From positions 1 to 41,076 of the IMG/VR virus record IMGVR_UViG_3300042861_001151: a stretch of 41,076 nucleotides of DNA, one strand, 5' to 3'. Positions 1 to 41,076 of the stretch are shown here, piece after piece. Both the position numbers and the translations under genes were made by a program. This stretch comes from a virus. Position 1 is the first letter of the stretch; each line of letters begins with the position of its first letter. The notes below the pieces were generated by a model. That model was not told the origin of the DNA, did no database searches, and was given only the letters and a program-made list of their open reading frames with translations.

Positions 1-1
1 T

Positions 2-1456
2 GTTCTTGAGGCATGGGATGCAACTAATTGTCCTCCTAGAACTGGTAAAAATGAAGATGATATTATCGAAGAGTTTAATAAACTCACCGGATATCCTGTA
101 CATACTTTTGAATTTGTAGATGAATTGTCTGGCGAGAAAGATGTAATTATCAATAAATCTCGTTTAGGTGCGGAAGCAGATCAATGGTTTTCTAATATGT
201 ACAAGACTAGAATAAACTACAGCGAAAACGATACTGGTTATTCTATTTACGATTTATTTGCAAATGACAAGTATTTAACAAAAATGATAAAGGGTGCTCG
301 ACGGCATATTCGCCGTGACTCTCTTTATACTTTTGCTTGTTCTGCCATAAAAAACGATAGCAAATACGCTATTGTTTCTGTTGGTAGTGGAGAAGAGTGG
401 ATGGAAGCATATTTCAGCAATCCCTCCATTTTCAAAGATCATGATTTTATTTTAGATCAACATGACGATGAAGATGGTGTGAATACGGGTTATTATCAAA
501 TAGAACAATCAAAAATACTTTCACTAACTAAACAGCAATTTTTGAATTGGAAACCCAAATTATCGTATCGGCACTATTCAACATTTGATACAGAGAATAT
601 TCCCGATGACAAGATTTTTAGAATTAGAGTATATGAAAAGGGATACAAAGTATTTCCCAAATGTTTTCCTAGTTTCAGAATAGGTTATATTCAACCCGCA
701 GTTAATTTTCCTCCTTTAACGGCAAGGTATCTTTATGAAAAATTTACGGAATCTTTTTACACACAAAACCAAATTGTGGTTTATGACCCTTCTTCTGGCT
801 GGGGCGGCCGCATTCTTGGTGCAATGTCTGTCAATGACAATAGAAATATTCACTATATCGGGACTGATCCTAACTTGGATAATTTCCCTTCTCATGTTGG
901 GAATGGCGGCATGTACGCTGATCTTGCTAATTTCTATAATACTAGAACTTATAGAGGAAACTCGTTCTTCTCAACCACCAATACTTACGAAATTTTTAAA
1001 CATGGTTCGGAAACAATAAAGGATGATGTTGAATTTCAGAAGTATAAGGGATCGGTTGATTTGATCTTTACCTCTCCTCCGTATTTCAATAGAGAAGCAT
1101 ATTCGGAAAACGAAAATCAATCTTATAAGAAATTTTCCAGTTATGATTCTTGGAGAGATGGATTCCTTCGACCAACACTAGAAACCTGTGTTGAGTATTT
1201 GAGAAATAATAGATACCTTTTATGGAATATTGCCGATATTCAAATTTCTGGCAAATATCTAACATTAGAAAAAGATTCAAGAGACATATTAGAAAGTCTT
1301 GGAATGAAATATGTTCAAACATTAAAAATGGCAATGGAAGGTATGCCTGGGCAAAATCGGTTAGACGAAGATGGCAAACCAAAATGTAAGAACTTTTGTA
1401 AAGTGAATGGAAATTATTTGAAATACGAACCAGTTTTTGTATACTATAAGCCATGA
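2..1456 (+). CDS. DNA methyltransferase, SPPY type (5' end outside window)
   Basis: The reading frame is open from base 2, so the gene is cut by the window edge and the true start is not visible. It has a glycine-rich AdoMet-binding segment (DPSSGWGGR, near 786-810) followed by TSPPYF (near 1070-1088). This is the order of the amino (N4-cytosine/N6-adenine) DNA methyltransferases, in which (D/S)PPY is the catalytic motif. An aromatic NENQSYKKF segment follows the motif. The same architecture recurs in the gene at 32946-34235, so the two are divergent paralogues. Its stop overlaps the next gene by 4 nt. Base specificity cannot be read from sequence; a role in modifying phage DNA against host nucleases is inferred. 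Confidence 0.75.
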   Translation, partial: VLEAWDATNCPPRTGKNEDDIIEEFNKLTGYPVHTFEFVDELSGEKDVIINKSRLGAEADQWFSNMYKTRINYSENDTGYSIYDLFANDKYLTKMIKGARRHIRRDSLYTFACSAIKNDSKYAIVSVGSGEEWMEAYFSNPSIFKDHDFILDQHDDEDGVNTGYYQIEQSKILSLTKQQFLNWKPKLSYRHYSTFDTENIPDDKIFRIRVYEKGYKVFPKCFPSFRIGYIQPAVNFPPLTARYLYEKFTESFYTQNQIVVYDPSSGWGGRILGAMSVNDNRNIHYIGTDPNLDNFPSHVGNGGMYADLANFYNTRTYRGNSFFSTTNTYEIFKHGSETIKDDVEFQKYKGSVDLIFTSPPYFNREAYSENENQSYKKFSSYDSWRDGFLRPTLETCVEYLRNNRYLLWNIADIQISGKYLTLEKDSRDILESLGMKYVQTLKMAMEGMPGQNRLDEDGKPKCKNFCKVNGNYLKYEPVFVYYKP

Positions 1457-2568
1457 AATCGCAAACAGAAGAAATCTTTTACGGTAAGCAACCAAACTGG
1501 AAGCATTGGAAACCTGAAGATTTTAAAGACGAAGATCGTGTATATTGGTCTATTGCTTTGGCATTAAATTGGTACAATACCAAGTTTACCGATAGAGATT
1601 ATAAAAATAGTGTAATAGAATACATGAAGAAATTTAAAATCGAAGGATTGGAATATGTTTCGAAAGTTCCAACCGATGATTTTACTTTTAGAGGCATTGG
1701 TGGTAGATGCGAAACTGCCTTATCTCATTGTATTTTGCCTGTAAAAGTACAGACAAATATTGATCAAGGAATTGCTACTCTTATTAAAAATGGCAAAAGC
1801 ATTCAGGATACAAATGTACCAGTAGTGCCTGTTCGGGAACGAGTACGGCAACAATCATATGAACTTGGTGCATATTTAGAGCAAAAGATCGATGAATACG
1901 AATCTTATATTCGCGGCAAAATGCCAAATTATAAGACATTTGATATTGAATCGTGGTTGACAGAAATCGCACCAAGTGCAATGCATTGCGAATTCTTACT
2001 TGAATGCTTTAAGCGGGGGTTGAGTGAATTTGCCTTGGTTGTAGAAGGCAAAGACGCTCAATTGAAAGAAGCATATTCCTTTCTTAGCAAGAAGCAAGTA
2101 CAAAAGATGCATGATTTCTATAAGTCAATATGTGATCATTTGACAGTCAGAATCACAATAGCAAAGAGCAATAGAAAACCAAGAAAGAAGAGAAAGAAGA
2201 AGCCTGAACAGGTAATCAAGAAACTTAAGTATCTAACCAAAGATACTTCAAGTGGAATTGAATCTATATTGCCTGAATCTATTGTTGGTTGTTCTACTCT
2301 TATTACTTTCAATGTAAAAACCGGCAAGGCTTGCATTTTTAAGTCGGATGAAACTGGGCCGGGAATTAGTGTCAAGGGGTCAACTCTTATTGGATTTTCT
2401 TCTGAATCTGTCGAGAAGAAGATGAAAAAACCAATTGAATTTATGACTAAGGCAAAAACTGAGGGGATTCGTAGTATAAATAATTACTGGAAGACACAAA
2501 AGACCAAAGATTCTAGTCCTACTGGTAGAATTAATACACATACTCTTTTGCTCAGAACGCTAAAATGA
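1453..2568 (+). CDS. Hypothetical protein, 371 aa, with a basic linker
   Basis: I do not recognise the family. The start codon overlaps the upstream methyltransferase stop (ATGA), suggesting translational coupling. The N-terminal two thirds look like a soluble alpha/beta domain. A strongly basic lysine/arginine linker follows at about residues 235-260, then a C-terminal beta-rich part with several Gly-Ser turns (about 265-325). The basic linker could contact nucleic acid, but no catalytic motif is visible. The neighbouring methyltransferase and replication genes suggest a DNA-related role, which is inference only. Confidence 0.7.
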   Translation: MKSQTEEIFYGKQPNWKHWKPEDFKDEDRVYWSIALALNWYNTKFTDRDYKNSVIEYMKKFKIEGLEYVSKVPTDDFTFRGIGGRCETALSHCILPVKVQTNIDQGIATLIKNGKSIQDTNVPVVPVRERVRQQSYELGAYLEQKIDEYESYIRGKMPNYKTFDIESWLTEIAPSAMHCEFLLECFKRGLSEFALVVEGKDAQLKEAYSFLSKKQVQKMHDFYKSICDHLTVRITIAKSNRKPRKKRKKKPEQVIKKLKYLTKDTSSGIESILPESIVGCSTLITFNVKTGKACIFKSDETGPGISVKGSTLIGFSSESVEKKMKKPIEFMTKAKTEGIRSINNYWKTQKTKDSSPTGRINTHTLLLRTLK

Positions 2569-2885
2569 ACAAAACAGATAATTTAAAATTCTTAGGAGTT
2601 TATAAAAAATACGATCCTAATGGCAAAATCATCAAGTATACTATTGGTGATACTGTCGATTTTGATGGCACTTATTATGCTGCAACAAAGACTATTATAG
2701 GATTAAATCCTCTATCAAAAGATAGCGGATGGGAACAAATAGGTGATATTAATCCTAATAGATTTTTTAATCAAACTGATGAACCTATTACTGAAACTAT
2801 CGGAGATCGATGGTATAATCCCAACACAGGCATAACTTATACATTAATCCGTGATACAAATGGTCTACATTGGGTAGAATTATAA
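2565..2885 (+). CDS. Small virion-like protein with CBM-like and GDRW motifs
   Basis: This 106-aa protein starts in a 4-nt overlap with the previous gene. Residues about 25-60 follow the pattern of small carbohydrate-binding or chitin-binding modules (Y..GD.V.F.G.YYAA, then P....GWEQI). The C-terminus has GDRWYNPNTG followed by a W-V-E-L ending, a motif I know from phage tail and fibre proteins in which a short beta hairpin is repeated. There is no signal peptide or membrane segment. A sequence TATAAATA at 2475-2482 inside the upstream gene could act as a late promoter for it. A structural or decoration role is inferred; its position beside replication genes is odd. Confidence 0.6.
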   Translation: MNKTDNLKFLGVYKKYDPNGKIIKYTIGDTVDFDGTYYAATKTIIGLNPLSKDSGWEQIGDINPNRFFNQTDEPITETIGDRWYNPNTGITYTLIRDTNGLHWVEL

Positions 2886-2922
2886 TTGACTTTACTTTTT
2901 ACAATGGTATACTTAGTGTATG
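2886..2922 (+). promoter_or_regulatory. Sigma70-type promoter of rnh, predicted leaderless
   Basis: TTGACT at 2886-2891 and TATACT at 2908-2913 are separated by 16 bp. Only 6 nt lie between the -10 box and the rnh ATG at 2920, so initiation 7 nt after the -10 would start the mRNA on the ATG. An in-frame TAG at 2914-2916 forbids any earlier start, and there is no room for a Shine-Dalgarno sequence. Confidence 0.75.
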
Positions 2923-3765
2923 ATTCTTTTAGATAACAACCAAATAATTTTAGCGAATCTTTTTCATAGCGTAAAAGACAATTCAACCATAAGTGAAGAT
3001 TTGCTTCGGCACATGGTTTTGAATTCGTATCGCCTTCTCAGAAAGCATTTCAAAGACCAATATGGCGAATTGGTGATTTGCCATGATTCTTCTAATTCTT
3101 GGAGAAAGCAATACTTTCCAAATTATAAGGCAAATAGAGCAAAGGCTCATCAAAAGTCTGAATTTGATTGGGATCAAATTTATCAGATCTTAAATAAAAT
3201 CCGCGATGAAATTCGTGATGTTTTTCCATACAAGAATGTAAAGATAGATTCTGCTGAAGCAGATGATATTATTGCCGTCCTTGCAAGAAAATACCACGAT
3301 CAAGAAAAGATTCTGATTATCTCAAATGATAAGGATTTTCAGCAATTGCAGAGATATCCAAATGTTTTTCAATACAGCACATTTAAGAAACAACTTTTGG
3401 TTTGTGATAATCCTTACGACTTTCTGATGGAGCATATTTTGCGCGGCGATTCCGGGGATGGTGTGCCAAATATTCTATCCGACGATGATGTGTTTGTTGT
3501 TGATGATAAGCGACAAAACAGATTGACGCAAAAAGTTATTACCGAAATCAAGGAAAATATCAATACTATTTCTGGTTCTCCCCATTATAGAAACTGGGAT
3601 AGAAACAAAACTCTTATTGATTTTGATATGATTCCTGAGCAATTAGAGACTAATATTATTAGTGAATTTAATAAAAATTCGTCAGTAACAGATAGGTCTA
3701 AGGTTCTTCCCTATATGATTACTAACAGATTGAAGAACTTGATAGAAATTATAGAGGAATTTTGA
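2920..3765 (+). CDS. rnh: RNase H / 5'-3' exonuclease (T4 Rnh, FEN family)
   Basis: This 281-aa protein matches the T4 RNase H/flap-nuclease family (305 aa in T4), which removes RNA primers and 5' flaps from Okazaki fragments. Metal-binding acids are in the family order: D5 in the first strand, D56 (CHDSSNSW), E113/D115/D116 (SAEADD), D137/D139 (SNDKD), and D177/D180 (GDSGDGVPN, the helix-hairpin-helix region). The YFPNYKANR arch segment follows the second acid. T4 RNase H begins a little further upstream; here the start is fixed by an in-frame TAG 6 nt before the ATG. It heads the replication cluster and has its own promoter overlapping the start region. Confidence 0.92.
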   Translation: MILLDNNQIILANLFHSVKDNSTISEDLLRHMVLNSYRLLRKHFKDQYGELVICHDSSNSWRKQYFPNYKANRAKAHQKSEFDWDQIYQILNKIRDEIRDVFPYKNVKIDSAEADDIIAVLARKYHDQEKILIISNDKDFQQLQRYPNVFQYSTFKKQLLVCDNPYDFLMEHILRGDSGDGVPNILSDDDVFVVDDKRQNRLTQKVITEIKENINTISGSPHYRNWDRNKTLIDFDMIPEQLETNIISEFNKNSSVTDRSKVLPYMITNRLKNLIEIIEEF

Positions 3766-3766
3766 T

Positions 3767-3955
3767 GTGAAACGAGATTTTTATGAAAAAGACAACAGAG
3801 ATAACAATCCCAGGCGGGATCGCGGATTTGTTGAAAGACAAAAGAAGTCAAAAAAGAATCAAATGAAAAATGATTTGAGAAATATAGTTGACAATCTCAA
3901 CACCAACAACTATAATGACTTGGATATTGATGATAAAGATCAATGGAGTGAATAA
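3767..3955 (+). CDS. Small charged hypothetical protein
   Basis: This 62-aa protein starts with GTG at 3767, 8 nt after a good GAGGA ribosome-binding site at 3754-3758. It is almost entirely charged or polar: basic in the first half (RRDRGFVERQKKSKK) and Asn/Asp-rich at the end, so probably disordered. No family is recognised. It lies between rnh and the sliding clamp gene, with its stop 1 nt before the clamp ATG, so it is likely co-transcribed and perhaps couples clamp translation. In T4 small genes near gene 45 include an RNA polymerase-binding protein, but I see no similarity that would support that name. Confidence 0.6.
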   Translation: MKRDFYEKDNRDNNPRRDRGFVERQKKSKKNQMKNDLRNIVDNLNTNNYNDLDIDDKDQWSE

Positions 3956-3956
3956 T

Positions 3957-4649
3957 ATGACTACTATGACAAAAAATGAAATCACGCTAAGTAAGACTAC
4001 GCTATCTGTTTTAAAGAATTTTTCTACGCTCAATTCTAACATATTGGTAAAACCCGGTAATGTTCTTCGAACTATTACGCCTTCCAAAAATGGTATGGCG
4101 GAAGCAACTGTAGAGGAGACATTTGATGTTGAATTTGGTATTTGGGATCTTAGTAAGTTTCTTGGCGTTGTCAGTCTTTTTTCGACGCCAAAGTTTGAGT
4201 TTGGAGAAAAGTCGGTTGTTATACATGGCGGTAATGGTTCTCGTGTTACTTATTTTTACTCAGAACCAAGACTGCTGACAACTCCGACCAAGAATGTAAA
4301 TATGCCAAGTGTTTCTCTTTCGGTTGATATTACCGAAAAGATCTTTGCAGAATTACAGAAAGCATCTTCTGTTCTTCAATTGCCTGATTTGTCATTTGTT
4401 AACGAGAATGATCGAATCATGGCAGTAGTATCAGATTTGCAAGATCCGACCACCAACAACTATAAGGTTGATGTTGGTGTAAATAAATCTAATTCTGAAT
4501 TCAGTTTGAATTTCAAGATGGAAAACATTAAGATTCTTCCCGGTGATTACACTATTGAATTTTCTAAGAATGTTGTTGGTCAGTTTACGAATGAGACACT
4601 AGATCTCAAGTATTGGTTTGCGATGGAGACTAATTCTAAGTTCAATTAA
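3957..4649 (+). CDS. 45: Sliding clamp gp45
   Basis: The product is 230 aa; T4 gp45 is 228 aa. It is the trimeric DNA polymerase processivity factor, loaded by gp44/62, and in T4 it also activates late transcription. The N-terminal ITLSKTTLSVLKNFSTLN segment and the C-terminal beta strands (PGDYTIEFSKN, LKYWFAMETN) follow the gp45 pattern. The frame is open further upstream, but the ATG at 3957 is preferred because GGAG lies 8-9 nt before it and the protein then has the family length. The clamp-loader gene follows after 1 nt. The C-terminal half of the polymerase (38854-39969) ends in a peptide resembling a clamp-binding tail. Confidence 0.93.
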   Translation: MTTMTKNEITLSKTTLSVLKNFSTLNSNILVKPGNVLRTITPSKNGMAEATVEETFDVEFGIWDLSKFLGVVSLFSTPKFEFGEKSVVIHGGNGSRVTYFYSEPRLLTTPTKNVNMPSVSLSVDITEKIFAELQKASSVLQLPDLSFVNENDRIMAVVSDLQDPTTNNYKVDVGVNKSNSEFSLNFKMENIKILPGDYTIEFSKNVVGQFTNETLDLKYWFAMETNSKFN

Positions 4650-4650
4650 T

Positions 4651-5598
4651 ATGCAACATAAGCAAAATGAATTTTTGTGGGTGGAGAAATACCGCCCACA
4701 GACAATACAAGATTGTATTTTGCCCGTGTCCTTGAAGAAATCTTTCGAGGACATGGTTGCTAAAGGAGAACCACAAAATCTTCTTTTAGCAGGTTCGGCA
4801 GGTACAGGAAAGACGACCGTAGCAAGGGCATTGTGTAATGATATTGGTGTAGATCATATCATTATTAACTGCTCCGAGAATGGTAATATTGATACATTGA
4901 GAACCGATATCCGACAGTTTGCAAGCACGGTATCTCTTTCTGAATCCAAAAAGACGGTAATTCTAGACGAGTTTGATTATAGTAATGCTCAAAGCATTCA
5001 ACCCGCACTACGCGGAGCAATTGAAGAGTTTTCCAACAATTGTCGTTTCATTATTACCTGTAATTATAAGAATCGAATTATCCAACCAATTCATTCCAGA
5101 TGTACTTGTATTGACTTTGCAATTAGCTCAACAGACAAACCGGAGATTGCAAAGCAACTGCTTGGTCGTTGTGAATATATTTTAGATAATGAGAAGGTCA
5201 AGTATGACAAAAAGGCATTATCTCAATTAATCATCAAGCATTTTCCTGACTTTAGGCGTATTATTAATGAATTGCAGAGATATTCGGCATCAGGTATTAT
5301 TGATGCCGGAATTCTAGCAAACCTCAAAGACATAGAAATAAAGACCCTTGTATCTTCAATGAAGATTAAAGACTTCTCAGGTGTTCGAAAGTGGGTAGTT
5401 AACAACTTGGACAATTCACAGACAGAACTGTTCAGGAAGATCTACGATTGTCTATACGACACTCTAGTTCCTTCTAGCGTTCCTGAAGCGGTTCTAGTGC
5501 TTGCAGAGTACCAATACAAGTCTGGGTTCGTTGCAGATCAAGAGATCAATACTGTAGCGTGTTTGGTCGAATTGATGATGCGTTGTGAGTTTAAATAA
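4651..5598 (+). CDS. 44: Clamp loader large subunit gp44 (AAA+ ATPase)
   Basis: The product is 315 aa (319 in T4). It is the ATPase subunit of the gp44/62 clamp loader that opens and places the gp45 ring. The N-terminal WVEKYRPQT motif is typical of clamp loaders. Walker A is GSAGTGKT at residues 48-55, Walker B LDEFD ends at 109, and the SRC arginine-finger motif is at 149-151. The start at 4651 is 1 nt after the clamp stop; an in-frame extension to 4618 would overlap the clamp gene and add residues foreign to the family. The stop overlaps gp62 by one base (TAATG). Confidence 0.94.
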   Translation: MQHKQNEFLWVEKYRPQTIQDCILPVSLKKSFEDMVAKGEPQNLLLAGSAGTGKTTVARALCNDIGVDHIIINCSENGNIDTLRTDIRQFASTVSLSESKKTVILDEFDYSNAQSIQPALRGAIEEFSNNCRFIITCNYKNRIIQPIHSRCTCIDFAISSTDKPEIAKQLLGRCEYILDNEKVKYDKKALSQLIIKHFPDFRRIINELQRYSASGIIDAGILANLKDIEIKTLVSSMKIKDFSGVRKWVVNNLDNSQTELFRKIYDCLYDTLVPSSVPEAVLVLAEYQYKSGFVADQEINTVACLVELMMRCEFK

Positions 5599-5987
5599 TG
5601 GAACTAAAAGATTTTCTAAATTCTATCAACCAAAATAAGAAAAATCTTATGGAGGATATTCAATGCGAAAAGGAATATCTCCCGTATATTACCAATAGAT
5701 GCCTATCTTATTTCATTGATACTATTTTTTATGTAAATCAAATGAATCAAATGCCTTATTTGGACAAGAGATTGCAGTACGATTATTTGCGTATCAAAGT
5801 TGCAAAAAAGAACCGTTTTAGTAAGTGGCATAAACCCGAAGAAGATAATACCATAGACTGCATCAAAGAGTATTATGGTTATTCTACTCAAAAGGCTAAA
5901 GATGTTCTTAGGTTGCTACCGCCCGAACAAATTGATCATATTAAACAATCCCTGAATAAAGGCGGCGCAAAAAAGGGAAAATCATAA
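5598..5987 (+). CDS. 62: Clamp loader small subunit gp62
   Basis: The product is 129 aa, clearly shorter than T4 gp62 (187 aa). It is identified from position directly after gene 44, the one-base TAATG overlap, and the basic KKNRFSKWHKPEE segment followed by a short helical region (YYGYSTQKAKDVLRLL) that resembles gp62 proteins. It acts as the non-ATPase partner in the gp44(4):gp62(1) loader. Compact gp62 versions occur in T4-like phages of aquatic bacteria. The translational overlap with gene 44 fits the need for fixed stoichiometry. Confidence 0.85.
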   Translation: MELKDFLNSINQNKKNLMEDIQCEKEYLPYITNRCLSYFIDTIFYVNQMNQMPYLDKRLQYDYLRIKVAKKNRFSKWHKPEEDNTIDCIKEYYGYSTQKAKDVLRLLPPEQIDHIKQSLNKGGAKKGKS

Positions 5988-5990
5988 ATA
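5983..5990 (+). promoter_or_regulatory. Possible T4-type late promoter before regA
   Basis: CATAAATA overlaps the gp62 stop codon and lies 24 bp before the regA ATG. It differs from the T4 late consensus TATAAATA only at the first base. No -35 element is visible, as expected for late promoters. Confidence 0.35.
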
Positions 5991-6014
5991 TTATCACACA
6001 ATGGGGTAATAATT

Positions 6015-6410
6015 ATGACTGATGATATTTTTTCGAGTTTGGGCGTAGAAATCAATTTAAAAAATAAAGAAGACTTTTTAAAAGTTAAAGAGACATTAAC
6101 AAGATTGGGAGTTTCTTCCAAAAAGGAAAAGAAACTATACCAATCTTGTCATATTTTACATAAACGAGGTAGATATGCCATAATGCATTTCAAAGAAATG
6201 TTTATTATGGATGGTCTTGAGAGCGATATAGCTCTTGAAGACATACAAAGAAGAAACACTATAGTTCAATTGTTAACTGATTGGGGATTGATACAACCAA
6301 TCGATCCCGAAAAGTATAAGGACAAATTAAGTTTAGCCAGAATTAAAATTTTAGCATTCAAAGACAAAAACGACTGGGAACTCGTACCTAAATACCATAT
6401 AGGAAAGTGA
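6015..6410 (+). CDS. regA: RegA translational repressor
   Basis: The product is 131 aa (T4 RegA 122 aa). It binds the start regions of several early phage mRNAs, including its own and replication genes, and blocks ribosome entry. Conservation with T4 is high: EDFLKVKETLTR, LYQSCHILHKRGRYAI and HFKEMFIMDG in the N-terminal half, LLTDWGLI in the middle, and WELVPKYHIG at the end. The start has a GGGG-type ribosome site 8-9 nt upstream. In T4 the next gene is 43; here the next T4 replication gene is 28 kb away, after the glycan and fibre genes. Confidence 0.95.
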   Translation: MTDDIFSSLGVEINLKNKEDFLKVKETLTRLGVSSKKEKKLYQSCHILHKRGRYAIMHFKEMFIMDGLESDIALEDIQRRNTIVQLLTDWGLIQPIDPEKYKDKLSLARIKILAFKDKNDWELVPKYHIGK

Positions 6411-6429
6411 ATTTAAGGATTTTTATATT

Positions 6430-7257
6430 ATGAAAAAAATACAAGCTATTGGTGCTCCGTTTCCGATTGAATATTCTTCCTGTTCAAATCTAAAACCAAA
6501 AACATTTGAATGGACTACAGACGATTGTGATATTAAAGTCTTCATAGACAAAGCAATTGCGTCTGGAGTTGCCTATAATAAAAAACCAAATGAGAAGAAG
6601 ATAGCATGGGTATGCGAATCCCGTGCTATTTTTCATGCATGGATGTTTCCCGAAGATATCTGGGAGAAGAATATTGAGAGGTTAATAAACTCATATGATA
6701 CAATTTTTGTATCAGACCGTAGATGGTGCAAGTATTCACCAAACATAAAATTTGCATTTGCAGGAAGTAATGCTCCTTGGGTAAAGGAACATAAAATTCA
6801 CGCAAAGAGCAAAATGACATCTATGATTGCTTCTCCTAAGATAATAACATTTGGACACAAACTTAGACATGCCATTGCATCGAAGCATTCAGACAAAATT
6901 GATGTCTACGGCGGTGCAAATGGTTCCAAACGGTTTGGTGCGGGCGTTTGGCCTGATAAATCTGAAGCAATGAATGATTATATGTTTTCGGTGACTATAG
7001 AAAATGATAGTTATGAAACATATTTTACTGAAAAAATAACGGATTGTTTTGCTACAGGAACTATTCCTATTTATTGGGGTGCTCCTGATATTGGTAATTA
7101 TTTCAATAAGGAAGGAATAATTGAACTTACTAAAGATTTTGATTTTTCTTCCTTGACATCTGAACTCTATAAGAGTAAACTTCCGGCAATAATTGATAAT
7201 CTAGAAAGGGTAAAGAATATGGAATTGGCCGATGATATTCTTTTTAAACTAATATGA
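6430..7257 (+). CDS. GT10-like (fucosyltransferase-type) glycosyltransferase
   Basis: This is the first gene of the glycan island. The C-terminal half contains the alpha-1,3-fucosyltransferase-type donor-binding motif: FSVTIEND at about 186-193, YFTEKITDC at 198-206 and IPIYWGAPD at 212-220. This places it near CAZy GT10, GT-B fold enzymes that use GDP-sugars. It is shorter (275 aa) than typical bacterial enzymes, and the N-terminal acceptor half is divergent. The start has AAGGA 10 nt upstream and the stop overlaps the next gene by 4 nt. A GDP-sugar donor would match the GDP-mannose epimerase-like gene at 19791, but the donor and acceptor are inferred. Confidence 0.75.
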   Translation: MKKIQAIGAPFPIEYSSCSNLKPKTFEWTTDDCDIKVFIDKAIASGVAYNKKPNEKKIAWVCESRAIFHAWMFPEDIWEKNIERLINSYDTIFVSDRRWCKYSPNIKFAFAGSNAPWVKEHKIHAKSKMTSMIASPKIITFGHKLRHAIASKHSDKIDVYGGANGSKRFGAGVWPDKSEAMNDYMFSVTIENDSYETYFTEKITDCFATGTIPIYWGAPDIGNYFNKEGIIELTKDFDFSSLTSELYKSKLPAIIDNLERVKNMELADDILFKLI

Positions 7258-7922
7258 AAACAGAATTAATTTCCTTTTATTGTGATGTTGGTGATTACAC
7301 ATATTACAGCGATCATGCATTTAGAATAAAAGAAGAATGCTTTAGATTAAATCTTCCACATGATTTTAGAAAAGTAAGAACCGAAAATGATTATAGATTA
7401 AATTGTCTTCGTAAACCCAAATACATTCTAAGTATGTTGGAAGAAAAGAAAAAACCAATAGTCTGGATTGATATCGATAGTCAAATTCATAGAGATCTTA
7501 CTGGTTTTGATAAAATATTAGAACATGAAGCAGATTTAGGTTTTGCTTATTTTGTAACAGATCCCTCCCAGATACAAGTATTAAATCCAAAAGCATCTCC
7601 CATATTCTGCAATTATAATCAAAAGGTAATTGATTTTTTGAAATTATGGATTAAAAAATGTGAAGAAGCAGTTGTCAGTAATCAAAAACTTTTTGATCAT
7701 GAGATATTATTATTTAAGGTCTTACCTTTTGTTGCAAATCAATTGAAGATTGGTTGTTTACCCATGAATTATTGTGTTTGGCCTGGTAAATGTCCAGAGG
7801 GAATGGAACCATACATAACTATGGGTATAGCAGATCATAAGTCCAAAGAAGAAAATCTTAAAGAATTTGCTAATGTTGGTATGAGTGAGAGTGAAATTAG
7901 ATTAAATTTAAATAGGATATAA
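7254..7922 (+). CDS. Putative nucleotide-sugar transferase, GT-A type
   Basis: This 222-aa protein has a central hydrophobic strand ending in a DxD motif (IVWIDIDS, residues 69-76), the metal and nucleotide-sugar site of GT-A glycosyltransferases. The arrangement (CLRKPKYILSMLE before the DxD, a QKLFDHEIL segment and a final W-P-G motif) resembles the nucleotide-diphospho-sugar transferase group (PF03407-like). There is no signal peptide or membrane segment, so it should act in the host cytoplasm. It overlaps the upstream GT10-like gene by 4 nt and the next starts 3 nt downstream, indicating one operon. Donor unknown. Confidence 0.65.
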   Translation: MKTELISFYCDVGDYTYYSDHAFRIKEECFRLNLPHDFRKVRTENDYRLNCLRKPKYILSMLEEKKKPIVWIDIDSQIHRDLTGFDKILEHEADLGFAYFVTDPSQIQVLNPKASPIFCNYNQKVIDFLKLWIKKCEEAVVSNQKLFDHEILLFKVLPFVANQLKIGCLPMNYCVWPGKCPEGMEPYITMGIADHKSKEENLKEFANVGMSESEIRLNLNRI

Positions 7923-7925
7923 ATT

Positions 7926-9491
7926 ATGAAAGCAATTGTACAAAATGGTGATTATTTTTGTGACGAAATTAATTTAGATTTTCCTTGTGAGATTCATATT
8001 ACTCGATTTGGGCCAACTCATGTATCCGGAACTCCGCCACGTATTCGAGAAAGAAAAGAAGATAAACGACAAGATACAATCGATTTTCAAAATAAAGACG
8101 CATATAAAGTTTTTATTTGTTCCAATGAACCTACATCTTCCAAATCCAGAGAATTAAATGGTGTTATTATTGATAATGCTCATCAATATGATTTAATTTT
8201 AGCATCACATCCCGACATTATAGAAAATGTAGATAATTCTATATTTTTTCCATATGGCGGAACATGGTTAAATAAAAAATCAAATTCACATTTAGATTCT
8301 TTGGGTTCTTTTGATGCATCTATTTTGGATAAAATCAAAGAAAAAAAATTTGGTGTAACTTTTTTGACAACATGCTTACAACAAAAAGTAGGATACGAAT
8401 TACGGAAAAAAATTTGGAATAATAAAGACAAAGTAAAAATTCCAAATAAATTTTATTCCAGCAATAGACATCCAACTACATGGAAATTTTTGGATCCACA
8501 CACACAGGAACTTATCCCGTTTTCCGATCCACCAACACTACATGATGGTTTTATAAAAGACGATGATAAGATAAATCTTTTTGATCATCAATTTTCTATC
8601 GCAGTAGAAAATACAAAAGAAACTTCTTATTTTACAGAAAAAATAATTGATTGCTTATTAACAAAAACTGTTCCTATCTATTGGGGCGCCCCCGATATCG
8701 ATGAGTTTTTTGATATTCGTGGAATGATTGTTGTTGAAAATTTTGATGATTTTATAGAAAAAATCAATAAAATTGATGAAACTACTTATGAATCAATGAA
8801 ACCATACATTGAAAAGAATTACAAATTGGCGCAAGAGTTTGGAAAATCATTCTTTAGTAGAATAGAAAATATCGTAAAGACGGAACATAAATTCCACATG
8901 GAAAAGGAAGACATTCTTTGGTCTATTTGCATATTAACTGTAGATGGAAGAGAAGATAAATTGAATCGTCTTATAGAAATTCTAAATTCAACTATTCCTG
9001 TCAGTTATAAGCATAGAATAGAAATAATAGTAAATAAAGACAATAGAACAAAAACAGTAGGTCAAAAAAGAAACGAATGTTTAAATAAAGCAAAAGGTGA
9101 ATATGTTTCTTTTATTGACGACGATGATGTAGTGTCTTTAACTTATATTCCAAAAATAGTAAGAAAATTAAATAGTGGAATGTATGATGGTATTGGATTC
9201 TGGGGAATGTATTATGTTGATAATAATGCAGCAATGTTGTTTAATCATGCAAATAAAAATAATGGTCATTTTAAAAATAATGGCAGACAATATAGACCAC
9301 TTAATCATTTAAATCCGGTTAAAACGCATATTGCAAAACAAATCGGTTATCCAGAGAAAAATTTCGGTGAAGATTCGGATTATTGTGATAAGTTGCTGGA
9401 ATCTAAATTGATTAGAAGTGAATATAATTTTGAAGAGATTATGTATCATTATCTCTGGTCACAAAAGGAAACATTAACTCAACAGGTTTAA
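7926..9491 (+). CDS. Bifunctional glycosyltransferase: GT10-like plus GT2
   Basis: This 521-aa protein appears to be a fusion. Residues about 60-320 form a GT10-like domain with FSIAVENT (223-230), YFTEKIIDC (235-243) and VPIYWGAPD (249-257), close to the motif in the gene at 6430. Residues about 332-521 form a GT2-like GT-A domain with the nucleotide-binding segment near 334-390 and DDDD at 398-401 after GEYVSFI. The two active sites could add consecutive sugars. It is single-frame with a clear AGGA ribosome site upstream. Donor and acceptor are not deducible. Confidence 0.72.
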   Translation: MKAIVQNGDYFCDEINLDFPCEIHITRFGPTHVSGTPPRIRERKEDKRQDTIDFQNKDAYKVFICSNEPTSSKSRELNGVIIDNAHQYDLILASHPDIIENVDNSIFFPYGGTWLNKKSNSHLDSLGSFDASILDKIKEKKFGVTFLTTCLQQKVGYELRKKIWNNKDKVKIPNKFYSSNRHPTTWKFLDPHTQELIPFSDPPTLHDGFIKDDDKINLFDHQFSIAVENTKETSYFTEKIIDCLLTKTVPIYWGAPDIDEFFDIRGMIVVENFDDFIEKINKIDETTYESMKPYIEKNYKLAQEFGKSFFSRIENIVKTEHKFHMEKEDILWSICILTVDGREDKLNRLIEILNSTIPVSYKHRIEIIVNKDNRTKTVGQKRNECLNKAKGEYVSFIDDDDVVSLTYIPKIVRKLNSGMYDGIGFWGMYYVDNNAAMLFNHANKNNGHFKNNGRQYRPLNHLNPVKTHIAKQIGYPEKNFGEDSDYCDKLLESKLIRSEYNFEEIMYHYLWSQKETLTQQV

Positions 9492-9492
9492 A

Positions 9493-10170
9493 ATGACAAA
9501 AATATATACAGAAAAAAACGCATATGATGTTATTTCCCGAGATGTTGAGGAAAATTTTCACAAATATATCAACAAAACAAAAGAAGAAATAAAGACTATT
9601 GTAATAGTTGGCGGATTTACTTGTTGGGAGGCTCAAAAATATTTGGATTCATATAAAAATTCAATGATTTACATTTTTGAACCTGTAGTAGAATATTTTA
9701 ATGTAATTCTACAACAATATGGAACAAATTCACGATGCAAATTATTTAATTTTGCTATAACAGACCAAGTAGGTGAAATTGATTTTTATAGAACATCTTC
9801 GCAGGGATCTGATTCGATATATCCCGTAATAAAAAACAATAATAGTGGTTATTCTTTTAATAGTACACAAAAAATAAAAGTAAAAACAAATAAATTATCA
9901 AACATTATAAAAGAAAATATTGATTTATTATCTATTGATGTACAAGGAGCAGAACTTGAAGTTCTTATGGGTACAGATTTATCGAAGGTTTCTTGTATTT
10001 TTGCAGAAATTCAAATGTCTGAAAATAAAATAAATCAAGTTTATGATGGTCAATGTTTTTCTGATGATTTAAAAAAATACTTATGTGATAAATTTGAATT
10101 ACATTCTTTGGGTTTAGATAATGAGTTGAATAATGGAACTGGTAATAGCTTTTGGATAAAGGTAATATAA
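9493..10170 (+). CDS. FkbM-family methyltransferase
   Basis: This 225-aa class I AdoMet-dependent methyltransferase has FkbM features: a Rossmann start (TIVIVGGFTCWEAQKYL), an acidic strand end in FEPV, NFAITDQVGEIDFY, and LLSIDVQGAELEVLMG followed by FAEIQ. FkbM-type enzymes O-methylate polyketide or sugar hydroxyls; among glycosyltransferases a sugar O-methyl cap is the likely product. The gene starts 1 nt after the upstream stop and the next begins directly after it, so it is part of the same operon. Very A+T-rich. Confidence 0.75.
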   Translation: MTKIYTEKNAYDVISRDVEENFHKYINKTKEEIKTIVIVGGFTCWEAQKYLDSYKNSMIYIFEPVVEYFNVILQQYGTNSRCKLFNFAITDQVGEIDFYRTSSQGSDSIYPVIKNNNSGYSFNSTQKIKVKTNKLSNIIKENIDLLSIDVQGAELEVLMGTDLSKVSCIFAEIQMSENKINQVYDGQCFSDDLKKYLCDKFELHSLGLDNELNNGTGNSFWIKVI

Positions 10171-10920
10171 ATGAAAAAAACTTGCATAATACAACAAGAA
10201 TGTGGAATAGGAGATGTATTTTTTTGTCAGAACATAGCAAAAAAATATGTCGAAGAGGGATATGAAGTAATTTGGCCATTAAGTCCTTTTGTATATAACA
10301 CTATACCAGAACATTTGTGTGTGTCTGGTGTCACCTATTTTGATAATAGTAAAGATTTTCCATTTAAGGATAAATTTTTAGAACTTTACCATAATAAAAA
10401 AATAGTAAAAGATGAAAATTTTATTTTAATTCCTCTTGGATGGAGTCAACATGTAGAAGCGGTTAAATATGAAAGAACAATGACAGCAAAATATGCTATG
10501 TGTGGTTTAGATTATAGACAATGGAAAGATGATATAAAGATAGTAAGAAATAAAGAAAGAGAAGAAAAACTATATTCTTCTTTGGGGTTGAGTAAAAACG
10601 AATTGTACTATTTTACAAATACAATATATGCAACTCCACCTAATATTATTACTAAAAATGTTTCTTCGTGTTTTAAGGATTTAAATTTATCATCGTTAAA
10701 ACATGTTGAAATGAAATTATTACCTGAGTTTAGTGTATTTGATTGGTGTGGAGTTATAGAAAACGCTCAATACATAATTACAGTAGATACTTGTATTATG
10801 TATTTTATGGAGTTTTTAAAATTAAAATCACTAAAAAACTATTGCTATCCTAGAAGTGGAAGAAATACGGTAGCAGAAATACATGATTTATTTAATACAA
10901 ATTGGACATATTACATATGA
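10171..10920 (+). CDS. GT9-like (heptosyltransferase-type) glycosyltransferase
   Basis: This 249-aa protein has the N-terminal GIGDVFFCQ segment expected at the acceptor-side Rossmann of GT9 enzymes (usually GxGDxL). The C-terminal half has FDWCGVIENAQYIITVDTCIMYFMEFL, which resembles the donor-binding motif of ADP-heptose transferases (..L..a...i..DTg..H.A). It is shorter than true heptosyltransferases (about 320-350 aa) and the histidine of that motif is replaced, so activity is uncertain. The heptose-type kinase and nucleotidyltransferase at 18024-19149 make an activated heptose or related donor plausible. Confidence 0.55.
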   Translation: MKKTCIIQQECGIGDVFFCQNIAKKYVEEGYEVIWPLSPFVYNTIPEHLCVSGVTYFDNSKDFPFKDKFLELYHNKKIVKDENFILIPLGWSQHVEAVKYERTMTAKYAMCGLDYRQWKDDIKIVRNKEREEKLYSSLGLSKNELYYFTNTIYATPPNIITKNVSSCFKDLNLSSLKHVEMKLLPEFSVFDWCGVIENAQYIITVDTCIMYFMEFLKLKSLKNYCYPRSGRNTVAEIHDLFNTNWTYYI

Positions 10921-11411
10921 TTGATACTATAAAATTCAATAATAAAAAATACCCAAAATTTCAAAGTAAAGGAAATGCTTCGCAATTTGCTATACCTTTT
11001 GCTAAACATGTATGTAGTGGACATGGTGTCGATATCGGATGTATGAAGGAAGAGTGGGCCTTTCCAGGCGCCAAATTAGTTGATCCTGTATTGGAAGGAA
11101 ATTATCATGCTTTAGATTTTCCATATACTGATTTGGATTATATTTTCTCATCACATTGTCTGGAGCACGTTGATCGATGGGTAGATGCGATGGATTATTG
11201 GTATTCAAAATTAAAAATAGGTGGAGTATTGTTTTTATATCTTCCGGATTATAGTCAAGAGTATTGGCGTCCTTGGAACAATCGAAAGCATGTCAATATA
11301 TTTACACCACAAATTATTGAAGATTATATGGTAGATCGCGGATATACTGATATTTTTAAATCCGGTATTGATTTGAATAATGCATTTATGATAATGGGAG
11401 AAAAAAATTAA
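10917..11411 (+). CDS. SAM-dependent methyltransferase, class I
   Basis: The start is taken at ATG 10917, overlapping the previous stop by 4 nt; a TTG at 10902 in the same frame is less likely. The 164-aa product has motif I (GVDIGCM), a second acidic strand (LVDPVL), and FSSHCLEHVDRWVDAMDYWYSKL with IGGVLFLYLPD. This is the Methyltransf_11 layout with the H-x-L-E-H element common in sugar or small-molecule methyltransferases. The core is complete although the N-terminus is short. A methyl group on the glycan or its precursor is the inferred product. Confidence 0.68.
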   Translation: MIDTIKFNNKKYPKFQSKGNASQFAIPFAKHVCSGHGVDIGCMKEEWAFPGAKLVDPVLEGNYHALDFPYTDLDYIFSSHCLEHVDRWVDAMDYWYSKLKIGGVLFLYLPDYSQEYWRPWNNRKHVNIFTPQIIEDYMVDRGYTDIFKSGIDLNNAFMIMGEKN

Positions 11412-11414
11412 TTT

Positions 11415-12122
11415 ATGTTGACTATATTGTACCGAGCATGTGATAAAGAATTGGAAAGTATCCCGACTAGAGTAGGAAGACCTTCTTGGTTTTCTAAAGT
11501 TAATTGTTTTAAATCTTTACATAATTCTTATTTAAATTGTAAATATAAGGATCAAATAAAAATTATAATATTAATGGATGGAGATAAATCAATACTTTCT
11601 GATGAAATGGAAAAATTAGATTATACCATAATTTATAACAAAGTTAGATCTAATTATAATTCTCTTCAATTTCAACTTGATTATTCTGAAAAAATATCAG
11701 AAGGAAATATCTATTTTGCAGAAGATGATTACCTCTATACACTAGATGCTTTAGACCACATTTATACGGGAGTTGAAAGATTTGGTTTAATCACCGGATA
11801 TGATCATCCAGATCGATATACTAGTAATGACGATATCTGTCTAGGTAACGAATCTATTTACTTTCATGAAGGAAAACATTGGAGAACCTGCGAAAGTACA
11901 ACTTGTTCTTGGGCAGTATCAAGAAATTTAATTTCTCATATAATTCCAATTGCAAAAAGATTTGGATTAGAGGATAGATTGTTTTTTAGACATCTTTATC
12001 AGAACAATATAAGATTATATTCTCCGATTCCGAGTGTTGCTACCACGGTACACGAACCCGTTATATCATTTGGTATTGATTGGAAAAGTATAAATACGTT
12101 AATATTAAATAACCAGACATAA
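11415..12122 (+). CDS. Putative GT-A glycosyltransferase
   Basis: This 235-aa protein begins with a strand and the IPTRVGRPSWFSK segment. It then has KIIILMDGD and YFAEDDYLYTLDAL, whose EDD fits the metal-binding DxD of GT-A/GT2-like enzymes. CSWAVSR at about residues 158-164 and a HEP near the C-terminus are typical of the acceptor-side helix and metal ligand in this fold. It lacks a membrane segment. Family assignment rests on fold motifs only; donor and acceptor are unknown. Confidence 0.58.
   Translation: MLTILYRACDKELESIPTRVGRPSWFSKVNCFKSLHNSYLNCKYKDQIKIIILMDGDKSILSDEMEKLDYTIIYNKVRSNYNSLQFQLDYSEKISEGNIYFAEDDYLYTLDALDHIYTGVERFGLITGYDHPDRYTSNDDICLGNESIYFHEGKHWRTCESTTCSWAVSRNLISHIIPIAKRFGLEDRLFFRHLYQNNIRLYSPIPSVATTVHEPVISFGIDWKSINTLILNNQT
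12089..12096 (+). promoter_or_regulatory. Possible late promoter TATAAATA before the DUF5672-like gene
   Basis: An exact T4 late-promoter core lies inside the end of the upstream gene, 37 bp before the ATG at 12134. The same octamer also occurs inside coding sequence without a downstream start, and the region is very A+T-rich, so a chance match is possible. Confidence 0.25.
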
Positions 12123-12133
12123 AGAAATTATTT

Positions 12134-12808
12134 ATGATTTTAAAATTATCAAATGTAACATTAGTGTGTGTTGAAGGAACAACAAAAGAAGAAAATATAA
12201 AAAATGCATATGATGCATTGCGTATAAGTTCTAAAAATATCAATTTTGCAGAATGCGTTTTAATTTCACCCAAAAATTATAATGAAAATTTTAAAATTAA
12301 ACATCATACAATATCCCCATTGTCGTGGATAGGATATAATGAATTTATAGTTCATGAATTGAATAATTATATTAATACAGATTATTGTATAATAGTTCAA
12401 TCAGATGGTTTTATATTAAATGCTCATTTGTGGTTGGATGATTTTTTAAAATACGATTATATTGGACATACTTGGGATTTTAGAAGATACCCATGTCAAA
12501 TAAAAGGAGTATTGCCAGAAATTGTTAGTAAAAAAGGACTCGATGGACTAAATAGAGTTGGTAATGGTGGATTTAGTATGAGATCTAAAAAATTATTACA
12601 ATTATCACAAAGTATATTACCAAAATGTCAAAAACCAGAAGATGCGTTTATATGCAATGATAACTATGATTATTTTATTTCAAATGGTGTAAAATTTGCA
12701 CCAGTTGAAATTGCAGATAAATTTTCAAAAGATTATGGTGATTATAGAAATGATACATTTGGTTTTCATGGAAATAAAGATATATTACAACAAATAAAAG
12801 AAATTTAA
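12134..12808 (+). CDS. DUF5672-like putative glycosyltransferase
   Basis: The 224-aa protein has the layout I associate with DUF5672: an opening VTLVCVEG strand, a central SWIGYNEF followed by YCIIVQSDGFILN (the QSD in the place of a DxD), DDFLKYDYIGHTWDF, then RVGNGGFSMRS. Members occur in polysaccharide clusters and are predicted GT-A-like transferases. A late C-terminal H-G pattern (FGFHG) may supply the last metal ligand. It is flanked by other glycosyltransferase and methyltransferase genes at close spacing. Confidence 0.68.
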   Translation: MILKLSNVTLVCVEGTTKEENIKNAYDALRISSKNINFAECVLISPKNYNENFKIKHHTISPLSWIGYNEFIVHELNNYINTDYCIIVQSDGFILNAHLWLDDFLKYDYIGHTWDFRRYPCQIKGVLPEIVSKKGLDGLNRVGNGGFSMRSKKLLQLSQSILPKCQKPEDAFICNDNYDYFISNGVKFAPVEIADKFSKDYGDYRNDTFGFHGNKDILQQIKEI

Positions 12809-12809
12809 T

Positions 12810-13418
12810 ATGGATACTGAACAATATTACAATAAATTATGTAACTTATCATCAGATATAAATGAGCATCTGCCAACACTAAAACGGTATGCTAGTGAAT
12901 GTAACCACATAACAGAAATGGGAGTTCGATGGGTAGTATCAACTTTTGCATTTGCTGTTGCTAAACCAAAGAAATTCATATCAATTGATATAGTTGATCC
13001 GCAAAACCTTATTTCGGGAACATTACATTGGAATGATCATCAATGTGGTGATAGAATGAATAGCGTAATAAATTATTGTCGTTTAAATAATGTATATTAT
13101 CAATTTATTTTAGGAGACACTACAAATATAGAAATAGAAGAAACTGATTTACTTTTCATAGATACCTTACATTCATATACTCAACTTAAGACTGAATTGT
13201 CTCTACACTCGCATAAAGTTAAAAAATACATAATACTACATGACACAGAATCTTACAAATATACCGACGAAGATTCAGGGAGGATCGGAACTAATAGCAA
13301 AGATAAGATTGGATTATTGCCTGCTTTGGAAGAATTTTTAGAATCAAATAGTAATTGGAAAATTCATGAAATATTTGTAAATTGCAATGGTCTTACTGTA
13401 TTGAAAAGGAATATCTGA
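12810..13418 (+). CDS. Class I methyltransferase (Methyltransf_24 / CmcI-like)
   Basis: This 202-aa protein has motif I ITEMGVRWVVSTFAFA (about 33-48), an acidic strand end (FISIDIVDP), and LLFIDTLHSYTQLKTEL, in which the D-x-x-H after the strand matches the Methyltransf_24 and cephalosporin-hydroxylase-like group, then YIILHDTESY. These enzymes often methylate sugars or sugar-linked hydroxyls. It overlaps the following gene by one base (TGATG). The usual glycines of motif I are partly replaced, so cofactor binding should not be assumed to be strong. Confidence 0.65.
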   Translation: MDTEQYYNKLCNLSSDINEHLPTLKRYASECNHITEMGVRWVVSTFAFAVAKPKKFISIDIVDPQNLISGTLHWNDHQCGDRMNSVINYCRLNNVYYQFILGDTTNIEIEETDLLFIDTLHSYTQLKTELSLHSHKVKKYIILHDTESYKYTDEDSGRIGTNSKDKIGLLPALEEFLESNSNWKIHEIFVNCNGLTVLKRNI

Positions 13419-14215
13419 TGAAAGTTTATGATTGTTTTACTTTTTTTAATGAATTAGATTTATTAGAAATACGATTAAATGAATTAAATGATGTAGTTGA
13501 TTATTTTGTTTTAGTCGAATCTAAAAGATCATTTCAGAATAAACCAAAAGAATGTCATTATCTTAATAATAAGGATAGATTTGAAAAATTCAATCATAAA
13601 ATTATTAGATTAGAAGTACCAGAAAATTTATTTAACGAGAATACTAGACAAAATGAAATAAATTGTTGGAATTATATTATAACTGGCTTAATTGCAGCAA
13701 AGAATAACGACATAATCATGATTGGTGCATTAGACGAAATTCCTAAAAGTGAAATTATAAATAATATAAAAATTGATCATAAATTTCCAATTTGTGTAAC
13801 AATGAATTTATATTATTATTATATGAATACTCGTTTTCTTCATGATTTTAATAAAACTGAATGGCATGGAACATATATTACAACTTTTGAATCTCTTGGG
13901 AAAAATAATATATATTATAGTTGTATAGGGGATGGATTGTGGTCAAGAATAAATTGTCAAAATCATAGTTATGGTGGATGGCATTATAGTTCATTAGGTG
14001 ATGAAAAAAATCAAAAATTAAAAACTATTAATTTTGGTCATGATACATGTAATCATTTAACAGAAGAGTTTTTTAAAGAAAGAATAGAAAAATTAGAAGA
14101 TCCTTTTGGCAGAACTGATGAACAAAAATTATATTCAATAGAAACATTAGATCATCTACCAATATATGTTCAAAAAAATATTGAAAAATTTAAAAAATTA
14201 ATTTATACATTATGA
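13418..14215 (+). CDS. GT17-family glycosyltransferase
   Basis: The start is placed at ATG 13418, overlapping the previous TGA by one base; an in-frame TTG at 13382 would run through the upstream gene. The 265-aa product opens with YDCFTFFNELDLLEIRLNEL, the signature of GT17 (eukaryotic MGAT3-type beta-1,4-N-acetylglucosaminyltransferases and phage or bacterial relatives). DYFVLVESKRSF and IIMIGALDEIP, with the acidic pair as a DxE-type site, also follow the family. GGWHYSSLG near residue 187 is another family element. Sugar specificity is unknown. Confidence 0.82.
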   Translation: MKVYDCFTFFNELDLLEIRLNELNDVVDYFVLVESKRSFQNKPKECHYLNNKDRFEKFNHKIIRLEVPENLFNENTRQNEINCWNYIITGLIAAKNNDIIMIGALDEIPKSEIINNIKIDHKFPICVTMNLYYYYMNTRFLHDFNKTEWHGTYITTFESLGKNNIYYSCIGDGLWSRINCQNHSYGGWHYSSLGDEKNQKLKTINFGHDTCNHLTEEFFKERIEKLEDPFGRTDEQKLYSIETLDHLPIYVQKNIEKFKKLIYTL

Positions 14216-15174
14216 GCAAAATATTAATAATAGGTGGTGCTGGATATATTGGTACTCGTATGTCCAATCAATTACATACGAGTGGACATGATGTATCGGT
14301 AATTGATAAATTTTGGTTTGGAGATTTTCTTTTACCTGAAATTTCAAAACAAAAACAAGATTTATGGAAATTAACGTCTAAGGATTTAATTGGATTTGAT
14401 TCCGTTATCTTTCTTGCGGGATTGGCAAATGATCCAATGGCAATGTTTCGGCCGGATTTAAATTTTATTGAAAATGCAGCTGCGCCTGCTTATATAGCCT
14501 ATATAACAAAAATGGCAGGTATCAGAAGATTTATTTATGCAAGTTCTTGTAGTGTTTATGGTTATACTAAAAATAAAATATTAAATGAAAACAGCGCAAT
14601 AAAACCAAACTATCCATATGGTATATCAAAATTACAATCAGAATGTGGAATAATGACTCTACAAGATGATATGTTTCGACCAATAATTTTCAGAAAAGGC
14701 ACTGTGTGTGGATGGTCACCTAAAATGAGATATGATTTAGTTGTTAATACTATGTTAAAAGATGCAATTCTTCATAAAAAAATAGTGGTAAATAATCCAA
14801 ATTTATGGAGGCCTCTTATTGACATTCGAGATGTAATTCAGGGATACGAAAAAGCAATATTTGCAGAATTAAATGTATCAGGTATATACAATTTATCTGG
14901 TATTAATTTGACTATTGGTGATTTAGCAAATAAAATTTACAATCATTTAATTGGTTTGGGAATGAATATAGAATTAATAATTAATAATATTCAAGATGTT
15001 AGAAATTATAAAGCATCAACAAATAAAATAGAAAAAGATTTAAAATATAAATCAATATATGGTATCGAAGAGTCAATAGACGATATATTAAATAATATCA
15101 ATATTAATAATTATAATTTTAATGATACTGCATATTACAATATAGAAACTTTTAAAAGATCAATAAATGACTAA
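14212..15174 (+). CDS. NAD-dependent nucleotide-sugar epimerase/dehydratase
   Basis: This 320-aa extended short-chain dehydrogenase has the NAD motif GGAGYIGTR at residues 8-16, a SSCSVYG active-site strand and the YGISK (YxxxK) catalytic pair, then RPLIDIRDV and a final substrate domain. Members interconvert or dehydrate NDP-sugars in the cytoplasm. Three other epimerase or methyltransferase genes for sugar nucleotides follow. The exact substrate cannot be assigned; together with the next gene (C-methyltransferase) a branched deoxysugar is possible. It overlaps both neighbours by 4-8 nt. Confidence 0.82.
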   Translation: MSKILIIGGAGYIGTRMSNQLHTSGHDVSVIDKFWFGDFLLPEISKQKQDLWKLTSKDLIGFDSVIFLAGLANDPMAMFRPDLNFIENAAAPAYIAYITKMAGIRRFIYASSCSVYGYTKNKILNENSAIKPNYPYGISKLQSECGIMTLQDDMFRPIIFRKGTVCGWSPKMRYDLVVNTMLKDAILHKKIVVNNPNLWRPLIDIRDVIQGYEKAIFAELNVSGIYNLSGINLTIGDLANKIYNHLIGLGMNIELIINNIQDVRNYKASTNKIEKDLKYKSIYGIEESIDDILNNININNYNFNDTAYYNIETFKRSIND

Positions 15175-16393
15175 TATATTAGATATTTTATCTAAAGAAA
15201 ATAAATGCTGTTTGGCATGTGAGAGTAGAGATCTAAGAACGATATTAGATCTTGGGAATCAACCACTAGCTAATAATTATCATGCAAATATAGAACAAGA
15301 AGAGTTTCCGCTAAAACTTAATCTATGTACATCTTGTTATCATCTCCAATTAAGTCATATTGTAAATCCCGATCTAATGTTCAGGAATTATCTCTATGTT
15401 AGTGGTACTTCACAGACACTAAAAAATTATTTTGAATTTTTTGCTCATAAAACATTAGAATACAATAATACTGCAAAATCTATATTGGACATTGCATGTA
15501 ATGACGGAACGCAATTAGATTTTTATAAAAAACTTGGATTAGAAACCTATGGAATAGATCCTGCAAAGAATCTTTATGAAACTGCTGTTTCAAAAGGACA
15601 TACAATAGTATGTGATTATTTCAATACAAGTACTGTTTCTTGTTTTAAAGGAAGAACATTTGATATAATAACTGCCCAAAACGTATTTGCTCATACAGAA
15701 TATACTGTTGATTTTCTCCAATCATGTAAACAACTGATGAGTGATACCTCTGTTTTGTTTATACAGACATCACAAGCAAACATGGTCGAAAATAATGAAT
15801 TTGATACAATTTACCACGAGCATTTGTCATTTTTCAATACCAATTCTATGAAGCGTGTAGTTGAACGATGTGGATTGGTTCTTAGTGATGTATTTAAAAC
15901 AGATATACATGGAACAAGTTATGTATTTGTCATTACTAAAAATGGGTTGGGACTAAATGCAGTAGAAAATATGATTGAAAAAGAGAAATTAATTGGATTG
16001 TATGACATATTAACATATCCATCATATGCAGTAAAATGTTATGCTTCGACTATTGGATTAAAAAATAAAGTAGAAGAGTTGCGTAAGTCTGGTTATTCTG
16101 TCATTGGTTATGGTGCAGCGGCTAAGGGCAATACTCTCCTTAATTTTGGAAAGATAAAATTGGATTTTATCATAGACGACAATCCATTGAAACAAAATTT
16201 GTTTACCCCCGGTATGAATATTTCAATATTTTCATCTGATTCGTTGATTAAATTTGGAACAGATGATAAGATAGCATTTGTTCCATTAGCATGGAATTTT
16301 TATACAGAAATTAAAGAAAAAATAAAGAAAAAAAGAAACAATAGTAATGATTTATTCGTTAGATATTTTCCTAATTTAAATATAGAGGACTGA
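15167..16393 (+). CDS. Sugar C-methyltransferase (TylCIII/NovU-like)
   Basis: The 408-aa protein has the three-part layout of deoxysugar C-methyltransferases. An N-terminal zinc module has Cys pairs C15-C18 and C54-C57. A central AdoMet domain follows with motif ILDIACNDGTQL and the FDIITAQNVFAHTEY segment. The C-terminal domain contains the GYGAAAKGNTLLNF motif characteristic of the family (PF08484-like). The HGTSYVFV segment after YHEHLSFF is also typical. Known members add a methyl group to carbon 3 of NDP-4-keto-6-deoxy sugars. The dehydratase supplying such a ketosugar is not obvious here and may be the host's or an upstream epimerase-like gene. Confidence 0.88.
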   Translation: MTNILDILSKENKCCLACESRDLRTILDLGNQPLANNYHANIEQEEFPLKLNLCTSCYHLQLSHIVNPDLMFRNYLYVSGTSQTLKNYFEFFAHKTLEYNNTAKSILDIACNDGTQLDFYKKLGLETYGIDPAKNLYETAVSKGHTIVCDYFNTSTVSCFKGRTFDIITAQNVFAHTEYTVDFLQSCKQLMSDTSVLFIQTSQANMVENNEFDTIYHEHLSFFNTNSMKRVVERCGLVLSDVFKTDIHGTSYVFVITKNGLGLNAVENMIEKEKLIGLYDILTYPSYAVKCYASTIGLKNKVEELRKSGYSVIGYGAAAKGNTLLNFGKIKLDFIIDDNPLKQNLFTPGMNISIFSSDSLIKFGTDDKIAFVPLAWNFYTEIKEKIKKKRNNSNDLFVRYFPNLNIED

Positions 16394-16395
16394 AT

Positions 16396-17388
16396 ATGAA
16401 AATTTTGATAACAGGAGTAGCTGGATTATTAGGATCACGACTTGCAGATTGGTTAATACAAAATGTACAAGATTGTAAAATAATTGGTTTAGATGATCTG
16501 AGTGGTGGATATAGAGAAAATGTTCATCCTGATGTTGAATTTGTAGAAATTAATTTGACAAATCAAAATGCGTTGAATAAGCTCTTTAGGGAACACAATC
16601 CCGATTATGTTTATCATTTTGCAGCATATGCTGCCGAAGGATTGTCACCATTTATACGATCATATAATTATGAAAATAATTTAATAGCAACTACTAATAT
16701 TGTTACAAATTGTATTAAATATAATGTAAAACGATTAGTGTTTGCTTCCACCATGGCAGTATATGGTCGTGGTTTTGGTGGTTTATTTGACGAACAACAA
16801 ATACCCAAACCAATTGATCCCTATGGTGTAGCAAAATATGCTTGTGAAATGGACATTCAAATTGGCGGCGAACAACATGAGTTGGATTGGTGCATATTGC
16901 GGCCGCATAATGTTTATGGAATGAAACAAAATATATGGGACAAATATAGAAATGTTTTAGGAATTTGGATGTATCAACATTTAAATAATCAACCAATGAC
17001 AATATATGGCGATGGTAATCAAACCAGAGCATTCAGTTATATTGATGATTGTTTAATCCCATTTTGGAATGCAGCGATAAAGAAAGAAGCATCTAAAGAA
17101 ATTATAAACATAGGCGGTATAGAAGAAATTTCAATAAACAAAGCATGTGATACTTTAATTGAAGTTATTGGATCTGGTAATAAAATATATAAAGAAGCTA
17201 GACATGAAGTTAAACACGCAGTACCAACATGGGAAAAATCAATTAATATTTTAGAGTATGAATATAAGACTGATTTGAAGCACGGTTTGACCGAAATGTG
17301 GAATTGGGCAAAAAATCAACCAAAAAGAAATAGGTATGAATGGCCTTCTTATGAATTGGATAAAGGAATTTATAGTTTTTGGAAATAA
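16396..17388 (+). CDS. NAD-dependent epimerase (UDP-glucose 4-epimerase-like)
   Basis: The 330-aa extended SDR begins with GVAGLLGSRL (NAD motif), then has YHFAAYAAEG, FASTMAVYG and YGVAK as the YxxxK pair, LRPHNVYG, and IYGDGNQTRAFSYIDD in the substrate domain. This pattern is shared by UDP-hexose 4-epimerases and related NDP-sugar epimerases. The start has a GAGG site at 16385-16388. It is less A+T-biased than genes just upstream but still low in G+C. Exact substrate unassigned. Confidence 0.84.
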   Translation: MKILITGVAGLLGSRLADWLIQNVQDCKIIGLDDLSGGYRENVHPDVEFVEINLTNQNALNKLFREHNPDYVYHFAAYAAEGLSPFIRSYNYENNLIATTNIVTNCIKYNVKRLVFASTMAVYGRGFGGLFDEQQIPKPIDPYGVAKYACEMDIQIGGEQHELDWCILRPHNVYGMKQNIWDKYRNVLGIWMYQHLNNQPMTIYGDGNQTRAFSYIDDCLIPFWNAAIKKEASKEIINIGGIEEISINKACDTLIEVIGSGNKIYKEARHEVKHAVPTWEKSINILEYEYKTDLKHGLTEMWNWAKNQPKRNRYEWPSYELDKGIYSFWK

Positions 17389-17403
17389 AACAAGGAAAAT
17401 AAT

Positions 17404-18027
17404 ATGGGTTCTATGAATATTTTTGATATTAATTCTATTAAAACAAATTTTAATTTAAGTTATTTTGTGGAAACAGGAACGGGTGTTGGTAATTCGTTAA
17501 AATTTGTTTTAGAAAAAACAAATGAAAATAAGTTTGATGAATATTTTTCTATAGAGATTTCTACGGTTTTGTATGAACAGTGTTTATCAATTAAAGAAAA
17601 TTATAAAAATCATAATATAAAATTAATAAATTCCAATTCGCCCGATGGCCTTAAACAAATTCTAACAAATATTCCAAAAAATAAAAATATCTTTTTCTGG
17701 TTAGATGCACATTTTCCTGATGCCGATCATAATAATGCATCTTATACTTTTACTAAAGACAAAAATATAAGAATACCATTGGAAGAGGAAATAAAAATAA
17801 TAAAAGAAAATAGAAAAAATTGCAAAGACTATTTTATAATAGATGATTTGCGAATATATGAAGATGGAAATTTTGAAGGAGGCAACTGGAGAGATAGAGT
17901 TCATTATGGAGGCAATGGTATTCAATTTATTCATGATGCTTTTTCCGATACACATAATATTACTAAATTATATAATCATGAAGGTTATGTTATTGTAATA
18001 CCAAAAGATAGAACTCAAAATATATGA
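17404..18027 (+). CDS. Putative Rossmann-type methyltransferase-like protein
   Basis: This 207-aa protein has FVETGTGVGNSLKFV near the N-terminus (a motif I-like glycine loop), then YFSIEIS (an acidic strand end) and NIFFWLDAHFPDAD in the place of motif IV, followed by FIIDDLRIYEDGNF. The order fits a class I AdoMet methyltransferase fold, but no named family is recognised. AAGGA at 17392-17396 precedes the ATG. The stop overlaps the nucleotidyltransferase start by 4 nt. A sugar-modification role is inferred only from context. Confidence 0.55.
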   Translation: MGSMNIFDINSIKTNFNLSYFVETGTGVGNSLKFVLEKTNENKFDEYFSIEISTVLYEQCLSIKENYKNHNIKLINSNSPDGLKQILTNIPKNKNIFFWLDAHFPDADHNNASYTFTKDKNIRIPLEEEIKIIKENRKNCKDYFIIDDLRIYEDGNFEGGNWRDRVHYGGNGIQFIHDAFSDTHNITKLYNHEGYVIVIPKDRTQNI

Positions 18028-18431
18028 AAATAGTATTTACTAATGGTTGTTTTGATATATTACATCCCGGTCATATAGAAATGTTGAAATATGCAAAATC
18101 ACTGGGTGACAAAGTAGTTGTTGGTATTGATTCAGACGAACGAGTCAAAGAGAAAAAAGGTGATTTGCGACCCATAAATACTAGTGAAGTTCGTAAGGAA
18201 ATGTTACTTGCACTTCGTTATGTTGATGCAGTTTATGTTTTTGAGAATGATAATCAATTAAAATCCCTTGTAAAAAAATTTGAACCAGATATAATGATTG
18301 TCGGTTCAGATTGGATAGGGAAACCCGTGATTGGTAGTGAACATGCAAAAGAAGTCAAATTTTTCGAAAGAATCCCTGAATACTCTACTTCAAAAACCAT
18401 TGAAAGTATTGTTATTGGGGGAAACGTGTAG
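18024..18431 (+). CDS. HldE-C-like sugar-phosphate nucleotidyltransferase
   Basis: The 135-aa protein matches the C-terminal nucleotidyltransferase domain of HldE/RfaE and glycerol-3-phosphate cytidylyltransferases. It has FTNGCFDILHPGH with the HxGH nucleotide site at residues 14-17, VVGIDSDERV, and the C-terminal YSTSKTIE segment in place of the ISSTK-type motif. It would transfer a nucleotide (ADP in heptose synthesis) to a sugar 1-phosphate. In bacteria this domain is usually fused after the kinase; here it is a separate gene placed before the kinase and overlapping it in another frame. Confidence 0.85.
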   Translation: MKIVFTNGCFDILHPGHIEMLKYAKSLGDKVVVGIDSDERVKEKKGDLRPINTSEVRKEMLLALRYVDAVYVFENDNQLKSLVKKFEPDIMIVGSDWIGKPVIGSEHAKEVKFFERIPEYSTSKTIESIVIGGNV

Positions 18432-19149
18432 AGATGAATATCACTTTGGACATGTCAACCGAATAAGTCCAGAAGCACCTGTTCCAGTTTTTGATTTACA
18501 GTCTTGTGAAACTAAATTTGGAATGGCTAATAATGTAAAGAATAATTTAGAATCTTTCGGTTGTAAAGTTGAATTTTTAACTAATGTTTCTGCTTTACTA
18601 ATCAAACGAAGATTTGTAGATCTTAAATCAAAGCAACAACTGCTTCGTGAAGACATAACAAATACCATCAATCCTTTGATCTCTCTCGTAAATGATAATT
18701 ATGATTTTGTTGTAATATCTGATTATAATCGGGGACTATTAACAGAAAAATTCATTAAAAAGATATCAAAGCAAATAACATGTCCTGTCTTTGTTGACAC
18801 AAAAAAGACATCAATAAATTGTTTTTCAAATTTCAAAAATTGCATATTAAAATGTAATGATAATGAATTTTCTTTACTAAAAGAAGTTCCTAAAAATATC
18901 AATTTAATTGTCACCAAAGGTAAAAATGGTGCAACATGGAATAGTAAAAATTTTCCTGCCCCAAGTGTTGAAATGTTTGATGTTACTGGTGCTGGTGATG
19001 TTTTTCTTTCTGCGCTTTCTGTTCTTTATTATATGACAAATAATATGGAAGAATCTATTAGAAAGTCAGTAATTTTAGCTTCAAGATCAACCGAACATCT
19101 TGGTATATACACATTAACAAAGGGAGACATCCTTGAAGTATGTGATTGA
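18343..19149 (+). CDS. HldE-N-like PfkB sugar kinase, shortened
   Basis: This protein carries the RISPEAPVPVF signature of the heptose-7-phosphate kinase domain of HldE, KSKQQLLREDI, ISDYNRGLL, and the PfkB motif FDVTGAGDVFLSALS with the catalytic Asp. Relative to HldE about 25 residues are missing after the LTNV segment, where the sugar-lid region lies. The start is uncertain: ATG at 18343 gives 268 aa, but the conserved part begins at KVLLLGE, so a TTG at 18400 is possible. Either way it overlaps the nucleotidyltransferase gene in another frame. It should phosphorylate a sugar phosphate at C1; heptose is the family precedent, not proven here. Confidence 0.8.
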   Translation: MQKKSNFSKESLNTLLQKPLKVLLLGETCRDEYHFGHVNRISPEAPVPVFDLQSCETKFGMANNVKNNLESFGCKVEFLTNVSALLIKRRFVDLKSKQQLLREDITNTINPLISLVNDNYDFVVISDYNRGLLTEKFIKKISKQITCPVFVDTKKTSINCFSNFKNCILKCNDNEFSLLKEVPKNINLIVTKGKNGATWNSKNFPAPSVEMFDVTGAGDVFLSALSVLYYMTNNMEESIRKSVILASRSTEHLGIYTLTKGDILEVCD

Positions 19150-19450
19150 TATTGACGGAACTATTTGTACTATAGAAAATGGTAATTACCATTTTGCAAC
19201 ACCCTATATGGATAGGATTCAAAAAATAAATGAATTATATGATGCGGGTCATATTATAGTTTTATTCACTGCTAGAGGTATGAATAGGAACGAGGGAGAT
19301 CGTACAAAAGCATATGAACAATTTTATAATTTTACACTTGACCAAATTAATAAATGGGGTGTAAAATATCACCAATTAATTTTAGGTAAACCCTCTGGTG
19401 ATTTTTATATTGACGACAAAGGAATGAATGCAAATGACTTCTTTAAATGA
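19133..19450 (+). CDS. Small HAD phosphatase (capsule-type, EcbF/BcbF-like)
   Basis: The 105-aa protein has HAD motif I as VIDIDGTIC, motif II as VLFTARG and a C-terminal GKPSGDFYIDDKGMN, holding the motif III lysine and motif IV acids. It is a cap-less small HAD, resembling the capsule-biosynthesis phosphatase group. TTG at 19133 is the likely start: GGGAGA lies about 6 nt before it and the first residues (KYVIDIDGT) begin the first strand. It overlaps the kinase by 17 nt. In a heptose pathway a HAD enzyme (GmhB) removes the 7-phosphate; this protein is smaller than GmhB, so equivalence is inference. Confidence 0.82.
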   Translation: MKYVIDIDGTICTIENGNYHFATPYMDRIQKINELYDAGHIIVLFTARGMNRNEGDRTKAYEQFYNFTLDQINKWGVKYHQLILGKPSGDFYIDDKGMNANDFFK

Positions 19451-19787
19451 AATACACCCCAAAGGATGGGGATATGAAAAGTGGATTGTAAATAAATCCG
19501 AATATTGCGGAAAACTTCTATATATCGAAAAAGACAAAAAAGTGTCTTGGCATTATCATATTCTGAAAGATGAAACTTTTTATGTGCAAAGTGGAAGTAT
19601 AATTTTAAAATATTCGGACAATGATGACTTGGAAACTGCTTCTGAAATTATACTAAATAAAGGAGACAGTTTTCACATATATCGTGGATTGAGACATAGA
19701 ATGATTGCACTTGAGAATACGGAATTGTTTGAATTTTCTACTGAGCATTTTGATAGCGATAGTTATAGATTAATAAAAGGTGATTAA
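19434..19787 (+). CDS. Cupin, mannose-6-phosphate isomerase C-terminal type
   Basis: The 117-aa protein is a single beta-barrel cupin. Motif 1 is VSWHYHILKDETFYVQSG, with the two histidines and a glutamate as metal ligands, and motif 2 includes GDSFHIYRGLRHRM. GWGYEKWIVN at the start is typical of the phosphomannose-isomerase/mannose-1-phosphate-guanylyltransferase cupins. ATG 19434 is preferred over 19428 because AAAGGA lies about 10 nt upstream rather than 4. It overlaps the HAD gene by 17 nt and is followed 3 nt later by the GDP-mannose epimerase-like gene, suggesting a sugar-isomerising or epimerising role. Confidence 0.8.
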   Translation: MTSLNEIHPKGWGYEKWIVNKSEYCGKLLYIEKDKKVSWHYHILKDETFYVQSGSIILKYSDNDDLETASEIILNKGDSFHIYRGLRHRMIALENTELFEFSTEHFDSDSYRLIKGD

Positions 19788-19790
19788 ATT

Positions 19791-20798
19791 ATGAAAAAAA
19801 TACTAGTACTTGGCGGCGGTGGTTTTATCGGTTCACATCTTGTAAAGAAATTTAAAAAAGAAGGACATTGGGTTCGTGTTGTCGATTTGAAGCGACCTGA
19901 ATTTGCTCCATCTCCTGCTGACGATTTTATTGTTGGCGACTTGCGTAATCAATTAGTATGTGATAACGCATTTAATACTAAATTTGATGAAGTATATCAA
20001 CTTGCTGCTGATATGGGCGGCGCGGGATATATTTTTACAGGTGAGAATGACGCAAACATCATGCATAATTCCGCATTAATTAATTTAAATGTGGTTGAGC
20101 GTTGTCTGACTACTAAGGTCGGTAAGGTGTTTTATTCCTCTTCGGCATGTATGTATCCTGCATACAATCAAGAAGACCCGGACAATCCGAAATGCTCGGA
20201 AGATTCAGCGTATCCTGCCGCACCTGATAGCGAATATGGTTGGGAAAAACTGTTCAGCGAGCGTTTGTTCCTTGCATTTGCAAGAAATCATGGACTAAAT
20301 GTTCGTGTTGCTCGTTATCACAATATTTTTGGACCAGAGGGAACATGGTGTAATGGTAAGGAAAAAGCACCTGCTGCTCTATGCAGAAAGGTAGCAGAAG
20401 CATCAAACAATACTCATATTGATGTATGGGGAGATGGTCAACAAACCCGTTCTTTCCTATACATCGATGAGTGTGTTGAAGCAACTTGTCGTTTGATGCA
20501 ATCTGATTTCATTGGTCCTGTGAATATTGGTTCTGAGGAGATGATTAAAATTAACGATTTGGCACAAATGGTCATCGATATTTCCGGTAAGAATCTCAGT
20601 ATAAATAACATACCAGGACCCGTAGGAGTTCGTGGTAGAAATTCCGATAATAAACTATATCGTGAAAATGTTGGTTGGGAACCCACTCAATCGTTACGAG
20701 AGGGAATAATCAAGACTTATTCTTGGATAAAGTCTCAGGTCGATTCACAATATGCAATGAGCACTGCCGATTTGGATATGAGAGATAGAAATTTATGA
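19791..20798 (+). CDS. GDP-mannose 3,5-epimerase-like enzyme
   Basis: The 335-aa extended SDR closely follows plant GDP-mannose 3,5-epimerase. It has GGGGFIGSH at 8-16, LAADMGGAGYI, SSACMYP with the catalytic-type Cys120, YGWEK with Tyr149 and Lys153, YHNIFGPEGTW, KAPAALCRK with Lys192 in the acid/base position, WGDGQQTRSF, and GVRGRNSDN. In plants it converts GDP-D-mannose to GDP-L-galactose and GDP-L-gulose. All catalytic positions known from the plant enzyme are present, so activity is likely. A GDP-sugar product could feed the GT10-like transferases at 6430 and 7926. Its G+C looks higher than that of the central island genes. Confidence 0.9.
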   Translation: MKKILVLGGGGFIGSHLVKKFKKEGHWVRVVDLKRPEFAPSPADDFIVGDLRNQLVCDNAFNTKFDEVYQLAADMGGAGYIFTGENDANIMHNSALINLNVVERCLTTKVGKVFYSSSACMYPAYNQEDPDNPKCSEDSAYPAAPDSEYGWEKLFSERLFLAFARNHGLNVRVARYHNIFGPEGTWCNGKEKAPAALCRKVAEASNNTHIDVWGDGQQTRSFLYIDECVEATCRLMQSDFIGPVNIGSEEMIKINDLAQMVIDISGKNLSINNIPGPVGVRGRNSDNKLYRENVGWEPTQSLREGIIKTYSWIKSQVDSQYAMSTADLDMRDRNL

Positions 20799-22006
20799 AA
20801 CCAAAACTTACACTATGCATGATCGTTAAGAATGAGTCACATATTATTTTGGAATGTTTAAATTCCATTTACAATATTCTTGATTATTGGGTAATATGCG
20901 ATACTGGTTCTACTGACGGAACCCAAGATATAATCAAGAAGTTCTTTCAAGAAAAAGGAATACCCGGAGAACTTCATGAACGCGAATGGAAGGGATTCGG
21001 TCATAATAGAACTGAGGCATTCCAACTATGCGAAGGTAAAGCAGACTATGCATTTGTCATAGATGCTGATGACTACTTAGAAGGAACATTACCAATTCCT
21101 GATGTCATGGATGCTGATTCTTATGCTGTAAGAATGGGTCGTCCTGAATTCTCTTGGTGGAGAAATCAGATATTCCGTCTTGATGCAAAGTGGAGATATG
21201 TTGGTGTGTTGCATGAATATGCCGCATGTGAGAAACAAAATCCAGTAATATCTAAATTAGAAGGTAACTATAGAGTAGTTGCTAGAACAATGGGTGCAAG
21301 AAATCAAGATATTACTCCAATTGAAAAATACAGCAGAGATGCCGAGGTTTTAGAAAAAGCACTTATCGATGAACCAGATAATGCAAGATATCAATTCTAT
21401 CTGGCACAAAGTTATTTTGATTCACAGCAATATGATAAAGCAGAAGTTGCTTATATCAAAAGAGCAGAAATGGGTGGGTGGCCAGAAGAGGTTTACTATT
21501 CAATCTATAGAGTAGCAATCGCAAAGGCTCTTCAGAATAAACCATGGCCTGAGGTTCAACAGACCTTCTTGGACGCATATAATTTCCGTCCAACAAGAGC
21601 AGAACCACTATTCCATATTGCTCAAATATACCGTCAAAAGTTTAATATGCCGGTTTTGGCATACCTGTATGCTAAAGCAGCAATGGATATTCCTTTCCCG
21701 AAGAATGATATTCTATTCGTTGCGGACATTGTTTATAAGTTTGGTATTTTGGATGAGGTTTCATCTACTGCTTTCTATGCAGGACACCCAACAATTGGGT
21801 ATTTAGCAACAGAAAAAATGCTAAAGGAAGGAAATGTCCCACCAGACGAACTTCCCCGTGTTCAAAAGAACATGGAAGAATATCAAAAAGCATTGGATAG
21901 ATTAGTAGAACAGGGATTGGTAAAATTGCCTAAAGAAGAACCAACCCCATCTCCTGTGTCAAAGAAGAAAACATTCAAGAAGAAAAAGAAATATAAATAT
22001 ACATAA
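20795..22006 (+). CDS. GT2 glycosyltransferase with TPR-like C-terminus
   Basis: The 403-aa protein begins with LTLCMIVKNESHIILECLNSI and has CDTGSTDGTQDII and FVIDADDYLEG, the nucleotide-binding and DxD motifs of GT2. From about residue 180 helical repeats appear (NARYQFYLAQSYFDSQQYDKAEVAY and similar), resembling TPR units. It ends in a highly basic Lys-rich tail. The layout is that of SunS/TPR-type GT2 proteins that glycosylate proteins or capsules. It is the last island gene and overlaps the upstream epimerase by 4 nt; the fibre operon begins 12 nt downstream. Confidence 0.85.
   Translation: MKPKLTLCMIVKNESHIILECLNSIYNILDYWVICDTGSTDGTQDIIKKFFQEKGIPGELHEREWKGFGHNRTEAFQLCEGKADYAFVIDADDYLEGTLPIPDVMDADSYAVRMGRPEFSWWRNQIFRLDAKWRYVGVLHEYAACEKQNPVISKLEGNYRVVARTMGARNQDITPIEKYSRDAEVLEKALIDEPDNARYQFYLAQSYFDSQQYDKAEVAYIKRAEMGGWPEEVYYSIYRVAIAKALQNKPWPEVQQTFLDAYNFRPTRAEPLFHIAQIYRQKFNMPVLAYLYAKAAMDIPFPKNDILFVADIVYKFGILDEVSSTAFYAGHPTIGYLATEKMLKEGNVPPDELPRVQKNMEEYQKALDRLVEQGLVKLPKEEPTPSPVSKKKTFKKKKKYKYT
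21992..21999 (+). promoter_or_regulatory. T4-type late promoter of the fibre operon
   Basis: TATAAATA lies 19 bp before the ATG of the first virion gene, followed by the strong ribosome site AAAGGAAG at 22006-22012. It overlaps the last codons of the glycosyltransferase. The exact core match and the virion genes downstream support a late promoter. Confidence 0.65.
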
Positions 22007-22018
22007 AGGAAGATATAA

Positions 22019-22450
22019 ATGCCAGCATCCAGATACGACATATACGCAGAACAGGGTTCTACCTTTAAATTGCATTTAGATTATAAGTACAAGGGTGGTA
22101 CTGGTATAAATTTATCAAACTTTACTGGAGCTCTTCAAGCAAGAAGATCCGAAAAAGATCCTAAAGTTGTTTTGTTTTTAACAGATGTTGGGGTCACTGG
22201 TGGTGGAACAACTGGCGAATTTACTGTAGGTATTGATGGAGTTGCAGGAATTGGTGGTATTAGTTTTAACACATCAACTTCTGGATCTTCTGGGTATACT
22301 GGTGGTATATTATTTAAAATAGATAGAACTACCATGAAAAATGTTCCAGCAGGAAAACACTTTTATGATTTTGAAATCACAAATAGTGTAGGTGAAACAT
22401 ATAGATTAGTGGAAGGGACATTTGAGGTATCTAGAGAAATTACAAGATAA
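22019..22450 (+). CDS. Small virion-associated protein
   Basis: The 143-aa protein opens with the SRYDIYAEQGSTFKLHLDY motif that I associate with small phage structural proteins found next to fibre genes. The rest is beta-rich with glycines (GGGTTGEFTVG) and ends in HFYDFEITNSVGETYRLVEGTFEVSREIT, an immunoglobulin-like strand pattern. It is preceded by a late promoter and a strong ribosome site. A baseplate or fibre-connector role is inferred; no enzyme motif is seen. Confidence 0.7.
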   Translation: MPASRYDIYAEQGSTFKLHLDYKYKGGTGINLSNFTGALQARRSEKDPKVVLFLTDVGVTGGGTTGEFTVGIDGVAGIGGISFNTSTSGSSGYTGGILFKIDRTTMKNVPAGKHFYDFEITNSVGETYRLVEGTFEVSREITR

Positions 22451-22453
22451 CAA

Positions 22454-25024
22454 ATGTCAGACCCAACTGTCAATAATATTATAGTAAATTCAGTTCAGTC
22501 TGCTGATATAACTGTAACTTCGTATGCAAATCCAACTAATTTAATTGCAACAACGGAAAAAACGACAGTTCTTGCTACCACCCCATTAGGACCATCTGTT
22601 CCGGGACCAAAAGGTACAACTGGTGCTACTGGAGAAACTGGTCCTCAAGGAATCCAAGGTATTCAGGGTATTCAGGGTAATACTGGAGAAACTGGTTCTC
22701 AAGGTATCCAAGGTATTCAAGGTATTCAGGGAATCCAAGGTATTCAAGGTAATACTGGTAATACTGGAGAAACTGGTCCTCAAGGAATCCAAGGTATTCA
22801 AGGTATTCAAGGTAATACTGGTAATACTGGAGAAACCGGTCCTCAAGGAATCCAAGGTATTCAAGGTATTCAAGGTAATACTGGTAATACTGGAGAAACC
22901 GGTCCTCAAGGAATCCAAGGTATTCAAGGTATTCAAGGTATTCAGGGAATTCAGGGTAATACTGGTAATACTGGTAATACTGGAGCAACTGGTCCAGTAG
23001 GTGATTATGTAATTTCAATTCGTGGTCTTACTGGTGCTGTTGACATTATCAACGACTCTGGAATTGGTGTGTCTGTTTCTGGAAAGACTCTGACTGTTTC
23101 AAATACTGGTGTTTATTCATTCAACGAACTTACAGGTGCAGTACAGGGTGTGTCTTCGGCTAACGGGTTGACGGGTGCGGTTACATTCATAGGTGGCAGA
23201 GGAATTACACACTCGGTGAGTAGCAATGGAATTTCCTTTTCTGTAAATTTCAGAAGGGGTGGACTAACTTTCCCCTCTATTGCTACAGTTGCTCCGAGTG
23301 ATATATTACTGTTGCAAACTTTTGGTTCAACCGCAACCATGTATACTGCTACGGTAAATGATGTTATCACATCGAATGTACAAATACCCGAAATTGAATA
23401 TACTGATACGAGTTCCATAATTGGTAAAAAACTGATACTTGATAGTAATTTGCAAATTGATTCCGATCTTGCAATTAGTGAAATTTTAAGTGGTGCAGTA
23501 ACTTCTATCAATGGACGCACAGGCGCAATTCAAGGCGTGTCGGCTGCTGTGGGCGGAACAGGCATATCTGTGTCGGGTGCTACTGGTTCTGTCACTATTA
23601 CTAATACTGGTGTTCAAAGTTTTAATGGTTCTACTGGAGCAATTGTTGGAGTCAGCAGAATAAATGGTCTTACTGGTGCTGTCGGCATAACCAACGGTTC
23701 TGGAATCGGTCTATCAGTTTCTGGAAACACTCTGACTGTTTCGAATACTGGGGTACTGAGTATTGACGGTAGCACTGGAGCTATTACAAATGTTGCAAGA
23801 ACAAATGCAGCAAACACTTTCAATCAAACCCAATCAATACAAGGTTCTGGACCATTTAGCAGTAGTTACTTGGCTGAATATGGTGGAAGTGGAATAACAA
23901 TTAATTTTGATACTGGCATAGATGTTGCAAGTCAGCGATGGTCTGCTGGTCTTGATGGTGGATCTAATACTACAATAACATTTCCGACAGATACCGGCAC
24001 AGTAGCACTTACTAAAAATGTTGTATCATCTTTTAACGGACTTACTGGAGCAGTTAGCGGTGTAACAACAGGAACCGCAAATACCTTTGTTGCCCTTCAA
24101 TCTTTCACAACAGGAATTTCTGCATCTGGTGGTGTAACATTCACAGGTAATGTAACTATTTCGGGATTTACTCAAGGAGTTGAATTCAAGGCAGATTCTG
24201 CACTTATTACATTTGGCGATATTAATCTTGAGGGCAACGGTTCTAAACTTACTATTGATGATAGTGCAAATATAGTACAAATAGAAAACGCAAATTTGTT
24301 TGTTGGTGGCGGAGCAACATTCTCAAACAAAGTAGAATTTAATAATAACATTGACATGAAGTGGACTGGTCATGGAGGTTCAACTCAAGTTGTTACCGCA
24401 AGTGGATCAGCGGGTCTACGCATATCTCACGCAACCGGAAAACAGATTAAAATTGGAAGTGGTGGTGTCACTGATCGTAATACTTATATTAGTGTTACTG
24501 AGGATACGGCGGGTGATAATGATACAGGTAAAATAGAGTTTGGATGGACAAGAACTGATAATCCAGAAGGAGATCCAGTAGTTTATGTGGATGGAAACTT
24601 TGTGTTTCCTCAATCTAGTGGCGTAACAGGAGATGTTCTTAGAGTAAAGTCACATGATGGTAATAATTCTATTCTAGAATGGAGTCCTGTAACTGGAGTA
24701 ACCACGGGAACTGCAAATAACTTTATTGCATTGCAAACCTTTAGTGCTGGTATTTCAGCTTCGGGTGGTGTGACTCTTGCAGGAACATTACAGGGAACAA
24801 CTGCAAACTTCACAGGTCTTGTATCCTCTACTGTTGGGTTCTCTGGATCAGGAACCAATCTTACCAATATTGTTAAAACTATAAATGGTCTTTCAGGTGG
24901 TGTAACCCTAGCAGCCGGTACAAATATTACACTAGTTCCATCCGGTAATACAATTACAATTGACTCTTCTGGTGGTGGAGGAGTAAACGAAGCATTCGTA
25001 ATCGCTATGGCAACCGTACTATAA
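22454..25024 (+). CDS. Collagen-like tail fibre protein 1
   Basis: The 856-aa protein has an N-terminal head (1-50), then a G-X-Y collagen-like stalk at about 51-185 ([22 protein letters not shown] units). The C-terminal part is built from beta repeats with the recurring GLTGAV, [18 protein letters not shown] and GTANTF patterns. A short C-terminal tip follows a GGGG linker. The stalk should form a trimeric collagen-like helix, typical of phage receptor-binding fibres. Large segments are shared with fibre 2 at 28582. It lies in the late block. Confidence 0.88.
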   Translation: MSDPTVNNIIVNSVQSADITVTSYANPTNLIATTEKTTVLATTPLGPSVPGPKGTTGATGETGPQGIQGIQGIQGNTGETGSQGIQGIQGIQGIQGIQGNTGNTGETGPQGIQGIQGIQGNTGNTGETGPQGIQGIQGIQGNTGNTGETGPQGIQGIQGIQGIQGIQGNTGNTGNTGATGPVGDYVISIRGLTGAVDIINDSGIGVSVSGKTLTVSNTGVYSFNELTGAVQGVSSANGLTGAVTFIGGRGITHSVSSNGISFSVNFRRGGLTFPSIATVAPSDILLLQTFGSTATMYTATVNDVITSNVQIPEIEYTDTSSIIGKKLILDSNLQIDSDLAISEILSGAVTSINGRTGAIQGVSAAVGGTGISVSGATGSVTITNTGVQSFNGSTGAIVGVSRINGLTGAVGITNGSGIGLSVSGNTLTVSNTGVLSIDGSTGAITNVARTNAANTFNQTQSIQGSGPFSSSYLAEYGGSGITINFDTGIDVASQRWSAGLDGGSNTTITFPTDTGTVALTKNVVSSFNGLTGAVSGVTTGTANTFVALQSFTTGISASGGVTFTGNVTISGFTQGVEFKADSALITFGDINLEGNGSKLTIDDSANIVQIENANLFVGGGATFSNKVEFNNNIDMKWTGHGGSTQVVTASGSAGLRISHATGKQIKIGSGGVTDRNTYISVTEDTAGDNDTGKIEFGWTRTDNPEGDPVVYVDGNFVFPQSSGVTGDVLRVKSHDGNNSILEWSPVTGVTTGTANNFIALQTFSAGISASGGVTLAGTLQGTTANFTGLVSSTVGFSGSGTNLTNIVKTINGLSGGVTLAAGTNITLVPSGNTITIDSSGGGGVNEAFVIAMATVL
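22748..22936 (+). repeat. 63-bp tandem repeat, three copies, collagen stalk 1
   Basis: Three adjacent 63-bp units (22748-22810, 22811-22873, 22874-22936) each encode 21 residues of G-X-Y sequence. Copies 2 and 3 appear identical and copy 1 differs at one silent base. Shorter related units flank them. Slippage or recombination would change stalk length in frame. Confidence 0.85.
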
Positions 25025-25027
25025 ATA
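25020..25027 (+). promoter_or_regulatory. T4-type late promoter overlapping the fibre 1 stop
   Basis: TATAAATA spans the fibre 1 TAA stop and lies 13 bp before the next ATG (25041), leaving room for a GGGG ribosome site. The match to the late core is exact and the downstream genes are virion genes. Confidence 0.65.
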
Positions 25028-25040
25028 TAGGGGATATTAA

Positions 25041-25667
25041 ATGAAGAAATTATTAGGACAAGATACATCGGGAACTTACACTTTTGACCCAACTGCAAAG
25101 ACAGTAACCTTTTCAGGACTGTCTCAGCAAGTTACATTGGCTAATATTCTTTTGATTACCAATGTAACCGCTAACACCATTATTTACAATTTTGCAAGTT
25201 CAACCACCGGCGCCGTAAGTTTCGTCAACAATGTGCTGACTCTTGATTACGACACCACATCCATGAGTGCTACAGATGTTCTGCAAATTTACATTGATGT
25301 TGAGAGTTATGAAGAAAGCCTAGCAACACTTCTTCGCCGCATGAACAAACTTTTGGAAAGCAATGCTGTTGTCGATTCCCGTCTACGTCAAAAGGTCGTA
25401 ATAGAAGCAATCGGAACCAACTTGGCAACACCAACCGAAGTTAACGCCTCTATTCCTGTTTCGGGAACAGTTACAGCCACAGCCAATGTGAACAATGCTG
25501 TAACCGCTACAACATTCAACAACTCAGCAGTAAATCCATATACTCTATCGACATCACAGGCAGTAGGATTGGTTTCAGAAGGTCCACTTCATCAATTATG
25601 GCGTGTAGCCAATGATGCTCAAGCTTGTTATGCTCAAGCAATTCGTTCTAAATTATCATTCACTTAA
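25041..25667 (+). CDS. Putative virion structural protein, 208 aa
   Basis: The N-terminal half is beta-rich (TYTFDPTAKTVTFSGLSQQ, then ANILLITNVTANTIIYNFA) and resembles small structural proteins of T4-like phages from aquatic hosts. At about residues 93-118 a helix with ESLATLLRRMNKLLESN suggests a trimeric coiled coil. The C-terminus is Ala/Thr-rich and ends in a helix near QLWRVANDAQACYAQAI. No catalytic motif. It follows its own late promoter. Baseplate or fibre-base function is inferred. Confidence 0.65.
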   Translation: MKKLLGQDTSGTYTFDPTAKTVTFSGLSQQVTLANILLITNVTANTIIYNFASSTTGAVSFVNNVLTLDYDTTSMSATDVLQIYIDVESYEESLATLLRRMNKLLESNAVVDSRLRQKVVIEAIGTNLATPTEVNASIPVSGTVTATANVNNAVTATTFNNSAVNPYTLSTSQAVGLVSEGPLHQLWRVANDAQACYAQAIRSKLSFT

Positions 25668-25679
25668 TAGGAAAATATT

Positions 25680-28574
25680 ATGCCAGTTACAAATCTTTTA
25701 AAACCACAAGTTGATCAACCAGTATTCGAATGGATGCGTTTTGCTCCTACAACAACAAGCAGCACCGCTACTTTGTTGTCCTCTGATGCCAGTGCGCGAT
25801 ATATGTACTACATTGTCGGTCAGGCAATGTGGCGATATGATACCTATAGTGATTCATGGCAAGAATGTGCTGCACCAAATATTGCTCCTGCCACTGCCGT
25901 TACCGGAAAATATGCTGCATTCTCTGGAAGCAGAGGACATACAATCAGTGCAACTTCCACCACGATAACAATTGGTGGACTTGGTAGACTGGGAAATGTT
26001 TGTGTAGGAAGTAAAATTAGAATTCTTTATGGTACTGGTGCAGGACAAGAAAGAACAATTACTGCTTGCTCGGATGGAGTGATTCACGACAATGGTTTGG
26101 CAACAACTGCTAGCGCAACTCAAATCGGTGACTCTACCAAAAAATGGAGAGTTAATCAATGGGACGGCTACAACTGTCGTTTGATATTCAGCACTGGTCA
26201 GTCTCAAGTAAGAAAAATTCTTTACAATGATACAACCACTCTGACATTCTCTGATACCAACCATCAAGCAGTAGATTCTTTTAACAATACTGGTTTTTCT
26301 GCCGTAACCCCCTTTGCAGTACCAGTAACAACTGCGGGTTCGCAAACTAACTTTGTAATTGAATCCAGTGAATTAACTGTAGATTCGGCTTGGACAGTTA
26401 CTCCTGATGCAAGTTCAATATACCAAATAATGACGGGTGGAATTTGGCTGATGACAGCCGCAGCATCCACACCATTTGCTGCGTTTCAATATTATGATAT
26501 TCTTTTGGACTCTTGGTTCACAAAAACTCCTTCCGGTCCAATGCATCATGCTGCTGCCTTAGGTACGGATTTTGCAATTGACAGAACAGGTGAGGCTGGT
26601 GGAGTATTTATTAGCGGTGTGACTGCTTCTTCTGCTGCTGCAAAAACATTGGTTCAAAGCGGAGCAACTTATGCATACGACCGTTATACAAATTATCAGT
26701 TGAGAATTGTTTCTGGTAAAGGAATTGGACAACGAAGAAGAATTACTGCAAACTCAGCAGATACTTTTTATGTTGAAAAGAAATGGGATATTACTCCAGA
26801 TAACACATCGGGTTATGCAATATACGGAGATACCGACAAAATGTGGCTTGCTGGAAACGCTTCCTCAGCAATGTATCAATATTCGGTTGAACACGACTTG
26901 TGGGCAAGTGCGCCAATAGTAGATACTGGTGTTGCTAGACAAATTTCTGCAACCCCTGCTTCTGGTATCACATTATCTTACGGTCCACCACATGAAGGAT
27001 ATGGAATAACTAGCATAACATACAGCGCAAGCGGTATTTTGAGCGTTGCAGTAAATGCAGCAGGAACAAACTATGTTGCTGGAGATTTAGTTACATGTTC
27101 CACCACAGGAACAAACGGTCAGGTATATGTTACCGGAGTTACTGCTGGTGGTGCAGTAACATCTTTGCAACTTGCTGCATCAGGAAGCGGTTATTCAAAC
27201 GGTTCATCGAACACCACAGGTGGTTCTGGTTCTGGTCTTACAATAACTCTTACTGTTGGAAAAGTAGGAAACGTAGTTTCAGCAGTAAATCACGATTTCA
27301 GGCATGGTGAATCTGTTATTATTGCTGGTTGTGCCACAGAAACAACTTTCAATGATACATTTGCAGTAATAGGAACTAATTCTCAAACCGCATTTAGCAT
27401 TGCTGCAAATTCTGCCGCAACCCAAAGCCCAACTGCGGCCAGCTCACTCACCACATCTTTGATTGTGGATGCTACTCAAAACTGGAATACAAACGAGCAT
27501 GTTGGTAGAGTGGTATTCGTGCAAACAGCGGGAACGTCACCAACTAACGCGGGTGCTAGACGTATCACCGCAAACACTGCAACAACATTAACTTTGTCGT
27601 CTGTAATTTCAGTGATGGCAAACGGAACATCTCGTTATGTGATTCAAGAAGCACGACCATTCGGTGCAATGTGCATTGATAAAGTAGCAGAAAGAGCTCC
27701 GTTGGGTTGGGCGACTTCAGGATCATCGACAACTTTGGTTGACACAACCAAAAATTGGAGAAATAATCAATATCAAAACTGCCGTGTTAGAGTTGTTTCA
27801 GGAACGGGAGAAGGAAATGATGTTGTAATTACTTCTAATACTGCAACTACTCTAACCGTGGCTTCTTGGAACGTCGCAACACCAGATGCAACTTCAAAGT
27901 ATGAGATTATGGACTCGTATGGAATAGTAACTACTGGTGGAGGAACAACAACTGTTACTGATGCAAATAAAAATTTCCCAACAAACTATCTGGCAGGAAA
28001 AAGAATTCGTTATATTGCTGGAACCGCTTCTTCTTCTGCTGGTACAGCAACAGTAGAAGTTTCAGTAACATCAAATACTGCAACAGTAATTACTGTACCT
28101 ACATTAACTTCCAACGCCACAGATACATTCTATGCAATTTATGAAATTCCAGCAAGAAGCACAGGTATTGATATAAAATGGCTGTTTGGTCTTTCCGATG
28201 TAGATAAAAGGGGAAGATGGTTGATTTCTCCCCGTGGCGGTGCATCAAATATCTTTGATATATTTGACATCCCAACATCAACTTGGGAACTCACGCCATT
28301 CATTACACCAATTACAGCTACTTTGACTACGGGTTCTATGTATGTCTATGACGGAGTTGATTCGTATTACTTCACCAAAGATGCTACAAACCGTATTTAT
28401 GAACTAGACCTTTCTACATTCCAAGTAGAAACAGCAGCATCTATTCCATATGCTCATAGCACCGCAACCCTCAGCAATAAATTTGAACTTGTAAAAACTG
28501 TTGATGGCTTGACATATTTGTACGTCATGCGTCATACTGGTCAGGAAATGTGGAGAACTTTGAAGTTCTGGTGA
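25680..28574 (+). CDS. Large repeat-containing virion protein, 964 aa
   Basis: This acidic, Ser/Thr/Gly-rich protein has many degenerate repeats of the type G[17 protein letters not shown] followed by W and TPDATSxYxI (for example near residues 110-125, 350-380, 620-650, 690-740 and 755-800). This kind of beta repeat is found in long phage adhesins and tail-side proteins. The end ([19 protein letters not shown]...) looks like a capping domain. No signal peptide, and no protease or lyase motif is recognised. A ribosome site AGGA lies upstream. It is likely an adhesin or a long fibre segment. Confidence 0.72.
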
Positions 28575-28581
28575 AATTAAA

Positions 28582-31368
28582 ATGCCTGTTGATTTTCCAA
28601 TAAATCCATCTATAGGTACAACACATTCCATATCCACAAACGAATGGATATATGATGGTTATGGTTGGAAAGCAAAAGATATTAGTAGTAATTATGTTCA
28701 ATCGTTAAACGGAGTTACTGGTCCTGTTGGTATATCGGCTGGTTCTAATATAACAATTTCTGCATCAGGAAATACACTAACAATTTCTGCGGCAGTGCTG
28801 AGTGGAACAACCGGAGCAACTGGTGCTACTGGTGCTACTGGTAACAATGGAATCAATGGTGTCACTGGTGCTACTGGTTCTCAAGGTGTAACAGGTGCTA
28901 CTGGATCTACAGGTGCTACTGGTGCTACTGGTTCTCAAGGTGTAACAGGTGCTACTGGATCTACAGGTGCTACTGGTGCTACTGGTTCTCAAGGTATTCA
29001 GGGAAACACTGGTGCTACTGGTGCTACTGGTGCTACTGGTTCTCAAGGTATTCAGGGAAACACTGGTGCTACTGGTGCTACTGGTTCTCAAGGTGTAACA
29101 GGTGCTACTGGATCTACAGGTGCTACTGGTGCTACTGGTTCTCAAGGTGTAACAGGTGCTACTGGATCTACAGGTGCTACTGGTGCTACTGGTTCTCAAG
29201 GTATTCAGGGAAACACTGGTGCTACTGGTGCACAAGGTGAACCAGGACAATCTTCAAATTATTACAGTTATAAAGTTCATACGACAACCCAGACTCCACC
29301 TACTGGAAATGGTGAAATAAGATATAATAATGCCACCCAAACTAGTTCAACAATACTATATCTTGACCATTTAGATAACAATGGGGATGACATTGACATA
29401 TTTCTTTCATTGCTCAAGCAAAATGATAATTTAATAATTCAAGATGCCAGTGATTCAAATAATTACCAAACTTGGAGAATTAATTCCGCTCCAACAGTAA
29501 TTTTAAATGATTATACGAGTATTCCAGTAACTGGAATTACTTCTGCTGGAACCGGGACATCAGGATTTTCAAACAACCATCAAGTTTTGTTTATTGTATT
29601 TTCATCTCCAATTGCTACTGCATATGTTGAATCTTTGCGTGGATTAACTGGTGCTATTGGTTTGACCAACGGCAACGGAATTGGTATTAGTGTGTCTGGT
29701 CAGACTATGACCTTCAGTAATACTGGAGTATTGAGTATTGATGGTGGTACTGGGGCTATTACAAATGTTGCGAAAACAAATGCAGCAAACACTTTCAATC
29801 AAACCCAATCAATAGAAGGTTCTGGATCACTTGGCAGTAGTTACTTGACTGAATATGGTGGAAGCGGAGTAACATTTAATTTTGATACTGGCATAGATGT
29901 TGGAAGTCAGCGATGGACTGCGGGTCTTGCTGGTGGATCTAATACTACAATAACATTTCCGACAGATACCGGCACATTAGCACTTACTAAAAATGTTGTA
30001 AGTTCCGTGAGAGGTCTTACTGGACCAGTAGGTTTAACTAATGGTTCTGGAATCGATCTATCTGTCTCGGGAAACACTCTGACAGTTTCAAATACTGGGG
30101 TGTTGAGTTTTAATGGTCTGACGGGAGCTGTTACAGGGGTGACCACAGGAACGGCAAATACATTTGGTCCTCTTCAAAGTTTTACAAATGGTATTAGTTC
30201 AGCAGGAGGAACTTTCAGCGCACTTACAAGATTCACTGCGGGGATTAGTGCTTCTGGTGGTATAACATTTAATTCGGATGTAGATATAAACAGTGCCAAT
30301 ACTCTGACTGTTGCAACCATAACAAATACTGCGGGGGGAAAGTCTCAGTTAGATATTGACAACAGGGGATCTGCTAGAGTTGCTATCGGAGACTACGATG
30401 GCAGTAACCAAAGTACTTATATATTTTTAAGAGATGCTCTCGGAGTTTTGCAGTTATCAAGTCCGTTTGGAGATATCACAATAGGTGATCCAAATGCAAT
30501 TGATACCGGAAATACAATTAGTTATGTGGCTGGTGATGCTGCTTTATATGGGAATAACAGCAGTCTTGATGGATTTTCTAACCTATTTGTAGGATATATC
30601 AGTGCTACCAATGGCATAATTGCTTCTGGTGGTGTTACTCTTTCAGGAACCTTGCAAGGAACAACTGCAAACTTCACAGGACTTGTATCCTCTACTGTTG
30701 GTTTCTCTGGATCTGGAACAAATATTACTGGTGTCGTTACATCATTCAACAATCAGACTGGCGCAGTCACAGGTGTAAGCCGCGTAAACGGATTTACTGG
30801 AGGCATTACTTTTGCCGCGAGTACAGGTATTACCTTTACTGCTTCAGCAGGAACCATAACTCTTTCTACTACAGGTGGTGGCGGTGGATCCAAGACATAT
30901 GCAGTATATACTCCATTAGACAATCAACCACCAGCAGCAAACTACGCAACAATTGACACACGCAATTCCATAATGGTGCTTGACTTTGATGCAGCAACAG
31001 ACGAAAGCGCAGTATTTGTTGGAGTAATACCAGAAGCCGCATCTCTTGGAAGTGGTTTAAAGATTCGTATTAATTGGATGGCAACTTCTGCAACATCGGG
31101 AACCTGTCGATGGGGCGTACAGATAGAAAGAATGAATACGGACGAAGACTCCGATTCATTTGATACTGCTGCAACTGCTGGAAGTACGACAAACGGTACA
31201 TCAGGAATTATTACTACCACAGAAATTACTATAACTACCATAGATTCAGTTGCAGCGGGAGATCCTTTCCGTCTTAAAGTATATCGTGATGCAGACGGAA
31301 CATCAGGAACAGATGACATGACAGGTGATGCTGAACTTGTTTCAGTAGAAGTGCGGAGTGCATCGTAA
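28582..31368 (+). CDS. Collagen-like tail fibre protein 2
   Basis: The 928-aa protein has an N-terminal [13 protein letters not shown]...W.YDGYGWKA attachment-like motif, then a long G-X-Y stalk at about 75-225 ([20 protein letters not shown]). Beta repeats follow that match fibre 1 almost word for word in places (for example [12 protein letters not shown] and TFPTDTGT). The C-terminal 160 residues after a GGGG linker form a distinct beta-rich domain, probably the receptor-contact tip. The differing tips and similar shafts suggest modular exchange. Confidence 0.87.
28885..29199 (+). repeat. Compound 54/45-bp tandem repeats, collagen stalk 2
   Basis: Units of 54 bp ([18 protein letters not shown]) occur at 28885-28938, 28939-28992, 29092-29145 and 29146-29199. 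Between them lie a related 54-bp unit (28993-29046) and a 45-bp unit (29047-29091). The pair-spacer-pair order suggests an internal duplication. All units are multiples of three, so copy-number change keeps the frame. Confidence 0.85.
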
Positions 31369-32015
31369 TGGCATATAATTTTACAAATATAACTGCTACT
31401 ATTTCTTTTAGTAAGATTAGAGCACTTGGATCTTTTTTTAGTTATCCTCTTACAATAAACTGTTGGTTTTATCCAACATACAGCGGATCTGGGGCCGGTC
31501 ACCTTGTTGAGTTGGTTGAAAATACAGCATCAAATTTTCATCAATTACGAATAAATTACAGTACAAATACGGTTCAATACGGTACTGGTACACCAGTATT
31601 TGCGACTTCTTCTGCAAGTTATACTACAAATACATGGAACATGGCAACAGCAGTAGGAACTTCTATCACAAGCAGAACCGTATATCTAAATGCAGCAAAC
31701 TCAGGAACACAAACAACAAGTAGAACAATAACAACACCAGATCGCGTTTGTATTGGATTTGCACGATCTGGTGGTAGTGATACACCCACTATGGAGGGAT
31801 ATGTAGCAGAAGTTGCAATCTGGAATGTCACATTGACAACTGATGAATTGACATCTCTTTATAAGGGAACAAAAGCCGATCAAATTAGACCACAGAATTT
31901 AAAATTCTATATGCCACTTGTACGAAACATTTATGATGAAACGGCTTCTACCACTGGAATAACTTATGAATTTGATCCAAATCCAGAAGTAAATCATGTC
32001 AGGAGATACGGATGA
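31368..32015 (+). CDS. Concanavalin/LamG-like virion protein
   Basis: The 215-aa protein has the strand pattern of a concanavalin A/LamG jelly roll: FSYPLTINCWFYPT near the start, then WNMATAVGTSITSRTVYLNA, MEGYVAEVAIWNVTLTTDELTSLYKG, the last being the signature end of LamG/pentraxin-like folds. It follows the fibre 2 stop by overlap (TAATG) and is probably a carbohydrate-binding tip or accessory protein. A lectin-like role is inferred from fold. Confidence 0.78.
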   Translation: MAYNFTNITATISFSKIRALGSFFSYPLTINCWFYPTYSGSGAGHLVELVENTASNFHQLRINYSTNTVQYGTGTPVFATSSASYTTNTWNMATAVGTSITSRTVYLNAANSGTQTTSRTITTPDRVCIGFARSGGSDTPTMEGYVAEVAIWNVTLTTDELTSLYKGTKADQIRPQNLKFYMPLVRNIYDETASTTGITYEFDPNPEVNHVRRYG

Positions 32016-32479
32016 GTACTTACGCACATATCCACGAAAATCAAATAATAGAGTTCAAAGAATTATCAGATGAACTGTATGCTTCTTGGGTAGAAGCAAA
32101 TAATCCAAAAAAGAACTGTTACAGATTGGTTGTTTATGAACAGCAACCAAGTGTTTCTTCCGCAGAGGTAGCAGAATCATCTTTTACCATAAATCAAACT
32201 ACTGTGAATCAGGTATGGACTATACGAAACAAGACGGCAGATGAGTTGCGAATTACTTGGACTGCATATCAATTCTTGAATCGCTTTACATACGCAGAAC
32301 GAGCAGCATATAGAGTTGCAGCAAAAACAGATGATATTGTGGCTGATTTTATGGGGCTTGCACAAGCAGCACAAGAAGTACTCTCTGATGATCCAATTAC
32401 AATTCAAGGCATGGATTATTTGGTTTCAATTGGTGTGCTAACACAACAAAGAAAAGATGAAATATTATCTGGTTCTTGA
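32012..32479 (+). CDS. Putative tail fibre assembly/accessory protein
   Basis: This 155-aa protein begins YAHIHENQIIEF, a pattern shared with small phage proteins encoded after fibre genes. The C-terminal DDPITIQGMDYLVSIGVLTQQRKDEIL is a motif I recognise from phage fibre-accessory or assembly proteins. It overlaps the previous gene by 4 nt. The gene end (TGA, 32477-32479) lies inside the -35 box of the dut promoter. Function is inferred from context. Confidence 0.65.
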   Translation: MSTYAHIHENQIIEFKELSDELYASWVEANNPKKNCYRLVVYEQQPSVSSAEVAESSFTINQTTVNQVWTIRNKTADELRITWTAYQFLNRFTYAERAAYRVAAKTDDIVADFMGLAQAAQEVLSDDPITIQGMDYLVSIGVLTQQRKDEILSGS

Positions 32480-32514
32480 CAAATATTTATGACGATGATA
32501 TACTTTGATGCATG
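32476..32514 (+). promoter_or_regulatory. Sigma70-type promoter of dut, predicted leaderless
   Basis: TTGACA (32476-32481) and TATACT (32499-32504) are separated by 17 bp. Seven nt lie between the -10 and the ATG at 32512. An in-frame TGA at 32506-32508 fixes the start, so the predicted mRNA starts at or beside the ATG. The upstream stop codon is part of the -35 box. Confidence 0.8.
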
Positions 32515-32949
32515 ACTAACCTAAAGATCTACAAAATTCATCCTAATGCGGTTCTTCCAAAACACGCCACACAACAAGCGGCGTGTTTTGATATTTCAGC
32601 GTGTGGCGATACCATAGTTCCTGCACACCACACTATAGCAATTTTAACTGGTATAATTTTAGATATTCCAGTTGGTTACTCTGTGCGTATTCATCCACGG
32701 TCAGGACTGGCCTATAAAAAGGGAATTACTCTTTTAAATGCAGAAGGAGTTATTGATTCTGATTATACAAATGAATTAATGATCCTTCTCTACAATACAT
32801 CTAATGTGCCTTTTGTTGTTAAACACGGTGATCGTATTGCTCAGGGAGAATTGGTAAAAAATCTTGACTATACAATCGAAGAATGCTACACTGCTCCTTC
32901 ACCGAAAACCGACCGTGTTGGTGGTTTTGGTAGCACAGGCGTTCAATGA
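32512..32949 (+). CDS. dut: dUTPase (trimeric Dut)
   Basis: The 145-aa protein has the five dUTPase motifs in order: ACFDISA (24-30), PRSGLAYKKG (62-71), GVIDSDYTNEL (79-89), GDRIAQG (106-112), and the C-terminal arm DRVGGFGSTG (134-143). Motif 1 differs from the usual A-G-x-D-L by Cys-Phe, but the metal Asp is kept. It hydrolyses dUTP to dUMP and PPi, limiting uracil in phage DNA. The next gene (methyltransferase) overlaps it by 4 nt. Confidence 0.95.
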   Translation: MTNLKIYKIHPNAVLPKHATQQAACFDISACGDTIVPAHHTIAILTGIILDIPVGYSVRIHPRSGLAYKKGITLLNAEGVIDSDYTNELMILLYNTSNVPFVVKHGDRIAQGELVKNLDYTIEECYTAPSPKTDRVGGFGSTGVQ

Positions 32950-34235
32950 CTAATATAGAAAAAATAGTTAAAGAGTTTTTTGATTCCGCAGACACGGATG
33001 GAGTTCCCAATTTATCCACACATAAATGGAAAGAATTAAACTCTGATTATACCAAGCAAGAAATCAAAGAAGGTCTTGCTTTGTATATTATCAATCATAA
33101 ACCTAAATTTCCATTTAGAAAAATTGAATTATCTACAGTAAAAAATAAATTTGCATCTTTATCAACAGAAGATCTGTCTCATTATATTATAACGCCAGAT
33201 AAAGATAAGGTACTTGAAAAATATAACGATTACAAATATCCATACTCCAAGCATGGTTTATTTTTAATTGATAATGGTCATTACTATAATGATATAAGTA
33301 ACTATTTTCAACAAGAGAATAGATTGTCTTGTCCCTCTTATGGGTTTGCATCACCAATTGATATTTGGAATGATCATGATTTATTGATGAAGATGAATTG
33401 GATTTTTTGGAGAATGGGAACAACTACAATTAATGAAACAAATATTCGTGGTTCTTTCCGTTTGGGTGCATATGTTGCAACACAATTTAAACCCCATGTC
33501 GCAACAGTTATATATGATCTAAGAGACTCAAAGCATGTTTTGGATTTAAGTATGGGTTGGGGGGATCGTTTGGCTGGATTTTATACATCAAGAGCAACAC
33601 ATTATTATGGTTGTGATCCAAATCCAAAATCATTTGAATTGTATAAACAACAGGTAGTTGCATATGAAAGTTTCTTAGGTAACACTAAATCTTTCTTCCA
33701 TCAAATAGATGAACATACATGGTTATTTGAAGGAATTAAAACAGTCTATATGCAAAATCTTCCTGCCGAAGATAGCAATGTATTTGACCAAGCAGAGATG
33801 GATTGTGTTTTCACCTCTCCTCCTTATTATTCTACCGAACTTTACAATAAGGGCGGAGAAAAGGAAGAGAACCAATCATGGCATCGCTATCCTGATTACA
33901 CCGATTGGTTAAATAAATTCTATCTTCCTGTTATGAAAAGAGCATATGATTGTCTTTCTTATAAGGGTATGATGATGATCAACATCATGGATCCGACTAT
34001 AAAAGGAAAGCGGTATAGAACCTGTGATGAAATGGTAGATTACATTACATCAATTGGTGGTAATTTTATTGGTCAAATTGGTATGAAAATAAAGCAAAGA
34101 CCAAAAAAGATGGAAAAGGGAGACTTGTTGGAACATTTGTCGGCAGATTTTATTGAAAATATTTGGTGTTTTTCAAAGACACAATATAAATGGGTTGCTA
34201 AGAAAAGAGCATCACTTGAAGATTTAATGGAGTAA
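32946..34235 (+). CDS. DNA methyltransferase, SPPY type, second copy
   Basis: The 429-aa protein has an N-terminal region of about 190 residues, then VLDLSMGWGDRLAGF (198-212, AdoMet binding) and TSPPYYSTELYN (290-301, catalytic), followed by YKGMMMINIMD. The order and the N-terminal pattern (FRLGAYVATQFKPHVA) parallel the partial gene at 2-1456 (FRIGYIQPAVNFPPLTA), so they are paralogues that have diverged strongly. The position between dut and a DUF1599 gene places it in a nucleotide-metabolism context. Target base unknown. Confidence 0.82.
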   Translation: MTNIEKIVKEFFDSADTDGVPNLSTHKWKELNSDYTKQEIKEGLALYIINHKPKFPFRKIELSTVKNKFASLSTEDLSHYIITPDKDKVLEKYNDYKYPYSKHGLFLIDNGHYYNDISNYFQQENRLSCPSYGFASPIDIWNDHDLLMKMNWIFWRMGTTTINETNIRGSFRLGAYVATQFKPHVATVIYDLRDSKHVLDLSMGWGDRLAGFYTSRATHYYGCDPNPKSFELYKQQVVAYESFLGNTKSFFHQIDEHTWLFEGIKTVYMQNLPAEDSNVFDQAEMDCVFTSPPYYSTELYNKGGEKEENQSWHRYPDYTDWLNKFYLPVMKRAYDCLSYKGMMMINIMDPTIKGKRYRTCDEMVDYITSIGGNFIGQIGMKIKQRPKKMEKGDLLEHLSADFIENIWCFSKTQYKWVAKKRASLEDLME

Positions 34236-34239
34236 TATT

Positions 34240-34626
34240 ATGACAAGAGAAGAATTATTGGCGTTTCATTCTGAATTGTGCAGCGAAGCTAAAGCATTGA
34301 TGAGTCTAAAAAATAAAGACTACGCAGGTAATGAAGGCACAGAACCTTTTGCAAATTTCACCCGCGTAGAATCTATGGGTATTTGTAAGACAGAACAAGG
34401 ATTTATGGTTCGCCTTACAGATAAAATGAGTAGATTGAGTTCTTTTGTTCGGGCAGGAAAAATGCATGTAAAAGATGAGAGTTTTAAAGATACCTGCATC
34501 GATGTAATTAACTACATGGTTTTATTGGCAGCCTATGTTAGTTCCAAAGATCAAGAACAGAAAAAAGAATTGCTGGTAGAAAATAATAAGAATAGTATTG
34601 ACTCATCCACAAACAAAACGATATAA
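34240..34626 (+). CDS. DUF1599-type nucleotide modification-associated protein
   Basis: This 128-aa helical protein has KNKDYAGNEG, then FMVRLTDKMSRLSSF and DTCIDVINYMVLLAAY, the order of conserved acids and helices in DUF1599 (nucleotide modification-associated domain, PF07659). The family resembles all-alpha NTP pyrophosphohydrolase folds. The GGAG ribosome site at 34230 supports the start. Its 3' end forms the promoter of the polymerase gene: the stop TAA lies inside the -10 box. Confidence 0.8.
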   Translation: MTREELLAFHSELCSEAKALMSLKNKDYAGNEGTEPFANFTRVESMGICKTEQGFMVRLTDKMSRLSSFVRAGKMHVKDESFKDTCIDVINYMVLLAAYVSSKDQEQKKELLVENNKNSIDSSTNKTI

Positions 34627-34636
34627 TACTACCATG
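34598..34636 (+). promoter_or_regulatory. Sigma70-type promoter of 43A, predicted leaderless
   Basis: TTGACT (34598-34603) and TATAAT (34622-34627) are separated by 18 bp. Six nt lie between the -10 and the ATG at 34634. It sits within the last codons of the DUF1599 gene. No Shine-Dalgarno sequence is possible between the -10 box and the ATG. Confidence 0.78.
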
Positions 34637-36112
34637 TCATTTTATACCAATGTATTTTCATACGGAAATAAGATTCTCTATCGGGAAAGAGATGAGTCCG
34701 GTGTATCCACCAAGAATGAAACTTATTTTCGACCTTCTCTATTTGTAAATACAGATAAAAAGACAGACTATAAAAGTATTTTTGGCAAATCTTTAGACAG
34801 GGTTGAATTTGAGAATAAAGATGAATACATGAAATTTATTGAAAGATATTCCGATGTATCTGGATTTGAAATTCATGGCGAAATTCAAGCAGAGTATCAA
34901 TTTATTCGGAACAATTATCCCGATTGTCAGCCAAACTATGATTTGCTAGATATTGCCTATATTGACATAGAAACGACAAGTGAATTTGGATTTCCTAATT
35001 TTCAGTCACCTGAAGAAAAAGTTATTGCAATTTGCATTAGCAGGAAAGACGAACCCTCTGTTGTTTTTTGTCTAGGCGAATACAAGAAACAAAAAGATGA
35101 AATAGTTCACTGCTTTGACAATGAAGATAATCTTCTTTATATGTTTTTAGAATACTTTTCCGGTCGATATCCTGATATCATTAGCGGATGGAGTATTCGT
35201 TTTTTCGATATTCCATATCTCTACAACAGAATAATTCGACTTCTTGGGGAAAAGATTGCAAAGAAACTTTCACCTTGGAATGTCATAAAGGAAAAGATTG
35301 TAGATCGCGGAGTCATAGGAAAACATGTAGTCTATGATATTGTTGGTATTTCGATTCTTGATTATTACGAATTGTACAAAACATTCACATATGTAAATAG
35401 AGAGTCATATAAATTGGATTATATTGCATCTGTCGAATTAGGGGAAAAGAAACTGGACTATACTGAATATGAAAGCATTCAAGAATTTTATCAAAAGAAT
35501 TTCCAAAAGTTTATCGAATATAACATCAAAGATGTCAAACTGGTTGAACAGCTTGACGATAAACTCCAATTAATGAGATTGGCAGTTACTCTTGCATATT
35601 CTGCCGGAGTTAACTTCAATGATATTTTTTCTCAGGTGAAAACATGGGATGTTATCATTTACAATTATTTGGCAAAGAAAAACATAATCATTCCGGCCAA
35701 AAAGCGTTCTAGGAAAGACGAACAATATATTGGTGCTTATGTAAAGGAACCTATCGTCGGTATGCACAAATGGGTTGTATCTTTCGACTTAAATAGTCTA
35801 TATCCCCATTTGATCATGCAATACAATATTTCCCCCGAAACATTGACTGCCGATGGAATGAGAGGTCTTGTTAGTCCCAATGGCGTTCTCAATAACGGTC
35901 CTGTATCCATGAAATCTATAGACGATCTTAGCAGCAAAAATCTATCTATTGCCGCAAATGGAACGACTTATACCAAAGAAAAGCGCGGATTCCTACCAAA
36001 TTTGATGGATGATATGTACAAAGATCGTAAGATGTACAAAACCAAAATGATCCAGGCAGAAAAGCAACTCGAAAAGGTTGAGGCAGAAATAAAACGAAGA
36101 GGACTTGGTTGA
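34634..36112 (+). CDS. 43A: DNA polymerase gp43, N-terminal half (exonuclease, motif A)
   Basis: The 492-aa protein covers the N-terminal and 3'-5' exonuclease domains of T4-type family B polymerase: Exo I is DIETT with D111 and E113 (T4 D112, E114). The palm motif A, DLNSLYPHLIMQYN, is near residue 385. It ends in the fingers helix (about 460-492, YKDRKMYKTKMIQAEKQLEK...). Motifs B and C are absent here and appear in the gene at 38854-39969. ATG 34634 is chosen over the in-frame TTG at 34598, which is part of the promoter, and gives the normal MSFYTNVFSYGN start. The stop overlaps the next -35 box. Confidence 0.93.
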   Translation: MSFYTNVFSYGNKILYRERDESGVSTKNETYFRPSLFVNTDKKTDYKSIFGKSLDRVEFENKDEYMKFIERYSDVSGFEIHGEIQAEYQFIRNNYPDCQPNYDLLDIAYIDIETTSEFGFPNFQSPEEKVIAICISRKDEPSVVFCLGEYKKQKDEIVHCFDNEDNLLYMFLEYFSGRYPDIISGWSIRFFDIPYLYNRIIRLLGEKIAKKLSPWNVIKEKIVDRGVIGKHVVYDIVGISILDYYELYKTFTYVNRESYKLDYIASVELGEKKLDYTEYESIQEFYQKNFQKFIEYNIKDVKLVEQLDDKLQLMRLAVTLAYSAGVNFNDIFSQVKTWDVIIYNYLAKKNIIIPAKKRSRKDEQYIGAYVKEPIVGMHKWVVSFDLNSLYPHLIMQYNISPETLTADGMRGLVSPNGVLNNGPVSMKSIDDLSSKNLSIAANGTTYTKEKRGFLPNLMDDMYKDRKMYKTKMIQAEKQLEKVEAEIKRRGLG

Positions 36113-36147
36113 CAGAGAAACAAGATGATGTTATAATGCTCGTCATG
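36109..36147 (+). promoter_or_regulatory. Sigma70-type promoter of the SPOUT gene, predicted leaderless
   Basis: TTGACA (36109-36114) and TATAAT (36132-36137) are both exact consensus with a 17-bp spacer. Seven nt lie between the -10 and the ATG at 36145. The 43A stop codon TGA (36110-36112) is inside the -35 box. This is the best match of the set. Confidence 0.85.
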
Positions 36148-36696
36148 GAAACGAGAAACATCATCGACCACTACCATTATTGGAATCATGATGCAATACT
36201 TGCCGATTTGGATACGAAAAGAAATAATTTTACTGTCTGTTGTTGTAATGTTGGAAACGACTTTAATATTGCAACGATTATTCGGAACGCAAATGCCTTC
36301 CTTTCTAAAGAAGTTTGGATTTACGGCAGAAAGCAATACGACAGGCGCGGAACAGTAGGTACTCATCTTTACACCAAATTTAAGCATGTAAAGGAAATTG
36401 AAAGTCTTTCGGAACAAATCGAAAGTCTAAAACAGGATTATGGTTGTGTTAAAGTAATAGGAGTAGATAATGTTACTGATGGAACAAGAATTTGTTTGCC
36501 AATTGACTACTACACTTGGGATTCTGAGTGTCACCATCTCGTAATTTTTGGTCAAGAACAAATCGGAATTCCAAAAGAAGTTCTTGACATGTGTGATGAT
36601 GTGGTGTATATTAGACAGTTCGGAACGGTAAGAAGTTTGAATGTTGGTACTGCAAGTGGGATTGTGATGTACGATTATTGCAGTAAAACTCTTTGA
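36145..36696 (+). CDS. SPOUT (TrmH/SpoU-type) RNA 2'-O-methyltransferase
   Basis: The 183-aa protein has the three SPOUT motifs: NIATIIRNANAF (41-52), VIFGQEQIGIPKEVL (133-147) and VRSLNVGTASGIVMYDY (162-178), which form the trefoil knot and AdoMet site. Such enzymes methylate ribose in tRNA (for example Gm18) or rRNA. The start is ATG 36145; the same frame is open to 36109 but that codon is the promoter. The stop is 9 nt before the first tRNA gene, so a tRNA substrate is a reasonable guess. Confidence 0.88.
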   Translation: METRNIIDHYHYWNHDAILADLDTKRNNFTVCCCNVGNDFNIATIIRNANAFLSKEVWIYGRKQYDRRGTVGTHLYTKFKHVKEIESLSEQIESLKQDYGCVKVIGVDNVTDGTRICLPIDYYTWDSECHHLVIFGQEQIGIPKEVLDMCDDVVYIRQFGTVRSLNVGTASGIVMYDYCSKTL

Positions 36697-36705
36697 CATT
36701 TTTTG

Positions 36706-36788
36706 GCCTCGGTGGCGGAATAGGCAGACGCAATAGATTCAAAATCTGTCGTCCTTTGGACATGAGGGTTCGATTCCCTCCTGAGGCA
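36706..36788 (+). tRNA. tRNA-Leu(CAA)
   Basis: The acceptor GCCTCGG pairs with CTGAGGC, with discriminator A. The anticodon loop TTCAAAA gives CAA (reads UUG). The variable arm is long with a GTCC/GGAC stem, so it is a normal class II leucine tRNA. The T arm is GAGGG/CCCTC with loop TTCGATT. CCA is not encoded. Confidence 0.93.
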
Positions 36789-36789
36789 T

Positions 36790-36860
36790 TCCTTTGTGGT
36801 GTAACGGTAACACGGGAGACTTTGAATCTCCTTTTCTTGGTTCGAATCCAGGCAAAGGAA
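36790..36860 (+). tRNA. tRNA-Gln(TTG)
   Basis: Acceptor TCCTTTG/CAAAGGA, discriminator A, D stem GTGT/ACAC, anticodon stem GGAGA/TCTCC with loop CTTTGAA giving TTG (reads CAA). U1-A72 is typical of glutamine tRNAs. It begins 1 nt after tRNA-Leu, so processing must be exact. Confidence 0.92.
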
Positions 36861-36865
36861 CTTAT

Positions 36866-36939
36866 GGCGCGATAGACCAATCGGCAGAGTCAATAGACTT
36901 AAAATCTGTGTAGTGTGGGTTCGAGTCCCACTCGCGCTA
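36866..36939 (+). tRNA. tRNA with anticodon TAA (Leu) but short variable loop
   Basis: Acceptor GGCGCGA/TCGCGCT (with a G1-T72 pair), discriminator A, D stem GAC/GTC, anticodon stem ATAGA/TCTGT and loop CTTAAAA giving TAA (reads UUA, Leu). The variable region is only 5 nt (GTAGT) before the T stem GTGGG/CCCAC. Bacterial leucine tRNAs have a long variable arm, so this is a class I body with a leucine anticodon. The fold is otherwise sound. Confidence 0.85.
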
Positions 36940-36945
36940 TTCAAT

Positions 36946-37090
36946 GTATGGTGTCTGGTAAAGCAGACTAGGACAATCAACCGGCCGGTGCTTGTCTGAA
37001 AAGATGAAATATAAGGTCGCATTAACGGGCAACGAGGTTCGTAGAACTTTGCCTTATATTAGTCGAATGGGTGCAAGTCCCTCACCATAC
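36946..37090 (+). ncRNA. tRNA-like structured RNA, 145 nt, unknown family
   Basis: It lies between two tRNAs. The 8-bp closing stem GTATGGTG (36946-36953) pairs with CACCATAC (37083-37090). A D-like hairpin GTCTG/CAGAC (36953-36968) has loop GTAAAG. The last hairpin GGG/CCC (37069-37081) has the loop TGCAAGT, with U and A in T-loop positions 54 and 58. In between are two further hairpins: GGACAA/TTGTCT (36971-36997) enclosing ACC-GGCC-GGT, and AATATAA/TTATATT (37008-37060) enclosing GGCAA/TTGCC. No anticodon arm is evident. I cannot name the family; no open frame fits. Confidence 0.65.
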
Positions 37091-37099
37091 TTAACTTAT

Positions 37100-37171
37100 G
37101 CGGATGTAACTCAATGGTAGAGTGCTAGCCTTCCAAGCTTGCTGTTGAGGGTTCGAGTCCCTTCATCCGCT
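37100..37171 (+). tRNA. tRNA-Gly(TCC)
   Basis: Acceptor GCGGATG/CATCCGC, discriminator T, D stem ACTC/GAGT, anticodon loop CTTCCAA giving TCC (reads GGA). The anticodon stem CTAGC/GCTTG contains one T-T mismatch. T arm GAGGG/CCCTT with loop TTCGAGT. Confidence 0.9.
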
Positions 37172-37174
37172 TTT

Positions 37175-37300
37175 ATGAGTAGAAAACATAGTGCAGGAAA
37201 AGGCGATTCCTTTAGAAAAGTAGATAAGAAAAAGTATGATAAGAATTTTGAAGATATCTTTGGTAAGAAAAACAAACGACCAAAGATAAATAAAAAGTAA
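37175..37300 (+). CDS. Small basic conserved-type phage protein, 41 aa
   Basis: The short ORF begins 3 nt after tRNA-Gly with MSRKHSAGKGDSFRKVDKKK and ends FEDIFGKKNKRPK. This MSRKHSAGKGD...KKKYD.N...IFGKK pattern is familiar from tiny proteins of other phages, although no function is known to me. It is highly basic. No clear ribosome site is visible upstream. It lies between tRNAs 37100 and 37306. Confidence 0.65.
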   Translation: MSRKHSAGKGDSFRKVDKKKYDKNFEDIFGKKNKRPKINKK

Positions 37301-37305
37301 GATTT

Positions 37306-37378
37306 TCCTCTGTAGCTCAGTCGGTAGAGCAGAGAGCTGTTAACTCTCGGGTCACTGGTTCGAATCCAGTCGGAGGAG
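37306..37378 (+). tRNA. tRNA-Asn(GTT)
   Basis: Acceptor TCCTCTG/CGGAGGA with discriminator G, D stem GCTC/GAGC, anticodon stem GAGAG/CTCTC with loop CTGTTAA giving GTT (reads AAC and AAU), T stem CTGGT/TCCAG region with loop TTCGAAT. Fully canonical. Confidence 0.95.
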
Positions 37379-37381
37379 TTT

Positions 37382-37501
37382 ATGAACGATTTTGTAATTA
37401 TATTAATAATGGTTTTTTTTGTTATAGTTGGTGTTGCTGCAACACACGAACTATATAATCTCATTTGTATTTTGTTGAATAAAATTTATGACCGACGATG
37501 A
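37382..37501 (+). CDS. Small single-pass membrane peptide, 39 aa
   Basis: The ORF encodes MNDFVIILIMVFFVIVGVAA followed by THELYNLICILLNKIYDRR: one hydrophobic helix and a basic end. The only ribosome site, GGAGG, is the 3' acceptor strand of tRNA-Asn (37372-37376), 5 nt before the ATG. It overlaps the next ORF by 14 nt in another frame. Function unknown. Confidence 0.5.
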   Translation: MNDFVIILIMVFFVIVGVAATHELYNLICILLNKIYDRR

Positions 37502-37757
37502 ATTAAAATCTTGTCACGAAATTGTAGAGGATGCCATTCATTGGTATTCTGAATTTTTTCATTGTGCAAGTTGGTTAATTGATATTGAATATATTGTTCT
37601 TGATAAGTTCAAGACCAACGATAGACATATGCAAGAATTTAGGCAATATCAATTAGATGCAATGAAGAAATTAATTGATGAAGGAAAATGGGTTCGTTGG
37701 TGTGATACCTGTCAAGGAAAAACTATAACAGAACTATATAATATTACCGGAGAATAG
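37488..37757 (+). CDS. Hypothetical protein, 89 aa
   Basis: The helical, acidic protein has no recognised family. It contains HWYSEFFHCASWLIDIEY and near the end WCDTCQG, a Cys pair. Its last codons and stop (TAG, 37755-37757) fall inside the 5' end of tRNA-Pro (37748). No ribosome site is clear upstream. It may be a regulatory or host-takeover small protein; this is not supported by motif. Confidence 0.55.
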   Translation: MTDDELKSCHEIVEDAIHWYSEFFHCASWLIDIEYIVLDKFKTNDRHMQEFRQYQLDAMKKLIDEGKWVRWCDTCQGKTITELYNITGE

Positions 37758-37821
37758 CTCAGTTTGGTAGAGCGCCTGCTTTGGGAGCAGGAAGTCGTCA
37801 GTTCAAATCTGGCTTCTCCGA
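37748..37821 (+). tRNA. tRNA-Pro(TGG)
   Basis: Acceptor CGGAGAA/TTCTCCG with discriminator A (C1-G72 is typical of bacterial proline tRNAs), D stem GCTC/GAGC, anticodon stem CCTGC/GCAGG with loop TTTGGGA giving TGG (reads CCA). Its first 10 nt overlap the end of the upstream ORF. Confidence 0.93.
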
Positions 37822-37837
37822 CTGAAATGGAGTGAAT

Positions 37838-38041
37838 ATGGAATACACCGCAGGACAAGGTTATAAAGATGGTCATCGTGATCGTAACGAAGGAAAGGCC
37901 AATATGGCCGCTTTTGGTCGTGTTACAGAAAATACAATGTATTGGCACGAATACGATATGGGTTGGAAGCAAGCAGACTCAGAAATAATGCAAGAAGCAA
38001 GAGAAAGTTCTCGCAATGGCAGAAATTTTCTGGTAGACTGA
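37838..38041 (+). CDS. Hypothetical small protein, 67 aa
   Basis: ATG 37838 is chosen because GGAG lies 5 nt upstream; an in-frame GTG at 37832 overlaps that site. The protein has GYKDGHRDRNEGK and later YDMGWKQADSE, a pattern seen in small phage proteins with paired G-Y/W-x-x-G/A motifs. No function known. It ends 4 nt before the metallophosphoesterase start. Confidence 0.62.
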   Translation: MEYTAGQGYKDGHRDRNEGKANMAAFGRVTENTMYWHEYDMGWKQADSEIMQEARESSRNGRNFLVD

Positions 38042-38048
38042 TTGCATG
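38034..38048 (+). promoter_or_regulatory. Possible extended -10 element before the phosphoesterase
   Basis: TG-G-TAGACT ends 6 nt before the ATG at 38046, the same spacing as the five leaderless promoters. The -35 region (TCGCAA) is poor. It may be a weak extended -10 promoter or chance. Confidence 0.3.
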
Positions 38049-38642
38049 ATCTGGTTCACTAGCGACACACATTTCAGCCACAATAATATTCTTCACTATA
38101 CCAATAGGGAAAAGTATTTTAAAAACGTGAATGAAATGAATAAAGCACTTATTCATAATATAAATGATTGTGTCTCTAAAAAAGACACTCTTTATCACTT
38201 GGGTGATATTTCTCTAGGAAAAGGCAAACATTGGACTTCAAGTATTAATAATATCTTTTCAAATATTAAATGCGAGAATATTCATGTGGTTCTTGGTAAC
38301 CATGATCCTTCCATTCGTTCAGAACATGTTAATAATAAGCATTTTAAGTCAGTTGAGCACTATTGTGAAATAAATATTGGTGGTTATGTGCCAAAGGAAC
38401 TTAAGAAATTCAATATTTGCATGTACCACTACCCAATGACGACATGGAACAGAAAATGCCCAATACACATACATGGTCATTGTCATGGTAAATTGGGATT
38501 TATTACCTCTCCATTTAGCGAGGGATACATTCGTTATGATGTTGGCGTTGATTCTGAAGGATTAAACTATAGACCGATATCGGTGGTTCAACTAATGGCA
38601 AATTACACAAGTCAAATATCGAAAGATTCCAAAAATGATTGA
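38046..38642 (+). CDS. Calcineurin-like metallophosphoesterase
   Basis: The 198-aa protein has the five metallophosphoesterase blocks: DTH (D7, H9), GD (53-54), GNHD (84-87), H128 in MYHYP, and HGHCHG (143-148). These bind two metals and hydrolyse phosphoester bonds. Phage members of this size are common but substrates are not established (nucleotide, RNA end or protein phosphate). It overlaps the next small ORF by 8 nt and lies between the halves of the polymerase. Confidence 0.88.
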   Translation: MIWFTSDTHFSHNNILHYTNREKYFKNVNEMNKALIHNINDCVSKKDTLYHLGDISLGKGKHWTSSINNIFSNIKCENIHVVLGNHDPSIRSEHVNNKHFKSVEHYCEINIGGYVPKELKKFNICMYHYPMTTWNRKCPIHIHGHCHGKLGFITSPFSEGYIRYDVGVDSEGLNYRPISVVQLMANYTSQISKDSKND

Positions 38643-38826
38643 AACAATACAAATTATATTGACTTCTATTGTTTGTTATGGGATTTATAGAATAGCGTAT
38701 TCGAGAGGATACGATAATGGTCAACACATAGGATTTACTCATGGTCTATGGAAGGCATCTGAAAGAAAATCTTTACGGATGAAACCATCCATTCCTGCAA
38801 AAAAGCAATATAGTTTAGTTGACTGA
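38635..38826 (+). CDS. Small membrane-associated hypothetical protein, 63 aa
   Basis: The first 20 residues form one hydrophobic helix (TIQIILTSIVCYGIYRIAY), followed by a polar tail with YSRGYDNGQHIGFTHGLWKA. No family is recognised. It starts inside the phosphoesterase gene and its TGA stop (38824-38826) overlaps the last base of the 43B -35 box. Confidence 0.55.
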   Translation: MIETIQIILTSIVCYGIYRIAYSRGYDNGQHIGFTHGLWKASERKSLRMKPSIPAKKQYSLVD

Positions 38827-38856
38827 TATTTTAGTTTGTGATACTATACATCTATG
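38819..38856 (+). promoter_or_regulatory. Sigma70-type promoter of 43B, predicted leaderless
   Basis: TTGACT (38819-38824) and TACTAT (38842-38847) are separated by 17 bp. Six nt lie between the -10 and the ATG at 38854. An in-frame TGA at 38839-38841 just before the -10 box excludes longer starts. The -10 matches TATAAT at four of six positions. Confidence 0.7.
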
Positions 38857-39969
38857 GACTTGAATAAACTAACAGACCAAGAACTGTTGGATTTACAACA
38901 TAAACTTGAATATGATATTTCACAATATCATAACTTTCAGTTGGTGAAGAAGATTCAATTGAATTCTGCATATGGCGCAATTGGAAATGAGTATTTCCGA
39001 TATTACAGCACCGAAGTTGCAGAGGCTATTACATTGTCGGGTCAATTGTCGATTCAGTATATTATGAATGAACTGAATTCGTTTTTGAATAAAACCCTAG
39101 AAACAACAGATATAGATTATGTCATAGCATCCGACACAGATTCTGTGTATTTGAATATGGGCGCATTTGTTGACAAATTCATACCAAAGAACAAAAATAC
39201 AGAGGATACTGTGGCTCTTTTGGACAAGGCTGCAAATACGATTATTCTTCCATTTATCAAGAAGAAGTTCGATCAACTTGCTCTTAAGATGAATGCATAT
39301 GAGAATAAAATGGTTATGGGTAGAGAAGTAATTGCAGATAAGGGAATTTGGACTGCAAAGAAGCGGTATATGTTGAATGTATGGGATAGCGAAGGAGTGC
39401 GATATTCTCAACCAAAATTAAAAATCAAGGGAATTGAAACCACTCGCAGTTCTACGCCAGAAGTTGTCCGTGACAACTTAAAATTGGCAATTGATATTAT
39501 TCTGAATAAAACAGAAGATGATCTAATTACATTCATTGAAACGGTGAAAAAAGACTTCTATAGTTATCCTGCCGAGAAGATTGCGTTTCCTAGAAGCGTA
39601 AACGGTATGGATAAGTACAAGGACAGTTATTACATCTACAAGAAGTCTACTCCTATTGCGGTCAAGGGTGCGTTAATTTATAATCACCATGTCAACAAGA
39701 ATGGTCTTGATAAGAAGTATAAATTAATTGGAGAGGGAGATAAAATTAAATATCTTCACTTGAAGAAACCAAATCCACTTGGCGGAATGAAAGGCGAAGA
39801 TCAAATCATTGCATTTCCTTCTAAGTTGCCAAAGGAATTTGAATTGGAGGGATACATTGATTATGGAACGCAATTTGAAAAGTCGTTTCTAGATCCCCTA
39901 TCCAGTATTTTGAATGTTATCGGTTGGAATTACGAAAAGAAGAACACATTGGAAAGTTTATTTTCATAA
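38854..39969 (+). CDS. 43B: DNA polymerase gp43, C-terminal half (motifs B and C)
   Basis: The 371-aa protein begins with a helical segment (1-30) and has motif B KKIQLNSAYGAIGN (32-45), motif C ASDTDSVYL (92-100, catalytic D94 and D96), KKRYMLNVWD and LKIKGIETTRSSTP, all as in T4 gp43. It ends NTLESLF, similar to the gp43 clamp-binding tail. Together with 43A (492 aa) it totals 863 aa, near T4's 898, so the split removes little. The split lies in the fingers between motif A and motif B. It should assemble with 43A non-covalently. Confidence 0.93.
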   Translation: MDLNKLTDQELLDLQHKLEYDISQYHNFQLVKKIQLNSAYGAIGNEYFRYYSTEVAEAITLSGQLSIQYIMNELNSFLNKTLETTDIDYVIASDTDSVYLNMGAFVDKFIPKNKNTEDTVALLDKAANTIILPFIKKKFDQLALKMNAYENKMVMGREVIADKGIWTAKKRYMLNVWDSEGVRYSQPKLKIKGIETTRSSTPEVVRDNLKLAIDIILNKTEDDLITFIETVKKDFYSYPAEKIAFPRSVNGMDKYKDSYYIYKKSTPIAVKGALIYNHHVNKNGLDKKYKLIGEGDKIKYLHLKKPNPLGGMKGEDQIIAFPSKLPKEFELEGYIDYGTQFEKSFLDPLSSILNVIGWNYEKKNTLESLFS

Positions 39970-39978
39970 GGAGAAAAT

Positions 39979-41031
39979 ATGAGCGATTTTTTGAAAACAT
40001 TTATTAAAGAGTCTGGTAATCAGTTTGCTTCCGTAGTCGATGATGGTTTGGAAGGAAGCGATGTTAGTGCATATGTCGATACTGGTTGTTACATCTTGAA
40101 TGGCTTAGTTTCTGGTGATATTTACAAGGGACTGCCAGATAATAAAATTGTTGCATTGGCAGGCGAGCAAGCAACTGGTAAAACTTATATTACTATGGGA
40201 ATGATATCTAAGTTTTTGAACGACAATCCCGAAGCAGTAGTTCTTTACTTTGATTCCGAGCAAGCAGTAACTTCCGAGATGTTCCGTTCGCGTGGAATCG
40301 ATCCAAAGAGAGTTGCAGTATTTCCGGTTTCGACGGTAGAAGAATTCCGCAGACAGGCAATTACCATCGTTGACAAGTATTTGGAAATGCCAGTAGACAA
40401 GAGAAAGAAGACAATGATGGTTCTTGATTCTCTTGGTATGTTGTCTACCTCAAAAGAGATGAGCGACACTGCCGAAGGCAAGGAAGTTCGTGATATGACT
40501 CGCTCCCAAGTAATTAAGTCAACCTTTAGAGTTCTTACAGTTAAACTTGGTGTTGCACATATTCCCATGATCTTTACCAATCACACTTATGATGTTATTG
40601 GTGCATATGTTCCTACCAAGGAAATGGGCGGTGGTGCAGGATTGAAGTATGCAGCATCAATCATAATCTATCTTTCAAAGAAGAAAGATAAGAATGCCGA
40701 TGGTGAAGTTGTTGGAAATATCATTCACTGCCGTCTAAACAAGGGAAGATTTACCAAAGAAAACAAAATGGTAGATGTGCGTCTGAATTATGAAACAGGC
40801 CTTGATCCTCATTACGGTCTTGTTGACTTGGCAGTTGAACATGGTATACTGAAGAAGACATCGGGAAGAGTGGAACTCCTTGATGGATCTAAAATTTTTG
40901 AGAAGCAAATGTATGAATCACCTGAAAAATATTTTACAAAAGAACTTCTTAACAAGATTAATGAGGCAGCAAATAAAGAATTCTGTTACGGTTCAACCAA
41001 GGCTGAAGAAGATACTGGAGATTCTGAATGA
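39979..41031 (+). CDS. uvsX: UvsX recombinase (RecA family)
   Basis: The 350-aa protein has Walker A GEQATGKT (62-69), the VLYFDSEQAV strand (88-97), Walker B MMVLDSLGML (D150) and the TNHTYDVIGAYVPTKEMGGG loop. T4 UvsX forms filaments on single-stranded DNA and starts recombination-dependent replication. The ribosome site AAGGAG precedes ATG 39979. The acidic C-terminus (AEEDTGDSE) is typical of the family. Its stop overlaps the gp41 start. Confidence 0.95.
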   Translation: MSDFLKTFIKESGNQFASVVDDGLEGSDVSAYVDTGCYILNGLVSGDIYKGLPDNKIVALAGEQATGKTYITMGMISKFLNDNPEAVVLYFDSEQAVTSEMFRSRGIDPKRVAVFPVSTVEEFRRQAITIVDKYLEMPVDKRKKTMMVLDSLGMLSTSKEMSDTAEGKEVRDMTRSQVIKSTFRVLTVKLGVAHIPMIFTNHTYDVIGAYVPTKEMGGGAGLKYAASIIIYLSKKKDKNADGEVVGNIIHCRLNKGRFTKENKMVDVRLNYETGLDPHYGLVDLAVEHGILKKTSGRVELLDGSKIFEKQMYESPEKYFTKELLNKINEAANKEFCYGSTKAEEDTGDSE

Positions 41032-41076
41032 ACAGCATAGAACAGATTATACTTCACAACCTGATAAAAAATGAGT
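41028..41076 (+). CDS. 41: Replicative helicase gp41, first codons only
   Basis: ATG 41028 overlaps the uvsX TGA (ATGA). The 16 visible residues, MNSIEQIILHNLIKNE, resemble the N-terminus of T4-like gp41 (DnaB-type helicase), and gene 41 follows uvsX closely in T4-like genomes. The gene leaves the window, so the call rests on order and a short match. Confidence 0.6.
   Translation, partial: MNSIEQIILHNLIKNE

Follow-up and report, generated by a model that had tools for sequence, protein, structure and literature searches.

A DNA polymerase gene split at the tip of the fingers in an uncultured phage, and a candidate endonuclease cassette with stop-containing insertions in its relatives

The IMG/VR record IMGVR_UViG_3300042861_001151 (41,076 nucleotides; this whole stretch is called the window here) carries the T4-type gene 43, which encodes a family B DNA polymerase, in two parts with RNA genes between them. 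This raises the question of whether the gene is truly split and still makes a working polymerase, and how the gap could have come about.

The break lies at the tip of the fingers

Two ORFs in gene order, which sum to 863 aa, make up gene 43 in the window:

34634..36112, + strand: N-half of gene 43, 492 aa, with the exonuclease domain, palm motif A and the first fingers helix
38854..39969, + strand: C-half of gene 43, 371 aa, with the second fingers helix, motif B, motif C and the thumb
38962..38988, + strand: motif B, NSAYGAIGN, uninterrupted in the window (AIG); relatives have an insertion at the place after 38985

In Pfam, the N-half matches the exonuclease domain and positions 21-149 of DNA_pol_B, and the C-half matches DNA_pol_B from position 146 on; the break is thus inside the polymerase domain. 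When compared to PDB sequences, the N-half aligns with residues 184-500 of RB69 gp43 (E 2e-74) and the C-half with residues 528-897 of a T4-type gp43 (E 1.3e-56), so that the break is located at the tip of the fingers. Between them, the two ORFs contain the full set of exonuclease and polymerase motifs of T4-type gp43, and the catalytic residues show no variation in 17 and 23 aligned sequences. The initial annotation had described a gene 43 split in the fingers around RNA genes, with all catalytic residues retained, and both statements hold with the same ORF coordinates. As the fingers helices are cut only at their tip, the active site would remain whole, and the two chains may reassemble via the two antiparallel fingers helices into a working family B polymerase. 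Modelled alone, the C-half gave a poor predicted structure, and structure prediction contributed little overall.

We observed that each half is preceded by its own sigma70-like promoter, as had been proposed, and that a further one precedes the methyltransferase gene of the spacer:

34598..34627, + strand: promoter of the N-half, TTGACT-N18-TATAAT, 6 nt upstream of the ATG
36109..36137, + strand: consensus promoter (12/12), overlapping the N-half stop
38819..38847, + strand: promoter of the C-half, TTGACT-N17-TACTAT, 6 nt upstream of the ATG

The pattern TTGAC[AT]-N16-18-TANNNT, followed by ATG after 4-9 nt, occurs five times on the + strand of the window and never on the - strand, compared to a mean of 0.34 in 200 mononucleotide shuffles. 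Among these matches are three that belong to the N-half, the methyltransferase and the C-half. Sites like the C-half promoter were found in 17 of the 41 loci listed, nine of these 41 being fused genes.

The split is conserved among relatives

The same split occurs in many contigs, whose spacers range from 184 to 6,330 nt, and another contig (L003) repeats the arrangement of the window at 99% identity. Since the identical junction recurs in other contigs, an assembly error, which had been named as a possible refutation, is unlikely. We thus confirm that the two ORFs are a real split and not an assembly artefact. In the tree, the window lies inside a clade of 34 rows that are all split (support 89).

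One could still suppose that the gene is broken or misassembled and that another polymerase does the work, given that the record is a 41-kb fragment. The search for such a polymerase covered 13 longer related records, among which we found neither a second family B polymerase nor any family A polymerase. Together with the recurrence in L003 and the invariant catalytic residues, this makes the supposition highly improbable, and a dead polymerase was rejected on the same grounds. One of the 13 longer records (G011) has no family B match whatever.

The halves could also be rejoined into one chain by RNA or protein splicing, and gp43 genes with group I introns exist in the phages Aes120 and G2285. 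In the spacer of the window, however, Rfam contains no match to a group I or II intron at gathering scores, nor in a permissive search over 36600-38000, and an intron-interrupted gp43 was rejected for the window. A split intein was rejected as well, as the halves have short helix sequences at their ends and no intein-like extension was seen there by eye. Start codon and promoter are present separately for each half, and the spacers of split relatives vary in length and content. We therefore give splicing hardly any credence.

The spacer carries tRNA genes and other cargo

The spacer between the halves is 2,741 nt long and contains six tRNAs, on which ARAGORN and Rfam agree, a SpoU-type methyltransferase, a tRNA-like RNA and small genes:

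36145..36696, + strand: SpoU-type RNA methyltransferase with a leaderless ATG at 36145 (PF00588, E 1.6e-22, searched with 36127-36696)
36706..36788, + strand: tRNA-Leu(CAA)
36790..36861, + strand: tRNA-Gln(UUG)
36865..36940, + strand: tRNA-Leu(UAA), the most frequent tRNA of gene 43 spacers
36946..37090, + strand: tRNA-like structured RNA, function unassigned
37100..37171, + strand: tRNA-Gly(UCC)
37305..37379, + strand: tRNA-Asn(GUU)
37488..37757, + strand: small ORF without Pfam match; family in 8 loci of the gene 43 spacer
37748..37822, + strand: tRNA-Pro(UGG)
37832..38041, + strand: small ORF without Pfam match; family in 12 such loci
38046..38642, + strand: calcineurin-like phosphoesterase (PF00149, E 6.9e-5)
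38635..38826, + strand: small ORF without Pfam match; family in 13 such loci

The structured RNA has no match in Rfam. Its fold is more stable than those of shuffled sequences (z -2.4), and 14 of its 40 predicted pairs show two-sided changes that keep the pair among eight related sequences. The tRNAs, the structured RNA and the methyltransferase, which occurs in 25 loci of the gene 43 spacer, had all been recognized beforehand and are borne out by these searches.

An endonuclease occupies the same gap in relatives

A homing endonuclease had been reported as absent from the window. This is correct, as the best match of a profile search had only E 0.45 and no remnant was seen. The absence does not set the locus apart, since this gap in gene 43 is occupied by a GIY-YIG homing endonuclease gene in many relatives. 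An endonuclease ORF fills the gap in 30 of 41 loci of the stop-containing type described below, and gp43 matches were found in 52 of the 80 loci chosen by their endonuclease (the best 80 of 492). The search for the endonuclease elsewhere in the genome gave no match in six longer split records, but was run without a positive control and is uninformative.

Near-identical alleles differ in the cassette. Between L143, which has the endonuclease, and L140, which is fused, the flanks are 95% and 92% identical and 832 nt replace 27. L106 has the cassette whereas L105, at 99% identity, is split without it. Furthermore, cassette loci have fused relatives as neighbours at several places in the tree, and the DNA from the endonuclease to the insertion is nearly identical between phages with diverged C-parts.

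The C-half of the window begins with a leader that fused relatives lack:

38854..38919, + strand: leader of the C-half, MDLNKLTDQELLDLQHKLEYDI

This leader resembles the one that follows the homing endonuclease in cassette-bearing relatives. Of 37 distinct leaders from split genes without endonuclease, 36 have a leader score above 0, and all 51 fused genes score below 0. With 4.5, the score of the window is modest compared to the cassette median of 21, and the unsplit helix of T4 scores -2.2; the likeness may thus be partly convergent or ancestral. The window has the cassette-type leader at this modest score, and neither an endonuclease gene nor an altered motif-B site.

From these sequence comparisons we consider it probable that the split is the site of an endonuclease cassette, and that the window represents a later state without endonuclease or insertion in which the two-chain polymerase works. 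A free-standing GIY-YIG gene would sit at the fingers tip, with the upstream part of gp43 ending before the cassette and the downstream part having acquired a start codon of its own and a leader of some 20 residues. In uninterrupted alleles, the endonuclease would cut about 100 nt further downstream, in the conserved DNA of motif B, and the cassette would be copied in by repair after the cut. In the lineage of the window, the endonuclease would then have been lost and the gap filled by tRNA genes, the RNA methyltransferase and other cargo. Against a cassette origin count the lack of an endonuclease remnant in the window and the split gene 43 of Aeromonas phage 44RR, described as free of an endonuclease (PMC2988022).

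Alternatively, the split could have begun when a tRNA gene or a cassette of tRNAs inserted at the tip of the fingers, and homing endonucleases would have invaded the tolerant broken site later. The shortest spacers (184 nt, L015 and L016) consist of one tRNA-Leu(UAA) directly after the N-half stop and a short ORF, and the same tRNA adjoins the stop in L054 and L071. The split can indeed come first, because cassettes have also entered genes that were already split, as in L106 compared to L105. However, L143 and L140 differ by a direct change between the fused and the endonuclease-split state, cassette loci neighbour fused genes in the tree, and the split clade has a cassette-like leader. We thus hold this order of events to be unlikely and prefer the cassette as the origin.

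Stop-containing insertions in relatives

Many of the relatives have an insertion of 4-11 nt with a stop codon just past motif B (NSAYGAIG^N), after which the polymerase reading resumes in any of the three frames. The stop directly follows the take-off codon in 20 of 20 insertion architectures (loci partly chosen by the GGTTA pattern), and reading resumes at a synonymous codon in 19 of 20, the codon being identical only in some; these counts include several locus ids from one contig. In 42 loci, the take-off codon GGT is given by design, because GGTTA was part of the selection pattern; other take-off codons come from the endonuclease scan (best 80 of 492). Three further scans of relatives cover the best 80 of 232, 80 of 113 and 80 of 162, and one tally is of loci with at least 400 nt upstream that the regular expression captured.

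How could such genes be translated? Separate initiation after the stop was rejected, since in the frame used downstream, 36 of 41 loci have no ATG, GTG or TTG ahead of the conserved N codon; the remaining five, which have a start codon there, are of the 4-nt type. In pairs with defined dS, the first 30 codons of the part after the stop have an omega of 0 to 0.09, and one pair of 13 codons has 0.20. Because the insertions need all three frames, neither plain readthrough nor one kind of frameshift can be the single mechanism. Ribosomes may hop over the stop in the relatives.

The link between endonuclease and insertion has exceptions, and related loci in the association tables are not independent. 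Sixteen dereplicated rows with endonuclease have no break, although one of them (L307) shows a 6-nt insertion by another comparison. Nine distinct loci were tallied as having an insertion and no endonuclease; by other searches this holds only for L241 and L249, and the rest show an endonuclease or, in the case of L259, repeat L235, which has a remnant. Carriers also show missense changes or a group I intron near the motif-B site. No cultured phage with a micro-insertion was seen among the best 30-40 of about 2,500 records per phage search.

We lean slightly towards a wider reading, in which a widespread GIY-YIG cassette comes with a bypass of 4-11 nt. The insertion would confer self-immunity, the ribosome would hop from a Gly, Leu or Ala codon to a synonymous one, and the window would be a decayed cassette with a cargo gap.

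Comparison to known systems

Gene 43 is split (43A/43B) in the Aeromonas phages 25, 44RR and Aes120 (Petrov et al. 2010, PMC2988022; Aes120 from JN377898), and the halves of phage 25 gp43 are described as co-purifying and active (PMC2988022). The proposed comparison to these phages is apt, as two ORFs encode the T4-type PolB both there and in the window. In Aes120, a GIY-YIG ORF lies between the halves, as it does in relatives of the window, whereas the window has tRNAs, a methyltransferase and other cargo and no endonuclease. The C-half of Aes120 contains a group I intron, that of the window does not. Among cultured phages, Synechococcus phage ACG-2014f (Atlauavirus) has two annotated gp43 CDS with the C-half leader type of the window; its spacer, unlike that of the window, is about 0.5 kb with small ORFs, and its C-half is 54% identical.

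In collaborative homing, a free-standing endonuclease acts with a group I intron (PMC2988022, PMC10448857). In both Aes120 and Escherichia phage G2285, a GIY-YIG ORF lies in the fingers region and a group I intron precedes the remainder of gp43. Most metagenomic relatives differ in having a micro-insertion or missense change in place of the intron, and the window has none of these.

The work of Bonocora et al. from 2011 reportedly dealt with T4 mobA and the gene 60 bypass. In T4, the endonuclease gene mobA is associated with a 50-nt bypass of gene 60 (PMC3014915, PMC5009743). The relatives are similar in that an endonuclease gene splits an essential replication gene, and in that the downstream part has, behind a Gly codon, an insert containing a stop, with a codon at its end that is mostly synonymous with the take-off codon but identical only in some cases. 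They differ in the gene (43, not 39/60), the endonuclease (GIY-YIG, not HNH) and the several take-off codons. At 4-11 nt, their inserts are also far from the gene 60 type, which has a gap of tens of nucleotides and a take-off stem-loop, and their bypass is a candidate from sequence. We infer that the stop and synonymous resumption may reproduce, in miniature, the bypass of gene 60 beside mobA. Both the endonuclease and the stop insert are absent from the window itself.

Split gp43 is thus already known from Aeromonas phages; new are the gap endonuclease and the micro-insertions in the relatives of the window. The gap in gene 43 is a cargo site that has been kept through a large clade of uncultured phages, and because occupied and empty alleles are nearly identical, it can be tested how the split arose. 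A single endonuclease family and its presumed target go together with insertion, missense change and intron as three types of alteration at or close to one site. A 2010 review describes translational bypassing as apparently confined to gene 60 of T4 and asks whether it is used by other T4-related genes (PMC3014915), and according to a 2016 review, natural in-frame stop hopping is not known (PMC5009743). For either case, the micro-insertions of gp43 offer direct candidates. If true, a T4-related gene besides gene 60 of T4 would show natural short stop-hops and bypasses.

Gene 43 of the window is split in the fingers

In the window, gene 43 of a T4-related phage, which encodes the family B DNA polymerase gp43, consists of two ORFs:

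34634-36112: gene 43 N-half, exonuclease domain and start of the polymerase domain
38854-39969: gene 43 C-half, resuming at motif B

In a comparison with solved structures, the N-half could be aligned to RB69 gp43 as far as residue 500, and the alignment of the C-half to a T4-type gp43 starts at residue 528. The break is therefore located at the tip of the fingers, presumably between their two antiparallel helices, which confirms the two-piece gene proposed in the initial annotation. The residues that we take to be the counterparts of the RB69 catalytic residues (D111, E113, D192, D300 and D385 of the N-half; K33, D94 and D96 of the C-half) do not vary in either of two alignments (17 and 23 sequences), and the claim that the catalytic set is complete holds. 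The AlphaFold model of the N-half has an RB69-like fold (pLDDT 77.5, Foldseek E 1e-37) with a terminal helix at 453-488; the C-half modelled alone is poor (66.8). Poor models of lone halves are to be expected if the palm requires both chains, although they are not proof of this. The split gene is real and most probably functional; in itself it is a further case of the known split-gp43 type.

Besides six tRNAs and a SpoU-type RNA methyltransferase, the spacer between the halves (2,741 nt) contains a phosphoesterase, a tRNA-like RNA and small ORFs, in agreement with the tRNAs, structured RNA and methyltransferase described initially. The tRNA-like RNA shows double compensatory changes in 14 of its 40 predicted pairs (eight related sequences) and matched no family in an Rfam search. 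The N-half, the methyltransferase and the C-half are each preceded by a strong sigma70-like promoter, predicted 6-7 nt upstream of the start codon ATG, so each half has its own putative promoter, as had been noted. This arrangement occurs five times on the plus strand, never on the other strand and 0.34 times per shuffle, and several genes with such promoters, including these three, look leaderless.

36946-37090: tRNA-like RNA, conserved in relatives; acceptor arm, D-like arm, T-like arm and one long additional arm
2886, 32476, 34598, 36109, 38819 (plus strand): strong sigma70-like promoters, -10 box 4-9 nt before the ATG

The C-half promoter is present in 17 of the 41 loci listed; nine of these 41 loci are fused genes, i.e. 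relatives without the break. Upstream of gp43, the window also encodes a DNA methylase-like protein (PF01555, 32946-34235); a protein with collagen-like GAT/GST repeats is found at 28582-31368.

The split is the property of a clade

An IMG/VR scan with the window's C-half gave 232 relatives, of which 80 were kept; loci from this and the other scans carry L-numbers below. Among the matches listed, the halves are apart in many relatives and fused in others, and spacers range from 184 nt (L015, L016) to 6,330 nt (L033). A tree built from 131 C-parts places the window in a clade of 34 rows (support 89) that are all split, and the whole tree requires at least 18 changes between fused and split states. 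Split gene 43 is thus the property of a clade. Among cultured phages, gp43 is annotated as two pieces in Synechococcus phage ACG-2014f and as a single piece in S-SSM4. The methyltransferase is found in at least 25 spacers, and the remaining contents vary (various tRNAs, 2OG-Fe oxygenase, phosphoesterases, many hypothetical genes).

Some loci deserve separate description. The shortest spacer (L015:2763-2946) contains a short MSRKH...-type ORF, with a counterpart at 37178-37300 of the window, and one tRNA-Leu(UAA) directly past the stop of the N-half. In L040:4376-9104 (contig shared with L082), gp43 is in three pieces: an extra break right past motif A has an ORF resembling, by eye, a GNAT protein plus zinc ribbon, and the fingers gap has an HNH-endonuclease-like ORF and a tRNA-Leu. 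Single breaks elsewhere in gp43 could be error or biology: L162:3194-3201 and L193:3351-3364 have stops or short frame breaks (profile positions 246/249 and 659/663), and L321:4105-4910 has a gap of 804 nt (587/589).

An endonuclease in the gap mostly goes with an altered motif B

In some relatives, gp43 has an extra break exactly past motif B: a stop codon follows NSAYGAIG, and the remaining polymerase resumes at once, often in a different frame. Searching for motif B followed by GGTTA gave 42 stretches, 41 with the stop directly past motif B. In 30 of these 41 loci, the fingers gap contains an ORF of about 235 aa ending about 90-120 nt upstream of the site. All five members submitted match Pfam GIY-YIG or SegE-type GIY-YIG (E 2e-6 to 5e-3; three below curated cut-offs), and a YIG-type motif is visible in the alignment along with conserved Y, G, H and E. 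A scan with this endonuclease alignment, free of the GGTTA bias, gave 492 loci; 52 of the 80 kept have gp43 matches.

Among 105 distinct loci chosen by gp43 whose site could be read and whose upstream sequence was long enough, 102 have neither endonuclease nor insertion and three have both. When loci were chosen by the endonuclease, 19 of 22 distinct loci have the insertion. Of 115 distinct loci that lack the endonuclease and are uninterrupted, 110 read A-[IVL]-G at the site. S or C is found among these three residues in 13 of 14 distinct endonuclease loci without insertion, which are not 14 independent events because many share one part of the tree. One of the 14, L317, has an unchanged site.

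In two further phages, Aes120 and Escherichia phage G2285, the endonuclease ORF is accompanied by a group I intron, after which the rest of gp43 follows; by our reading, the Aes120 intron begins within the codons after NSLYGA. The whole picture fits an endonuclease that would target motif-B DNA and carriers that would have to alter this site. L249, which carries an 8-nt motif-B insertion, has instead of the GIY-YIG gene an ORF (281-1060) with weak helix-turn-helix and DUF559/REase-like matches, perhaps another homing nuclease.

The unit ending at the insertion has moved

L143 has the endonuclease, the split and a 9-nt insertion, whereas L140 is fused and uninterrupted; the two are 95% identical before the gap and 92% after, with 832 nt in place of 27 nt. 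L106 matches L105 at 99%, yet L105 is split without endonuclease and insertion. L051 retains the endonuclease ORF end and the insertion, and L020, 98% identical downstream, has neither. Between some phages, dS just upstream of the insertion is 0 to 0.11, compared to 0.7 to 1.8 in the C-parts (L265/L245, L253/L106, L248/L266), and block identity falls or climbs at the insertion. From these allele pairs, the dS contrast and the identity shifts, it follows that a unit ending at the insertion has been transferred among gp43 genes. Bonocora et al. (2011) reportedly described mobA plus the bypass as a mobile cassette.

Candidate ribosomal hops at motif B

L233:9752-9790: motif-B stop plus 4-11-nt insertion
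L143:5724-5760: motif-B stop plus 4-11-nt insertion
L301, L307, L311, L313, L321, L322, L338 and others (76 loci): the same

These 76 loci show 20 distinct combinations of take-off codon (before the stop: GGT, GGA, CTT, GCC or GCG), stop, landing codon (after the gap) and distance (4, 5, 6, 8, 9, 10 or 11 nt). The stop follows the take-off codon immediately in all 20, and the codon at the equivalent place past the gap is synonymous in 19; the exception, GGT-TAG to AGC (seven loci), looks like a +1 shift. Part of the synonymy is expected if the insertions arose next to the ancestral codon, but it is not bound to ancestral Gly, as Leu and Ala cases exist. Past the stop, omega of the C-part is 0.03 to 0.13 (full-length pairs with defined dS), indicating purifying selection on the protein, and in 36 of 41 loci no standard start codon precedes the conserved residues. 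One continuous product through recoding is therefore likely. To our knowledge, peptidyl-tRNA hopping is the sole mechanism covering all three frames, and we infer that it operates here. The motif-B insertions linked to the GIY-YIG gene are thus candidate natural ribosomal hops.

According to PMC5009743, the insert in T4 gene 60 may protect against a homing endonuclease; a title cited there names +5 and +6 hops. Searches of openly licensed PubMed Central papers listed no title or abstract on insertions of the bypass type in DNA polymerase genes of phages, which is no proof of novelty.

Origin of the split in the window

The window has neither endonuclease nor motif-B insertion. C-half leaders were scored against those of cassette loci, which have the endonuclease gene. 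Of 37 distinct leaders from split genes without endonuclease, 36 scored above zero, the window's at 4.5, and all 51 fused genes scored below zero. The leader thus appears to travel with the moving unit, and its likeness is the main reason suggesting that the window's split is a decayed cassette. The likeness may also be convergence, or the split may have arisen first, before any cassette. Worth following are the cargo in the window's gap and, even more, what relatives show of cassette biology at the same gap.

Follow-up and report, generated by a model that had tools for sequence, protein, structure and literature searches.

What is the 145-nt element wedged between two tRNA genes of a T4-like phage, and is it a tRNA at all? 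The element lies in virus record IMGVR_UViG_3300042861_001151 (hereafter the window: the whole stretch of 41,076 nt that was analysed), which comes from an uncultivated T4-like phage with aquatic bacteria as hosts. UvsX encoded in the window is 57-59% identical to UvsX of Pelagibacter phage HTVC008M, Methylophilales phage Melnitz and cyanophages. The tRNA genes, in the order Leu-CAA, Gln, Leu-UAA, Gly, Asn and Pro, are located 3′ of a gene for a SpoU-type methyltransferase. Two genes (34598-36112 and 38854-39969) encode the halves of a split DNA polymerase B; the SpoU gene and the tRNA array separate them. The interval from tRNA-Leu(UAA) to tRNA-Gly(UCC) measures 159 nt, 145 nt of which (36946-37090, plus strand) make up the element, bounded by GTATGGT and ACCATAC. 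Only 5 nt separate it from the upstream and 9 nt from the downstream tRNA, so the tight tRNA neighbours pointed out in an earlier, sequence-only reading are indeed there. That reading had described the element as an unclassified tRNA-like RNA.

Neither Rfam 15 at the gathering score nor ARAGORN matched anything at 36946-37090. When the Rfam search was relaxed to E<=10, only Tymo_tRNA-like (10.7 bits, cut-off 40) and Yar_3 (8.8 bits, cut-off 50) were retrieved over the element. No match to GOLLD, ROOL, manA, wcaG or YrlA was obtained at either level, in line with the earlier failure to equate the element with manA or wcaG, and the tmRNA covariance models RF00023 and RF04321 did not match the RNA either. 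Identity as a group I intron, riboswitch, YrlA, tmRNA or manA/wcaG RNA was accordingly rejected for want of an Rfam match. A hidden reading frame starting at ATG 37004 was also rejected, since the homologues L005, L016 and L023 have no such ATG and a length difference of a single base puts the frame out of register. A call at 37033-37051 that resembles a terminator coincides with the tip of one of the hairpins of the RNA (hairpin B, Table 1).

Homologues were collected via an exact pattern and via the neighbouring SpoU gene, and were found in 12 other contigs. Together they form four clades, represented by the window, L005 (~91% identical), L016 (75%) and L023 (70-74%). The tRNA-Leu(UAA) and tRNA-Gly neighbours are retained in the homologue contigs examined, with gaps of a few nucleotides, and the parent records of the loci carry a single copy each. 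The RNA diverges faster than the adjacent SpoU gene (75 and 70% versus 90 and 84% identity) and also faster than most of the neighbouring tRNAs. Close relatives devoid of it exist: in L021 (2337-2540) the space from tRNA-Leu(UAA) to tRNA-Gly is taken up by a short open reading frame, and the RNA is therefore dispensable somewhere. BLAST detected no copy in GenBank phages or E. coli genomes, and covariance-model searches of HTVC008M, Melnitz, two cyanophages and T4 revealed no family member. Many matches of the pattern scans were protein genes without tRNAs and were discarded; cellular genomes gave no true match. A limited search of open-licence papers returned no account of this RNA.

The window copy alone folds at −43.4 kcal/mol (z = −2.67), and none of 200 shuffled sequences reached an equally low energy. 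For covariation analysis we used nine distinct sequences, 70-100% identical to the window copy and having the same tRNA neighbours. Across the 43 base pairs of the proposed structure, 98.4% of alignment cells pair. Both sides have changed at 15 of the 43 pairs; the shuffle mean is 3.9, none of 500 shuffles attains 15, and slid controls yield 0-2. RNAalifold, run unaided on the same alignment, predicted 39 pairs in nearly identical helices, 14 of them with changes on both sides. Covariation among relatives, the absence of which had been named beforehand as grounds for abandoning the idea, is thus present.

Table 1. Features of the 145-nt RNA and its flanking tRNA genes (window positions)
Feature	Position	Strand	Evidence
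tRNA-Leu(UAA), upstream neighbour, 5 nt away	36865..36940	+	Called by ARAGORN/Rfam
Whole tRNA-like RNA, 145 nt	36946..37090	+	Fold energy, conservation, covariation, RNAalifold
Acceptor-like stem, 5′ strand GUAUGGU, pairs with 37084-37090; G1-C72-like end	36946..36952	+	7/7 pairs in nine sequences, two with both-side changes
D-like hairpin GUCUG-GUAAAG-CAGAC, loop without GG	36953..36968	+	Both-side changes at two pairs
Hairpin A, anticodon-arm position	36971..36997	+	Lower stem 36971-36976/36992-36997
Hairpin A, upper stem and GGCC loop (36983-36986)	36980-36982/36987-36989	+	ACC/GGU -> GCU/AGC, GGCC invariant
Hairpin B, 62 nt, variable-arm position	37003..37064	+	Helices 37003-37005/37062-37064, 37009-37016/37052-37059, 37034-37038/37046-37050
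Hairpin B, internal-loop stretch UCGCAUUAACGGG	37017..37029	+	Largely conserved
Hairpin B, apical loop, 7 nt, UCGUAGA	37039..37045	+	UCGUARA across all homologues
T-like arm GA(AU)GGG-UGCAAGU-CCCUC, T-loop 37072-37078	37065..37083	+	GGG/CCC -> GGA/UCC in L016, L023
Acceptor-like stem, 3′ strand ACCAUAC	37084..37090	+	Pairs with 36946-36952
tRNA-Gly(UCC), downstream neighbour, 9 nt away	37100..37171	+	Called by ARAGORN/Rfam

As in class II tRNAs, a 7-bp acceptor stem is followed by the D-like arm, then by hairpins A and B, and lastly by the T-arm. The closing stem, the D-like hairpin, two central hairpins (the first with GGCC) and the T-loop-like final hairpin, all recognized in the sequence-only reading, are kept in the nine sequences. 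In the upper stem of hairpin A, G-C replaces A-U and U-A replaces C-G. Hairpin B has both-side changes at seven pairs in three helices and at one isolated pair between them; in L023 its 5-bp tip stem is swapped at several pairs. The 5′-most G pairs with the 3′-most C in all homologues, and RNase P is known to favour a G-C-type first pair at tRNA 5′ ends. As for the supposed mimicry of a tRNA elbow, the helices for it are present, whereas the elbow itself is doubtful: the D-like loop reads GUAAAG, AUAAAG or UUAAG among homologues and has no GG, the dinucleotide on which a tRNA elbow depends, and the T-loop is UGCAAGU instead of UUCRANY. Neither a D-loop GG nor a UUCRANY T-loop was found in any homologue.

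Using the T-arm pattern, we identified 96-nt RNAs among the arrayed tRNA genes of further uncultivated phages (L055-L058, L061 and L063). A model of these RNAs led in turn to L028 and to a set of 82-nt RNAs flanked by tRNA-Gly and tRNA-Tyr, near-invariant apart from the surroundings of the anticodon-position loop. A frame made up of the acceptor, the D arm, CUAG, hairpin A and the T-arm is probably common to the 145-nt and 82-nt RNAs. Our model of the 145-nt RNA (R1) scores two 82-nt RNAs at 23.1 and 22.3 bits (E = 3e-4 and 6e-4), skipping hairpin B, and the 96-nt RNAs at 23.5-26.2 bits, all to be read against decoys with the T-arm motif, the same motif that was used to find the relatives, which reach 19.1 bits. 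Since the scores are modest, stem partly from the search motif and compare with decoys at ~19 bits, the 82- and 96-nt RNAs are only probable smaller relatives of the 145-nt RNA. A match of the R2 model to the window (29.7 bits) owed its score to the T-arm and was placed out of register on the D arm; it was not used as evidence. The sequence-only reading had the anticodon arm replaced by an enlarged central domain with two hairpins. The two hairpins stand, and the domain is better divided into hairpin A at the anticodon position and a giant hairpin B at the variable-arm position, because the 82-nt relatives keep A and lack B. The simplest reading of the model alignment is that the window RNA consists of an 82-nt-type core with a 62-nt hairpin added at the variable-arm position.

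Related loci contain further unannotated RNAs. L026 (4792-4965) has a group I intron (RF00028, 57.4 bits) in an apparent tRNA-Leu gene missed by ARAGORN. L028 (4036-4126) and L057 (1515-1602, minus strand) each contain one more tRNA-like RNA, adjoining the 88- and 96-nt RNAs; both have a long arm of the variable type and the loop GACAA at the anticodon position. Another tRNA-like sequence not called by ARAGORN, in L029 (~2530-2600), has the acceptor GCGUAGU/ACUACGC, an anticodon-type loop CUUAUAA and an abnormal T-arm.

Could the element nevertheless be a tRNA, decayed or interrupted by an intron? Its place in a tRNA array, its divergence relative to SpoU and its loss from close relatives would all suit such an origin, and at a lowered threshold the intron mode of ARAGORN yields tRNA-Gln(UUG) with a 73-nt intron. 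Each homologue, however, gives a different anticodon and intron: the calls comprise Gln(UUG), Leu(UAA), Leu(GAG) and Tyr(AUA, no intron), all below the normal threshold. There is no RF00005 match of at least 29 bits at 36946-37090, whereas the six real tRNAs of the window score 52.7-68.3. The third arm bears no 7-nt anticodon loop with U33 and ends in a GGCC tetraloop in all homologues. Moreover, decay would not be expected to leave 15 compensating pairs and invariant loops; this already disfavoured origin is very improbable. By these tests the layout of the element is tRNA-like, but the element itself is not a tRNA, with or without an intron. The earlier description as an unclassified tRNA-like RNA in a tRNA cluster is therefore upheld, as no Rfam family and no intron-bearing tRNA explains the element and covariation is present.

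Alternatively, the RNA might be a decoding tRNA of odd form, with its true anticodon arm in hairpin B (5 bp, loop UCGUARA, GUA = Tyr) and with hairpin A as an insert. UCGUARA is invariant save for one purine and sits atop a covarying 5-bp stem, and anticodon-like loops occur in the 96-nt (UUCUAGA, CUUUAAA) and 82-nt (UUGCAAA, UUGUAAA) relatives, whose loops would then read CUA (UAG), UUA (UAA) or GCA/GUA/AUA. Yet C replaces U33, the arm of hairpin B far exceeds tRNA length, and in the model alignment the central arm of the 82-nt RNAs corresponds to A and not to B. In addition, the triplet varies among relatives, stop-codon use in the window is normal, and both T-loop and D-loop are non-canonical. 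We consider decoding by hairpin B improbable. A suppressor tRNA, suggested by the 96-nt loop UUCUAGA, was rejected because the triplets of relatives differ and the window genes are open under the standard code.

The explanation we favour, with a probability somewhat below one half (roughly 45%), is that of a stable, non-decoding, tRNA-shaped phage RNA, matured together with the tRNA transcript and mimicking tRNA for a tRNA-binding protein. Covariation, the fixed tRNA-flanked position, the G-C end, the frame probably shared with the 82-nt RNAs, the lack of a consistent anticodon and the precedent of T4 RNA C are all consistent with such a mimic. The absence of the RNA from some close relatives, such as L021, counts against it. 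The RNA would be co-transcribed with the flanking tRNAs and excised by host tRNA-maturation enzymes that recognize the acceptor/T-arm stack, although this recognition, like the elbow, is not assured given the D loop without GG and the non-canonical T-loop. With a GGCC tetraloop at the anticodon position it would not decode; instead, it may engage a tRNA-binding protein of host or phage in the course of infection, and candidates for this protein are a defence enzyme that cuts tRNAs and a translation factor, for example one that acts in ribosome rescue. Hairpin B would be the added specific part of the mimic. An arms-race setting is plausible, because host anticodon nucleases have been proposed to shape phage tRNAs (PMC10264068). 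Processing together with the tRNAs, the lack of decoding and the mimicry itself are inferred; the observations are a conserved fold, a fixed place, no known family and probable relatives without hairpin B.

A more specific possibility is that the RNA is a partner of phage tmRNA in ribosome rescue, working with, or protected by, the trans-translation machinery. A tmRNA above the Rfam cut-off is present in 15 of 22 contigs having the RNA or a relative versus 3 of 25 without (Fisher p = 1e-4), a lead and not a result, because the contigs are related and of unequal lengths and for most non-carriers the scan was confined to the permuted model. Two contigs have a permuted tmRNA that starts 3 nt after the 96-nt RNA. 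Against such a partnership, the 145-nt form co-occurs with tmRNA in one contig only (G001), ~58 kb apart and as a separate gene, and a search for phage SmpB found none. Melnitz encodes a two-piece tmRNA (PMC9004378), and despite it the model search of this phage detected no member of the 145-nt family. We therefore hold a role as tmRNA partner to be quite unlikely. Permuted tmRNAs (RF04321, 58.7-85 bits) lie near 96-/82-nt RNAs in L114, L115, L116, L117 and the records of L119, L120 and L122-L127; a one-piece tmRNA (134.9 bits) is encoded in the record of L016.

The GGCC loop had been proposed to allow kissing between RNA copies. In one version of this idea, two molecules kiss through the GGCC loops of their hairpins A, and it is as a dimer that the RNA is active. 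GGCC is invariant and the stem beneath it covaries; equivalent loops in relatives are self-complementary as well (UCUAGA, CUUUAAAG, UUGCAA, UUAUAA and UGUACA), and GOLLD and ROOL, likewise near phage tRNAs, assemble through kissing loops (PMC12286853). Self-complementarity as proof of kissing was weakened by a control with 34 distinct real anticodon loops from the same loci, 3 of which contain a 6-nt Watson-Crick palindrome (12 when G-U pairs are admitted). One of the relatives' loops, UUGCAAA, recurs as the anticodon loop of a tRNA-Cys encoded in the same loci. Because real anticodon loops are so often palindromic here, the loop palindromes are weak evidence for kissing, and since GGCC never varies, the loop itself provides no covariation evidence. 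Kissing is thus possible on weak grounds and an active dimer doubtful; the latter would be compatible with tRNA mimicry, and does not exclude it.

A still broader proposal would unite these threads into a wide phage RNA family of at least three architectures (82, 96 and 145 nt), which uses the tRNA frame for a non-decoding job, pairs with itself via the anticodon-position loop and acts alongside phage tmRNA, with T4 RNA C as an independent instance; as a whole, we regard it as unlikely. In any case, a family with solid covariation, a near-invariant compact 82-nt form and members in several lineages offers experimental access to the role of tRNA-shaped phage RNAs. Candidate roles that could be addressed include protecting or replacing tRNAs, acting as a decoy for tRNA-cutting defence and serving ribosome rescue. 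It also means that some of the RNAs encoded in the tRNA arrays of aquatic phages escape tRNA finders and Rfam.

Compared with known systems, the window RNA has the helix order and the long variable-position arm of class II tRNAs (RF00005), which differ from it in having a canonical anticodon, D-loop GG and T-loop. It shares tRNA-like ends and an enlarged middle with tmRNAs (RF00023, RF04321), often found in the same phage contigs, but unlike them it has no conserved tag reading frame and no Rfam match. manA and wcaG are likewise structured RNAs of T4-like marine phages, regarded as candidate cis-regulatory RNAs in 5′ UTRs (PMC2864571). GOLLD and ROOL, non-coding RNAs with kissing loops near phage tRNA islands (PMC12286853), are several times larger than the window RNA and have no sequence or model match to it. 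To our knowledge, no role has been assigned to RNA C and RNA D of T4 since their discovery. T4 RNA C (rnaC, species 1 RNA, 139 nt) resembles the window RNA in its location in a T4-like tRNA cluster, similar size, acceptor-like ends, T-arm and enlarged middle. It differs in that the D-side arm is enlarged, a CGUCAA hairpin occupies the variable-arm position and the T-arm is canonical (GGUUCGAAUCC). In T4 (L071, 909-1047, minus strand) and the Karamvirus homologues L100, L101 and L102, the CGUCAA loop at the variable-arm position is carried on a changing stem and the T-arm is canonical. The R1 search of the T4 genome returned nothing; by this model, the window RNA and RNA C are not homologous. 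RNA C is expressed late (PMC9697503) and its role is unknown (PMC3014915), and it exemplifies the stable non-tRNA RNAs that arise from phage tRNA clusters (PMC9697503, PMC3014915). The family of the window RNA, absent from Rfam 15 and without homology to RNA C by the model used, thus has in T4 RNA C a precedent in kind: judged by position, both are non-tRNA genes inside a phage tRNA cluster.
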